64,000 nucleotides of DNA. Origin: Tieghemiomyces parasiticus (taxonomy: Eukaryota; Kickxellomycota; Dimargaritomycetes; Dimargaritales; Dimargaritaceae). Location: assembly GCA_027575765.1 (NCBI GenBank), contig JANBPT010000096.1:1-64000 (forward strand). The letters run 5' to 3'. The translations under genes were made by a program, and so were the position numbers. Position 1 is the stretch's first letter, and each line of letters starts with the position of its first letter. The notes beneath the pieces are model-generated. The model searched no databases. It was not told the DNA's origin and saw only the letters and a list, made by a program, of their open reading frames with translations. Positions 1-64,000 of this stretch are shown here, piece after piece.

Positions 1-3000
1 CTACCGAGTCCCCCTCATCCTGGTCCCGATGCACAGCGTCCTTGACGGTCGAGTAGAGCTCCAGCCGTGGCCGTGCGAGACCCGTGGTTTTGCGCATGAG
101 CTTATTAGTGGTGTGAAACAGGCGGTTTAGCCGCTGCTTGGGATCCGTGGAACGACCCAGTGTGGCCTGGATCCGGTGGGCCACCCTGCTGACATTGGCG
201 CGCCACTTAGCGTCCAGTGGATGCGGGGACTGGCGGCCCGTCCCGGATTTAGGACGGGCATTCGTAGCCAAGCCGGCACGTACTGCTGCTGCACCAGCAG
301 GGTGGGCGTTGGAGAGCGGAGGTCGCCGCGCCGAGCCGCCAAAGTAGCTGGGACTGGGCTGGGGTAGCAAGCTCGGGGAGGCTAGCGGCCGCGGGGTTCG
401 TAGAGATGCGTGGCGAGGCGGCAGCTCCGAGGCCGGTAACGGTGGGGGAAGACCCGGATCGGCTGTCGAGGAGGGCCGTGGGGTCGGGAGTTGGGATCGA
501 TTGTCAACGCCGCCGCGGCGGGCCACGCCAACCGGGGGGCGATTTTTGGTTAAAAAGGGCCCAGCCGGCTTGGGGCGGCCTTCTGGGAGGATCAAGGGCC
601 GAGTCCGCACTGGGGAGGATGGTACGGAGCTGAGGTCAAGTGGATCGCCCCGCCGACTCGAGGTGTCGTCGTCATCATCGTCGTCATTCAGTTCGACGGG
701 GCACTCACCCGGGACATTCGCCAGTTCCTTAGCCTGCTTCCCTTCTAAACGCAACCCCACTGAGAATGGCCGCGGTAGGGCGGTGGCAGCGGGGGTGCGC
801 AAATGTCCGTGAGTATCCGGCACGAGGGTGCTGGCAGTCGGGAATAGAACTCCATCCGTGTCTTCACCAGCCCATGGCAGGTTAGCCGGCACGGGCACAT
901 CAGCAGGGGCGGGTTCATCGTCAGTGTTGGCCGTGGTGGTGTTGGGCGTGGATAGGGTCTCACGGCGTGGCGCGACGGACGTGGTGGCCGATTCAGCCAT
1001 CCAATCGCGGGACAGGCGGCGGTAGACGGTAGCGTCCATGTTAACCGGGTGCGGCAGCCAACGTAGATCCTCCGCGGCATGGTCCGACCTGACCTCCTCA
1101 TCGTCCGACGTCCCTAGAATGGGGAGGTACGGCATGACATCCGTCGGGGCTCGCAGTTCGGTTGACGGCATCCCTAGATCTGGTAAAGGACGGGCGGTGA
1201 GCCTCGGGCTGGTATGGGCACTAGCACTTCCGGGAGCCTCAGCTGAGGCCGCGGTCGGGGGTTCCGCCGGCCCCGCTGTCGCAGCCTGAGAAGCTTGGCC
1301 TAGGAACAAATGGCGCAGTTTTCGACCAGCGTTACGGCGTAGGTCGCGCTCAGGCAGGATATAGGCCCGAGCGAACTGGTCGAACCGGGCATCCCAGTCG
1401 TACACCTTCTCCTGTACCACGGTGCGCACAGCATTGAGCGCCAGCGTGTCAGCCGGGTGGGTATTCTCCGTGACCTGGTCCACAAACTGCAGCATGTAGC
1501 GTCGCTCAGCGGCGGCAATCTTGAGTAGTTCGCTGAGGTCGCCGCGGCAGTAATCGGCGCGTTCGGCCGCCACCAGGTCCCACACGTCGAATCCCTTAAG
1601 GCGTTCTGTCAGCGAGTCCCAGAACCGCGTGATGAGCCCACGCAGTCGCTCGGCATCGGCACTTTTGAGAGCGGCATTGGTGCGCGATCGGATCACTAGT
1701 TTCAAGGCCGGGATGCGCACCTCAGCTAGGGCCACAGGGGTGTAGCGGAACCGGGCGGTGTGGCCGCCGCGACTAAAGGCCAGGGCATGGTGATGATTGA
1801 GTCCATGCGGACACAAATCAGCCCGGCAGTGCAGGTCGGTGTGGTAGAACAGCATCTCCAAAAACTTGCCAAACGACAACTGCCAGGTAGCTGCGGACAT
1901 TACAGCTGGTGGAGTACGGCGACTGCATACCGTGCATGCGCTCGAGACTAGGAGCCGATCAGCATATCCCGGGAGGGGCGGGGGTTCCGGGCCCACGGTG
2001 ACGGTGATCTGACCCGTTCCGTGCACGTAGGATCGGGCGTGCTCCTCGAGTGGTCGGCCGCAACCTGAAGGGGCCGGGGCCGGGCAGCGCAGTTCAGGGG
2101 CCAGACACATCTCCTCGAGGTACTGACCAAGGCTCACGTCGCTCTCTTGGTAGTACTCGACCAAGTGGATTTCAGAGGCATGACAGACGTGGCGGTCGGC
2201 GGGGCGCAACACGGTGGTCCCCACGTATAGGTTCTGGTGGAAGAGCGGGTCTACGGCCGGGGCCGGGTGGCTGGCAATGAACGACTCGCCGGCGCGCAAG
2301 TCCAGCGCGTAGTCGTTAAGGATGTTCTCGTACTGGTGGAAGAGGCGCAGGTCGTTAGCCCACTCCTCCTGTAAGGTAAGTGAGACCCCCGTGGCGTTTC
2401 CAGTTAGCAAAGAAGATGGGATGGTCAAATGGGTGGACCGGCTGCGGTCGAGGAGGAACCGATGGTACTCGTCCCGCACCCGGTAGTACTCGCCTTCTAC
2501 GGACCGCATGCGTACCAGGAGGTACGGCGGGGGGAACTCCACCCCGGGCGTGGTGGAGAGGACGGTAGTGGTGTACGGCACCAAGGCAGCGGCAGCGCGA
2601 TGACCCGGTTCCAACACGGCGGAGGCGTCGGGCTCGCCATTGATGTCAACGTCGACGGCCGGAGGCGGTAGGGAGCGGGCGAATAGCTCCCGTGACAATC
2701 GGGTTTCCAGCCGCAAGCTGTATGTCACGAAGACCAGCATGGAGAGCACGGATTTAACCCGAGCCAGGATGATTGAGTCAGGGCCCCGCAAGACTAGGCT
2801 GCATCCGTTTGCGTTGGGGCACCCGTTGAAGTACATGTAGGATTTGCGTATGCCTGGGTGGTCGCGGTGCTGGTAGGCCTCCACAACCACGCTATGGCAC
2901 GTACCCAGGGGGGATGGAACGGCGGCGGTGGCAAGGGTATCGAGGTCAGTTACCGGTCGGGCCCCGGTGAGCCTGGCCACCTGTTGCAGTATGTGGGGCT

Positions 3001-3958
3001 TGACGTGGCAGGCGAAGGCCACCCCACGACGCCATAGAATCTCCTGGGCCAGGTTGGAAACACCATTCTCCACCAGGACCAGGGTTGGGGCCACGGCGAC
3101 GACGCGGTCGATGAGCCGTTCCAAGTGGTCTCGCTCCTCGGTTAGTACTACACTCAATGACAAGAACCGGTCCGGAGCATACTCGAGGGCTCGGGTGAGC
3201 AACAGAATGCGCGGGCGTATAATTTCGGTGGGCATCTGGCGGTGAGCAAGGTGTTTTGTACACACGATGCCGGCAACGTATCGGGAGTCTGCAGGCCGGC
3301 CACCGGGTATCTTTTTTATTTTGACGTACTGCCGCACGTCCAGGGCGTCCCCGGCACGCACGTCGGTCCGAACGTGGGCGGCAAAGGCGGAGAGAAGGTC
3401 CAAGAGGACAGGTTCCCATATAGAGATGTCGACCACCCCGGCCCGGTGTAGACACTGCCTCAGGAACCGCCGCTGGTGGGCCCGGGCCGCCGCTGGCAGC
3501 TCACCTGGATTCACTAGTGGTGGGCGGGCTGACTTTGGCTCTAAAGGTGGCTCGGGCGCAGCGCGTTGGAGCGGTAGCGGTGGTCGGCGGGGGCGAAATT
3601 TGGGCAGTTGCAGGGCTTGGGGTGGGCCTGACGGCCGCCGGTCAGGGTGTGGAGTGGGTACTAAGGGTCCCAGGGCGTGAAGTGGAGATAGGGGTATCGG
3701 GGTCGTGGCATATAGCACCTGGTCATCCGAATCGTCCGTGTCGCTGGACGAGTGGAGGGTCAGGGCCGCCAGTTCATCAGTCGGGGAGAGTGGGGCGTTC
3801 AGTTGAGGTCGGAACGGAGGGCGTTGAAATCGCCGGGCCTGGGCGGCCCGGTCAGCTGGGTCGTCAGTAGTTTCTTCGTGGTCCAAAGACGGGACGGGCG
3901 GCTGCTCGCCGCTAAGCATGCGCCGCAGCGTGTCAACCGTGCGACTAAAGTAAGCCAT
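1..3958 (-). CDS. FAB1: 1-phosphatidylinositol-3-phosphate 5-kinase Fab1/PIKfyve, N-terminal part (runs off left edge)
   Basis: Open for 1319 codons from ATG 3958-3956 to the window edge, with no stop and no visible intron. The family makes PI(3,5)P2 on the vacuole/late endosome. Residues about 170-250 match the segment before the chaperonin-like domain (AYVK-like DVRQYVKIKKIPGG, then GIVCTKHLAH). About 250-420 is the Cpn60/TCP1-like domain, with PTLVLVENGVSNLAQEIL, LGTCHSVVVEAYQ and FNGCPNANGCSLVLRG. About 640-740 is the conserved Cys-rich region, with CTVC, TWQLSFGKFLEMLFYH and CPHGLNHHHALAF. A long acidic/Pro-rich linker follows. The C-terminal lipid kinase domain must lie beyond position 1. 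No N-terminal FYVE zinc finger (RRHHCR-type) is visible before the chaperonin-like part, which is unusual for a fungal Fab1. The shared upstream region with PSO2 (3959-4883) is divergent. Family assignment is firm; the start is the first in-frame Met. Confidence 0.88.
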   Translation of the reverse strand, partial: MAYFSRTVDTLRRMLSGEQPPVPSLDHEETTDDPADRAAQARRFQRPPFRPQLNAPLSPTDELAALTLHSSSDTDDSDDQVLYATTPIPLSPLHALGPLVPTPHPDRRPSGPPQALQLPKFRPRRPPLPLQRAAPEPPLEPKSARPPLVNPGELPAAARAHQRRFLRQCLHRAGVVDISIWEPVLLDLLSAFAAHVRTDVRAGDALDVRQYVKIKKIPGGRPADSRYVAGIVCTKHLAHRQMPTEIIRPRILLLTRALEYAPDRFLSLSVVLTEERDHLERLIDRVVAVAPTLVLVENGVSNLAQEILWRRGVAFACHVKPHILQQVARLTGARPVTDLDTLATAAVPSPLGTCHSVVVEAYQHRDHPGIRKSYMYFNGCPNANGCSLVLRGPDSIILARVKSVLSMLVFVTYSLRLETRLSRELFARSLPPPAVDVDINGEPDASAVLEPGHRAAAALVPYTTTVLSTTPGVEFPPPYLLVRMRSVEGEYYRVRDEYHRFLLDRSRSTHLTIPSSLLTGNATGVSLTLQEEWANDLRLFHQYENILNDYALDLRAGESFIASHPAPAVDPLFHQNLYVGTTVLRPADRHVCHASEIHLVEYYQESDVSLGQYLEEMCLAPELRCPAPAPSGCGRPLEEHARSYVHGTGQITVTVGPEPPPLPGYADRLLVSSACTVCSRRTPPAVMSAATWQLSFGKFLEMLFYHTDLHCRADLCPHGLNHHHALAFSRGGHTARFRYTPVALAEVRIPALKLVIRSRTNAALKSADAERLRGLITRFWDSLTERLKGFDVWDLVAAERADYCRGDLSELLKIAAAERRYMLQFVDQVTENTHPADTLALNAVRTVVQEKVYDWDARFDQFARAYILPERDLRRNAGRKLRHLFLGQASQAATAGPAEPPTAASAEAPGSASAHTSPRLTARPLPDLGMPSTELRAPTDVMPYLPILGTSDDEEVRSDHAAEDLRWLPHPVNMDATVYRRLSRDWMAESATTSVAPRRETLSTPNTTTANTDDEPAPADVPVPANLPWAGEDTDGVLFPTASTLVPDTHGHLRTPAATALPRPFSVGLRLEGKQAKELANVPGECPVELNDDDDDDDTSSRRGDPLDLSSVPSSPVRTRPLILPEGRPKPAGPFLTKNRPPVGVARRGGVDNRSQLPTPRPSSTADPGLPPPLPASELPPRHASLRTPRPLASPSLLPQPSPSYFGGSARRPPLSNAHPAGAAAVRAGLATNARPKSGTGRQSPHPLDAKWRANVSRVAHRIQATLGRSTDPKQRLNRLFHTTNKLMRKTTGLARPRLELYSTVKDAVHRDQDEGDSV

Positions 3959-4883
3959 GGTGACAGAAAGATGCAATGGCAAGCGATAGAGGTAAGCGAA
4001 AAAGTAAGGCAAATCGAAAGGCAGACTCCGGTAGCGGAGCGAGTGGCCGGTTTAACGGCCGGGCCTGCCCTGCGACGGTGAGTTCGGGGATGGTCGGGTT
4101 GTGTAATGGGCGGCGGCAAATGGTATGGACAACACAATGTGACAGATGGGCTGGGATGTATTATTGGGAGTGTGAGGGTTGGGTCTTTGGCCCAAAATGC
4201 AACGACGGCGCTGGCCAAATGAGCCGCAGGTCTAATTGGGAGGAAATTAGTCAACACCACGTAGCCTCAGGTATTGCCAGGGCGCAGGTACTCAAGGCAA
4301 AGCGGACTATTGGTGTCAATAACTGATTTAAATTTAAGCGCGCCAATCGGCCCTAGCCAGCGAAGTGCATGCTGCGGTGTTTTATGTCCCGCCCAGCAGT
4401 CACAGTGTCTTCCACTTACCCTCACTCGCTCTTATTCGGCCATCCTGACAGCCCTGGCCGCACGAACTGGTATCCAATGTATCACCTCCCCTCTCCCTAG
4501 CGCTGGCCCGATACCTGGTATCCACATATTATATTTTATTTTTGAACTATGGCTCTCCGCCAATATCGGGGCTCAATAGTCCGCTTGCTTCTGGAGTGAC
4601 GAGTTACAAAAGAGCCGCAGTAAGTTTTTTTTACCATCGCTACGGTCAACACCTGTTCGACCCCGTCGCTTCATATTTGGTCACCGCTCCGCCACCCGAT
4701 CCCTCTGATCAGCCACCTACTAACTAACCACCCCTGAGCTACCCACACCTCACATTCCGACTAGTCTGAGACCTGTCTCTTTCGATTCGGTCCAACGGAT
4801 TGCGTTTCTTAGCCACGCCATAGGCCCGTCCTCCCCTCTTGTGTACAGGCACCTAGTCGAGTGCATCGTGTTTGACCTCAGTC
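3959..4883. other. Divergent intergenic region between FAB1 and PSO2
   Basis: About 0.9 kb between two outward-facing genes, so it should hold both promoters. The last 250 bases before PSO2 are pyrimidine-rich, as is common in front of fungal genes. No FYVE-coding exon, RNA gene or repeat was seen on either strand. Confidence 0.5.
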
Positions 4884-6851
4884 ATGGACAACGGGCGCCA
4901 GCCTAAGCGCACACGAGTATCTGACCCAGCGCCAATCATCATACTGGACAGTGACTCGGAGGAGACAAACGAGACTTGCCGCGTCAGGGAAAACCCCGGT
5001 TGCGGCCTAGCCGTCGAGACGTTGCCGACAACTCCTGCTGCAACCAATACCAGTCAACCTGTATCAGCGGTGGCCGCTTGCCCTATTTGCAACGAAACGT
5101 TCGCCGCTGACCAAGGCGAAGCCGCGCGGCAAACTCACGCCAACCGCTGCCTCGACCTTTTACTGGGCCCTGACGACGGGGAGGCTACGGACCCGAGCCA
5201 GGATTTGGTGTCTGTCCCGCCGGGCTTGGCCATATCGGCCGTCACCGCCCGTGTCGCTAGTAATGACCACAGTCCGGCGTCTTTAGCGACCGCGAGCTAT
5301 ACCAGTACTACTACCTACCCGGCCGCCTCGGCCGACGACGAGCGCCCGGTGGGCCGGCGGAAAACCTGTCCGTGGTATAAGCGTATGCCTCACACTCCAT
5401 TCGCCGTCGATGCCTTCAACTACGGGCCCATTCCGGACTGCACTGCCTACTTTCTGACACACTACCACGCCGACCACTACGGCGGGCTGCGGGCCAACTT
5501 TGATTACGGCTACATCTACTGTACGACTGCCACTGCCAACCTGGTCCGCCAGCAACTGCGAGTCGACGCTCGCTATATTCGTGCGCTGCCCCTGAACAAA
5601 ATGGTGCTCGTGGATGGGGTACAAGTGACGCTGATCGAGGCCAACCACTGCCCCGGGTCGGTCCTCATCTACTTTTGCATCCCCCGCCCGGGTGCCGCGC
5701 CCTATCGTATCCTGCACACCGGAGACTTTCGCGCATGTCCGGCCCAGTGCCGTCACGCGTGCGTGGCCGCCGCTCCGCTCGACGCCGTCTATCTGGACAC
5801 CACCTATCTCGACCCGACCTACAGCTTCCCGCCCCAGCAGGAGGTCATTAATGCCGCCACCACGTTCTGCCGACGATTGCAGGCCGAGACCGACTTTTTC
5901 GACACTTTTTTCCCGACTAAAACAGCGACAGCGCCTGCCTCCGGCATGATGTCTCGGCTGGACTCCTGGTTCGCCAAGGATAACTCCACCGATACCAGCC
6001 TTAATGTCAAATCGGAGACCACGGCGGTCCTCAAGTCCGAACGGCCCGCCGCTCGCATCCTCTACGTGGTGGGCACCTATTCGATCGGCAAGGAACGCAT
6101 CTTCGTCAGCATCGCGCAAGCCCTGCGCACTAAAGTGTTTGTGACCTACCAGAAGAACAGTATATTAAGCTGCCTGGAAGACCCTGAACTGGCCGCGCTG
6201 GTCACCTACCGGGCCGCCGAAGCTCAGGTCCACGTCATCAGCATGCATAAGATTAATAAGGCGGCCATGTCAGCCTACCTGGATGAACACCCATCCTTCA
6301 CCCATCTGGTAGCTATCAAGCCCACCGGTTGGACCTTTGCCGGTCCCGGGCCGCCACGCCGGGGTGCCAAGCCGGCCGCTGGCACCACGCCCGAGCGTTT
6401 AGCTGCCCAAACCTCCAAATCCAGAACCCCAGCCAAAAGTGCCCAGACAACCCTATTTGCCACGTTCTTGACCGCATCCCAATCCGTTCCGCCAACCCCC
6501 AGCAACACCATGCCGCTTGCGCCGCCACTGCCACCGTCCCCTTCACCCGCCCTCGGTGACCCGCCGGTGGATCTGGTGCCCGCCCCCACGGCACCCTACA
6601 CCGACGCGTCCATGAAGCCCATGGCCAAATCATCCCAGGTCTTGATCTTTGGGGTACCCTACTCCGAACACTCCAGTTTCCGTGAATTAGCTGCGTTCGT
6701 GTTAGCTCTCCGCGTGAACAAGGTCATCCCCACCGTCAATATGGGCAATCCTGAGAAGCGGGCGGCCATGCAGGTGTGGCTGGACAGGTGGCAGGACTAT
6801 AAGCGCATCCATGGCACATGTATGGTGTCTACCCGAGACGATTACTGGTGA
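4884..6851 (+). CDS. PSO2: DNA interstrand cross-link repair nuclease SNM1/PSO2 (metallo-beta-lactamase/beta-CASP)
   Basis: Single-exon 655-residue protein. The start is ATG 4884; an upstream in-frame TTG is not needed. PSO2/SNM1 enzymes are nuclear 5' exonucleases that trim DNA at interstrand cross-links. The N-terminus has a basic PKRTR patch, then a likely SUMO-interacting motif (IIILDSDSEE, residues 18-27), then a UBZ4-type zinc finger (CPIC...H...C, about 66-89) expected to bind ubiquitin. The metallo-beta-lactamase fold follows, with HYHADH at about 193-198, NHCPGSVL, HTGDF and YLDTTYLDP. The beta-CASP/DRMBL part has VGTYSIGKERIF, KVFVTYQK and the terminal FGVPYSEHSSFREL motif. A Pro/Ser/Thr-rich insertion of about 100 residues (roughly 495-595) splits the DRMBL region. 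It is convergent with FPG. Confidence 0.95.
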   Translation: MDNGRQPKRTRVSDPAPIIILDSDSEETNETCRVRENPGCGLAVETLPTTPAATNTSQPVSAVAACPICNETFAADQGEAARQTHANRCLDLLLGPDDGEATDPSQDLVSVPPGLAISAVTARVASNDHSPASLATASYTSTTTYPAASADDERPVGRRKTCPWYKRMPHTPFAVDAFNYGPIPDCTAYFLTHYHADHYGGLRANFDYGYIYCTTATANLVRQQLRVDARYIRALPLNKMVLVDGVQVTLIEANHCPGSVLIYFCIPRPGAAPYRILHTGDFRACPAQCRHACVAAAPLDAVYLDTTYLDPTYSFPPQQEVINAATTFCRRLQAETDFFDTFFPTKTATAPASGMMSRLDSWFAKDNSTDTSLNVKSETTAVLKSERPAARILYVVGTYSIGKERIFVSIAQALRTKVFVTYQKNSILSCLEDPELAALVTYRAAEAQVHVISMHKINKAAMSAYLDEHPSFTHLVAIKPTGWTFAGPGPPRRGAKPAAGTTPERLAAQTSKSRTPAKSAQTTLFATFLTASQSVPPTPSNTMPLAPPLPPSPSPALGDPPVDLVPAPTAPYTDASMKPMAKSSQVLIFGVPYSEHSSFRELAAFVLALRVNKVIPTVNMGNPEKRAAMQVWLDRWQDYKRIHGTCMVSTRDDYW

Positions 6852-7310
6852 AAAAAAATAGAGTAAAGAATGGCGACTGTGGCGGACATTGCAACCATGT
6901 GACCAGGAATGAAATAATCCTTATTTATAGCAATTGGTCGCGCGGTAGGCAAAGTCTAGGGGATCACAACGTGAACATCGTTGTAGACACACTTCGTGGC
7001 GAGGCAGTGTCAGGTACAGTATGAACTACGGGTGGCAAAGGGGAAACTGTACTAGCGTGCTGGTCGCCGATTAAAGTAGGGGCTGGTGTCTGGGGAGCGA
7101 GTCTATCAGGACGGGATCAGGACAAAGGCGAGTTGTGCGTCAATACATCAAACATCTGAGGAAGGCGCCCCGGCTAAACTTGCATCCTTTGGTTCTACCG
7201 TTTAGACGTTAGCGAAACCAAAATCGGCCTATGCCCAATGATCAAAGGTGCTTTGAAATGCTTCAGATTGGGTAATGCCTAATGAGAGTAGTGGCATGGT
7301 GTTCGTTACT
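6852..7310. other. Convergent 3' region between PSO2 and FPG
   Basis: About 460 bases between two stop codons, AT-richer than the flanking exons. It starts with an A-rich stretch right after the PSO2 stop. It probably holds both 3' UTRs and polyadenylation sites. No gene seen. Confidence 0.5.
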
Positions 7311-9051
7311 TTATGGCCTTACCGCATGAACAATCCGCCGCGGCGGATTTCGGCGCAGAGGCGTCCGTTGGGAGCTGGGAACCGGAGTTGGGTCGTCATC
7401 CTCACTACTAATTTCGGGCGATACAGAGCGTGGGACGACGATTGGGTCGCTTTTTGATTTTCGGGAGAGGGTTGCTCGTCGGGGCGTCGTGGGCTCCGCT
7501 AGCTTGAGTTTCTTACTTCTGTTTGTTGTGATCTTTTTGCTCTCTTCCCCCTTGGCAGCAGTGATCGGCCGTAACCGCTGGACTGTGGGCACCACCGCGC
7601 TGGTCCGTCCACCCACGGTCTCAAAGACTATGGGTTCGCCGCGGGTCGTCTGGTGGTCCTTACCACGCTGACCCTTGCCCCAGCGTACGTGGAATAGCCA
7701 ATCTGAAGGGAATTGGTGGCGATTGCCGTTACAGTCGACCGCCGTCTGGCACACCATGATTATTTGGGCATGCAGGCGCGCCAAGTCATCGGGCCGAAGG
7801 GTGTGGCTGTACTGCGCCGGATGAATACAGCTATGATATAAAACTTCATCCGCGATCCAGTTACCCACCCCGGCAGCGAAGGCCTGATCGAGTAGGAGGG
7901 CCTTGATAGGGACGCGTCGGCGGAGTACAGCGGCCGCGAATTCGGCCGGCGTAGGCATGGAATGGATGGGATCAAACCCCAGCTCGGACACTGGCGGGTG
8001 GGCCAGCGGTTCGTGAAGCAGACGGATTCGACCGAAACGACGGGGGTCGACAAATACCACATTGGTAATTGTTGATTCGGCCTGCGTGATGGAATTTGTG
8101 AGCTCCTTGGCAGATGGGGTCGATCCAAGCTTTTCTACTGCTTCGGCTGCTCCCCTCTTGCGGTGCTTGGCCGTTACCTTGCGATCCCGGTGAGACGGAA
8201 TAGGGGTCGTGGCGGACAGTGATGTACTGTCTTCCGGGGTGACACCGCCACCGTGAAGTTCGAGGCTAAATTTCCAGTACTTGGGGGGCCAGTCGGTACC
8301 ACCGGTGGGTTTACGGCGGTAGTCCAATCGGTCAACACCCTGGACCTAAAAATAAATAAAAATATACCGATTATAGGTCAAAGTGGTTGATGGTATAACT
8401 CGCTATGTTAGCAGTTTCAAGCGGTCATTGCGGATAGAGCTCCATAGCTGTATGTGATTTTCAGTATAGAGTGACCCCTGAAGTAAAATGTTAAATCGCA
8501 CTAGAGGATCTGTTGCAGTACGCGACTCGGTCTAATAACTTACCGCGACATCACCTGTCATTCCAAGATGCAGCAGCAGAGCATCTTGGTTATCAAGCAA
8601 CAGCCAGAAAAGTTTGCCACGCCGGTCAGTTCCCACCACTCTCCGGTGGGTTAGCCGCCCAGTAAACTCAGTAGCAGTGAGTCCTGGCATAACGATAGGG
8701 TCATCGGCCTAGGGCGGGGAACGGGTAAAATCACAAACGTCAGCGCCAGCGGGGTCAGCTACAACGTGCGGGTTTAGGGCTACGGCGACGAAACAGGGCT
8801 CCTCCCGAGCGAATCGTACACACTGAAGTTCATTCCGTCAGCAATCCTCCCTGTGCTTGCCCGACTCCAGCTTCTAACACAAGCAGCAAACTGAACCGGT
8901 TCGCTCGACCAGTTGGACAGTACACCGTTTTTAGGCGGCAGAGTTCTGCTCACGACGAAACACTTACCACCTGGACGTTGGTAATGGTCTTTCCCACACA
9001 ATGCTTATGGAGGAGCCGGCGGGCACGTTCGGCCTCTGGAAGCTCTGGCAT
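7311..9051 (-). CDS. Formamidopyrimidine-DNA glycosylase (FPG), zinc-less plant/fungal type
   Basis: Three exons on the minus strand: 9051-8968, 8708-8544 and 8345-7311. Both introns are phase 0 (259 and 198 nt, donors GTAAGT, acceptors CTAG and TTTAG). The product is 427 residues. The family excises oxidised purines and cuts the abasic site. It starts MPELPEAE, so after Met removal the catalytic Pro and the Glu are present. The conserved Lys sits near residue 60 in RRGKLFWLLLD. HLGMTGD and the helix-two-turn-helix GVGNWIADEVLYHSCIHP follow. The C-terminal DNA-binding hairpin is the zinc-less type (RWGKGQRGK..., TVGGRTSAVVP) instead of a four-Cys finger, as in plant and fungal FPGs. A basic, low-complexity tail of about 100 residues follows. 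Exon 1 is 28 codons. Confidence 0.94.
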
Positions 9052-11045
9052 GTCGAGCTGATCAGCAACGGGGTTCCACCGACTGCCAGTGGGAAGGCTG
9101 GCAAGCAAAGGTATAGGTTTGAAGCGATTGGCAAAAATTGAAGATGGGCAGTTGAATACGAAAGAGGGGTGGTGGGTTGACTGGCACTTAACGATGAGCT
9201 CCCCGTCCTAGTACACTATTTGGCATTAGGGCCTTGAGGGCGCACCGTTGGCTACCCTGGGGAACCACCACGATCAATGCAACCTAAGTGTGACTGGTAA
9301 GCTGCGCGGTGACTGTTTCTGTGGCAATTGGCTCCTAAAGATGCGTACATGAATGGATACGTCACGACAAGCTTGGGTTCCATTGAATGCGCTTCAGCGA
9401 ATGCCTTTAGTCGCTAAAGGCATCAATAGGGCCAATCACATCACTCAAGGCATAGCCCATTCCAGACCGAGCAGCAGATGCAAAGGGCCTCCACAGGGTT
9501 GGATTCAATCGGCCTTCCCGATAGTCGCCTGGTGACGTGGGAGATCCTTAAAGAGGGTAGCTACCAGCCCTCTCGTCATCAAGGCTTTACCCTCCGGCGT
9601 CCCCGATCTTATGCAGCCGAAGAGAAATATAGAATACCACGATCAGGAATCCGGGACTTGGATATAGCACCGAATAAAACCCCTGTAGACTATTGGCCTC
9701 GAGACTTGTGCCGATATACCTGACAGCCTAACCCTCACTTGCAAACCAGGACCGGTCAGACTCGGATAAGAGCCCTTTAAGCGAAGGCCAGCACCCCCCC
9801 CCAAGATAAAGAGCTCCGAGCGAGAGCAGCCAAATATGATGACCGGAACTTGTAATGCATAGATACCGACCCGATAGCGTTGCACGCACCGAATGTCTAA
9901 TCTAGAGAGTTACGTTGGATTACCCCAGCCTCGTAACGGTATATATTTAACCGACGCCAGAGGTTTCTATCGCACCATTTATAACCCACTCAATACCTCT
10001 AAAGGCCGGTCTTTACCCCTACGAACTACCTTTTAAGGACACCCTGTCACATCATTCGACAATCCAGTTTCCCACTTTGTCCCTTGACAAACGTGCTTCA
10101 GACTCCCCTCAGCCTTCCCCCTCTTCCTCTCTTTGCTTCATTTCAACCACCACACCCAAACTGGCGATCGCGGCACTTGGTGAGATGGGAAACGATTTTA
10201 GAAATGTATGGAGAGGGAAGGAGAGCAACCGCCGAACGTCTCAGGACTTCAACAGCCCGTCGATCACTACCGGCTGTCACTGTCCTCTAGGGTTTTACAG
10301 GCCTACCGTCCCTGCTGACTAGGATATGAAGCATGCCAGGGCTCATTAGCGATTGGCTTGAAGAAGGCGAGAAACATTAGTGTCGATCCAACAGGATATC
10401 AGAGGAAAGGTAGCACGGCAAGTAAAAGGTTAGGATTGATGCTGCCGGTTCGCTGGATATAGGTCTTCTGAAGATCCATAACCTTGGAGCGACCTAGAGC
10501 TGCCCCCCCCCGCAACCCGTTGAGGGTGACCGGCAGGGTCAACTTGGGGTATATTAGATAGGGCGAGTTCCCCGCCCCCTACCTGGCTGCAAGTTGTTTT
10601 TTCTATATCGTCTCGTAGCACCAGTGTATCATTGACATCCTTTTCAGGTGTATGGTAGCATTCTACGACAAGGGAGTTTCCATTCTCTATTGCCCAACTC
10701 TTTCTTTGAAGCTTCATTACACTCCACTGGCCCTCTGTGCGCCCAATGCAACGCTAACCGGGCCACCGTGACGGCTTCCACACTTTAACCCCCCAATCTT
10801 AGTTTTGGGTACCGCGGGCTGGGATGCTGACCTAAATCTTATGGCCGCAGTTCATCTCTCCCTATAAGTGCCTTGTTCAGTATCAAGGTGGAGCTGCAAG
10901 AATCCGTTTTAATCCCATTGTCCATAGCCCATCATAGTTTCCTTGCCTCGTATCCAGCGTGTTTTGGCAAGCCCCTACTTCTTGGCTCAGCCCCAAGCGT
11001 GTACCTTTATAGTTTGGCTTCGTCCGCCGTCACTCGAAAAGCATC
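9052..11045. other. Intergenic region, no gene supported
   Basis: About 2 kb between FPG and the RING gene. Short ORFs on both strands show no recognisable domain or splice pattern. It contains a perfect 10-bp-stem palindrome (9401-9423) and poly-C runs near 9794 and 10505. The final 300 bases are presumably the promoter of the RING gene. Confidence 0.4.
9401..9423. repeat. Perfect 10-bp inverted repeat with 3-base loop
   Basis: ATGCCTTTAG, loop TCG, then CTAAAGGCAT. The arms are exact reverse complements. It lies about 350 bases upstream of FPG, outside any gene. It could be a hairpin or a dyad protein-binding site; the function is unknown. Confidence 0.6.
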
Positions 11046-12280
11046 ATGACCGTTCGTTTCCCATCAGTAATTATAGGGCTAGCGGTAGGGCCTGTGCTTT
11101 TCCTATCGCGTCTTGCAGCAGGGTCTCCCGTTTTGCCTGATAAAACCCCAAACGTCTACCAGAATGCACCGCCAAATAACCTCAAGGTAAGCCGAAATCA
11201 CCCTGGCTATACTCTTCGTTTGAGGACGAAGGCTCTTAGCTCAGGTACCATCGTATTGGCGACGGAAGGTGTCGATATTTGTAATGGCATAGAGTAGCTA
11301 ACCGCCCTGTGTAACTGTCCACGTGTCTTCCTCACTTCATACCGCCATTTAATCAGCGCCAGTCTCCACCACATCCGTCCCCCATCGCCTGGCCGAAACT
11401 TGATAACACTATTGGGCTTGCCGGCTCTACGCCCGCCCTCATCTATCCCACGGGTCAATTGCGCCGCCGTGAGTACTCAAGTGCTGGCGAATCTGTATTG
11501 GATGCGGTTCACAATCCGGAGAGTAACTCACAACCGTTTTTTATCGCCATCGGTATCGCGCTCGGCATCATCTTTGCCGGTATCATCTATGTGTTGTTCC
11601 GCTGCCGGCGGGCACGGCGACGGCGGAGGGAAAATGACCTTGCTCGGAACTTGCGGCGCCAAAATGGTATTGACACATTTGCCTCGGCCGCCGAGCGTGA
11701 CAAGTTTGCACCTTTAGATAGCAGGCTACTGAGGTACTTGGACGAAGGGAAAGGCGGACGGGACGACAGATCGGAACAGTCCAGTCCGACGACTGGATCA
11801 GTTGACCAGATGGCGGATATGGTAAGCGGGACTCCGTCCGAGAAGCCGGCCCCAGACCTACACCAAACCACTCCTGCTCATGCCCATGCCGGCCCCGCTA
11901 CCTCTCGACCCTCCCTCGCGGAGGTGGTATTGGCTCGTACCTTGACCGTTGGTAAAAAAGATCGGACGCCTAGTATGGACCGGGTGTGCATGGGCACCGA
12001 GTCGTCAGCTGAAAACAACTGCGTGATCTGCCTGGACCCCTTCGAGGCGGACCAGAAACTCCGTCGGCTACCATGTGAGCACCGCTTCCACCGGATCTGC
12101 ATTGACGAGTGGCTGGTGAGTAAACTGTCGGTATGTCCACTGTGCAAGTTTGACTGCGCCGTGTATTGTATTGATCACGCTGACCCTGCGAAACAGAAAC
12201 GGCTACGCGAACGTCAATCCCGCCGTCTGACCCGTCAGCCGTCGCTACCGCCACCCGATTTGGTACTCGGACTACACTAA
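11046..12280 (+). CDS. Single-pass membrane RING-H2 E3 ubiquitin ligase
   Basis: Two exons, 11046-11186 and 11357-12280. The intron is 170 nt, phase 0, donor GTAAGC; the acceptor could instead be six bases further on. The product is about 354 residues. The N-terminus (about 1-26) is a hydrophobic signal peptide. A short lumenal segment follows, then a transmembrane helix at about 108-128 (FFIAIGIALGIIFAGIIYVLF) and a stop-transfer run of arginines. The C-terminal cytosolic RING-H2 finger is complete (about 269-310): CVIC, C-E-H, RFH, C and CPLC with C3H2C3 spacing, so it should recruit an E2. The layout resembles PA-TM-RING/ATL ligases of the endomembrane system, but no PA domain is visible. 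RING identity is firm. Substrate and exact orthologue are unknown, and the first exon rests on splice logic. Confidence 0.85.
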
Positions 12281-15200
12281 TGCTTAGGGCTAATTGCACA
12301 AACGATAGCTTACCCTCCCCCCATGGTCCGATGGTAATCTACTTATACCCATCGTGGTTTAATAACATACTAAGTACTTGTAGGCGATGTCCGCTATCAG
12401 GGAGTATGTTTAGTATTACATGTGACGGTAGCCGTCGAACTATTACCAACCACGTTAGACCTGGCAGTTATCTTTGAGGACGAGGAAGGCATTAAATATC
12501 TTTGCCACACATTGTGATGAAGAGAGCATAAGCGTACGACCGAGACAGAAGCGTTGCCAGGAGGCATATAATCAGTGTGGAATCATTCTAACTGTCTATC
12601 GAAAAATTCTCGTTGACACATCACAGTCACTGTAGGAAAGAATTCGTCACCAAAGCAGCGGGATAAAGGGGGGATTTGTTCTATGAATATAGGAAGACTC
12701 TCGCTTAAACGACTTTCCTAGCGACATTACCCCACCTAACCTTTAGCAAATAGTAACTATACACGGACAAGTGTGACAGTAACTAATCACTCTGGGGACC
12801 CTAGGGATTGCAAGATGTATATGGTGGTGAAGCTGTCATGTATTGAACCGACCTTTCTTATCAGAATCAATAAATCGTTGTACAAATTCACAATTTCAGT
12901 TGCTGGACGGGGAATAGGGTGATCCTACTTGAGTCACCGTATCTGCCCGTACGTTTACTTTTCGGTATCAAGTAAATGCTCCTGAAAGGTTGCTGTGATA
13001 GGTCTAATCGTAAAAATTAAATTATAGTAGGGTGATAGATTATCGTCTATTGGGTTCTGATTTGGGACCTTTTATAGGGCCCCGACCTGTGGCTTGGCCT
13101 TGTCGGTGCGTGCTGGTGTAGAAAGTCGTGGAATCGTAAAGAAGCATGGAAGTATAGCAAGTTGCATGCAAGGGTTGGTCTGGGAGGTCAAGGTGCGTTA
13201 AGTGACGATGGCTATTTTTCCATTGATTGCATGGGTAGCGGTCCTGGCGTGCGGCGGCGTCGTGGGTGGCTGCTGCTTGATACATGAGGTATGGTCGTCT
13301 TTGGGCGACCACAGTCACAAGACCTCTGCAACCCACCCATATAGTAAGGCATGCCTAACTCTCGCGGGTTGTAAAATAAAGAGGAGTCCAGCCCGAGAGA
13401 AGAGGGGGGAAGATGCAGATCAAGGGAGGTACATTAGGTAAGAAGTTTAAGAGGGAAATGTAAGCTTTATTGCACACTAATCTACATGTCCGTGGACAAT
13501 TTGCCGCTTTAAATGTGTGTGGTTTAGCGGATGACGAGGTATCATTTGGCGTAGGTGAGGGGTTCATTTCTGGCTCCTTCTCCATTATGGAGGGGGGCCT
13601 AATTATAGCCGAGTTTACCTCTGAAGTCAGAGGGCCGTGCATATCGAAAGGTTGTGGCCGTGGACTAGGAGGTCCCCTGGTGGGCACTTCAGCTACAATG
13701 CTGCTACCAACATTCCAAGCCTACCTTTACCATGCTTGTTCATTATTACTTTCGGCTCAACTCCTGCACGTTGCTCGCGGTCCCATTTTATTCATGCCCA
13801 CCTGACTTATGAAATGGGCGCATGTTTGTGGGTCCCTTTATTACCATTATCATGTCCTTATCGCCCGCTTCAAGGAGATCTAAGTTTATCAACCCAAGAG
13901 CCACCTGTCCCTTGGTATTCGTAGCACCCTGCTATGTTTCTGCGTCTACCCCCATTTACCCTCCTTGCACGCACCCTATTTCCCCCTTAATCCTATCCTT
14001 CGTACCTTGCCAACCAGCAAACTCTTACCTAATCGTACCACAATTTCCTTACAACTATCCAACCCCGATTCCATACACCACAACGGTGTATTCAAAAGTC
14101 CAAGTCAGAGGGGGTTGCTTGGTACATAATAAGGCATTGGATCTTTGATGCTCACAATCCGAGCTTCTTATACGCATAATGTCGGAATATCGTAGGTCTA
14201 AGGCCCTTGTGGTAGGCAGAATACCGGGCGAAAATAAAGAGTTTATTGAAAAGAAAGTAAGTGTAGAGAAGTGGAGATGATCTTATTGCAAACGGCGTCG
14301 TGCACGCCTCACAAGTCGGGTGGTCGTTTGGCGTTACGTGTGCCCATGGGTCAAGGGAGAGTGCCCTTAGGGGGTCTTCGATCCGGTGGGTCCTGGTGAA
14401 AGGTTAGCATAGATTAGTTATGTTAGAGGGTGAGGTAATCCAAGGCATTTTGGCAGGCGTCTCGGTGCAGAAGGTATATCTCGAAGCTTGGCATTTCTTT
14501 CAGGTACGGCAATTTTATTTATGCTAAATACCAGTCTCATTCATTTCCGAAATATGAATCACATTTCAGCAGGTGGCGTACAAGTAGCGAACCACATGGC
14601 ACATTCATTACCATGTACAAGTGACCTGCATGTACCGTGATTGGTCCTGTAATTGTTGTCCATGGTGTACTGATATAGTGATTGAGAAAGGACATTACAG
14701 ACTGCTAATTGAGATATAATGGGCCAGTCAGAGGAGGCTAGTAAAAACGGCCTAACCCCAAATTGTGGCGGTGGTACGATACAGGATCCGGTCTCTGGGA
14801 TGCTTGATTCTGAACGCCTAAAATTTTGGCCATTGTGTCAGGTGTTTTTCGCCATTACATTAAAATGGACAACCACCCTCGAAGTACAGGTTCCCAATAT
14901 GATCGCTGCGCTATAGTATCTGACTTCTTTAAATGTCTTAACTCCCGCAGGGTGAGTGACTTCGAAGTAGCCTTTACGTCATAGCCAACATGACAGACCT
15001 AAATATCTACTAGATATGGATAGGTTCCACCGTGGAAATTCAATGAGGCAGACCTCAGGTGCCTTGAAACGCCTCGCTTCCATGTACCTGACTTCTGTTT
15101 CAGTGAGGGCACGTAACCGATTTGAATTTCCGAACCTCTCACCGCCAGGCCGCCCTATTTTTGACTTGCGACTGTAAAATATGGTATCTTTAAGGTTGCG

Positions 15201-16154
15201 GATTGCACCTCACCTCACTTAAATGTAACTAATCTGTGCGTCAGCAGCACAAGTGCACCTTTCATTCTAGGTATCAATGGTCGGAAAACATTACCCAGTG
15301 TATTTTTAAAGCTATACGCTCAAAGAAAATCTCACAAAAGTTTAAGATACTCACATGGGTGAAGTTTATGGGCACCCCTTTGGTTGAAGTTACCCCCCCC
15401 CGTATACCCTTCTGCTGGGAATGGTCATGGAAGGGTTCAGTAGCATAAGTGAGCCATGTTGATCGACACCCTAGTGCATGGTTTTTCTTGCTGATCCGCT
15501 CCCACCTACCGCGTACCTATCTACAACACAGCCTGTAAATATACCCTCTCCGCCTTCATATGTTTGCATCTTCTGAAGGTGAGTAGGTCTCGAACCTCAT
15601 GCCAGTAGGTTATCACAATGTAATTCTCATTCACCAACCCCTAATCCCCTACATGAAAGGCACTCCACTCGCTATACCGCTTCCGGAAAGATCGCACTGC
15701 GTAACAGTGCGTTGATCCTCACTACCCACTGAAGGACGACGCTGGAATGAGAGGTTAAGGAAGTGGGGTGCAGACTAGTAAATACAGTTTTCTGTTGGAT
15801 AGTGAAGTGTAAGTCAGCCGAGCGGGGTACGTGTCCCAGCACCATCACCCCCCCTCCCCTGTCTGCCACCTGCCTTCTGAGGACGATCCTGCAGTCTAGG
15901 CTCCCGGGTAACGTCCACACTGGAGTTCTGTTGAAAGTTTGAAACACACGACTTCATTAGCACCAGCTTTAGGCCGACCCCCATTGTGTCCTTGGGCCTC
16001 TTTCCTCGTTGAAGGTTATATAAGTAATCCGTCGGGCCCTCTTTTAAACGCTTGTACTATCCTGTTCCCATTCCTGTTCACCCAGGCCTCCGCCCTCCTC
16101 CCTGGTTCTCGTCAACAGTAAATCTCTGCCCACACTCCCCCCCTTAAGGACCCC
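12281..16154. other. 3.9-kb intergenic region, no gene supported
   Basis: AT-richer than the neighbouring exons, with many stops in all frames. Two small ATG ORFs (13208-13441 and 14719-14916) have no known domain. Only the first begins with a signal-peptide-like hydrophobic stretch. A short stem (15694-15710) and a poly-C run near 15391 are present. The last 150 bases hold the TATA box of the following gene. No transposon proteins seen. Confidence 0.4.
16017..16023 (+). promoter_or_regulatory. TATA box of the 16155 secreted protein gene
   Basis: TATATAA about 130 bases upstream of the ATG at 16155. The sequence between it and the ATG is pyrimidine-rich, as is usual for a fungal 5' UTR. This suggests a strong, regulated promoter. 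Confidence 0.5.
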
Positions 16155-17165
16155 ATGAAGCTTCTCATCGCCCTCATGGGCGCACTGGCCTTCGGGGCCG
16201 CTGTCGTTCTGTCCAGTGAATTGGTGCAGCCTCATCTCGAGCAGCGCCAGGCCGCAGCCCCCACTCTCAACATCATTCAATCCATCATCTGCCAAGTCAA
16301 CTGCGGCCCTACTGCCACCGACCGGGTCACCGTTACGGCCCCTACCCTGGCGACTGTCTACACCACCGTCTATACGGCTACCGTCACCCAACCCCCCTAT
16401 GCTATCTCAACTAACACCGTCACCATTGACATGCGCTATACAACTGTTACCATCCCAATGGGGACTGCAACGGTCACCGCCACTCAAACTGCCACCGTCA
16501 CTAAGGGCACAACCGTCTCGCAGGCCACTACAGTCACTGTGACCAAAACGGCCACGGGGGGTACTGTGACCACTACCACTACCGAAGTGGTACCGACCAC
16601 CAAGGTCACAACCAAGACCGCGACGGTCACCACCAAGGCCACCGTATCATCTACGGTGACTGCTCCTACCTTGTCTATCACTGCAACCGCTACCGTAACC
16701 GCCACTGCCACGCTTACCCAGACCGCCACTGCAACGACCACCAGCACCTTGACCGTTACTCCGGTGGTACCCTCCACTTCAACTGCTGTCGACAGCACCT
16801 CGGTGAAGCCCCCCACCCCTGTTACCACCACCCCCGTGCCTCCTACCTCCATCCCGCCGCCAACAACCAGCACTACCTCTAGCCAAGCCCCCACTATTAC
16901 CGGTGGCACCCCCGTTAACCCCCCAGCCTACGCCAACTACATCGTGGAGTTTGTCGGTGAATATGACACGCCCACCGGTACTGCGTCCTACAACAGCTTT
17001 TTTAATACCATCAATAGTTGGAAAATTACCTACAGCGTACAAGCTACCTACAAGGTTCTCTTCTATGGTGTATCCATCGACTTCCCGTCCAGCCATGTTG
17101 CTGCTGCCCTTAAGATCAATGGTGTCGCTAAAATGGCCATATCTGGCACGGCTACCCAAGCTTAA
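16155..17165 (+). CDS. Secreted Thr/Val-rich mucin-like protein with C-terminal inhibitor I9 domain
   Basis: Single exon, 336 residues. Residues 1-20 are a signal peptide (MKLLIALMGALAFGAAVVLS). A short pro-like segment ends near EQRQ. A CxxxC pair (CQVNC) follows. About 170 residues of alternating Thr and beta-branched residues (TVTAT, TATVT) come next, then a Pro/Thr/Ser linker. Residues 261-336 match the peptidase inhibitor I9 / subtilisin propeptide fold, from NYIVEFVGEY through FFNTINSWKI to VLFYGVSIDFPSS and NGVAKMAIS. The family folds on or inhibits subtilisin-type proteases, but here there is no protease behind it. The Thr-rich stalk should be heavily O-glycosylated in the cell wall or secretome. 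There is no GPI signal at the C-terminus. Related to the genes at 18445, 20416 and 24514. Function is inferred only. Confidence 0.88.
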   Translation: MKLLIALMGALAFGAAVVLSSELVQPHLEQRQAAAPTLNIIQSIICQVNCGPTATDRVTVTAPTLATVYTTVYTATVTQPPYAISTNTVTIDMRYTTVTIPMGTATVTATQTATVTKGTTVSQATTVTVTKTATGGTVTTTTTEVVPTTKVTTKTATVTTKATVSSTVTAPTLSITATATVTATATLTQTATATTTSTLTVTPVVPSTSTAVDSTSVKPPTPVTTTPVPPTSIPPPTTSTTSSQAPTITGGTPVNPPAYANYIVEFVGEYDTPTGTASYNSFFNTINSWKITYSVQATYKVLFYGVSIDFPSSHVAAALKINGVAKMAISGTATQA

Positions 17166-18444
17166 GGTCTAGGTTAAGGGTTTGCGGTACCCGTCCGTTT
17201 CCCTTCGCTTCCACTTCAAGGCCGCAACCGCCTTTTGACCCATTATAAGTTTAACTGTGTTAATTCTGTACCCGATACGATTCGAGTCTCCTTAGACGCC
17301 CCTTCACTGGCCGCGTCGGTGAACTATCATCCCTAATAAACTCGAATTGATAACCCTTCGTGAGTATTTCGGAAAGACGGCGGTAAGGTAATCACAGTGT
17401 CTGGCCTATCGCAGCTCTGGCCTGGACGGCGATGAAGACTTGAAATTCTGCACGATAAACCAAAAGAGATAAAAAAGTTGAGGGCTGACTATAACCATAT
17501 GATACGTAAACAGATTATTAGGCCTACCCATGTAATGAGCACACGCTTCTGTGAAGAGCTGCAGGGCAACCTGGCCAGGTTGTGTCCAGTGTTAGTGAAG
17601 AAGGGGCGATCGTAGCGCTGCTCTTGGATTGTTATAGGCTTAAAGACGGTCCAACTCGCAGCCAAGGCCTGCGAAAGGAGCGCCCGACGGATTACACGGA
17701 TCCGTGTGAGTACGGAGGTGGATTGAGGAAGCCGACTCTCCCCCACCAGTATGGCGGGGACGGCGTGAATGATAAGTGGAACATCCCATTCCTCGTCACA
17801 GACTCGTTGATGCACTCCACGGCTGACCGCCCCCATTGGATTTCAACTCCAACCTCTCTCCTCTCACACTCCTTCTGTATCCTTGACGCTCCTGTCATCA
17901 AACTGTATTGCTACCATTATAATAACTTTCCCTATTCAGGAAAATAGTGGCGAAACTCCGCTCCAAGTGATCCAATTCCCTAACTCCCTATCGCTACCAA
18001 TACTGGGCAAGAGGCACGCTGTGACTTCGTGGTAGGACTGAAAAGGGATGGAGAGGGTAGCGGTAGAACAGGGGCTGGAGGTTGACAATCAAGCACCACG
18101 AGCGCTGAGAGTCCAGTTCCCACTGTTGCCTCGTCTTACTGGTCACCGTTACCAACCAGGGCTATGGCGGCGATCCAGGGGCATACGGTCCAGGTATTGG
18201 TACACATGTTTGCTTGTAAGGATCCTCTTTGGTCCGCGACGCTGCTTAACGGACTAAGCTCGACCAGTGGTATCAACAGCGGCCGCGGTAGTAATTCCTC
18301 AACCTGCATTGTGCATCGTATTTAACAAACAAGCAGCCCTGATATCCAGTCGGCTCATAATAGCTTCTCTACCTCCCTTCTACGCATACTCACACTACGC
18401 AGCTTAAGGCGTACCATTTCCTCACTCTCTTTCCATCAGCCGCC
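17166..18444. other. Intergenic region between the two I9 secreted-protein genes
   Basis: About 1.3 kb. Short ORFs on both strands have no recognisable content. The final 100 bases before 18445 are pyrimidine-rich, consistent with a 5' UTR. No remnant of a further I9 gene found by eye. Confidence 0.4.
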
Positions 18445-19215
18445 ATGCGATTTCCCTTCGGCGGCTCAGGTGCGCCCATCCTACTGGTAGCTCTGGCTAT
18501 CAGTACTGTACTTTCGGCGCAGTATTCGGTAGCTAGAGGATATCGACGTAAGTCCCCAGGCAGGCCAGCAATTGACAGGTCGCAACAAACACATATCGTC
18601 ACCCACGACCCTCAGTGAGCTCGGACATGGTACACTCTGTCCCTTCACACCATACGCTCATATTGTGATGTTAATCTTTATTTCCGCTGCACTCCTCTCC
18701 CCTCACCTTCTGCCTAATCACATTTGTCCGCTGCAGCCCCCCGCCGCTCGACCACTTCAACAATTGAGGCCACTTCAACTACCCTGACCACCTCAACAAT
18801 TTCAGTCCCTTCAACTTCCCCGACCACATCGCTCGCCAATTGTACTAGTACGATTGAGGTGGCGACTTTGACGTCGACCGCCCTCGCTACGTCTACTCCC
18901 ATCGAGCCGGTCTCCACTGGATTAGTATCCGCTACGACTACTTCATCGGCCCCGGTCCCTACCTTCAGCAACACTGACCACCAGTTCTACATTGTTCTTT
19001 TCAAAGGAAACTATGGAACCACTCAGGGTACCACTTCGCGTACGAATTTCTTTAACACCATCACCAGCTGGAACATCCCGTACGTGGTGGGAGCGAACTA
19101 CACTCTCCTGTTGAATGGCGTGGCCATCGACCTGCCCAACAGCTACAAGCAGCAGATTTCCCGCATTTCTGGAGTGGCGAGTATCACAGCTGACACGGCG
19201 GTGGGGCCGGTCTAA
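18445..19215 (+). CDS. Secreted Thr/Ser-rich protein with C-terminal inhibitor I9 domain, paralogue of the 16155 gene
   Basis: Two exons, 18445-18547 and 18737-19215. The intron is 189 nt, phase 1, donor GTAAGT, branch CTAAT, acceptor CTGCAG. The product is 193 residues. Exon 1 encodes the signal peptide (APILLVALAISTVLSAQ). The stalk is shorter and more Ser/Thr-like (TSTIEATSTT, TTSTISVPST) than in the 16155 protein. Residues 117-193 are the I9 domain: QFYIVLFKGNYGTTQGT, TNFFNTITSWNI, LLLNGVAIDLPNSY, SGVASITADT. The FFNTI-SW signature and GV-ID-P block are shared with the 16155 protein, but DNA similarity is low, so this is an old paralogue pair. Secretion and protease inhibition are inferred from the family. 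The junction restores the reading frame exactly, which supports the gene model. Confidence 0.82.
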
Positions 19216-20415
19216 TACGGGAGAGCCGAAACCAATTTAAACCACTATACACATGTCAGCCACAGTCGGCTAGATCGACAGCCCTCCTCGCTCCGTATTA
19301 TGTGTTCATTTACTAATAGTTTTACGTATTTCCCAGATCCTAATGACGGGCTTCACAGAATGTTCGGATGTAGTGTCCTGTACACCCCTCCATACTTCCT
19401 AATTGTAATCTTCAACGCTAAATTCACTGCGAGAATAGAACACAGTTTGGAGTCAGCTGTGATGTTTTATTATTACCCATAGGGTCCGAATATTAGCTTT
19501 GCAGAACGAAGCGAACAGGTTGGTCTCTTTCACCATTATTCCTGAAGACGCTGCTGTTTAGCCGTTTGTCGTCACCCCGATTCCAATATAAACCAATGAC
19601 ACAGCGAATGCCCTGTGATCCAAGGGAATATGAGCCGTTGCTGATGGTGTTTAACCTTCCTAGCATACTGACCAGTCGCAAGAATCACTGTCTCCAAAAA
19701 CAACTTTATTATTATAATCATGGCACGTGGCTCTATCCCGCATTATACATGTCTTTCACTGCTACCCAGATAGAGACTGATCGCCCCTTCTGTTGACTGT
19801 CGAGACGAAAAAACCTCATTTTGTGCCGTATACTGTTCACTCAGGCTTGACCTCCACAAAAAACGAATCACCGTCTGTGGGACAGTGATATATAAAGATA
19901 CACAACTCTCACAGCCATTTGACAAACAATAAAGCATACCTGACCATTGCTTGGCCAGAACATGAGAGATTAACGTCTCCGTGAGAACCTCTCCTCCTGG
20001 ATGGGGACCTAGATCGCTGTCAGCATTCTGCTTACCCCTTAGTACCACTTCACAGCATTGAGGATCCTTGAGTTGCCCACATAAAGTTGTTGAAGCCAAT
20101 CCCTTGCAATTCGGCACCCCTACAGTGGTTCAGCACCCCACGGTGACGATCGACCAACGCCCTCTTGGCCTTGCAGGAGACTGTCAGCACGTCGAATTAT
20201 GGGGCTAACAATCACCCTAATGTATAGGCTTTGCTCTATTATAGAACCACCCTCGTATCTCGCACCCGACTCCGCCCTGATTACCTGCGTCTTGGCCTCC
20301 ATAGCAGACTAGGGGTCATGCGTATTCCTGTATGAAAAATAGTCGAGTTCATTAAGGTTAGAGTGATATCAACTTCAGTAACAAGCATAGAAGAATAAGT
20401 ATTGAGGGGCCAAGC
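19216..20415. other. Intergenic region (tail to tail), no gene supported
   Basis: About 1.2 kb between the stop codons of two convergent secreted-protein genes. AT-rich in its first half. No conserved ORF, RNA gene or repeat recognised. Confidence 0.4.
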
Positions 20416-21021
20416 TCAAGCCTTAGTGACCGTGACGATATCAGTCCGGGTCAAGGTCGTCAACACGGTTGCGGTGGCCATCTCGGTGACGGTGGCCGTA
20501 GTGGTCACGGTCGGGGTGACCGTACCGACGACGGTACTGGTGGATCCGACGGTGGTCGTCACGGTGGTCACTACGTTGGCCGTGGACGTAGATCGGGCCG
20601 TGGAGGTCACCGTGATGGCACCAGGGACATGGGTGACGGTGGCAGTAGTCGTACCGACTACAGTGGTAGCCTGGGTAATCGTCTGGGTGGCAGTTGTGGT
20701 CTTGGTGACGGTGGCAGTTTTACCATACTCAGTGGCCACGCCTTCCAGGATTGTAGTGACTTGGCTAATATAATAGGGGGCATTAGTGTACACTGCGCTG
20801 ACGGGTACCGTGACGGTCGATACCGTTTCGGTGACGCTAACCGTGGCGGAGGGCTGGGTAGGGCAGTAAGTCGGGCACACGGCGGCGCGACCCTGGAGTG
20901 TTTGGACAGCCCCGCCGGCATGACGGTCGTTATGGTGGATGTTCGGTCCCAGAAACTGAGAGTCTACCGCGGCAACAGCGACGGCGATAACTAAAAGGGC
21001 GACGGGGACGTAGATACGCAT
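20416..21021 (-). CDS. Secreted Thr/Val-rich mucin-like protein without I9 domain, copy A
   Basis: Single exon, 201 residues. The start is the Met at 21021, which opens a clean signal peptide (MRIYVPVALLVIAVAVAAV); an in-frame Met further upstream would bury it. After a His/Asn-rich pro-segment comes GAVQTLQGRAAVCPTYC, with a CxxxC pair comparable to CQVNC of the 16155 protein. About 150 residues of TVT/TAT alternation follow. It ends hydrophilic (DIVTVTKA), so there is no GPI anchor and no I9 head. Bases 20421-20914 match 24519-25012 in copy B with 14 differences and no gap. A TATTTAAG at 21144-21152 (minus strand) is a possible promoter element. Function unknown; a wall or matrix glycoprotein is the likeliest role. 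Confidence 0.82.
   Translation of the reverse strand: MRIYVPVALLVIAVAVAAVDSQFLGPNIHHNDRHAGGAVQTLQGRAAVCPTYCPTQPSATVSVTETVSTVTVPVSAVYTNAPYYISQVTTILEGVATEYGKTATVTKTTTATQTITQATTVVGTTTATVTHVPGAITVTSTARSTSTANVVTTVTTTVGSTSTVVGTVTPTVTTTATVTEMATATVLTTLTRTDIVTVTKA
20421..20914 (-). repeat. Near-identical direct repeat, unit A (partner 24519-25012)
   Basis: 494 bp, no indels, 14 mismatches (about 97 percent identity) to 24519-25012, same orientation, 4.1 kb apart, with CCT2 in between. The limits fall at the stop codon and just inside the coding region after the pro-segment. The flanks share nothing recognisable. Confidence 0.9.
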
Positions 21022-21986
21022 TATATAGTCAGAATACGCATAATCAAAATAACAGATGAAGGGAAACTGAGACACTGCGAGATTAGGGCTGGTGTAATTA
21101 ACGACAACCTTAAACGGGGGGGGTAAGGAATTGTTCAGGACGACCTTAAATAATCTATACGCTCAAAAAAGTGGGATGGATTCTCACTCGGTTTTATCTA
21201 CGTTGCACTGTCCCGCCCAGGTCCACGTCGAGTTGTTGGCTCCCATGGAGGTGGGGAGGGGGGGGGGAGACAGGAGGACCATGGCGACCACCCGGCCCTC
21301 GTCCTGTGAATGGTGCGCCGGAAAGTGGCAAGATGAACTCCTCCACTCAAACTTAAACCTCTCCTCGAAAATAAGAGTGGCAGGCCAGTGTAGCGGCGGA
21401 GAGGGAGGGGGTGCCTGTAGTTGTCACGTTTCAGAGATTAAGTCATAATTACAGGTAACCTAGGTGAAGATTGACAGAGTGTATAAAGGGGAGGGGCTCG
21501 TGTCCACTATCGTTTGTTCTTTTGATACCACTGGACCATAGACCTACCTTCAAAACCTCCTGGCAGTGCACATCAGAACTGCCCTTCACACTAGCCAGAA
21601 AATCTGCGAGCGCGGCACATCCCACTGGCACCTGTTCACTACGGAGTCATTCAATATCAACTTTGCGCTAAATCATGGCATGGTACACCGTGCCTGGTTG
21701 GCATTTGAGTGTAGACCAGGTGAATTTTGTAAATTGGGGCCACTAGGTGTAGGCGAATTAGGCACCAAAATGTTTATGCTGCAGTCGATGAATAATAAAA
21801 AAGGAGATATCCGGGTGGGGATGGATCCCACCCCCTTAAAATGGCACGATGAGAAATTGGGCCGGCTCAAACTGTCGATCCCGTATAGCATGGAGAAGAG
21901 AGGCCTAACGGCACAGGGTAGGCGTCGAGCGTAGGACGAATGTCGGCGACCCACCCGCCCCTGCAGACTACCACGTATTCTCTGCC
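21022..21986. other. Intergenic region upstream of copy A and downstream of CCT2
   Basis: About 1 kb. It holds the copy A promoter and the CCT2 3' end, and a long G-run near 21255. A plus-strand frame at 21566-21934 stays open but has no ATG start and no known domain. Confidence 0.4.
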
Positions 21987-23920
21987 TTACATGCCCGTGC
22001 GTTGACGTGGGGCGCACCGGATAATGTCGTCAACACGCAGCACCATCTCGGCGGCTTCGGCAGCGCTGAGGAGCACCTGGCGCTTGAGTTTGTAAGACTC
22101 AGTGATACCGAGGGCGCGCATGTCACCCACGATTCCCTTGTCCATATCGAGGCCGGCATTGTTCTGGTTGGCGTAGTGGGCAGCGCGGAGCTTGGCCACC
22201 AGGTCGGAGCTGTCAAACCCAGCGTTATCGGCCAGGATGGTCGGCATCTGGCGTAGGCCCTTGGCGAAGGCCTCCACGGCGATGGCGCGCTTGCCGGCCG
22301 TGGTGGCGGCCAGGGCGTCGACGGCTTTGGACATGAGAGTCTCGGCGCACCCGCCGCCCAGGACGGTACGGGGCTCCCTGACCGTCTGGGAAAGTACGCT
22401 GAGGGCGTCGTGGAGGGACCGCTCGGCCTCGTCCAGGAGCTGGGTGGTGGCTGCGCGGAGTACTACCGTGCAAGCCCGGCTGCCGGCCACCCCGGAGAAC
22501 TTAATGAGACGGTCCTCGCCAATGATGATCTCCTCGATCAGGTCGCAGTGGCCCACCTTGACCAGCTCTGGGTGATCGAACGTAGAAACAATCTCACCGC
22601 CAGTGACCAGGGCTAGGCGCTCCACACCGTCAAAGTCGGCGTGCTCGATGGCCATGATCCCTGAATCGGCGAAAAGCTGCTCGGGCCAGTTGTAGATGAG
22701 CTGGCGGTTGACAAAGCAGTTGATGCCGTGGGCCTGGATCTTTTCAACCTTAGCACGCATCTTCTCTCGCTCGGCACGCTCCAGCTCGGCCAGCTGGCCC
22801 GTGGCCTCCACCTTGAGCCGGGCGCCAAACACCTTTATCTTGTCCGTATCCATGGGCGTGTTGGCAATCAGGATGCGGGCGTTCTCGATTCGCTTAGGCT
22901 GGTTGACACCGATCTTCTTGTCCAGGATGAAGCCCTCGTCGAGGTACGAGTCTGTGAGGCGACCGCCAACCTTCTTGATGATCTGGATGTGTTCCAGGTT
23001 GGTGCTCCCACCCAGGCGTAGTACAGCGTCCACGGCCAGGTTAGCGAAGTATTCCTTATCGTGGCTCAGCACCTTCGAGCTCAAGGTGGTGCGGGCGATG
23101 TTGATCAGATCGGCGCGGAAGGCGGCCCGGTCCTGGGAGTTATCGACAGCTGCGGCCCGTAGCGCCTCATGGGCAGCGGTGGTGGCCAGACGGAAACCGT
23201 CAATGATGGTCTGCGGGTGGATTTTCTGATTGATCAGCTCTTCGGCCTGGCGCAGAAACTCGGAGGCCAGTACGCACACGGAGGTAGTGCCGTCGCCCAC
23301 CTCGTCGTCCTGGACCTTAGAAATGTTGACCAGCACCTTAGCGGCGGCGTTGTCAAGAGCGATCGACTTGAGGATAGTGGCGCCGTCATTAGTGACCAGC
23401 ATATCGCCCTTGCTGCTGGATTGCAAAATTTTATCCATGCCCTTAGGACCCAAAGTGCTCTTAACCAGGTCGCCCACGGCGATGGCACCGATGATGTTGC
23501 TCTGCAGAGAGGGGGAGAGGGTATACAAAATTGTGAGAAGGAGATACAGCAGGGTGAGCCCGTGGGTGAAGGGTGAACAGGTTTGGGAGTGACCTAGGGT
23601 GTTACCTTGAGTCTCTCGAGAAGAATACCTATCGGGCCACCCGAAATGGAAACCGGCGATGTGACTTACCAGGCGAGCATTCTCGGCACGCTCCTGCTGG
23701 GCGTTCTCACCGAAGATCTGGACGGGGCCTAGCGACTAAAGGGTGGGTATGGGATTGTTAAAGACCGAGGAAACGCATTAGGGGTTAACGATGGTGTTCG
23801 TCATTGTACATTTTGGCCGGTCCACGTTTTCTTTGCGGATGCCCCTTTCCAGCGCTGCTTGTGCATCCCAGTTCGGGAATCTGATTAGGTTCATGGATCA
23901 TTCCAAGCTGGCCTTACCAT
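21987..23920 (-). CDS. CCT2: Chaperonin CCT/TRiC subunit beta
   Basis: Three exons: 23920-23918 (ATG only), 23735-23670 and 23501-21987. Both introns are phase 0 (182 and 168 nt; donors GTAAGG and GTAAGT; acceptors TTTAG and CTGCAG). The product is 527 residues, the usual length for CCT2. CCT is the cytosolic double-ring ATP-driven folding machine for actin, tubulin and WD40 proteins. Exon 2 reads [20 protein letters not shown], matching the beta-subunit N-terminus. ATPase motifs are intact: [33 protein letters not shown] and, near the C-terminus, LGGGCAE and [16 protein letters not shown] and LGITES are also beta-type. The first exon contributes only the initiator Met. No other in-frame Met exists upstream of the conserved region, so this start is well supported. 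Confidence 0.95.
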
Positions 23921-24513
23921 TACGACGGGTTGCGTGAGTGATGAGGGTAATGTGAGTAAAGGGCTAAATGCAGTACAAACGAACGGCGAAAAAAGGGGTA
24001 GGTGGTACGGATGGCCGAAGGATGAGTAACTACCCTACGAAATGCACACCAACAGGCCTGGCGGGGCTCCAATGCTTGCTGATCAGCACCTCGGCCCAGA
24101 GCCAGCGCTCCGCCTGGCTATCTCAAGCACGGTGGGGAGATTTTTACGCCCCCATGCCTGGAACTTGGGAAATCTACTTGATAAGCCCCAAGGCGCCCCC
24201 CTTGACGTCCACAGTTTGCACTATCCTAGGCATCGGAGTGGCCGTTTTGCTGGGACGGGTGTTAAGAAGAGGCCCTCCTACTTGCTTGTAGTTATTAGCG
24301 AGTATTAAAACTGACAAGAATTATGGGGTTCTGCCCTAGAGCCTATAGTTTTATGGGTTATTATACGGAACGTACTAAAGCACCCAGGAGGCGGTTAAAG
24401 TATTAATTAGTATGGAGCGCAAAAAGAAATTATAAGAATAAAGCAACCAGCTCAGAGACCTAATGCTGCTTGAAAGGGGGGAAAAGGGACTAAAAAGCCA
24501 GAAGGCTAATTAT
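23921..24513. other. Intergenic region upstream of CCT2, downstream of copy B
   Basis: About 0.6 kb. It contains the CCT2 promoter and 5' UTR and the 3' end of copy B. No gene, repeat or RNA recognised. Confidence 0.4.
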
Positions 24514-25095
24514 TTAGACCTTAGTGACCGTGACGATATCAGTCCGGGTCACGGTCGTCGACGCGGTTGCGGTGGCCGTCTTGGTGACGGTGGCCGTAGT
24601 GGTCACGGTCGGGGTGACCGTACCGACGACGGTACTGGTGGATCCGACGGTGGTCGTCACGGTGGTCACTACGTTGGCCGTGGACGTAGATCGGGCCGTG
24701 GAGGTCACCGTGATGGCACCAGGGACATGGGTGACGGTGGCAGTAGTCGTACCGACTACAGTGGTAGCCTGGGTAATCGTCTGGGTGGCAGTTGTGGTCT
24801 TGGTGACGGTGGCAGTTTTACCATACTCAGTGGCCACGCCTTCCAGGATTGTAACGACTTGACTAATGTAATTTGGAGCATTAGTGTACACTGCGCTGAC
24901 GGGTACCGTGACGATCGATACCGTTTCGGTGACGCTAACCGTGGCGGAGGGCTGGGTAGGGCAGTAAGTCGGGCATACGGCGGCGCGACCCTGGAGTGTT
25001 TGGACAGCCCCGTCAAGGTGCTTAGCTCTATGCTGCGACTGCTGGCTCATTCCGGCCACAGCCGCCATCATAATTACAAGCGGAAGAACGCGCAT
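24514..25095 (-). CDS. Secreted Thr/Val-rich mucin-like protein without I9 domain, copy B
   Basis: Single exon, 193 residues. The start is the Met at 25095, opening a signal peptide (MRVLPLVIMMAAVAGMS). From GAVQTLQGRAAVCPTYC to the end it aligns with copy A without gaps: 494 bp (24519-25012), 14 mismatches, with 24583-24853 (271 bp) identical. Signal peptide and pro-segment are unrelated in sequence to those of copy A. Five mismatches near the 3' end all change amino acids. A TATATAT lies about 60 bases upstream. The opposite strand also stays open (24463-25200), a by-product of ACC/GTC codon repetition. The protein lacks I9 and a GPI signal. Function is unknown; a secreted or wall glycoprotein is inferred. 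Confidence 0.82.
   Translation of the reverse strand: MRVLPLVIMMAAVAGMSQQSQHRAKHLDGAVQTLQGRAAVCPTYCPTQPSATVSVTETVSIVTVPVSAVYTNAPNYISQVVTILEGVATEYGKTATVTKTTTATQTITQATTVVGTTTATVTHVPGAITVTSTARSTSTANVVTTVTTTVGSTSTVVGTVTPTVTTTATVTKTATATASTTVTRTDIVTVTKV
24519..25012 (-). repeat. Near-identical direct repeat, unit B (partner 20421-20914)
   Basis: Partner of unit A. The middle 271 bp (24583-24853) is identical to 20485-20755. Differences cluster at both ends, as expected at the margins of a conversion tract. Confidence 0.9.
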
Positions 25096-26291
25096 GGTGA
25101 AGTAGAGCAAAAGTTAAAAGGGCCACTACCGGGTGCTATTCAATTGGTAAGATATATATGGATACGGCTACAGGGTAGAGGAGCAGTGGATAACAAGTAG
25201 GACATGATATGTATCTGCACTCCGCCCGTCGACTGCCGGGCGGTGGTATTAAATAGTGCAGCCCGCTCAGTTTGCACGAGTGTTTGACCGTAGTATTTCC
25301 TTTACCTAGCCCACCTGTGTCCCCATTGCTCTCATCCCAAAAGGTAAGCTGACGGTCAGATTGGTACGTGTTTAAGTGGGTGCGTGTGGAGATGGGAACC
25401 TCGAGCAAGGGTCGACCGATCGACCGCACCATGTCAACACTCAGGTTTGGGGCGGGGGTTATTAGGAAACACCAGAAAAAGGAAACAGGCGCAGAAAGGG
25501 TGCTAGGCCACATTTATCTAGGAACCATGGGGTAAGAGCCTCCGTAGATCATTGCGTTGAACTTGGACCAACACAGGGTGTCAGTCATAGTTGACCAAAC
25601 TAAGAAACTGTAGGGTTGGCTGGCCGTTACAAGTGGATACGGGGTACATGGCAGTGTTTGCGTGCGAAGTGGGGAATGAGGTTGACCAGCGTAGTAATAG
25701 GGCCCTAATGATGATCCGAGAGTGAGGAATTCGGTCTGACGAGGGAAGCTGGTACAGTAGGGCTAGGAGAAGATCAACCCGGAGAAGGGGACCTGGGAGG
25801 CCTTCCGTGGAGTTAATGGTGGCGAAAGGGGAGGTGGGGCCCCGTTGGAGGCGGTTCCAGCTTGGACAACCAGCAAGTGGCTTCGAACGACTTGCCCTAG
25901 GCCGACATTGGCAATAGGTAGTGACGCTGTCATTGGGCTGGGTAGATATACCGAGCGAAGAGCTAGGGTTGTAGTGTAACTTAGAGCCGCCGCCATATAC
26001 AGGCGGATACAATTGCTTCAGTGGCCCGTGGTGACATCATTATTGTAATTATACTTCATAGCAGCGTCAAGACTATGTTTACGACCGTTGAAAACACAGG
26101 GGTAGGGACGAGACTTGGATAAAAAGGGGTGTGTGGGATGTAAAGGAAAGGTGGAGCGGGGATTGATAGAGTAATGGAAGCGAATGTGACGGTCACAGAA
26201 GACCGGCGGTAATGAACGGACGTGGGGGGTAGAAGATGGATAGAAGGGATTGGGTACCCCGGAGCAGCGGGTGGTAGACCCGACCGATCAC
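25096..26291. other. Intergenic region between copy B and UBC13
   Basis: About 1.2 kb. It holds the copy B promoter (a minus-strand TATTTAA is near 25250) and the UBC13 3' end. Short ORFs have no recognisable content. Confidence 0.4.
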
Positions 26292-27263
26292 TCATTTGGA
26301 GGCCGGCAGGGCGTACTGCTGGGTCCAGGCTGTGGCAGTGGCAATGGCGTCCTTCTCGTTATCCTTCCAGTGCTGGGCCACATTGTTGTCAAGCGGATCG
26401 TCCGGGTTGGGCGCGGACAGGAGGGCCTGGATGGATAGTAGCACCGTGCGCACCTGTAGGGCCGGCGACCATTTATCCTTGAGAATGTCCAGACAAATCC
26501 GGCCTAGCTTGTCAATGTTAGGGTGGTAGATCTTAGTCAGGAAGCGCACCTTGGGCGGCTCCATCGGATAGCCCTCGGGCAGAAAGAGCTCCAGTTTGAA
26601 CTCGCCACCTGGTGGATTGACAATTTGAAGGGACGGCGTAGAGAACGAAGTGGCTAGTCGTTAGTTAATCGCCCGGGAAGTCGCACTGCATCCGATGCAC
26701 CAGGTATCGAGCATTGGCTGACCTGAACGCTTGAATAGCCAGGCTCAAAGACGGTTAACGATCATCATCCATGGCCTTACCTTGAAAGGGCGACTGAGTG
26801 GGACCAGCGATAACCACGTCAAAGTACCGCAGGTTGTCCTCGTGCGGTTCGGCAATGATGCCTGGGACGGGGTCCTTGATTAGGCGCTCGATTTCCTGAG
26901 AAAGCGGTGAGGAGTAAGTAACATGATGGGTAGGTGGAGATTGGTTAGTCTGGGCAACCCAGCCGAGCTTTGGTGTCCTACGACATTTTAAAATGCGGCC
27001 CTCGTCTGCTACGGTCATGTAAGTGAGGAAATGGGCCCGCTGTGCTGGCGGGTGCTGATTCCTTAGACACAGCGTAATGGACCGACGCCAAAATAAGCCG
27101 GGCGATCCTTGCACAAGGGGGCGGAGATGCATAACGTCGTCCCGGTCTCATCCATACGGTGCGACTAGTACCCTAGTATACCATGCCGCTGCACAGCCAT
27201 ATGTGCTAGGTAAAAAGGCTACCGATGGCCTACCTTGGTGATGCGCTTCGGAAGAGCGGCCAT
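26292..27263 (-). CDS. UBC13: Ubiquitin-conjugating enzyme E2 Ubc13 (UBE2N)
   Basis: Three exons: 27263-27234, 26895-26781 and 26608-26292. Intron 1 is 338 nt, phase 0, donor GTAGGC. Intron 2 is 172 nt, phase 1, donor GTAAGG, acceptor ACCAG. The product is 153 residues, the standard Ubc13 length. With an Mms2-type partner, Ubc13 builds Lys63-linked ubiquitin chains, for example on PCNA in error-free post-replication repair. It begins [23 protein letters not shown] is at 77-79 and the catalytic Cys is at 87 (RICLDILK), the same numbering as yeast and human. Glu55, Phe57 and Arg70, which form the Mms2 interface, are kept. The RING/F-box contact Met64 and SPAL loop are kept too. The first exon is only 10 codons. 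Divergent from ARL2. Confidence 0.96.
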
Positions 27264-28014
27264 GGTGAATATCGAGTTAGGACAGCAAAGGGAAAGGATA
27301 AGTAGGTGAATTGACAGGCGGTAGAAGAAACCGCGGAGATGAGCGAAGGAATAGGGGAGGAGGAGATAGGGTAACGTGGTCAACCTGGGTGAGTTGTCAA
27401 TAGCCCGATGGGGGAGGGACAGACAAGCGCTGGGATGTCCCGCTGACCCACAAAAAAATGGAGGGCGACTTAAGGGACAACCGGACGTTTGGCCACGGGG
27501 AGGGGGGGGGGCTTGGAAAGGCGAGCTATCGTTTCTTGTCGTCAGGCCTTCTTTGGCCAGGCGTGGCCAGCGCCTACCCTTTCTCGCCCCTCCCCCCCCT
27601 TAACCACCAAGCAGCTACGGGCGTTGCCCATTAAGCTAAACGCAAATTTATTGTTGATATGTCCGTTCATAATAGACGCCACAATCGAGAAACCGCCGTG
27701 GAGCGCACCCCCGAGTCACGGCTCCACCACAGCGTACTGCTATTTTCCTGGGTATAGAGGGGGGGGGGCAGGCAGCAAGCTGCCAGGAAACTCCGCCCTC
27801 GTCGCCCCCCACCCTGTCGACCTCCTTTCACTCTCGAACCCGTCAGCCCCGACCTACCGTTCTCGCAAGTCCACCTCTGCTGCCTTTCATTCCCTTAACC
27901 CAGGCCTCTTCTTTCAGTAGTCGAACCTGCCACTCGCACTTCTACTCCCCCCCTCCCCTTCACACACACACACACACACATACCGACCGACCTAGCCTCC
28001 TCTTGCATCACCAC
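27264..28014. other. Divergent promoter region UBC13/ARL2
   Basis: About 750 bases between two divergent starts. It has purine-rich sequence next to UBC13 and pyrimidine-rich sequence next to ARL2, G/C homopolymers near 27500 and 27760, and a CA repeat just before ARL2. No gene. Confidence 0.5.
27961..27980 (+). repeat. (CA)10 microsatellite in the ARL2 5' leader
   Basis: Ten CA units, ending 34 bases upstream of the ARL2 ATG, inside the probable 5' UTR. Confidence 0.85.
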
Positions 28015-28572
28015 ATGGGCCTTCTCACGATCCTTCGCAAGAACCGGCAAAAGGAACGTGAAATGCGTCTCCTCATGCTGGGACTCGACAACGCCGGCAA
28101 GACCACCGTTCTCAAACGCATCAACGGAGAGCCCATCGACACCATTTCGCCGACCCTCGGCTTCAACATCAAAACTCTGACGTACGGCAACTACAAGCTC
28201 AACATTTGGGACATTGGCGGCCAAAAGTCCCTAAGGTCGTACTGGCGCAATTATTTCGAGGCCACCGACGGTCTGGTCTGGGTTGTGGATGCCGTCGACG
28301 CTGCCCGGTTGGACACGGACTGTCGACGGGAACTCCATGGGCTGCTCAAGGAGGAGCGGCTCGTCGGGGCGTCGTTGCTAGTCCTGGCTAATAAACAGGA
28401 TATCCAGGGCGCGCTCACGTCAGAAGAAATTGCCGACCGACTGGGTCTTGCTGAAGTCAAAACCCACCACTGGCGAATCCTGCCCTGCAGTGCCGTCACG
28501 GGCACTAACCTTCTGGACGGTATGGACTGGATTGTCAACGACATTGCATCCCGCATCTACCTGTATGACTAG
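28015..28572 (+). CDS. ARL2: ADP-ribosylation factor-like GTPase ARL2
   Basis: Single exon, 185 residues, ATG at 28015 ([20 protein letters not shown]). ARL2 (Cin4/Alp41 in yeasts) works with tubulin cofactors in alpha/beta-tubulin assembly. Motifs are intact: P-loop GLDNAGKT at 23-30, switch 1 Thr in [16 protein letters not shown] at 65-70 with the catalytic Gln, NKQD and a SAVTGTN base loop. [19 protein letters not shown] and LGFNIKTL are typical of ARL2 rather than ARF or ARL3. Gly2 is present, but ARL2 proteins are usually not myristoylated. It is convergent with the Arf-exchange-factor gene. No introns. Confidence 0.95.
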
Positions 28573-29041
28573 AATAATTATCATCATCATCACCGTTTAA
28601 ATAAGCGAGAATAAAATAATTTTGCCAAGCGATTGATTACGATTCAATGATTAAAAATGAAGGTAAAACGGTTGTCTAGTGGTAGAGACAGTAAGGGGGA
28701 GGGTACTAAACATATGAGGTTTAATTAGAGAACAACGTGACAACCAATAACATGGTATCAACGTACGCTAGTAGTGAAACAAGAAGGAGAGGGGGAGAGG
28801 GAGGAAGGACACGAAAAAAAAAAGGCGCTGGTCAATTGTAGAGAATGGGTAGAATCGAAAAAATAATAAGTAAAAGAGGGCAATTGGAGGGTACAGAAAG
28901 GGAGGAGGTGAGGTGTTGCAAGTCGAGGACATTAAACTATGGAGGCTATTAGGTTAAGGCTAATGTGATTGCAGGCAAGGCGCCCAAGTACCAACCCGCA
29001 GCGGGATGGGTCCTTGGAGAGAAGGTGAAGCGCGACCCCCT
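28573..29041. other. Convergent 3' region ARL2/EFA6-like
   Basis: About 470 bases, strongly AT- and purine-rich, with a poly-A run near 28815. An AATAAA signal is present soon after the ARL2 stop. No gene. Confidence 0.5.
28610..28615 (+). terminator. Polyadenylation signal of ARL2
   Basis: AATAAA, 38 bases after the ARL2 stop codon, in AT-rich DNA. Confidence 0.45.
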
Positions 29042-32000
29042 TTATGCCGTAACGGTGGACGGTTCCGGCGACGCACTACGTGATGTTGGCGCTTCAGCCG
29101 CCGCATATTTATCCTGGCCCGTTGGGGGGACCACCTCAGCCATGGCGTCACCAGCGCGACGTGGGGCCGACGATGGGGGACTGGGGGAGGTGATCACGAC
29201 GGCCGGCGTCGCGACGGGGGTAGGTGGTGGCATCTCGACCGGCGTAGCCGACCCACTACTCGTTTCCGTATCGCCCTTCAGCCGGGCCGAGGAAGTTCGC
29301 AAGGGAATGGTCATGATCGGGTCCGAACCCGACCGGGACGTGTTGGTCGATGAGGACCCCGCGGCGGCCACCACCGTCGCAGCATGTTCCAGACTGGTCA
29401 CGGGGAGAGAGGGGCGCTGATGAAACGACGGGGGCCGTGACAACCGCTTAGCGTTCCGGAGAGACGTGGTCCGGGCGCTCTCCGCGGCCCCCGGCCGGGT
29501 GGCGATCGCGCTCTTAAGGCAGTCGGCGTAGGTCTGATATTTGATCAGTTCACGGAGCAGGTACTGGCTCTTGCGTTCCCAATTCGAGAAGGCCTTCGTG
29601 TGGGTGGGGGTGCGAGGCGGAAACCGGCGGTCGATAGACGCCCGGAGATCCTGGTGGGCATTGAGCTGGCTTTCCAAGTGGGTAATATTCTTGAGGAGCG
29701 CCCGCAGCTGGGCGTTCTCGTCCAGGTTGGACCGGATCAGCGACGTGGCCGGCGACCGCCACTCATGGATAGCTGCGACCGGGATGGTGGGCAAAGGCAG
29801 AGAGGACAAGTGCGCCTGCGACGGTGACGAGGATGACCCGCGGCTACCCGATAGTGACTCGGCGCTCTTGGAGGCCACCTTGACGTCGGAAGCCGAGTCC
29901 ACCGCTAGAGACGTGCTCGAGTTGGCGGAGTGGTAGTGAAGGGCCGCCATGGCCGGCGACCGGGCCGACGTGGAAACCAGGGGCGGCGCGGCACTACCAC
30001 CGCCAGTATCACTAGCACTGTCGGCACCGGTGGCCACGTCGTCCTCATCGTCCTCAGGCTCGACCCAGCCGTAGTCCACGTTACAGATACCGCCCACCAG
30101 GGGCTCTTTGCTTTCGCGGGCCGCCCAGTAGTTGCAACTGGTGACCCATTCGGTGAGTTGGTCGCGGGTCTGGGTTTGGAACAAGTAGACACCGCCGTGT
30201 GGAAGCTGGATGGCGAAAACGAAGGGCCGCACGCGCGAGTAGCCTGGGGTGGGTAGGGCGTTGGTTAGACTGTGGCGCAGGGATACGTGCCCCAGTTGCA
30301 AGGCTGGGTCGGTGAGCTCACTGCCGTCGGCCTGTCCCCGCTCGGCCTTGTACATATTGAGCATACCGTGCTCAAGGACAACGACGCACTGCTTCCAGGA
30401 CCGGTTAGCGGCCTTGCGGTCACTGCGCTCCATGAGGTGCTTGCGAACTAGCACGCTGCTCTTGACGAACCGCTCATCGTAGCCCATGTGGTTGGGCACG
30501 GGCACCTCGGCGTAATCGTTGGAGTAGCCGCCTCCGCCCATCAGCAGGCTGGCGTTTAGACTGGGTGCGAACCCGTCCTGGTACCCAAAATCGTCCTCCT
30601 CGGATAGCACCACCGATGCGGAGAAGGGGTTAAACTTCTTGGAGGGCGAGAGCGAGGACACTGAGGCAGCTCGGCTACGCGTTGGGGAGGCCGCGTTGAA
30701 GCGGAGGCTGGCCAGCCGCGGCGAGGACACGCTGAACCCTGGCCGCGGGTCACCCTCGAACGGCAGGTTACCAGACGACGAGGTGAGGACGGCCGCAATC
30801 GGGGATGCCTGGGTGGAATTGCCGTGTCGGTGGGCATCGGTGCCATCTAGGGCCGCGCCGAGGGGGCCACGACGGTTGACCCCCAACCGCGGGGCACGCT
30901 GGGACCCGGGATTGGGGCCTAGTCCAGACACGGACCGGGACCGGGTGAGGCCCGACCCCGGCCCACCGACGCCCAGCGGGCCCGACCGGAACGACGATAG
31001 CGACGCCCGCGAGAGGAGCAACGCTTCGCTGGGCTGGGCCAGCTTCTGGCTTTTAATGGACCCGTATAGTTCCTTGAGCAGGGCCAGGAGGGCCGAGTGC
31101 TGAGCCGGGCCGTCGAGCGGGCCCGTGGGGGGGACTACCGTGCTTGAGCGGCTGCCGAAGGCGGCGGCGGGCAGGCCAATTCCGGTGGCATCGAAGAAGC
31201 TAAACCGCTTACCCGAGCTGGCGGTGTTGGGACCGATCTGCAGGCGAGAACGGGCGGAAGCCGGGAGTTCGGTGGTGGCGCGTTCCGTGATTGCCGGCTG
31301 ACTGCTGTTCAGGTCCTTCATGATGGGGGACAGGATAGGAGAGGTAAGGACAGACGGATCGTAAGGGCCGCTGCGGCTGCTCTCGGCCGGTGACCGCTGC
31401 GGCGGCTGCGGGTTCTCCTCGCGTTTGCGGGCGGTAATCTGGCGGCAGGTGTCGATGGTGGTCAAGGTTAGCTCCGTAAACTTGGTACGCGACAGCTTCT
31501 CGTCAGACTGGGATACGTGCAGGTCCGTGTTGAGCAATAACAGCGAGAAGACAATGGCGTAAACAATGTCCTCGTCGCTGAGCAGCGGGTGGTTCGGATT
31601 GCATTGCCAGTAGCGCCGACTAAAGTCAATCAGAATCCGGTCGATGACCTGCGACTCGCCGCGAATGAAGACGTGAGCACACAGCGAGCGGAAGGCCTCC
31701 TCGAGGGTGGTCCCACTAAAATCAAACAGGTTGAAGTAGTGGGCGCGCACGCGAGCATAGAACGGGCCGCGCTTGCCGAGGTACTCCACGTACTCCTCCG
31801 GGTGTAGGGACGAGTCTTCGTTGTGATAGAGGGTGCGGGCGGTACCAAGCGCCCGTTGGTCCATTTCGTCAGCCACGGGGTCCCGGGCTACAAAGGCCTC
31901 GATGGCCGAGGGCGTGCTGACGGACTTCTTCAGTACCGGCTGGGGACTATCGTTCAGCTCGGTGGTGGGGGCGGGGGTCGAGGCGGTGGCGGGCGGAGAG

Positions 32001-33097
32001 GGCGGGAGAGCCTTTTCCCGTGCGGGGGTAGGGGTATTCGTTGGGGAGAGGCCGGGAGTCGCGGAGCCGGCCCTAGCGGGGGGGACGGCGGAAGACTTTG
32101 TTGGCGACCGCAGGTTGGGTCCCGTCGAGCGCAGGAAATCCACCAGGGCGATCTCGTCGCTGTTGCGGGAGCTCAAGTTGGCCCGCGGGTTAGTTTCCAG
32201 GTAGGCCACCGACGAGGTGACCTCTGGGTAGGTGGCAGGGGCGGCGGTACCATCCTCACCAGACTGGCTGGCACGGTTGGAAGTGGGACCGTCCGACACG
32301 GGCGTGATGACCGACGGGATATCCGGGAGGGGCGGGGTAGGCATGAGCGTAGGGATTGGTTTGGACGGCGAGGCGGTTGCGGAATGGGACCGGCTGTGGC
32401 GCGAGCCGGGCGAGCTCTGCGGGCTGCCCTGGGCTTTGCCGTCGCCCTCCTGCTTGTTGAAGAAGCGCCAGAACGAATTCATTTTTTTGGGCCGGCGGAC
32501 CGGGCCTTCGGCGTCGTCAAGCGTCGTGCGGTCGGTTGCGGAACTGGTAGGATGATGCTTGGCGCCGGGCCGGCCGGCAAAGAGTGGTAGGGCTGCCCGG
32601 CCAGCGTCAAAGGGCATAGCAGGCTCCGCAAGGGCGGTGGTGATAAGGGTCGGAGTCGGTTCGACGGGGGAAGGCGGGTCGAGCTGGCTTCGCGAGGCGT
32701 TTAGACGCTGGAGTTTCGTAAACAAAGTAGGACTGAGTAAGGGATCCGGTTTGGCCGCCGGAATGCTACCGGTTGGCGGGCTAGCAGCAAAGGTGGTGGC
32801 GACGGGGACAGACGAGGCGAGGGCGGGATCCCAGGTCGGATGGAGCTGGGCAGGTGGAAACGCCGATAGGTTGGATGGGGTGGACGGGGTGGTGCGGGCT
32901 TGGGCGGGGCAATAACTGGTCGTGACAATGGGATCGTGGAGAGCTGGCGAGGGTTTACCCGGCCGGCCGGAAAAGATGGTGTGCAATTGCGGAGAGGAAG
33001 GCTGGCGTGCTAGGCGTGAGAAGAAGCCAGACGCCTTGGTCTTGAAGGTCGGGGTCGGCGGCGCGCCCAGGGCCGCAGTCTGGGCTTGGGAACCCAT
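29042..33097 (-). CDS. Arf guanine-nucleotide exchange factor, Sec7-PH, EFA6/PSD-like
   Basis: Single exon, 1351 residues from ATG 33097; a GTG further upstream is not needed. The N-terminal 410 residues are Ser/Pro/Thr-rich and disordered. The Sec7 domain spans about 414-560: FDFSGTTLEEAFRSL, RGESQVIDRILIDFSRRY, QCNPN and LLLLNTDLHV. The catalytic glutamate is in RGES, near residue 481. The wording is closest to EFA6/PSD and yeast Yel1-type GEFs for Arf6/Arf3. A 300-residue linker follows. The PH domain is at about 880-995 (RKHLMERSDRKAANRSWKQC, YLFQTQTRDQLTEWVTSCNY). A predicted helical segment near 1120-1205 (ENAQLRALLKNITHLESQLN) follows, as in EFA6. Expected at the plasma membrane, in actin and polarity control. 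No intron. Confidence 0.92.
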   Translation of the reverse strand: MGSQAQTAALGAPPTPTFKTKASGFFSRLARQPSSPQLHTIFSGRPGKPSPALHDPIVTTSYCPAQARTTPSTPSNLSAFPPAQLHPTWDPALASSVPVATTFAASPPTGSIPAAKPDPLLSPTLFTKLQRLNASRSQLDPPSPVEPTPTLITTALAEPAMPFDAGRAALPLFAGRPGAKHHPTSSATDRTTLDDAEGPVRRPKKMNSFWRFFNKQEGDGKAQGSPQSSPGSRHSRSHSATASPSKPIPTLMPTPPLPDIPSVITPVSDGPTSNRASQSGEDGTAAPATYPEVTSSVAYLETNPRANLSSRNSDEIALVDFLRSTGPNLRSPTKSSAVPPARAGSATPGLSPTNTPTPAREKALPPSPPATASTPAPTTELNDSPQPVLKKSVSTPSAIEAFVARDPVADEMDQRALGTARTLYHNEDSSLHPEEYVEYLGKRGPFYARVRAHYFNLFDFSGTTLEEAFRSLCAHVFIRGESQVIDRILIDFSRRYWQCNPNHPLLSDEDIVYAIVFSLLLLNTDLHVSQSDEKLSRTKFTELTLTTIDTCRQITARKREENPQPPQRSPAESSRSGPYDPSVLTSPILSPIMKDLNSSQPAITERATTELPASARSRLQIGPNTASSGKRFSFFDATGIGLPAAAFGSRSSTVVPPTGPLDGPAQHSALLALLKELYGSIKSQKLAQPSEALLLSRASLSSFRSGPLGVGGPGSGLTRSRSVSGLGPNPGSQRAPRLGVNRRGPLGAALDGTDAHRHGNSTQASPIAAVLTSSSGNLPFEGDPRPGFSVSSPRLASLRFNAASPTRSRAASVSSLSPSKKFNPFSASVVLSEEDDFGYQDGFAPSLNASLLMGGGGYSNDYAEVPVPNHMGYDERFVKSSVLVRKHLMERSDRKAANRSWKQCVVVLEHGMLNMYKAERGQADGSELTDPALQLGHVSLRHSLTNALPTPGYSRVRPFVFAIQLPHGGVYLFQTQTRDQLTEWVTSCNYWAARESKEPLVGGICNVDYGWVEPEDDEDDVATGADSASDTGGGSAAPPLVSTSARSPAMAALHYHSANSSTSLAVDSASDVKVASKSAESLSGSRGSSSSPSQAHLSSLPLPTIPVAAIHEWRSPATSLIRSNLDENAQLRALLKNITHLESQLNAHQDLRASIDRRFPPRTPTHTKAFSNWERKSQYLLRELIKYQTYADCLKSAIATRPGAAESARTTSLRNAKRLSRPPSFHQRPSLPVTSLEHAATVVAAAGSSSTNTSRSGSDPIMTIPLRTSSARLKGDTETSSGSATPVEMPPPTPVATPAVVITSPSPPSSAPRRAGDAMAEVVPPTGQDKYAAAEAPTSRSASPEPSTVTA

Positions 33098-33206
33098 CAG
33101 GCTGCGATTGACGTCTCGCTTTCTTTCTCTCACCCCTTTTTTTCTCCGCCTCCCGTAATCTGGTGGGAGAGGGAAAGTGAATGGATGGACGAATTGCCGA
33201 ATTTGC

Positions 33207-33222
33207 GCACACACACACACAC
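33207..33222. repeat. CA/GT microsatellite in the leader of the EFA6-like gene
   Basis: A short CA run on the plus strand (GT in the transcript), about 110 bases upstream of the ATG at 33097. Confidence 0.7.
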
Positions 33223-36200
33223 CCTAGTCTCAATGGTCCCCACTGGGTAGCGGGTGGTCGCTTGGGCACCTGCTGAAGCGATGCGTGACGAGCGTGAAAA
33301 AATGCACCTGCGGGGCCGGCGGGCAGACGGTGCGTCTGGGCCAGGCAATGGCTGAAGATTACTGCTGAGCACCAAGACGGCCAACGTCGGGCAGAGGCGG
33401 GTACACGGAAGGGGGCACGATGTACCAACTGTGGGTGCGTGACTAGGTGCAGGGCCGTCCGGTACGACGGGAATGTGAGGTCAATGCCTTAGGGGGCTGG
33501 TGCAGACTGCAAATCAAGCTGGCGGGGGATGTCGAGGGGGAGGGGTATGTCAGTCACTGAAATCGGGGGGAAAGGGTAGGTGCGGAGAGACGCCTGGTCC
33601 TCGAGTGGCTGGTGTAACCGAGCCAGCCGATTCACACATAGTGCAGCGACCGGGGATGGTAGGCGATCCTACGCGTCCGAATGTTCCGCCGCCCCTATGA
33701 CGCTGGGTGGTGGTATTACGAACGCTAATGGGCCCGAGCAAATATAGAGTAAATCTGGCCGGCCACAGGCGCCAGCGGGTGACCGGCGTAATATCTACAG
33801 TCCTCGGCCCGCCGTCCAGCCCCATCCGGCCTTCGTCGCAGCTCAATCCGTGCCGAATACCGCCCCTCATTCATGCCTATTCAGTTGGCTCTCTCCCCCC
33901 TTAAGGCGTAAGAACCAGACACCTGCGCGTCTGGGTCCACGTATGTAGGGACCAACGAAGAAGGGGTGGATGAATGACGGACAGGTGACACGAATTTGGT
34001 CCAACTAGGCCTGGGCCACCCGGCACCAAACAGTCGCCCCAGGTCCACGAGGGTAAACATGGCGACGCATGAACCACTGCCCCCGGACGTACCAGGAGGT
34101 TCGGGCACGGCTGCCACACCGTCTCCCGGAGCGATGTTACGTAGCCTCCACGTAAGCGGAGGGACTCGGAGAAATAGCCTGTAGCCAAGCGGATGGTACT
34201 GTGGGCACTTACTTAAACGTGGGGTTGGGTTGCCGACTGACTGGTCAGGCGTGGCAAACAGCTCGAAATGGGCCCGAAGGCAGACCAAGAGAGAGTATGG
34301 ACACGATGGCGTCCAGAAAGATACGGAGGAATAGATAATGCAACAAGCACTGGGAAGAGGCGCCGTTGACTGGGCAGTCGAACAGAAGTAGACTTTGGCT
34401 AGTCGTGGGCTACCCCAGGGAGAGACAATGATACGGGGAGCGTTCGACTGTGGCCGACAGCTGGCTACGCAGGGACCACGGCGAGCAGGAGGAGGAACGC
34501 TCCTAGTTGAAGGGCAAGAGGAGAGGTAGCAGTGAGCAGAATCTTTGTCCAGACAAAATGCAGAACGAGGACAGACCAGCAGGAGAGTTGCATAAATTAA
34601 TTAATGGGAGTTGCGGTTTAGCACGGCAGCCGCTCCCGTGTGTAGAGGTACAAGACGAAACGTACAGGCGCTTGTCGCAAGCGTGCATACGACAGGAACC
34701 AACGTGATAGGATAGAGGTGCCAGGAGGTGGGAAGCAACGGTGCAGAAACTATCAGGCTAAGGGGGGCTGGAACCGGCAAAGACAAACTGAGAAGATAAT
34801 AATGCGAAAGTGGCCAAACGTGAAGGAGAGGGAGGGCCGATAGTCGATGGGGAGCCAGCGTTATCCCATAAACAAAACTGTCAACAACAGAAGGCCACTG
34901 GAAGAGAGAGGAGAGAAGGGACACGGCTGGAGACCGAGGGTGCGTGCGCACTAGTAACGTTGTCTGGCGAGCAGTGCGAGGGGGGGGAGAGGGGGAGGGG
35001 CAACCCAAGCTTTGTAGTTTGTATTAGCAAATGCGACAGTCCCCTTCAACTCTCCCCCAGAAACGGGCGGCTGGCGTCTAAAATTGGGCGGCAGTAGGGC
35101 CCAAACAGTGCGGATGATTGACCCTCCCCCCTTCCACTCTAGTTTCGCCTCTTCTCGCCGCACTCACCACCGTATTGTCCGCAACAGGCCCGGACGACAG
35201 CGGCCATCCCAGCAGCCCCGTGGCTTTCCACCAGCCAACGCCCGGCCATAATTGGTGGCTAATTACACCGGATCTAAAACGGGGAAAAAATCTAGCTACT
35301 AGTCGGGCAGTCTGCATCCATCCTTTGGCCCGGGTTGACAGGTCTCCAACCCTCTCTCTCTCTCTCACCGCCCTTACGGACCACAATCAGAACCAGATGA
35401 GGAGGGCAGCACCTAAACCGTGAAATGCCATCAGACACGTACCGTTATTGGGCCAACGTTTCCAGTTGATTGGGCGGTCCAGGGAACAGATGCGACAAGA
35501 ATGGCCCCCCGCCCAACAACGACGCGACAGCTGGGCCAATGATGGTTCCGTTACAAGTCGCGGAGAACGTGGGCAATCCTATAACCAGCGTCGATCATCT
35601 CGGCCGATCAAACTCCGCAGCCATCACGTGACAGTCAGACCTGGCGAAGGAAGGGGAGGGAGGGAGGGCGGGGGCTACCGGCCTTTGTGGTGCCCGCTCG
35701 ATCCTGGCACCAGCTCTTTAGGGGGAAATTTGAAGGTCATTGTGTGAAGCGGAGGATTGACAACAGGCAGCCTCACAGGCGGGTCTAAGGGTGTGTTGAA
35801 CCAGCCTGTCTTTGAAAAGTGTTCACGTAGCTGACCGTCTTGGTTTCACCTACCAATACCTATCCTGACAGCCATTCCACCCCAGGGCAATATCGAGACT
35901 CTCCGTCTGTCTCCCTATCATATCTAGTGTACGTATGACGAGACGTGGAGGGCTCCAGCTAGCGTCAGTGCACTGCCTCCCCCCCCTACATAGTCTTACC
36001 TCGACCTAGCAGGCCAAGGTAGTCGCCCGCGACTCCAGCCTATTGCTGCCCCAATGTTGTGCCGTATTTTGACCAGATTCCATCAAGACCTACATGGACA
36101 TTTCAGCTGCGTCAGGTAAGGTTCCGTGTCAATCTTGACGTCAGATTAAGCAAAGGATCTCCGTGAGGGGTGAGGGCAACCGCAGGGAGACGCTTGGCCG

Positions 36201-37361
36201 TAGACAATATTCACAACCGGCACAGTATTTTAGCTCCCCTGCTGGCCTACAATACCGGCAGGATTGCCAAAATACCATTGGCTTGGGACTGTCTCAACTG
36301 AATAAGCCCACCCAACATGCCGCTGGCTTAAGACGATGACCTTCAGTTCCTTTCCCTGCGAAGCGACTAGGTTCCACAGAGCGGTGCCTATTGTTGACGC
36401 TCGACTGGCCGTGGCTCAACCGGAAACCACTCGCTGCCCAGGGGCCGTATTTACGTAGGTTAGATGGCGGCTAGATGCCGTGTTCGAAATCCCCTGGAGC
36501 ACAGTTGGGTGAATAGTACTGAGCTTGGGCGAACTTCCCTACGGCTCGTCAGAGTCTCTATTATGGTAAACAGACCCGTTTATTTTTTTTTGCACCGGCT
36601 GAGCCTGTTTACTTTTCCAGATGAGTAACATACGTTCTGCCCCTGACGCTGTAAGTTATTTGTTTTCATAATTGGCCAGCCATGGGTAGGTAATCAGTAA
36701 TTGTTTACATTCCCCCCGGCTGGAAAACAAAGGCAGGACATGGCTAGGGTAGGGAACGCCCATGGATGCTCGCCCTCTGTACTACAGAATTCAGGGACCT
36801 AGGTAGGCTACATGTGTGTTGATGTTATTTCTCCCCCCCTCCCAGTCCCATCCCTTCGCCTCTTGCTTCCAATTCGGACCGGTGTGTCATGGCAACGGTG
36901 TACGGGACTGAGAATGACTGTAGTCATACCAACCGAACTTCCATTAATCGTAACCGCTCAGGGTCTCCGCCCGTAAAAGCATCACATTCACTGGAATTGA
37001 TATCCGCTCGTGGCCCACTTCAGCCGTCACAGGAATTGCCGCAGGGCTTGTTAGGACTTGCCCTGCAGCGTAGCAGTGAGGGCGCCTGGGCCTTCATCTG
37101 TGCTCAGGGTCCCACTAGTTTCTGACCCACCCTATCTACTGTTATCGGTCAGGGATTTGTTATGCTTCAGGGCCTTGATGTATCGAATTTAGTCAGGGGC
37201 GCTGGGCCGGTTATCTCTGCTGAGTAGGGGCACCATAGGCCTTGTTTGCTCACAACAACGCTTTGCCGCTAGTGGTTGGTCGGATTTCAAGGGACCACGC
37301 ATCGAACGTCAAGAAACCGTGCGTCGGACGCCAAGGACCCACTCACTCCATGATCATGCGC

Positions 37362-37369
37362 TATATAAA
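37362..37369 (+). promoter_or_regulatory. TATA box of the 37635 gene
   Basis: TATATAAA about 270 bases upstream of the ATG, followed by a long C/T-rich stretch (37400-37520) typical of a fungal transcript leader. Confidence 0.5.
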
Positions 37370-37634
37370 CCAAAAGCCTCGCCTGCTCTCTACAACGGCA
37401 TCTCTTACCTTGTCTCTGCCCCCCCCTCCCCTCCCTCCCTTGTCCACCCCCAGGTCCAGTCCCGATCGTCCGCCCAGTCTCGTCTCGCTTGACTCCACTC
37501 GTGTCCTTTCCTTCCCGGCCTAATTCCAGATAATCGTAACTCTCACAGCGTCCCCCACAAGAACACCAGCATCCTCCGCATCCATCCTCATCTAGCACCG
37601 CACTCCCCCTGTTCCATATCCAATCAACCCCATC

Positions 37635-38546
37635 ATGAAGGCTTCCGCTATTTTCGCTGCCTCGCTCGGCATTATGCAGGCCAAAGGCGATATATATGAC
37701 GATTTCCGCGAGCTTGCTGATCCCTACAATGTTTACCCCTTCAAGTCTTACCCCACGACCTTCAACCTCGTGGAGTTTATTGAGAGCGACGACCTGACCC
37801 CGCACGACTTCAGCCAGCACGACCTGATCCGTCCACTGGTGCTTCCGCGGATTCGCCTAGCGCACACCCGGGCTGACCGCCCGGAAGCTATTCCGCGTAC
37901 TCCGCGGGGTCTCAAGCGTCTGGGCAACTCCCCTGCGCGCCGCCTATCGACCATGAACTCCCCAGGGTCCCCGCCCACCTTAAATGCTTGGGCGGCGTCT
38001 CCCGGCTATCAGGCCCATTCCCCGTCACCCGTGACCAAGTCCAAGGCGAAGGCCAAGGCCCATAAACCACCCAAGTTCCATGGCGGAACCCCCGACTTCA
38101 AGGTTGAACGTCCGGACCACCGTCGTCCCCCGCTTCGCCGGCTGCATCCCCTCTCTCCCGCCAAGAAGGGCAACCGTGGCAAGCACCCCCAGCGTCCAGC
38201 CCAGAAGTCCCCGGCTGGTGGCACCCGCACTAAACGGCCCCAGAAAGGCAGCCCTAGTCGTCCTGCGCGCAAGACCCCGCCGTCCCCCTCGCCCAAGAAC
38301 CGCGGCCCGGATTATCCCCGCTACCTCGGCTCGCCTATCCCCATCCCTGGCATGCCGAAGCCCCGGCCGCTCTCGACTATGAAAAAAGTGGCAGCATCGC
38401 TGCCCAAAGCCTGGCCCAACCCCAAGTGGCTCAAGCCCGCCCCCTCGCCTAACTTTGTCGCCGCGCCGGCTAACCAGCCCGGCACGGCCACCACCAACAA
38501 TAAGCCCAATGTAGTAGTACCTCCGATGACCACGCCGGTTGCCTAA
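37635..38546 (+). CDS. Secreted basic Pro/Lys/Arg-rich protein, unrecognised
   Basis: Single exon, 303 residues. Residues 1-18 look like a signal peptide (MKASAIFAASLGIMQAKG). Residues 20-60 are acidic and aromatic (DIYDDFRELADPYNVYPF, VEFIESDDL). The rest is extremely rich in Pro, Lys, Arg and Ser (KSKAKAKAHKPPK, SPAKKGNRGK, RKTPPSPSPK), without cysteine. There is no transmembrane segment, GPI signal or known domain. The strongly acidic head and cationic tail could bind each other or a polyanion such as wall glycan or nucleic acid. GC-rich codon use and a TATA box with C/T-rich leader favour a real gene. I do not recognise the family. Confidence 0.75.
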   Translation: MKASAIFAASLGIMQAKGDIYDDFRELADPYNVYPFKSYPTTFNLVEFIESDDLTPHDFSQHDLIRPLVLPRIRLAHTRADRPEAIPRTPRGLKRLGNSPARRLSTMNSPGSPPTLNAWAASPGYQAHSPSPVTKSKAKAKAHKPPKFHGGTPDFKVERPDHRRPPLRRLHPLSPAKKGNRGKHPQRPAQKSPAGGTRTKRPQKGSPSRPARKTPPSPSPKNRGPDYPRYLGSPIPIPGMPKPRPLSTMKKVAASLPKAWPNPKWLKPAPSPNFVAAPANQPGTATTNNKPNVVVPPMTTPVA

Positions 38547-39575
38547 AGCAATTACCTCCGACGGGTACAGGGTCTTACTACGGGGCTGCTCTAGATTATT
38601 AGGAAGTCTTATTCGCGGGACTTTTGCCTGCACACCTCTTCCTCCCATTACTGTAGGCATCGTGATGTTTAGTTACTTTCACCTACTGAACCCCCCTCTG
38701 CACTCTCCCCCCCCCTATCCCTGTGGAGTCCCCTAAACGGTCCCCGCCAGGGCTTATAGCTAACAGTCATCTTTCAGCCTACATGTATTACTAGAGCTTT
38801 ATTTTATATATATAATCATTTTCTGGTGCAGCTTGCTTGCAACACTGCAACACTGCAACACTGCATCATTACTAGTTAGTCTTTATAAACCCTTGTGACC
38901 TATCCCTCGCAAGTCTTGTCAGTTGATCGGGTGACCATTCTCCCCCCCGGGAGTTTCAGGAAGCTAACGGGCCAAGGGATGGAACAATACTAGCCTATAC
39001 CACGCTGCCAGATGCCCAGGTGCACCCAAACATCAATTCACCCCACCCCCAGCGGACAAGGTCGTTGAAACGACCCGAGCCCTCCGCCCCATTGATAGTC
39101 ATGAGGGGTCTGGCCAACCCGAACAACGGCAAATACCAACAATGGCGTGACTAACCTTTTGCTGGGCCTTTTAGGTGGCCCCAAATCCGCGATGGCAGAT
39201 CGCCCTGTAAACAGACTACCCAGTCGGTAACGACGTCAACACCCTGGGGGGGGGTCCACTCACAAGCTGTCGGTAGATGCGGACGCTTGCCTTACGCCTG
39301 CACCATGTGACGCCCGTTAGCGAATGACGTATCGCAAACTGCAGCTACCTTGGGAAATTGGCTACACGCGGTGTCGTAGATTTGAGAGCGAGGGTGGCTT
39401 GGCGAAAAGTCCGCTGACCTGTCTCCCAGAGGAAGTATATGAGCACCTCGGCAGTCCTCCGACAAGCATCTGCATAGTTTTCCCTTAACTGCCTAGCTGT
39501 TATCTTCTGCCTTCAGCCACTTCCCCATAACCCCCTTCACCTCCCCCCCCACCACCACCAATTACTACTAGCAGC
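38547..39575. other. Intergenic region, no gene supported
   Basis: About 1 kb between the orphan gene and the PBI2-like gene. It has an AT-rich patch (TATATATATAA near 38810) followed by an 8-bp tandem repeat, and a pyrimidine-rich leader before 39576. Confidence 0.4.
38839..38865. repeat. Tandem repeat, unit GCAACACT, 3.4 copies
   Basis: Three perfect copies plus a partial one, about 290 bases after the stop of the 37635 gene. Confidence 0.8.
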
Positions 39576-40445
39576 ATGTCCGCCGAAGGTAATCAGAAAG
39601 CCAAACTCCACCGTCTCCTGCTTGGCACCACCCACTTTCCGGGTCGCACATGGTGATTCGTTGAGCCCTAAAGCACTCTGTTACTCGGCAACCGGGTGCG
39701 GCTGTAACTTGACTGCCACCATTCTCCTCAGGCCTCATTTGACGAAGCGTCGTAACTATCCGCCTTCATGCTGCTGCCCTGGCTGTCCGCCATCCGGCCG
39801 GGTACTCGTTTACGCCGTCAAGCTCTAACCTTAAGCTCGGCCCTGCCTCATCCGACTGACTCGCATTCCCTCACTGTAGCCCCGAAGAAGACTGACACCG
39901 GCCCACAGGCCAAAGAGGCCGGTCAGCGCTACACCGTGGTTTTCAAGCCCGACACCCCTGATGAGGTTATTGAGAAGTCCATGGAAGACGTCAAGAAGCA
40001 GGGTAAGTGTTACACGCTAGACTTCAACACCGGGCTATGATCATGTAGCGGAAGCTCTACTACACCACGGAGATGGATCTTGGCTGCAAGATAGCACGGC
40101 TTGCATGCCAATACTGACCCGCCATTTCTACCAAATAATGGACCACCGTGCCCCCTGCTCAGGCGGCACCATCCACCACAAATTCGACCTGATGAAGGGA
40201 TACGCCGCCAACCTACCCACCAGCTTCCACGGTACGTACCCTAGCCTTCACCTCCCGAAGCTTTTATGACCCCGCTTTTCCTTAAGGACCCTAGGAGTAT
40301 ACTGGCATGCTCTAGATGCACTCGACTAAATGTATGCCATAATCTTATCGAAACTACTTCCGCCTCACCCTGCTGTCCAGCCGAGCTCAAGGGCCACGAC
40401 CAAATCAGCTTCATCGAGGAGGACCAGGAAATGCGCATCCAGTAG
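39576..40445 (+). CDS. Proteinase B inhibitor-like protein (inhibitor I9, PBI2 type)
   Basis: Four exons: 39576-39588, 39880-40002, 40163-40231 and 40381-40445. All three introns are phase 1 (291, 160 and 149 nt; donors GTAATC, GTAAGT and GTACGT). The product is 89 residues. The whole protein is an I9 domain without signal peptide: RYTVVFKPDTPDEVIEKSME, GGTIHHKFDLMKGYAANLP and ISFIEEDQEMRIQ. This matches yeast Pbi2, a cytosolic inhibitor of vacuolar proteinase B (a subtilase) that also aids vacuole fusion. The C-terminal segment is what enters the protease active site in this family. Exon 1 codes for just four residues. The frame closes across all junctions and the length matches Pbi2-like proteins. 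It is the third I9 gene in this window, but unlike the secreted ones it is multi-exon and intracellular. Confidence 0.92.
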
Positions 40446-40619
40446 GCGCCCAACGGCCCAGCTTTTCAGGGAACCACCGAACCCTGTCTCTCAGCACCAA
40501 GTTGAAACTACCCCATACAATAGCCATCTATGACTTCCACTGCGACTCGCTTTCCTTCTTTTTTCATTGGCTATCGCTGTTTTATACCTCCTCCTCCTCC
40601 CCATGTAAACCCCGTAAAC

Positions 40620-40625
40620 AATAAA
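40620..40625 (+). terminator. Polyadenylation signal of the PBI2-like gene
   Basis: AATAAA about 175 bases after the stop at 40445, in an otherwise pyrimidine-rich 3' region. Confidence 0.4.
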
Positions 40626-43600
40626 CCATCGCGTGGAAATTGTAACTCATTACCTCGTTTAATGTAAGGGCAATAGCGGGGCTTGGACCTCCCTCCAATC
40701 CCTTTACAGACAACGGTCGCGTATTAACCAAGTCCCCCCCCTGGATATACTACAGTCTTCATACCATGATTGAACCTAATGCTATAGTTTGACCCGACCC
40801 CTTACTTTGCTACACTTAACAGATGTGAGCACCTTGCCAGGAATGATTTAATTAAAAAACGGGCCCGCGTGAGTTCCTCCCCCATACATTATTGCCTATC
40901 ACAGAATCGAGTGAACGAGGACAAGGAGAGGTGGCGCGAGAGACCTGTATGGCCAACAGTGACAATAACATTGTCTGCGGCAGTCCATTTAAGGCGAACT
41001 CGCTGAAGCTGACCTAGCCATGGCTTATATCAGTAAACCTAACAAGGCTACTTATTAACCGGCTCGGATTAAAGAGGAGGAAAGGGGTGGAAAGAGAGAC
41101 TAGCGGAAGCCAAAGTCCAGCGGCTGGCAAGGCATGGCGTCCAGTCGTGGTGCCCCGGTTGCAAGTGTGCATCGAAGAGCTAGGGAAGGGGGAGCTAGCC
41201 ACATGGTGCGAAAAGTGGATTAATAACAAACCAATTAGACATGCACGCACCATCGGCCGATCCACCGCATGGCAGCTCCGCCTGACATGGGGGGGGTATT
41301 GGTTGGCCCGTTAGGAAGCTAGATTGGCTTTCCGTCGAAGGCATCCAAGGAGTCAACCCCATAGGCCACGGTGGACTGCGCTCACTTGGCGGCTCGCCCG
41401 ACAACTGGGAACGTCCCACCAATCGTCGGCCAGCAGCTAGCAGCACACAGTCCTAACTTTCCGGCTTGGGTTGGAGAGCACTGTCATTAGTGTTTAACTA
41501 TGAACAATCCTTCGACCATACTATGAAAAGAATTAAACTGTAATTTTCCTCGTTCCACTGTCACCGCAGCTCTCAACCCCAACAATGAGGGGAGAGGGTG
41601 GGGGAAGCACAGGCGGCATCGGGGATTTGCTACTATTATTGCCAATGAGTTTGCGCCATGCGATGATGAGTATCACGCCGCCAGTGTGTAGTGTTAGCGG
41701 CGCGTGTCCTGTGGATTCGCGTTTCGATGGAGGCAAATTGTGCGTTTAACGAGCCAAGCCGCTTGCATGTACGTTTGCATTGATGAGCATACGACAGGGT
41801 GAGAAACGTTAGCAGCATGGCAAAAGATCAAGCCTATTAGTACATTGTCTCACAGCAGGCGGTAGTAATTCCATCCATTTCTTAGATGAGGCTCTCTGCC
41901 CAGCCGACTTATCTTTGGGGCGCCTCCCCTCCATTACCTTGAATGGAGAGTGGCCCGAGTAGCTTGCTTTGGTCACAGCTGAGCCCTGTAATAGCAAGGC
42001 TGTAAAGTTCTTAATGGACCTGATGGGGAACAGTCTTTGTGCTGGCACTTCACCCGCGGCTTCTGGTCAGCAGTCGTAGTGGTCTAGTACTTTGCAGCCT
42101 TTGCAGGTGCCAGACCACCACCACCATCACTCTGGGCATTTTAAGCACTGGAACCACTCCAGAATCTCGCCATTGGCCCAGTGACTCAAGAGGATGGTGA
42201 TGTAGTAAATACACGGGGGTTGCGAATACGATATAAAAGTAAAGGGTTATATGACAGTCTCTAGTTTATCGAGGTGGCCGGCGGACAGATACTATATATC
42301 CATTCCGGCCTTGACTTCCAACCGTTGATGCGAAGTGGCAGCAGTGATGAATCATCATAGGATAAGCAGCAGGGAAAAACACAGCATGAAGGAGACGAGA
42401 GGACACTGAAGCATGCTATCCTAAGAGCAACTCATCGTAGGATAATGCATCAAACGGTGCAGGCGACTTCGATGGACTCGGCTTATCATGGTCGTTCCGA
42501 ATCCAGGTGAGAGGTCGCTGTTGAGGGAGCGATCATAAGTTGGCGATTTTTTCCAACCACAATCATCATCAATGGTGGTGAATAATATCCCCGATCAGTT
42601 TTCAGCCCAGCCATCGATGACATTGGCCTAGGCTGGTATGGCAAGTAGCGTCTACCTGGCACTGTCGGTGCAGCTCGAGGACTTGGTGACATCAACAGCA
42701 ACAGGCGCAACGCTGGATCCACCCGTTCTGGCGCGAAATGCGACGACGCATACTAGGTGGCCCGAAATTCTTATCTCAGCAGGCGCAAAAATAAATGTGC
42801 TGCTATGCGACCACCTCTGCAAAATACAGTAGGTACAGAAGCAGGCGTTCGGCATGTAAGCAAAGCGCGGCATGGCGTGGATAGCGGTAGCGCAGAGACT
42901 GGATCCAAACCCCAGCCATAAGCCATCCAAGCCAGAGGGGGGCGATAGGATACACTAGCCAGTTATTTTAGGGAGGTGGATGGGCAACGAGGCGGAAGAG
43001 TGGCTCACGGGCTGTGAAGGATTATGGAGATAAATCCAGCAACAATCCACGCAAGAGTAAGGGGCAAAAAAGGAGGTAGAGCGACTTGCTGGGCTGAAAC
43101 AGCCCGCCCCCCCCCCAAAACAACACACCCAATCTGGTAGGCGCCGTCGTCGTCCGCCGAAACCTGTATGCGGGCTGCAAGGCTCCGGTGGATTAGGAGC
43201 TGCATGCGCTGCAGGCCAGGCCACCATGCATACGGCCACTGTGGATGGAATGAGCTTACGGCCCACCACCCGCGCTGCCCGGGCTGTAGGATTTTTTACA
43301 TATCCTTCCCGTCGCTATACACCCTCCCCCTTGGATTGGAGAATGGGCATCACCGGACTAGGAAGGGCTAGGTCGTGACAAGAGTGACTAAGGCCGCATT
43401 GAGCCGCGCTGACAACGAGCAGAGGAGCCCCGAAGAGGCTGAGGGCAAGTAGGCGCGGCGATCAGTCGGCAGAGTGGCAAGTGCGTCTAGAGTTGCATGG
43501 GCTGATAGTGGTGATCGGACACGCCCCATATTGGTGCTGTGTATCTGTTTTCTACCCTTTCAATGTATCGCCCTCCTCACCCTCTGGCCCTCCACCCATG

Positions 43601-45735
43601 GGGTGGAGGCCGCCTAGGCGTAAAATGACCCGCATACGGGCCAGCCTCGGGGCTGTGCTGCAGGACAATAGGTCCCACGGTGTCCAGGAGGTCGATCTTT
43701 CCTCTGCTCTCACTCACCTGCAGTCAGGTCCGCACCCGGCCCCTCCGAGGTTGCCACCCTTCGCCGCCAGCCATTTCTCCACCGGTGTGCCTGGCACCGA
43801 TATCGCTACCAAGACGGGGGGGGGTTAGAAATCGCCTGGACGCAGGCGAACCGCCGTAGGTAGGATAAGGGCATCTGTTTTCAGTTGTTTTTTTTTGGGG
43901 GGGAGGTGCAAGGAAGACGTTGTCCCTTCGGAGCCGCGTGGTGATGACCTGGGGAAACTGGCCTTGGACGAGGGGGACGCCACGAAAGCCACGGCTAGGA
44001 GTCCTGCGTATAGATAGGGGCACATGTATATATATTCGTTCGTTTAACCTGGCGGTCGTGATGTGCCGGTGCCGGGCCGAAAGGATATCAGCTGAGGACC
44101 AAGAAAGGCTCGAACGTACGGAAGATCAACCCGCACGCGAGCGCCGGGTTCCCCCCGTCCTCCCCTCGGTTGCGCCCGGATGTCCGGTCGCATGGAAATC
44201 CTGGCGACCCAGTACAGTCCAGCCCAGGCAGGCCGCCGCAGATACCTGGCAGCCTATGCTGGTGGCTGTGGTGCCGCTGGCGGTCCGTCTGACCGGAAAG
44301 CAATCTATCTGATGCGTACGCGGCCCGGGCTGAAACAGGCCGCTGCAAGGCCATAGTAGCTGGTGTTGGAATCGTCCATCGGTATATGCGCCTCGCTCCT
44401 GAGCGCTCCGTGCCGCGGTGGGCAGGGGCCGCAGGACGTCGCCCCCCCTCTCCCCTCCCTATTCGTTGGTGCTATGCCAGGTGGTGGTCACGCCTTTAGA
44501 TCTCCCCCACCCTGGTCTTCATTGCCAGCGACCCCAGCCACCGTCCTCTCTCGGCGGTGTTTCAAAAAGAAACCCCGCACCTGCTTAAGGCATTCTCCCC
44601 CCTCGCTCCTGCCCACTGCCTCACCAACCAAACTGTTGGCCGCTGTGCATGGCCTGGGTCCTCAACACTGATTGCGGGTGGTCAGCAACCCGCCCAATCG
44701 ACCGCCCCACCTATTCAGTCTCCGCTCGCTGCCTCAGCCCCTCTTGCCTTGTTTAGGGACTCCGCCATCCCTGACCTCCGCCCCCGCCCTCCTTGCCGTC
44801 ATTGCTCGGTCATCAAAGGAGGGCTCTGCGGGCAACACTAGGATACGTCGACGTGTATAAACTGCCCGGTTAGAAGGTGTATGCTTGGATTGTTTTTTTA
44901 TACTTCCCCTTCAACGATCTCCACTCCCCAAGTGCCTAATCCAGCGGCGCCCCCGTGCCTGTACGCTCTGCATTCAGCCATCTACTGGCGCCCACTATTA
45001 GTGTATGCGGCTCCCCAATACCTCCAATCCGGACTGCGTCCGATTAGACCGTTGACGAGTCGGTCGTGGTGATTATTTTCTTATTTAGTCGCAGGCTGTC
45101 TGATCCCCCCCTCCTCCCTCGCTCTCTCCCTCGCTCTCTTTCTCTACCCTGCCGGGTCACGAGCAAGCAACACTACCCTCTCCTCAAGCCTATTTTAACC
45201 GGCGAGGTCCCGCTCAACCCTCGGCTTGGCCGCCTTTAGAATCCCTCTGGTACGCCTTTGATCGATGCCTTTTCTACTTCTGCTAATTTTATCCAACAAA
45301 TAGTCCGACTGCCTTCTATGGGGTCAACCTCCACCTCGACTAGATTTTTACTAATACCTTAGACTGGCCGGCACCGCTCGAGAGCCGCACATACATACTT
45401 CTTCAAACACCGACCTTCCTAAGTCTTCCCTGTTTGGAGCCTGCTGTTCTAGTCGCTATTTAGGTCCAACCAGGGCCACTCATTCATCACCCCTAGCCTC
45501 CTTGGCCGCCCACGCGATCCGCACTCACCAGTGTCAACGACGGGTGGTTTTTTTCTTGGTCCGCTTACGCCCCCCCCGCTCTACTGTCTCGACCTATCCC
45601 GAGGGCCCGTTCTCTGTTGCTCCGTTCCCACCTTTTTTGCCCTCTCCCCTTCCCCCTCCCCGTGTACCTAACCCTTAGAACCACGTTGCTTGCGGACCCC
45701 TAAATACCTTCATCCCTTCCATCTCCGTGCCGACC

Positions 45736-45749
45736 TATATATATATATA
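45736..45749. repeat. (TA)n tract upstream of NF1
   Basis: Alternating TA run about 350 bases before the NF1 ATG. It could serve as a TATA element or simply be a microsatellite. Confidence 0.6.
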
Positions 45750-46092
45750 CGTATATACTGCTTATTCTCGACGTGTGTGCGTGTACAGAGCGTGTCTTAC
45801 TCCCGCGTTTTTCTTACCGTTACTACTTTTACAAGCGCAAGCGTTGGCCACTAATTAGTCTCCGCAATTGCCCATCTGGCTCTGTACCACACCCGTGTCC
45901 CCGCTGCCTCCTTAAACGACATCTCCAGACAACACCGCGTCTTCGTTTCGGCAAAGTGCTATCCTTCCCCCTCATCCTTCAGATTACCACCGGCAGTCCA
46001 TCTTCGCCTTGCCAGCCACACCGACGCGCGACGCATCTCACCACATTCTGCCCGACTGGGTACACACCTCTGGCTAGGCCCGTCGGTTCAAT

Positions 46093-49000
46093 ATGGATGG
46101 CGACACGTTACTTATTCTGGCCCTCATCAACAAGCTCAGTTTCCTGGTAAGTCACTGGCCAGTTGCTTTCCTCGTGGCGTGGTGGGGCTTAATATGCAGT
46201 GTGTAGGCTAAGTCACAGAAGCCCTAACAGCCAAGCTTCTATGGTCGCTCGATATTCTGAGTCCCATGGCCATTGGCAGAGCTTAATAGTACGCATGTAT
46301 CTAAACCAACCCCTTGGAATGCGCCAGGTGCTGCTATGGACGTCGAGCGGGTTCCAGGGGCGAAGGGGAAGGGGATGATCCCATCCACACCGCCTACCAA
46401 CAACATTGTCGTCGGGCGGAAGGTGCAGACCTCGCCCACGGACCCTGCACCCCTCCCCCACCACGCTTCCACCCTCCTCACTCGCTTCGTACCCATAATA
46501 CTTCACCTACCTATACAATCTGGTTGTTCCAGACGACACAGTTGTATGTCCCGATCGACCACATACTAACCTCTTCCAATCGTTCTCCAACCTTATTGCC
46601 CACCGTTCCCTCTCCCTCAGCTGCCATGCTACACCAATAAGTCCTATGAGCTCCTCGAATCCGACGAGGTTCTCAAGAGCATCGTGCGGTCCCTACTCGA
46701 GATTTCTGAATACCGCCTGAACATCACCGCCCAGACCATCATCAAGCTTATCGAGTCCATCAGCCGGACCGCCAACAACACCTCTTCGGAGGAGACTCAG
46801 CTCAATGTAACCTACTCCCAGAATTTTCTGACCCGGATCCTTGTCGGCTGCATGGCCTATAACTGGCACAAGACTCTTAAGCGCGCCCAGGCCGATGGCC
46901 GAGGATTCCCTTCGAACCAGGGTACCGCCCTGCCGTACCTGCCCTTCTGCGACCCGTCTCTATCGACTGCTACCCGCGATGGGACCGGCTCTACCGCCAC
47001 CGTCGAGGACGAGGTGGCTATCAATGCCCGGCGCTTCTCCAAGTCGCTGGGCCGCTCCCCGCTCCAACGCGATCCGGCCTACGCAAGCCAGCTGATGGGC
47101 AACAGCAAATCCACCTATTACGAGGTGTTGGAGGACGACCCCACCGACCGCTCAGGCGGCGTGGCCCTCGTAGGCAAGGAGCTCTACGTGGGAAACTTCC
47201 ACGGCACCTTTACCCGTCCCGTGGTGTTTACTCCGCAAAACATCAACGCCGCCTACGTGACCGAGCAGATCCTCATGGACCCAGTCCCCTTCGATGAACC
47301 CTTGGCCAAGTACGTCTTCAACGCCGTGCTGCGCATCATCCTCAGTCATCCGGCCCCGGCTAATCACGACCTAGCCTCGATCGTGGCCAACCTCGACCAG
47401 TCACGCGCGTTCTACCTGTCCACGGCCCGGTCCTATCTCTTTCTCACCGGGTCTTACGCCTCCACCTTCGTACCTAACGTGGACTCCTTCACCAACCTGG
47501 TATTCACCGCCCCGCGCCGCGAGGCCCGCGTGAGCCAGGCCTTGATCGCTAACCGCATCCTCTTCTATCTGAGCGCCTCCAATTGGCCCGTGGTGTTCGC
47601 CCGCATCAAGGCCCGCATGATGATCCTCGCTAGCAGCCAGGAGGAACTTCCTGATGTCCAGGAGATCCGGATCCTCGAGTACTGCCACCTCAACACCACC
47701 CGCCTGGCCCAGGTCCTCCAAGAACTCTCGGTACTCTTCCTGCAATTTCGTCGCAATGTCCAACTCACTGTGGCTCCCACCCTACGCCGCATGATTTGGA
47801 ACTGGATCGAGTCCTACCCGGCCGACTACATTGCTCTGTGGAAGGAGGGCCGTCGCCTCGACGGTAATCCCGAGATCCTCTTTGACGTGTGTCTGTCTTT
47901 GCATGACAACGCCCACCCCAAGGGCAAACTGATACTATGGCCGCTGCAGGCCACCCTCCTGGCCCTTTGTCCGGACGTGGTCAACGTGCTGGCTAATTTT
48001 GAAGGCGGGAGCAAAGCCGCCAAGCGCCGTGTGTTCTTGGACCACCTGGCCAAGGCCATGCGCAACTCGCGCAACTTTGAGGCTGCTGCCCACGCCTACG
48101 TGGACCTCATTCGCGCCGCGGCTTACGTGGGCACGATACCCAACACCCCGCTCAGTGCCGTGGTGGGTGACTTTGAACCGTCCCTACGGGAGCGCCTGTT
48201 TGATTTCCGTGCCAGCCACCTCGATGTCACCAACGCGGCCGACCAGCGCTTCCTCATGGAGGCCCTAATTACCTATCACCGCTATGACCCTACCCTGGCC
48301 GTGCGCCACCTGGTCCCGCTGTTCCTTCAGGAGGGTATCGCAGTACCCTACCGACTCATTTTGGTCAAGGCCTGCTACACGCTGGCCATCGAGCCCACCC
48401 TACCCTGGCTGCCCAATATTTCTACCCTCTACGCCACCGTGGCATCCCCGTTCCGCAAGATGCTGCAGACCTTTATAAACCAGCCTGCCGGTGAACAAGT
48501 ACCCCGCAAGTCCTCGCTGACCCTAGAGCGCGCCCTACTCAAGCGTGGCAGTAGCAAGGCCTCCGACCTGGACGCTCTCAAAGCCGAACGTATCGAGGTG
48601 ATCGTTACCTTGCTCAAGTTGTACTGGACCGACCCACTGCCGGCTATCTTCAGCGTCGTGCCAGATGTGCAATTCGCCGAGAACCTAACCCTGTTCGCCA
48701 ATGTAACGGCATGCTTCCGCGAACCAGTCACCACTATTCGGTCCATGGCCGCGTTTACGGTCTTGGCCCTACATGAACCCGTTTACGTCGAATCATGGGG
48801 CCCCCCAGGCTCGCTCATGCCCTCCTTCTGGACCATCAGTTCCCAGGTGCTACTGGCAGTAGCCCGCGAGATCCTCGACTTTAACGACCGTGAGGAGGGT
48901 GCCAAGTTCATGTTGTACGTGCTGCTGCGACTCCTCATGAAGCGTAACCAGGTTCTGCAACGGCACCCCGGTCAGGTGGCCGCGGGCATCGAGGTGCATG

Positions 49001-52000
49001 ACCGATTGGTGGCTAGCGTCGCCATGGAGATCGCCCTGCTGGTGCTGTTATGCTCGGCCGAGCCCGGGATCATCACCATGGCCCAGGACTGCTTTGCCCT
49101 ACTGTGTGACGAGGCTGCGCTTACCGAAGAGACTGAGGATCCCGCGCAGTCCAACTTCACGGTGGTCAAGAATTACGCCGTGTACCGCGAGCTGGCCGCC
49201 GGAACCACCATGATCGCCGGCAAAGTCGCCCAGCAGAAGCGCATTCGCCGCCTGCTTCGTCAGATGACCGTACCCACGATGGGTAACCTGGCGGCGTGGG
49301 AAGAGGCCTACAAACGCTGGCGTGCCCTCATCCACGGGGTGACCCGGGGCCTAGACGGCGACGATGACTCGATCCACGGGCCCGGTAGCGGCGAAACGGG
49401 AGGTAAACTGGGTAGCTCCCTCAGCGCTACCAACCTACACGCGAAGGAATCCGCGCCCGTCCCGCCAGGCCCCGTCGAGAAGATCAAGAAGAAGACCCCA
49501 TTTCATCAGAAACTGTCCATCTCTCACAACCGTCACCACCATAGCGACGGTGGTAAGGACCACGCTAAGGATACCGCCGCTAGTCACCATGCTAACACCT
49601 CAGCCACTGGGAGTGGCAGTGGCTCGGGCGTAGCGCTCTCATCGCATCCCTCGGCGTCTACCCTCATCGGGGGCGGAGCCGGGTCCTTCTCCAAGGGTTC
49701 CCATTTGCATCACCTGTCAGCGGCCTCAGCCACCTCCTCCTTCGAGGAATCAATACCCCGCGCTGAAGATCGTGGTGAGTGGCAAAATTACACCGGGTTT
49801 CTGTGTGCCCTGGGCGGCGTGTGCCTGCAAGGTTCAGGTGTGGATGCCGGCGGCCCTTCTCCGATGGCGGCCCCCACCACGAGCGGAGTGGATCCCCCGC
49901 AGATGCTACACCGGTTCATGCAGGAATTAGTGGACCTCCTGGTCTGTGACAACGTACTGGTCCGTGAGACCATCAAGGACATCCTTGGCAGCGACCTGAG
50001 CCCCGCCTTATTCGCCCTCCTACTCTCTCACCTGCAGCGCGTGGTCAATCGGTTTGTCACCCCCGAGGGCGACATTCAGTGCACCGACCACTGCACTCTG
50101 TTCGTGGGCCAGGCCATCTCAGTGGTCAAGATGATCCTGGAGCGCATGCATGAGCCCACCGTAAGCCTCTTCACCGTGGATCTCGGCGGTCTGGTATATT
50201 CGTTCGCGCGTTATTTGCAGCGACTCGGCAGCGGCCCGCTCGCCTTGCAGATCAAGATCCGCATGTGCCAACTCTCCGAGGTCCTGATGCAGAAGAAGGA
50301 CTATGTGAGTTTGCGCCAGGAGATCAAATTCCGCAACAAGTTACTCGACCTGGTCATTTCATGGACGTCCGACTTTTCCGGCAAAAGTAGTGACGTTCAC
50401 CACCACCACCACCACCAACCCAGCGGCAGCGTGGGTGGTGTCAACGCAGCTGGGAGCGGAAACAATGCCGGCGGCGGGTCGGGCGGCCCGACCGGGAGTG
50501 GTAAGGGCGCCCACGCGGCGCCCGACGGGGCGGGTCACCTACCTAACGAGGATTCTGCGGCGTATCACCAGAACGAGAAGTTGCACCGCGACCTGGACCA
50601 GGAATGTATGCGCACCATTGTCAGCCTCCTCCTCGGTCTGCCACTGCAGCCCCAGGAGAACGTGCCCGAGGCGGAACTGCGCGTGGTCAAGTCGCACCAG
50701 TTCTTCCGCTACTTCTCCTTTTTCATCAAACTCCTCAACCGGTGCAGGGTCTTAGAAATCATTGAGACGGGCTCCCACCGCTCCAAGCTGACCCAGGACC
50801 TGCAGAATCTACTGTCCAAGTCCAAGGAGTACGTCAAAGACCTCGGACCGCTTAAGGAGTACACCATCCTGGCCCTTTCCAACCTACTTAGCGCCAACAT
50901 CGAGTCTGGACTCAAGTACTCCCTCTCCATGGGATATCACGAGGACAGTAAGATCCGCACGTCGTTCATGCAGGTACTGACCAACATTCTCAACCAGGGC
51001 ACCGAATTTGACGGCCTGGCGGAGAGCTCTCTCGCTGAGAAGCAGGCTAAGCTCCTGGATTTGGTGGTGGAGCCCGGCCTAGCGGTGGCCCTGGCTTTGT
51101 GCGATGCCTGCCCAGTCTCCGATGTTGACGAGCTTGCCTCGGTATTGCTAGCCGTGTTTGACACCCGCGGACTGACCATGCCCCTCCTCAAGGCCGTCAC
51201 CGAGCGCGAACTGTCCAAGACCGATTCGGCCCCGGAAATGTTCCGCCGCAACTGCATTGCCACCCGCCTACTCTCGGTGTTTGGCAAGTTTTTCGGGTCC
51301 GAGTACCTGCGCGAGACGTTGCAGTGCGCACTGCAGGCCATCATTGCCCGTGCCGCCGAGGCCGGGCCCGGGTTCAGTTTCGAACTTGACCCCACTAAGT
51401 TGTCCGCCGGGTCCTCTCCACAGCACAACCTGCACAACCTACGTGACCTTTGCTCTACTCTGCTGGACGCCATTGTCCGGTCCAGCCCGCGCGTTCCCGC
51501 CGCCTTCCGCGATTTTTGCCATTTCTTGGTATCGGTAGTGGGCGCCCGCTTCCCTGGGGCCGAGCCCACCGCTGTGGGTGGGTTCGTCTTCCTTCGCTTC
51601 TTTTGCCCGGCCATCGTGGCCCCCGACACCCACGGCCTGGTCACCGGTATGGTCAGCAAGGACGTGCGCCGTGGCCTAATTCTGGCCACCAAGGTCATCC
51701 AGAGTCTGGCGAATGACGTGCTCTTCGGGACCAAGGAGGCCTTCATGACCCCGATGAATGAGTTTCTGATTGCTCACAAGCGTCGGGTGGCCCAGTACGT
51801 CGCCGCCTTGTCGGAACCCCTGGCCACTCCGGCCACCGAAGCCTCGGAACCAGCTAAGCGACCCGTGGACCCGTCCGATGTGGCTCGCCTGCACAAGTTT
51901 GTAGCCGACAACCTGGAACGTATCGGGCGCGACCTGGTGTCGATCAAGCCCGGCAAGCCCGCAGCCCTTCTACCGCCGGCGGCCCGCACCGCCCACGAAC

Positions 52001-55000
52001 CGACCATCCCGACCCCGGCCACTCCGGCGGCTGACCGCTCCTTCTCGTTATCGGCTACGGCGCCGCCTGATACCGCCGCCGTACGCCCCCGCGATTCGAT
52101 GGTCGGTGGTGACTCTACAGAGACGGTCACCGCTACCCTGGCCCGCGTGTCCCTTGACCAAACTGAGCTGGGCCATATCGGGGCCAGCCGCCCCAACTCG
52201 ACCGCCGTGGAACCTTTCCCATCCCTACCTGCCGTCGCCGGCGCTAACGGAAATCCGTCCACCGAACTGGATCGACTCACACAGTCTCGTAAGCAGTACG
52301 ACCTCCTCTGTACCCTGCTCAGCCAGTTAGGGAAACCCCCCGAGGTCGGGACTGGCGAGCTGGTGCTGGCCGCCGTGAAGGGTGGCGCCAGCACCGAACT
52401 GTATCGCGAGTTTATGCAGCGCAACGCGCACCGTGGCACCGACCCGATCAAGCTCAAGAAGCTCTTTTACGAAGGTGGCCCGTCCAAGGAGAAGCGTCCC
52501 GTGGTGTACTTCATTGCCCGCCGCCTGATCGCCGACGCCACTGATATGGACCTCCTTATGCTGCACGTGTTCCAGACACTGGAACCCCTCATGAAGAAGC
52601 CGTTTGAGCTGCTCATGGACTTGACACAGTTTGGGCACGCCAACGAGGTCCAGTCGCAATGGATTAACCAGTTCCTCCAGCTGCTCCCGGAACCCCTGGT
52701 GCAGAATCTACACACAGTGTACATGTACAACGTTAACTCGTCCTTCAAGCACTACACAAAGCGTCTGCTCAGTACCGTTCCCCTCAAGTTGACCAAACGT
52801 ATCGTGTTTCCCTTCAACCTCAACGATCTGTACGCTCACATCAACCCGGCCGACCTGGATCTTCCCAAGGGCACTGTGTCGCTCGAAACCGACAATGGTG
52901 TCAACATCTCGCCCGTTAGTCGCGTCTACCATATGAAGGCGCCGATGCCGACCATCATCAAAATCACCAACGAGGCCATCCAAATCACCTCGCTCAAGAA
53001 GCAAGAGATTGTGGGCATGTCCTCCTACTTTAACGATGTTTATCACATCTCGGAAGTGGACGACGTGGCCATGGTGACCTCGCCGCGCCATGACGAGACC
53101 TTGGTGGTGGTCAAGTTTGACCGTGGCAACTCGTCCATGACCTTCTCCAGCCCCAAACATGAGCTCATCTACAAGGCCATCCGCAGTACCCGGGCCCGAT
53201 TCCAAATGTCCAAGCCGGCCACTCTATCCGAGCGCCTGATTCGGCCCAACGACGTTCCCGGTACGCTGCTCAACATGGCTCTGCTCAACTCTGGCAGTGA
53301 CGACCCCAACTTGCGCCTGGCCGCCTACAACCTTCTCTACGCGCTTAGCCTCAACTTTAACTTTGACGTGGGGAACCTGCTCTTCAACGCGGCGGGCCTC
53401 TGCATCCCGGCCAACAACACCAACTTCATCATCTCGATCTCGCACAAGATCGCCGCGTGCGAGCCCCGCTTCACCCTAGAGTTTCTGAGCGAGTGTTTTG
53501 TCGGGTTTGGCAAATCGAGCACCCCCCTCAAGCACCTGTGCCTCGAGTACATGGCGCCTTGGCTGCCCAACCTGGCCCTATTCTGTCGGCGCGGCGCCGA
53601 TCACGCGGCCGGCCACCACCGTCTGAGCCTGACCAAAACGGTGGAGGTGATCAAGGTTCTCGTTGAACTCACCGTCAAGGAGAGTGAGATGTATCCGTCC
53701 ATCCAGGCCAAGATTTGGCGCAAGATTGGCCGCGCCGAGGAACTTCTGGACGTCGTACTCAACTTCTTCGTGCAGTACGCGGTCGAGTGTGGCCCGTTCA
53801 GCGCCCAGGCCGAGGTCCTGGCCAACACGATCGTGACTCTGGCCGCGGTCAACGTACGCACCGCCAAGCTCATCTCGCGGCTGCGGAAGCTGCTGGTACG
53901 TACCTCGGTCAGCCCGGCGCGTACCTTGCTCGAGCACCCCAGCTGGAGCGAAATTGCGGTGCTGATCCGGTTTAGCCTGATGCTCATGTACAACAACCCG
54001 GCCGCTGCCCAGCAGTACCTCCCGGAGATCTTCTTCAACCTAACGATGGTGATCGGGATCGGACCCGCTAGTATTCGCACCTCCGTGCACGGCCTGGTCA
54101 TCAACGTGATCCAGTCGCTGGTGGCGTCGGTGGCCATGGACAAGGCCGACCTCAAGGACCTCAATTCGCTGGTGGCTCAGTTCTCGGAGCCACGGTTCCG
54201 CCTCATGTTTGGGCTGCATCGCGTGTCGGGTAACGCAGCGGCCGTGCATGGCGGCAACGGGGCTGACGTAGAGATGCCTGACGCCACGTCGCTGGTAGCC
54301 CTGGAGACCATTATCCAGAGCCTGCTTGGGGTGGTGGACTGCCGCACGTTCGCCGCCGACGTGGCCAATGCTTGGCGCGCGCGCTGGATGAGCTTGGTCA
54401 CCAGCACCGCCTTCCAGTACAACCTGGCCATCCAGCCCCGGGCTTTCGTAATGTTGGGGTGCCTGGCCAGCGACGAGGTGGACGACGATCTGCTGTACCA
54501 GGTGCTGGTCACCCTGCGCGGGGCCCTGGCCGCCTTTGACGACAAGGACACCAACTTGATCCAGAGTATCGTGCTGTGCTTGACCAAGCTGGTCAACAAG
54601 CTCCCCATCGACTCGCAGTTTTTGCCGTCTCTGTTTTGGCTCGCAGTGGCCGTCCTCCAGATTGGTCACGTGCACCTCTTCATTAGCGGACTGGCTTTGC
54701 TCGAGGAAACCCTGCGCGCCCTCGACACCCAGGGGTTCCTGGTGGACACCATGCCCTACGAGTTTTTGTTGGCCACCCGCCAGCCGTTCGAAGACACCAT
54801 GGCGGCCATCGACGGGACCACCGGGGTCAACTTCCACACCGACTTTTCGTTTGCCCTGGCCACCCTCCTCCTCAAGGGCCTGCACCATCCGAACAGTAAA
54901 GGTGCGGTACTCAACCTGCTGCATACCTTCATTGGGGTGCACACCGCCCGCGGGGCGGCGCCCGGCACGGCCACCAAGCGTGTCTCTGCTCAGGTGCTGG

Positions 55001-55659
55001 GCGCGGTGGTGCCCTTACTCCCAGTGTCGGCCAAGAACGGCGAGCTTGCCGAGCTCATGTGGCACCTCGGCCTGGGCGACCTGCGCCTCGAGAATCTGCC
55101 CGTGCAGCACTGCTACCACCGCATTTTGGACCGGTTCGAGAGTCCCACCGACACCTCAGCCGTGCTCCTGGCCTCGTTCTTGGTGGTTATGCTCAACATG
55201 ACACAGTACGAGGGCGAGCAGCTGTTTTTGTACGGGTTCCTGTCGGAGGTCGCGGTCACATTCCCGGAGACCTTCGCCTTGGTGTATCACTCCCTGCTAC
55301 CCAAAATGAATGCGGCGCTGGCTAGCAGCCAGCACTTGCCCACTCTGGAGGCCATCCAGTCGATTCTCATTTCGGTGGTTGGCCTTCGCAAGCGGATCGG
55401 TAAGGTCACGGGGTCCTCGCTCGCCGGCAGTGGCAGCGGCAGTACCGGGGCCCCGAAGTCGTCCGCCACGTCCATCCACAGCGGCGGCATGTCCATCAAG
55501 TCCGACAGCTCGGCCGGCCGTCTCTCTCACGAAGAGAAACTGCATGAACTCGGGTTTGCTGGCCTCATCGATGCCACCACCTTTGAGAATATCTTACCCG
55601 CCACTATGCGTCGGAACGCCGCTCTGGCCTCCACCCTGGTGGACCGGATCGTGAGCTAG
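46093..55659 (+). CDS. Neurofibromin / IRA-type Ras GTPase-activating protein
   Basis: Two exons, 46093-46146 and 46621-55659. The intron is 474 nt, phase 0, donor GTAAGT, branch TACTAAC, acceptor CTCAG. The product is 3030 residues, a little longer than human NF1 and near yeast Ira1/Ira2. It switches Ras off and so restrains cAMP and MAPK signalling. Exon 1 codes MDGDTLLILALINKLSFL. A long helical-repeat region follows, with Ser/Gly/His-rich inserts (including a six-His run near residue 1280). The RasGAP domain is at about 1458-1748, with the arginine finger in EMFRRNCIATRLL (near 1560) and the FLRFFCPAIVAPD signature near 1675. A Sec14-PH module is at about 1945-2215 (VVYFIARRLIADATDMDLL, YMYNVNSSFKHYTKRLL). 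A HEAT-like C-terminus follows. All signature parts are present. Confidence 0.95.
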
Positions 55660-56924
55660 GAGCCGCCTAGCTTTTCCCTTGCCGATAAATCGAACGGCCC
55701 TTTCGCCTCACCCCGTCTTCTCTGGCCTTATCGGCACCTTGAAGCACCTTCCCACCCTCGATCACCCGTTCTACTTATTGATATCCCATCTCGCCTCTCC
55801 CGCTCGATCTGTTACTTTGATCGTAAACCTCTACCTGCCCCGCGTCATATTCCTCTTATTTTTATGGTTTTGCTATATGTTAGAAGCTCTTTGTCGGCCC
55901 TTTTCTCTGTATCCCTTATTGCCCCCCCCTCCTGCGTCGCTTCTCAGTATCTGTTAGCTCTAGTATGTGTTTATATCCACAACCTTAACAATTTACTACT
56001 TGTACCCCCAACTATAGAGTGCCTGATTTACGGTTGGCAGTTGTGCCCATCATGGGCTAAGCCCAGTTGCTATGTTCCAACCATACGATCAACAGAGGGA
56101 GGTTGGCACCACCCGAGCTCAGTTACACGCCTATGCCGTCGCCACTCACCCGTTCGGTGGAAGTGGTAGACAGCCGTCGCCCGTCTACCAGGTGTCGTAC
56201 GCCTTTTTCTCCAACCCCAGCTGACCCCTCCCAGGGTAGGACAGGGCCACTTCACCGCTCGCTGGCATTAGAGGGAGGGGGAGAGTGTGAGGTACACAAG
56301 ACGGGCCGATTGGGGCAAGGGAGGAAGAAATAGATGGGGGCCGGCCCGTTGCCACCGACACGCCCTAGTCAGCTTCACCTTGGCCGCTGTGGTGCCAGGG
56401 TCGGACAGCCCGCCAGTGTTCCGAGACAACCCAACGGCAGGCCTGCAGGACTCGCGGGCCATCAACCTTACTCATGGGGGAGCTGGCTGACCCCGAGGGC
56501 TTCAGCTGCGTTTGCGCGGTGCCAGCTTGGATGGCTACACTATTCTCCTGTCTTTCGACCTTTACACCTTTGACGCAGGCGACACGTCGGGTCCAGGGTC
56601 TACCTTCCCCGCACTCCACCGCCCAGTTTAGCTGGTGCCTTTACTTCCATTCCGCTCTGTGTGCTCATTCCTAACCTTCCATCGTTCTTTCGTAGTTGCA
56701 ACTACATTCACCACTCCTCGTCAAGGCTCGGCCTCGCATTTCTATTAGACCTGTCCCTCTTTTTAACCGTCTTCTTCGCAACCCTCACCGTCAGTCTGTG
56801 TCGTTTCCTGGCTGCCTTTGCTCGACCCACCTATCCCATCGCCCCTCCTTGTAGTGTTTAAGTATATTATTCTCGGCGCCAAGTAACGACCCCCTCTCCC
56901 ACCCTGTGCGTTTTTCGACTCACC
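55660..56924. other. Intergenic region between NF1 and V-ATPase subunit C genes
   Basis: About 1.3 kb in tandem orientation. It holds the NF1 3' UTR and the promoter of the next gene, with a C/T-rich leader after about 56640. No gene recognised. Confidence 0.45.
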
Positions 56925-58410
56925 ATGCCCAACTACTGGCTCCTATCGCTGCCCGCCGCCGGGGACCGTAACGCTGCTTGGCAGCGCCTTCGCGCGGAAG
57001 TGGCAGGTGACCAGCACGACCTCTGCACCTTCAGCATCCCGGAGTTTAAGGTGGGTTTGGGCAGTAGCAAATTAAGACCCCGACGGGATTGTGGCGTGCC
57101 ACCCTCACTGTTTTCAGGGCTCGGAGTTTTACACTAGTCACCACCCTGTACTTAACCTCACCCTCCCTCCTCACCCTTACCTCCTGGCGCCGCCTCGACA
57201 GATTGGCACTCTCGACAGCCTGGTGCAGCTCTCGGACGAACTAGTCAAGACCGACCAGACTTACGGCGGCCTGGCCACCAAGCTAGCCGACGTGCTGCGC
57301 AACCTGGTCCAGGGTGACGAGCAGGTCCTGGCTAGCATGCTGTCCATCGGTGGTAAGTCGGTGGACCAGTACCTCAAGAGCTTCAGCTGGGACACCACCA
57401 AGTACCGCACCGACAAGGCCCTGGACGACGTGGTGCAGGCCATTGCGCAGCAGGTCAGTATCATTGAGGGTGCCCTCAAGACCAAGATGGGCGCATACAA
57501 CCAGGTCAAGGGTAATCTCCTAGCCTTGAACCGTAAGCAGAACGGCAACTTGTCCATCCGGAACCTGGCCAATGTAATTAAGGAAGATCACGTCGTGCAG
57601 GACTCGGAGTACCTGCAGACTCTGTTTGTGGCCGTCCCTAACAACCTGCGCAAGGAATGGGCCGCCGAGTACGAGACCCTCACTCAGATGGTTGTGCCGC
57701 GGTCCAGCCGCGAGATTACGGCCGACAATGACTACACCCTATACGGTGTGACGGTCTTCCAGCGCGTCGCCGAGGAATTCAGCGCCAAGTGCCGCGATCA
57801 CAAGTATATCGTGCGCGATTTCCGTTTCGACCCTGACCAGGAACAGAACGACCGGAGCGCCCTGCTGGCCGCCCAGAGCGAGGAGAAGGAGCTCCAGACC
57901 ACGTTGACCCAGTGGGCTCACGCCAGTTTTGGCGAGGCCTTCGCCTCCTGGATCCATATTAAGGCCCTGCGCGTATTTGTCGAGTCGGTGTTGCGTTACG
58001 GTCTGCCTCCGGATTTTATCGCCGCCCTGATTAAGGTAAGGCTACCGTGGCTTTCATGTGGTCGGATGAATATGAGTTTGGCCCGGTATTCCCATATGAG
58101 AGGCGACTGAGTCCAGTCTCTCTATCTCTCTCTACACGAACACTAACCCTATCGAGCCCTGCCACTCATCACCTTTTCCTTATGATTATCCTAGCCCAAG
58201 CCCAAGACCGAAATGAAGCTGCGTGATAGCCTGGTGGCCCGCTACGCCAGCCTTGAAGGCCAGCGTGCCCAGAAGCCCACGGGCAAGGCCAAGGCGGCCG
58301 ACCATGACGACGGAAACCACCTGGACGAGTTCCAGAGCGTGCTGGGCAGCGAGTACACCCCGTTTGTTCTGTTTAACGTTAACTGGGATATCTTCGAAAA
58401 GGATCACTAA
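56925..58410 (+). CDS. VMA5: V-type proton ATPase subunit C
   Basis: Three exons: 56925-57050, 57202-58035 and 58195-58410. Introns are phase 0, 151 and 159 nt, with donors GTGGGT and GTAAGG. The product is 391 residues, as expected for the family (yeast Vma5 is 392). Subunit C links the V1 head to the stator stalks and is the piece released during reversible V1/V0 disassembly. It starts MPNYWLLSLPA; the first junction rebuilds FSIPEFK-IGTLDSLVQLSDEL, a hallmark. VDQYLKSFSWDTTKYRTDK, NLLALNRKQNGNLSIRNLA, YIVRDFRFDP and the end of exon 2, RYGLPPDFIAALI, are all typical. The V-ATPase acidifies the vacuole, the same compartment where Fab1 product and PBI2 targets act. Confidence 0.96.
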
Positions 58411-58793
58411 AGTGAACCTGCCCCCGGGACTAGTGCATCTCGTTAAGTTTAACTCCTTTGCTTTTGGTTTTGATTTTATACCATTTCTCCCTTGGACTCC
58501 GCGGGGTTCGCGCCGAGTCCTCCCATACGTTTTTTTTTAATTACGGTGTTTAACTTTTGCACATTAAATGGCTTACAAGGCGATCAAGACGTATTTCCAA
58601 AGTAAAATATATTTATATTTGTATCAAAACCAAAACCAGAAAACCATAGTAAATAAGGCCGGGTGGGCTGTATTATAATACAATTGAGCCTAAATGGCCC
58701 AGTCCAAATTCCAAATTTAAAAATGGACAAGGCACGATTGGCAGACTAGATCCCCCTCCCTCCCTCCCTCGAACCAGCACATGCAAGCACGAG
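58411..58793. other. Convergent 3' region between VMA5 and the lipase gene
   Basis: About 380 bases, AT-rich, between two convergent stops. A poly-T run near 58531 and ATTAAA-like sequence at about 58563 may be 3'-end signals. No gene. Confidence 0.45.
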
Positions 58794-61700
58794 TCATGCC
58801 AGCTTGCGCATTGCCGTTTCGCGGGCCTTAGTGAAGGCCTCCTCGTATACGTTCGGCATATGGTCAGCAAACATGTTGGGGCGGATGGTCAGCTCGGTAA
58901 AGTCATCCGTATCGGCCGTCTGGAGGACGGTGCGGAGGTAACTGACAGTGGCCTCTCCGGCGGCACCTTCGCCCGCCAAAGTGGTTCTCTCGGGGGCTGA
59001 GGTGGACAGTGATGAGGCAACGGACTCGGCCGAGGTTTCCCGTCGCAGCGGCTGGTGGTGGCCATAACCATGATGATTAAGGGCGTGGTTACTAGGCCTG
59101 CCGCCACCCAGGCTTTCGTCGGACCGGCGGTGCAGGCTGCGTTCGGTACCGGGAATGCGTATGGGTTTTGTTGTGACGATGGTCCCCGTGCCAGTGGTGG
59201 GCTCAGAGGGTGGCGACGACGACGTTGGCGGGCCGAAATTCAACCCCAACATACTCAGCCAGCTTGAGCTCGCAGTCACGGGCGGTGGTTGGCCGGTGGT
59301 GGCAGGGGTACCGTCTTTTTTCTTGAGACCTGAGGAATCCGACCGCAAACGTGGGGCCGGTGGAACGGACTCGCCTTCACAGCTCCCTCTTATCAACTCA
59401 ACCATTTCACGTTCGGATAGAGCGGCCGGGGTCACGACTGGAGAGAATGATAGGCCGGGCTTTGTCGACGTTGGTGGGCTCTGGGACAAGAGGGCCCGTT
59501 CGAGCGGAGAGGTGACGTAGTAGTCAACGTCCATCACTTCGCCAGCCGAGGGTGCCCAAGGGTATAGCGACCCGGGCGGCTGCGGCGTGCTAAGCTTGGT
59601 GGCAGTGGTCTCCATAGGTTCCCTAGGCGCTTCAACATCGATGATCTGGTGGTGGGATCGAGTACCCAGCGGACCTGGGGCTGAGGTAACCGTCACCCCC
59701 TGTGTGAAGGAAGTCGTGCGGGAAACCAGTGAGAGAATACGAGACGAAGCAGGTCCTGGGGAGACCGCTGGGGCAGCTTTCTTGGTCGTACCGGTGGTAG
59801 TGGTGGCGGCGGTGGTGACGCCGGTATCGGCTGTAGTCGCAGTGGCCGACCGTGACGATCCCATTGGTACCGGGACCGCTGTGGCCTCAATCTTTTCCGG
59901 ATAAAACAAGTACACACGACCCGGCAAGTACAACTTGTTTAGCTCGGGTTCCTGTTCGTTCAGTTCACGGCGGGCGGCGTGGAGCTGACGCATCCGCAGC
60001 AGCCACTTGAGATCACTGGCCGAGATGGTCTTCCCATGGGCGCGGATATCAGCCGCGAGGGCCGCTCCGGTGACTTCGTGTGCGGCCGTTACCGTTGCGG
60101 CGGCCGTCCCTTCGCCCCCACCCCGGGTTACCGGGGGAGGAACGCGGGTCAGCCACGGTACCAGCTCGGCGGGGAATTGCCAGCCGGCCCGCAAGAGTTC
60201 CTGCGGGAGGGCGTCGGCCATTTCGGCGGCCACCGTGATCATGCCCTTCAGTTTAACCACCGATCCGTAGTTGAGCCGACAGACCAGGTCGTCTCGGTAG
60301 ACATAGGACGATATGTGGTCGCGATACCGGTCGAGGAGGTTTCGAGAGACGCACGGGGCCGGTCCGAAGGCGTAACAGTGGACCTGGAAGTTCGAGGCGG
60401 GACCATCGCGCCGGCTGAGTGGGTTACGGAGAGGGCGGGTGGGGAGCGGCGTAGGTGAGGTGGCCCCACCCGAGGGTTGGCGGCGACGTTGCGGTTGACG
60501 CAGCACCTTCTCGTCATTCTGGTCGTGGCTATCCTTCCCATCCGCCCCTTTATCCTCGGGTGGTAGCAAGTGTTCCAGAACCATCATGGTGAGCAAGGCA
60601 GCGGCACTGCCACCGAGCGAATGACCGGCGATGATCAATTTCGTGGCGCCGAGCCGCTTGGCGTGGGCTAGGGCGAGCGGCATCACGTTAGTCATCAGCC
60701 AGTTGGCGGAGGCCTTGATGCCGGAATGGACTAAACCGCCTCGCCACTTTTGGTACTCGCAAACGAGGTCCACAAGCGTGTCCTGGGTACTCATGGTTCC
60801 ACGCACACTGAGCACCACGGCACCGGTGGTCTGGTCGTAGGCTAGAAAATAGCTAGGCTGAAAGAGGGCCACCGACCGAAACTCGTAGGCCAGAATATCT
60901 TCCTCGGGGAGGCCCAGGTAGGTACGGGCGTTGAGGAGGTCAGAGTGGGCCGTCATGGAGTCCACCAGGAGACCACGTCCACCCTTCCCAAAAAAATAGA
61001 GACCGCGCCAGCCGTAAGTGGCCATACTGAACTTGCAGTACCGACCCACCACTTCCAGTCGGGTCAGGTCCATGTCGCGCCGGTTAGGATCCGTCGTGAC
61101 GGGGACGAAGAGCGGCTCGATGCGGTAATACTTGTCCAGGATCAGCATCGCCGATAGCAACTCGGTAGGGGCCAGCTCGAGGCCCTGGTGGAAGGCATAC
61201 ACCACACGAAGCACCGATTTGACCACCTTCAAGGTGTCTTCGGCCAGCAGGTACTTGCCTGCCGTTCCCAGGTAGTTGAGCAGGTTGGGCTGTGAACTCA
61301 GCGCATCCACCGGGCGCCGTAGCGGGTAGTGGGCCACCACGTCCGGGGCGTTGGTAGCCGTGGGACCGGCGGTTCCGTCCTCGACGTCGCTACCATTCAG
61401 GTCGTACTCGTGCTCGAAGGTAGTGAATTCGAAGCTGACGGTCGACGCCGTATCGTGGTCACTGAGGTTGGCTTCCGCGGTGGCCGCGTCATCCGTGGGG
61501 GTTTGCTGGCGATACCGGTTCGCCGCCCGCTGGGCTCCGCCTAGGCGTCGGTCAAATTCCTGGTTGATGCGGGCGTCGTCGGGATCGGCTTCCGGATCGG
61601 ATGCTTTCTCGCCGGTCGGTTCCGAAGCCGGGCCCGCATCGTTGCGTAGGGTCGGGGTGGAACTCTGCGCCGTGATGGACGGTCTCGATGGCTTTCGCTC

Positions 61701-62892
61701 GCTGACCTGCTTTGCGAGGGCCGAGGTCGGGTGGACGTTGGCCACACGCACGAGGTTGCGGCGTTCGGCTAACGAGGGTTTGTCCTCAAGCCGCTGGAAC
61801 TGGTAGCAGACCCGGACCTGGAGTGCGCCAATATTCTTGGACATGATCTCGCGCTTCTTGACCTCGGACACGGTCCCAGCCGACTGCTTGCGGTCCCAAA
61901 TTTCATAGTAACTGGACGATAATAGCAATACAAGTCGAGGCCAGAGTGGGGGAGGGGAAAAGGGAAGAGGCTTAAGTATATGTGAAGGACAGGCGGGGAG
62001 GGCTGGATTTAGTATAGGAATGCAACTCCAGGCGGGCAGAGGCTGGCATCGCCAAGGCCGGTCAGTGCCACCTAGAATTACATCCCCCCCTCCGACCCTT
62101 CCTTAGTCGGCCATTGACCATCAGCGTACGGACTTACCTGGTGAAGTCGGCGGGCAGACCCTCCAATAACTGCAGCTTTATCTCGCTGCGGCCGATGTGA
62201 CGGTCAGGTAGGAGGGTGACGCTATCCCAGAGGTCGAGCTGGCATGTTCCGAAGAGCTGGGTGTGGTAGGTCACCAAAAACTCGAACCCTTCGTTCCAGT
62301 CACCGGTTGGCGTGGATGCCACGGAGGTCTGGTAGAGCTGATCGCCCAGGGTCAAAATAATGTAGGGCCGTTTCACAGGCACGTTGAGAATCAGGCTGCG
62401 CACGTAGACATGTAATTTGCCAAAGTTTGGGAGACGGCGACCGGTGAGTCGACCTCCGCCGCCGGTTCGAGGCGAGGTTGAAGGCGAAGTGGGAGAACCG
62501 GCGGCCGCGGGGCCCGTCCTGGGGTGTAGTGGGTCCGCATTCGGGTCGGCCCAGGTCGAACCGTTGGCCTCCGGGTCGCCACAGTCGCCTTGGTTGATGG
62601 TTGCCGGGCCCACCCTAGCGTGAATTGGTATAGTCTCTACGGCGGGCTCAGCCAGTAGGGTGCTGGTGCTGCTACTTGCGGTCCCCACCCGCTTGCCAAG
62701 GGCAGGCCGCGGGCGAGCGTGGTGACCGCCTCCTAGTGTGGTGTTGGTGCTAGCCGTGGTGGAGGCCCGGCTGAGATTAGCCGGCGGAGAACCGGTTCCC
62801 GCAGTGGGCTTGAAGGCCGGCGGACTTCGCGGAGACCCTCTCCTCGTGGCCGCCTGAGTCGATTTGAGAGTTGGCTTTGTCTCGTCGGGCAT
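58794..62892 (-). CDS. C2-domain class 3 lipase, sn1-specific diacylglycerol lipase-like
   Basis: Two exons, 62892-62138 and 61911-58794. The intron is 226 nt, phase 2, donor GTAAGT, acceptor CCAG. The product is 1290 residues. After a disordered Ser/Thr/Pro-rich start comes a C2 domain at about 157-258 (FGKLHVYVRSLILNVPVKRP, CQLDLWDSVTLLPDRHIGRS). The intron cuts near its end. The alpha/beta hydrolase core is at about 560-830: VVLSVRGTMSTQDTLVDL, then the nucleophile elbow LIIAGHSLGGSAAALL (Ser near 683), then HCYAFGPAPCVS and YVYRDDLVCRLNYGSVV with candidate Asp. C2 followed by class 3 lipase resembles DAGL-type enzymes that cut the sn1 chain of diacylglycerol. There are no clear transmembrane helices, unlike animal DAGLs. 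The C-terminal third is low-complexity until a conserved-looking final helix. Confidence 0.85.
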
Positions 62893-64000
62893 GTCGCTAA
62901 TTGGCTGGTAGGTAAAAATTAGTCAAAGGCTGGAGAATGAGGGAGGGGTGGCGTGGTCCCACGTAGATGGGTTGGTGACGTCGTCGTCGCGAGACGGAGT
63001 TGTGGTGAGTATTCCAGCCGCCAACGGAGTTTCAATTAGTAACGGGTTAAACAGGTAGGTATGATGCAACTGAAGGGGGGATACAAGTACGGTAGGGCAA
63101 CTAAAGGCAACGGCCGAGGTAATGGCGGACAAAGGGCTCGTGAGATTAGGAAGGTTGACTGGTGCCATCAGTCGTACACGCTCGCACGGCCCCAGGGGGA
63201 GTCCACTGTTCGGGTGGGGTAACTGCAGACTTGCTGCAACGACCGCCAAGGGTTGGCCACTCTGGCAGTGCTCCAAGGAGTGCCAAAAGTGGTTGGTAAC
63301 CGTTATGCTACTGTTGAGAGGTGTGTACCTGTGCGGTGTAGGGGGCGTATTAACATCCATAACTCGGCGAAAAAGGGCGACACGCTCATGGCTGGTGAGT
63401 TAAAATAGAATTGGCTCTGCCACCTCTTGTTTGACGAACACCCCAGGCTGAAGGAAGCGGCAACGACAGGCTAAACCTTCTTCCTTAATATTGACAGCGA
63501 TGGAACCCTGATGTGTTTCTGCCACCCAACATCACAATCCGACCATGCCCGTTGGTATGACTACTGCCGACATTTATTTATCGTCGGTACTCGATTACGT
63601 ACAATTAAAGACCCCCTTTACTAAATATAATATTCGACAGTCACGGCCATCCTTTTGGTGCGTAATTTATGGAAAACTTCCGAGGCATTGCATACCGGAT
63701 CCTCTACGGTCATGCCCAGACAAGACAATAAAAGACGAAGTCGGGCCGGCCTCGAAATGTGACGCTGAGGTAGTAAGATACAGGTATCAAAAGCCAAAGG
63801 TATAGGGGGAGGATGAAACGAATGAGGTATATGAGTGGCAAAAGGCGGAGGGTGCAATGTGGCTAGAGTACAACGCAGGGTAGCAGGGGACGTGTAAAAT
63901 GGTGGTCAATAAGTACAGGGCCGGACAACCTGCGGCAGGGGTGATCATGATAGTCGTAAGGAAGCGGGGTGGTGGAAGAAAAAGTAATAATAAAAATAAA
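62893..64000. other. Region upstream of the lipase gene to the right edge
   Basis: About 1.1 kb. It should contain the lipase promoter. Short ORFs on both strands have no recognisable content or splice pattern. The right edge may fall in the next intergenic stretch. Confidence 0.4.

Follow-up and report, generated by a model that had tools for sequence, protein, structure and literature searches.

Two genes of Tieghemiomyces parasiticus, g1 and g2, encode Thr-rich stalk proteins that each end in a head of ~79 residues, and these heads are I9-like subtilase-prodomain domains, homologous to prodomains found in subtilases of the same fungus. Both genes lie in the 64,000-nucleotide stretch of contig JANBPT010000096.1 analysed here (the window). 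The g1 head comprises residues 258-336 (16926-17162, + strand) and reaches the C-terminus of the protein, and the g2 head comprises residues 115-193 (18976-19212, + strand).

Sequence relationship and fold of the heads

Within the same genome, the g2 head matched the C437/C839 subtilase prodomains with 38% identity (E 5.8e-10) and the g1 head matched the C731/C874 subtilase prodomains (E 8.9e-6). An alignment of four head rows and seven subtilase rows spanned the whole head, and the two heads share 49% identity. All three of the matched subtilases that were scanned contain Peptidase_S8 and PA, a layout which we take to be Vpr/C5a-peptidase-like, and the Asp, His and Ser motifs were present in 11/11 own subtilases read. 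In the three scanned enzymes the prodomain is N-terminal and followed by S8 and PA, whereas the g1 and g2 heads are C-terminal and stand alone. Searching the genome with one prodomain returned at least 33 places at E ≤ 10; among the matches listed, four are the g1 and g2 heads (two genes in two haplotypes), one is a broken subtilase and the other 28 belong to frames of 341-990 aa, with S8 catalytic sequence in all 16 of these 28 frames that were examined.

The Pfam Inhibitor_I9 model, proposed in the earlier note as a check, did not recognize the heads: g1 gave no match, the g2 exon-2 frame stayed below the cut-off (E 0.066, 14.3 bits), and so did the g2 head by itself (E 0.013, 16.6 bits; cut-off 21.2). 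Three own subtilase prodomains scanned by themselves likewise gave no Pfam family at E ≤ 10, indicating that the Pfam I9 model misses this subtilase branch. The domain call therefore rests on relatives and fold. A profile search of the PDB found two of 177,635 sequences at E ≤ 5, both of them subtilase prodomains (E 0.63 and 1.3).

AlphaFold2 modelled both heads as β-α-β-β-α-β, the ferredoxin-like prodomain fold, with pLDDT of 83.6 (g1) and 80.3 (g2), in agreement with the head limits given earlier (261-336 and 117-193). Subtilase prodomain entries filled the first 11 Foldseek rows for g1, led by the PCSK9 prodomain, and the first seven for g2, with a probability of 1.0 at the top, although every E-value was above 1e-3 and unrelated ferredoxin-like folds, DAHP synthase and aspartate kinase among them, were interspersed from rank 12 (g1) and rank 8 (g2). 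Since VIA Z (≤7.8) was equal for ACT, AHAS and NikR domains, with AHAS as the top row for g2, fold alone does not decide the identity of the heads. Taken with the homology to own prodomains, the predicted fold bears out the earlier description of the heads as I9/subtilase-propeptide domains.

The C-terminus of g1, extrapolated from the last aligned residue, falls at POIA1 76/76, PCSK9 152 and Tk-subtilisin 69, and that of g2 within one residue of the PCSK9 and Tk-subtilisin positions, the latter two being presumably the processed prodomain ends. The models thus predict that both proteins end about where a processed prodomain would, in a tail modelled at low confidence (mean pLDDT of the last block 64 in g1 and 52 in g2). 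Within this tail, residues 84-86 of the g2 model are under pLDDT 50.

Organization of the four stalk genes

The earlier note had placed four Thr-rich stalk genes within 9 kb at 16155-25095; all four were found there, with probably secreted products. Their frames contain 21-28% Thr and are the four most Thr-rich among the 44 stop-to-stop frames of at least 150 aa in the window, in which the fifth reaches 12%. The single-exon g1 (16155-17165, + strand) encodes 336 aa with a probable signal peptide, a CQVNC motif (Cys46/Cys50), a long Thr-rich stalk and the prodomain-like head. In g2, exon 1 (18445-18547, + strand) encodes a probable signal peptide whose hydrophobic core has a mean hydropathy of 2.89 and is conserved in the allele on contig C477, and exon 2 (18737-19215, + strand) encodes a short Thr/Ser stalk, the head and the stop. 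The intron between them (18548-18736, + strand; GTAAGT...CTGCAG) is the GTAAGT option out of seven frame-keeping splices enumerated; both its sites are conserved in the allele, and the spliced product is 193 aa long. Its only Cys, Cys70, lies within the stalk.

The paralogues g3 (21021-20416, - strand; 201 aa, probable signal peptide) and g4 (25095-24514, - strand; 193 aa) encode headless stalk proteins, both with CPTYC (Cys49/Cys53 and Cys41/Cys45, respectively), so that the two types of Cys pair described earlier were seen in g1 and in g3/g4. The term gene island, used in the earlier note, fits the presence of the four genes but not their continuity, because a housekeeping gene, CCT-beta (21990-23735), lies between g3 and g4 and interrupts it. 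The CCT-beta sequence also marks the source of the DNA as T. parasiticus. Among the matches listed at E ≤ 1, the 72-aa N-terminal stalk block of the headless proteins found g3, g4 and their alleles (4/4), and a 103-aa N-terminal query from g1 found only itself and its allele. The full g1 protein matched the headless stalk proteins at E 2.5e-4 to 0.004, and in a composition-shuffle test 19 of 2000 shuffles reached the score; common ancestry of these stalks is suggestive only and is not claimed here. A head remnant was also sought behind g3 and g4, and no match in the window was convincing or better than chance.

Secretion and conservation between haplotypes

By a rule-based check, the N-termini of all four proteins have hydrophobic cores (2.42-3.16) and possible -3/-1 cleavage sites, and the g1-g4 proteins are probably secreted on this prediction. 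Wall anchoring, as suggested earlier, is unsupported for the GPI-type route, because a hydropathy rule revealed no hydrophobic C-terminal tail of that type in any of the four (best 12-residue mean within the last 25 residues, 0.55-1.11). With no anchoring signal seen, a location near the surface is therefore a guess.

The second-haplotype contig C477 is 92.6% identical over 16.4 kb, and g1-g4 are all open on it. The g1 allele is 18 codons longer (354 versus 336 aa) and its protein is 93% identical in both matched stretches. Between haplotypes, the pN/pS of the heads is 0.12 (p 8e-6 by Fisher's test with counts rounded), which indicates that they are under purifying selection, and that of the g1 and g2 stalks together is 0.37. 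The difference in nonsynonymous rate between head and stalk is not significant (p 0.13), and the heads are best conserved as a trend only.

Search for an attached protease

We considered whether g1 and g2 could be subtilases that have decayed or been mis-modelled, with the protease in another exon or recently lost. The genome does contain a broken subtilase at another place (C1250), and three gapped tblastn matches extend from the g2 head beyond its stop toward the subtilase catalytic start. Apart from these, the best match to own subtilases outside the heads in the whole 64 kb had an E of 0.27. In shuffle tests, the 500-base stretches that follow g2, g1 and the g2 allele were each compared with four subtilases, giving 12 comparisons with 200 shuffles. 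The observed score was reached by 1/200 shuffles in one comparison, by 16-22/200 in three and by 40-199/200 in eight. The three gapped matches are therefore treated as chance, and a protease following in the true transcript is rejected, since 11/12 comparisons were matched by at least 16/200 shuffles; the following protease domain that would have refuted the earlier note was thus not found beyond chance downstream of g1 or g2. Moreover, both haplotypes keep the g1 and g2 frames intact and under constraint, and a Thr-rich stalk ahead of the head is not a subtilase layout. A decayed or mis-modelled subtilase is therefore hardly credible and largely refuted.

Comparison with known inhibitors

Stand-alone I9 inhibitors include POIA1 of Pleurotus ostreatus, Pbi2/YIB2 of Saccharomyces and SPI-1 of Arabidopsis (PMC6993865). 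These are small single-domain proteins, whereas the g1 and g2 heads terminate a Thr-rich stalk, are probably secreted and are related in sequence to the fungus's own subtilase prodomains. The same source describes SUB1-ProM of Plasmodium and TgMIC5 of Toxoplasma as stand-alone mimics of a prodomain, with a known or presumed role in regulating a subtilase of the same organism (PMC6993865). They are likewise of prodomain type, but the text cited mentions no mucin-like stalk for them, and by its account SUB1-ProM adjoins subtilase genes, whereas no subtilase gene was found in the window of g1 and g2.

The earlier note regarded I9 domains as normally propeptides or small cytosolic inhibitors, which is incomplete, since secreted fungal I9 proteins are known (PMC4039746, PMC5585356). 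As reported for SS1G_01593 and related effector candidates, secreted I9 proteins without a protease are widespread in ascomycetes, with 99 secreted homologues spread over 97 of the 234 fungal species surveyed, Ascomycetes only (PMC4039746). Like g1 and g2, SS1G_01593 is a secreted fungal protein with a predicted prodomain fold and no protease; in contrast, it has 95 aa and is detected by Pfam I9, whereas the g1 and g2 heads are stalk-fused, below the Pfam I9 cut-off and from Kickxellomycota. Secreted I9-domain proteins are also reported from Rhizoctonia, in a source that in one passage refers to the protein under test as a protease containing I9 (PMC5585356). What is new here is the stalk fusion and the lineage, stand-alone secreted fungal I9 inhibitors being already known. 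Our literature search found no report joining 'inhibitor I9' with 'threonine-rich'.

Proposed role and alternatives

Because their heads are related to own subtilase prodomains, g1 and g2 probably act as stalk-borne protease inhibitors. The role of subtilase inhibitor, already suggested in the earlier note, is the likeliest for prodomain-like heads without a protease, the inhibition itself being what we infer; whether g1 and g2 are secreted in-trans subtilase inhibitors made from such prodomains on a Thr-rich stalk is an evenly balanced call. Most simply, the heads would descend from one of the fungus's own S8+PA subtilases, and their relatedness to these enzymes favours a target that is self or a close homologue. 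In the proposed mechanism, a prodomain split from such a subtilase would have been duplicated and mounted on a Thr-rich stalk prone to O-glycosylation. The β-sheet of the head would dock on the mature subtilase, and the free C-terminal tail would lie product-like in the active-site cleft, as in prodomains, POIA1 and Pbi2. The stalk may keep the inhibitor in an extended form that resists proteolysis, either close to the cell surface or within the extracellular matrix. There, at the interface of parasite and host, the inhibitor would limit subtilases that the fungus itself secretes, or their close homologues.

The heads could instead be aimed outward, so that during haustorial parasitism they block subtilases made by the host fungus or by competitors. 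The family of T. parasiticus consists of obligate haustorial parasites of fungi, as described in PMC6492006, and secreted I9 proteins have been proposed as effectors elsewhere, for example in plant-infecting fungi (PMC4039746, PMC5585356). However, among the sequences searched the parasite's own prodomains are closest to the heads, and the pN/pS of the heads shows no sign of rapid change between haplotypes; we consider this target unlikely, if far from negligible. It is also rather improbable that the fold now serves a surface glycoprotein as a structural or adhesive tip and no longer inhibits, with a tail that no longer fits an active site. By extrapolated register, both heads end at about the length that a working tail would require despite their limited mutual identity, and the head is, as a trend, the best-conserved part, yet two neighbouring stalk genes lack a head and g1 has lost the NYT/NFT sequon that is kept in the g2 head and in 11/11 subtilase prodomains read. 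In addition, the BPN' prodomain is described as having a Glu/Asp helix-capping pair (PMC6993865). At these positions, in a register read by eye, g2 has Thr/Asp and g1 has Ala/Ser, acidic at neither, although acidic residues are missing there in 7/7 own prodomain rows too. Prodomains are reported to be intramolecular chaperones (PMC10580911), and the heads might accordingly be trans-acting foldases for secreted subtilases rather than inhibitors. The 11/11 own subtilases read carry their own prodomain, so that a second chaperone is not needed, and a secreted stalk suits extracellular action; a foldase role is very unlikely.

A bolder form of the inhibitor reading, which we offer tentatively and with modest expectation, is that prodomains captured from the parasite's secreted subtilases and displayed on mucin-like stalks guard its surface or haustorial interface in place as those very proteases digest the host fungus, with the headless stalks as an inert coat. 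If so, they would form a self-immunity module for predatory proteolysis. The inhibitor reading in general, if correct, would be a case of a protease-making parasite converting the folding domain of its own protease into a separate, displayed inhibitor, and g1 and g2 would be two candidate genes for contact-zone protection in haustorial mycoparasites.

Other candidates

A set of 5.8 billion proteins, which includes named proteins from other Dimargaritales (Dimargaris, Dispira), yielded no head homologue: none of 74 candidates reached E ≤ 0.01 and none of three reached E ≤ 1, a weak negative because candidates were limited to 0.55-1.75 times the query length. This search did not return g1 and g2 themselves, and deposited gene sets therefore probably lack annotation of genes of this kind. 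As the Pfam I9 model misses this prodomain branch, stand-alone inhibitors of the g1/g2 type in early-diverging fungi may be under-counted. The genome itself holds two further I9-positive places, C288:78-305 and C304:54-281; no catalytic sequence was seen within the 4 kb examined, and their frames, of 127-133 aa, run off the contig start.

Relationship of the C-terminal heads to subtilase prodomains

The earlier note had read the C-terminal heads of two Thr-rich stalk proteins, g1 (16155-17165, forward strand) and g2 (18445-19215, forward strand), as I9/subtilase-propeptide domains. Neither head reached the cut-off of the Pfam Inhibitor_I9 (I9) profile, but matches to prodomains of the organism itself bore this reading out. 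In searches of the T. parasiticus genome with each head, the best match was the other head (49% identity), and the next-best matches of both were prodomains opening long subtilase frames (E 5.8e-10, 38% identity for g2; E 8.9e-6, 35% identity for g1). Peptidase_S8 and PA domains were present in all three head-matching subtilases scanned, and three own subtilase prodomains scanned alone against Pfam matched no family. The heads are thus almost certainly related to subtilase prodomains. A tree of 13 distinct rows (15 in all) separates the heads from the rest at a branch supported at 98/98. Because this branch is long, and the program cautions that long branches may have been drawn together, a single origin with an old duplication afterwards is the simplest reading and not a proof. 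An N-glycosylation sequon (NYT/NFT) occurs in all 11 subtilase prodomains read and in the g2 head (18976-19212), and is lost from the g1 head.

Prodomain-like places in the genome

A census with one prodomain as query gave at least 33 prodomain-like places among the matches listed: 28 within frames of 341-990 aa, four head copies (two genes in two haplotypes) and one broken subtilase. The S8 catalytic sequence was found in 16/16 places examined among the 28. A separate I9 search added four places. Those on contigs C638 and C427 lie in 432-aa frames, and C638 as read has I9 followed by a protease. The other two, C288:78-305 and C304:54-281, are copies of one I9 domain that exceeds the Pfam cut-off and looks secreted, in short frames running off the contig start; the domain may belong to a truncated subtilase or be a further stand-alone inhibitor. 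On the census and I9 search together, therefore, the only intact protease-less genes among the decidable places are the four head copies.

The broken S8 subtilase (C1250:14754-14948 and downstream) comprises a prodomain, the start of a catalytic domain and in-frame stops. Eight prodomain-like places (C1086, C329, C836, C766, C1018, C284, C476:46728 and C634; 31-40% identity to the query) lie in equal-length 851-aa frames, which on frame length and prodomain match may represent a subtilase expansion.

Proposed function of the stalk-head proteins

The literature describes stand-alone I9 inhibitors in Pleurotus, yeast, Arabidopsis, Toxoplasma and Plasmodium (PMC6993865), conserved secreted single-domain I9 proteins in ascomycetes (PMC4039746), and, in Rhizoctonia, one secreted protein with an I9 domain that caused plant cell death and a second homologue without this effect (PMC5585356). 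The known stand-alone inhibitors share the I9-type domain, whereas the stalk fusion is a feature of T. parasiticus g1 and g2 and the new part; our literature search found no published description of an I9 head fused to a stalk.

The heads would inhibit mature subtilases in trans, a prediction we consider likely. Their relationship to the own prodomain family makes the fungus's secreted subtilases, or close homologues of these, the first target candidates, and the chances that own subtilases are the main target appear even. In the g1 and g2 sequences read, the stretch joining stalk to head contains no dibasic (Kex2-type) site, so the head would be expected to remain attached. As a GPI-type tail was not seen either, the proteins would have to be held at the surface by another route, speculatively the Cys pair or glycan contacts.

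Gene structures and stalks

g1 is a single exon, and g2 requires an intron of 189 bases whose consensus splice sites are conserved in both haplotypes. g3 (20416-21021) and g4 (24514-25095), on the opposite strand, are headless paralogues of each other, separated by a housekeeping CCT-beta gene (100% match to T-complex protein 1 subunit beta of Tieghemiomyces parasiticus). Thr content of g1-g4 is 21-28%, the highest among 44 window frames (the remaining 40 have <=12%). In own-genome searches (E<=1), the g4 stalk block gave four matches, outside g4 only g3 and the alleles, and the g1 stalk start gave two, g1 and its allele. Long antisense frames opposite stalk genes, 20362-20991(+) and 24442-25197(+), are probably not genes but a product of repetitive Thr/Val codon use.

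g1 and g2 (16155-19215) are probably absent from the deposited gene set, because a protein database containing the CCT-beta protein of contig C477, which carries the second haplotype, did not return them. A 1350-aa frame that continues past the window edge, 2-4051(-), matches TCP1/Cpn60 at 235-435 only, which suggests a multidomain protein and not a chaperonin.

Divergence between haplotypes

T. parasiticus is placed in Dimargaritales, Kickxellomycotina; for a relative, Dimargaris cristalligena, a review raises the possibility of a non-haploid state (PMC10386755). In the 46.5-Mb assembly (1363 contigs; the window begins contig C1320), the second haplotype of the island on C477 is 92.6% identical across 16.4 kb, with all four reading frames open there too. 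Between haplotypes, the pooled heads carry ~5.5 nonsynonymous changes against ~13.5 synonymous ones (pN/pS 0.12; Fisher p 8e-6, computed from rounded counts), the g1 and g2 stalks 26 against 29 (pN/pS 0.37), and g3 and g4 28 against 24 (pN/pS 0.46). All three sets are constrained; the heads look tighter than the stalks in nonsynonymous rate, but the difference is not significant (p 0.13).

Copies of g3 and g4 within one haplotype (20416-21021 and 24514-25095; C477:48849-49457 and 52927-53541) share haplotype-specific variants, and paralogue dS is lower within haplotypes (0.166, 0.179) than across them (0.216, 0.200), which together suggest gene conversion between the two headless copies.
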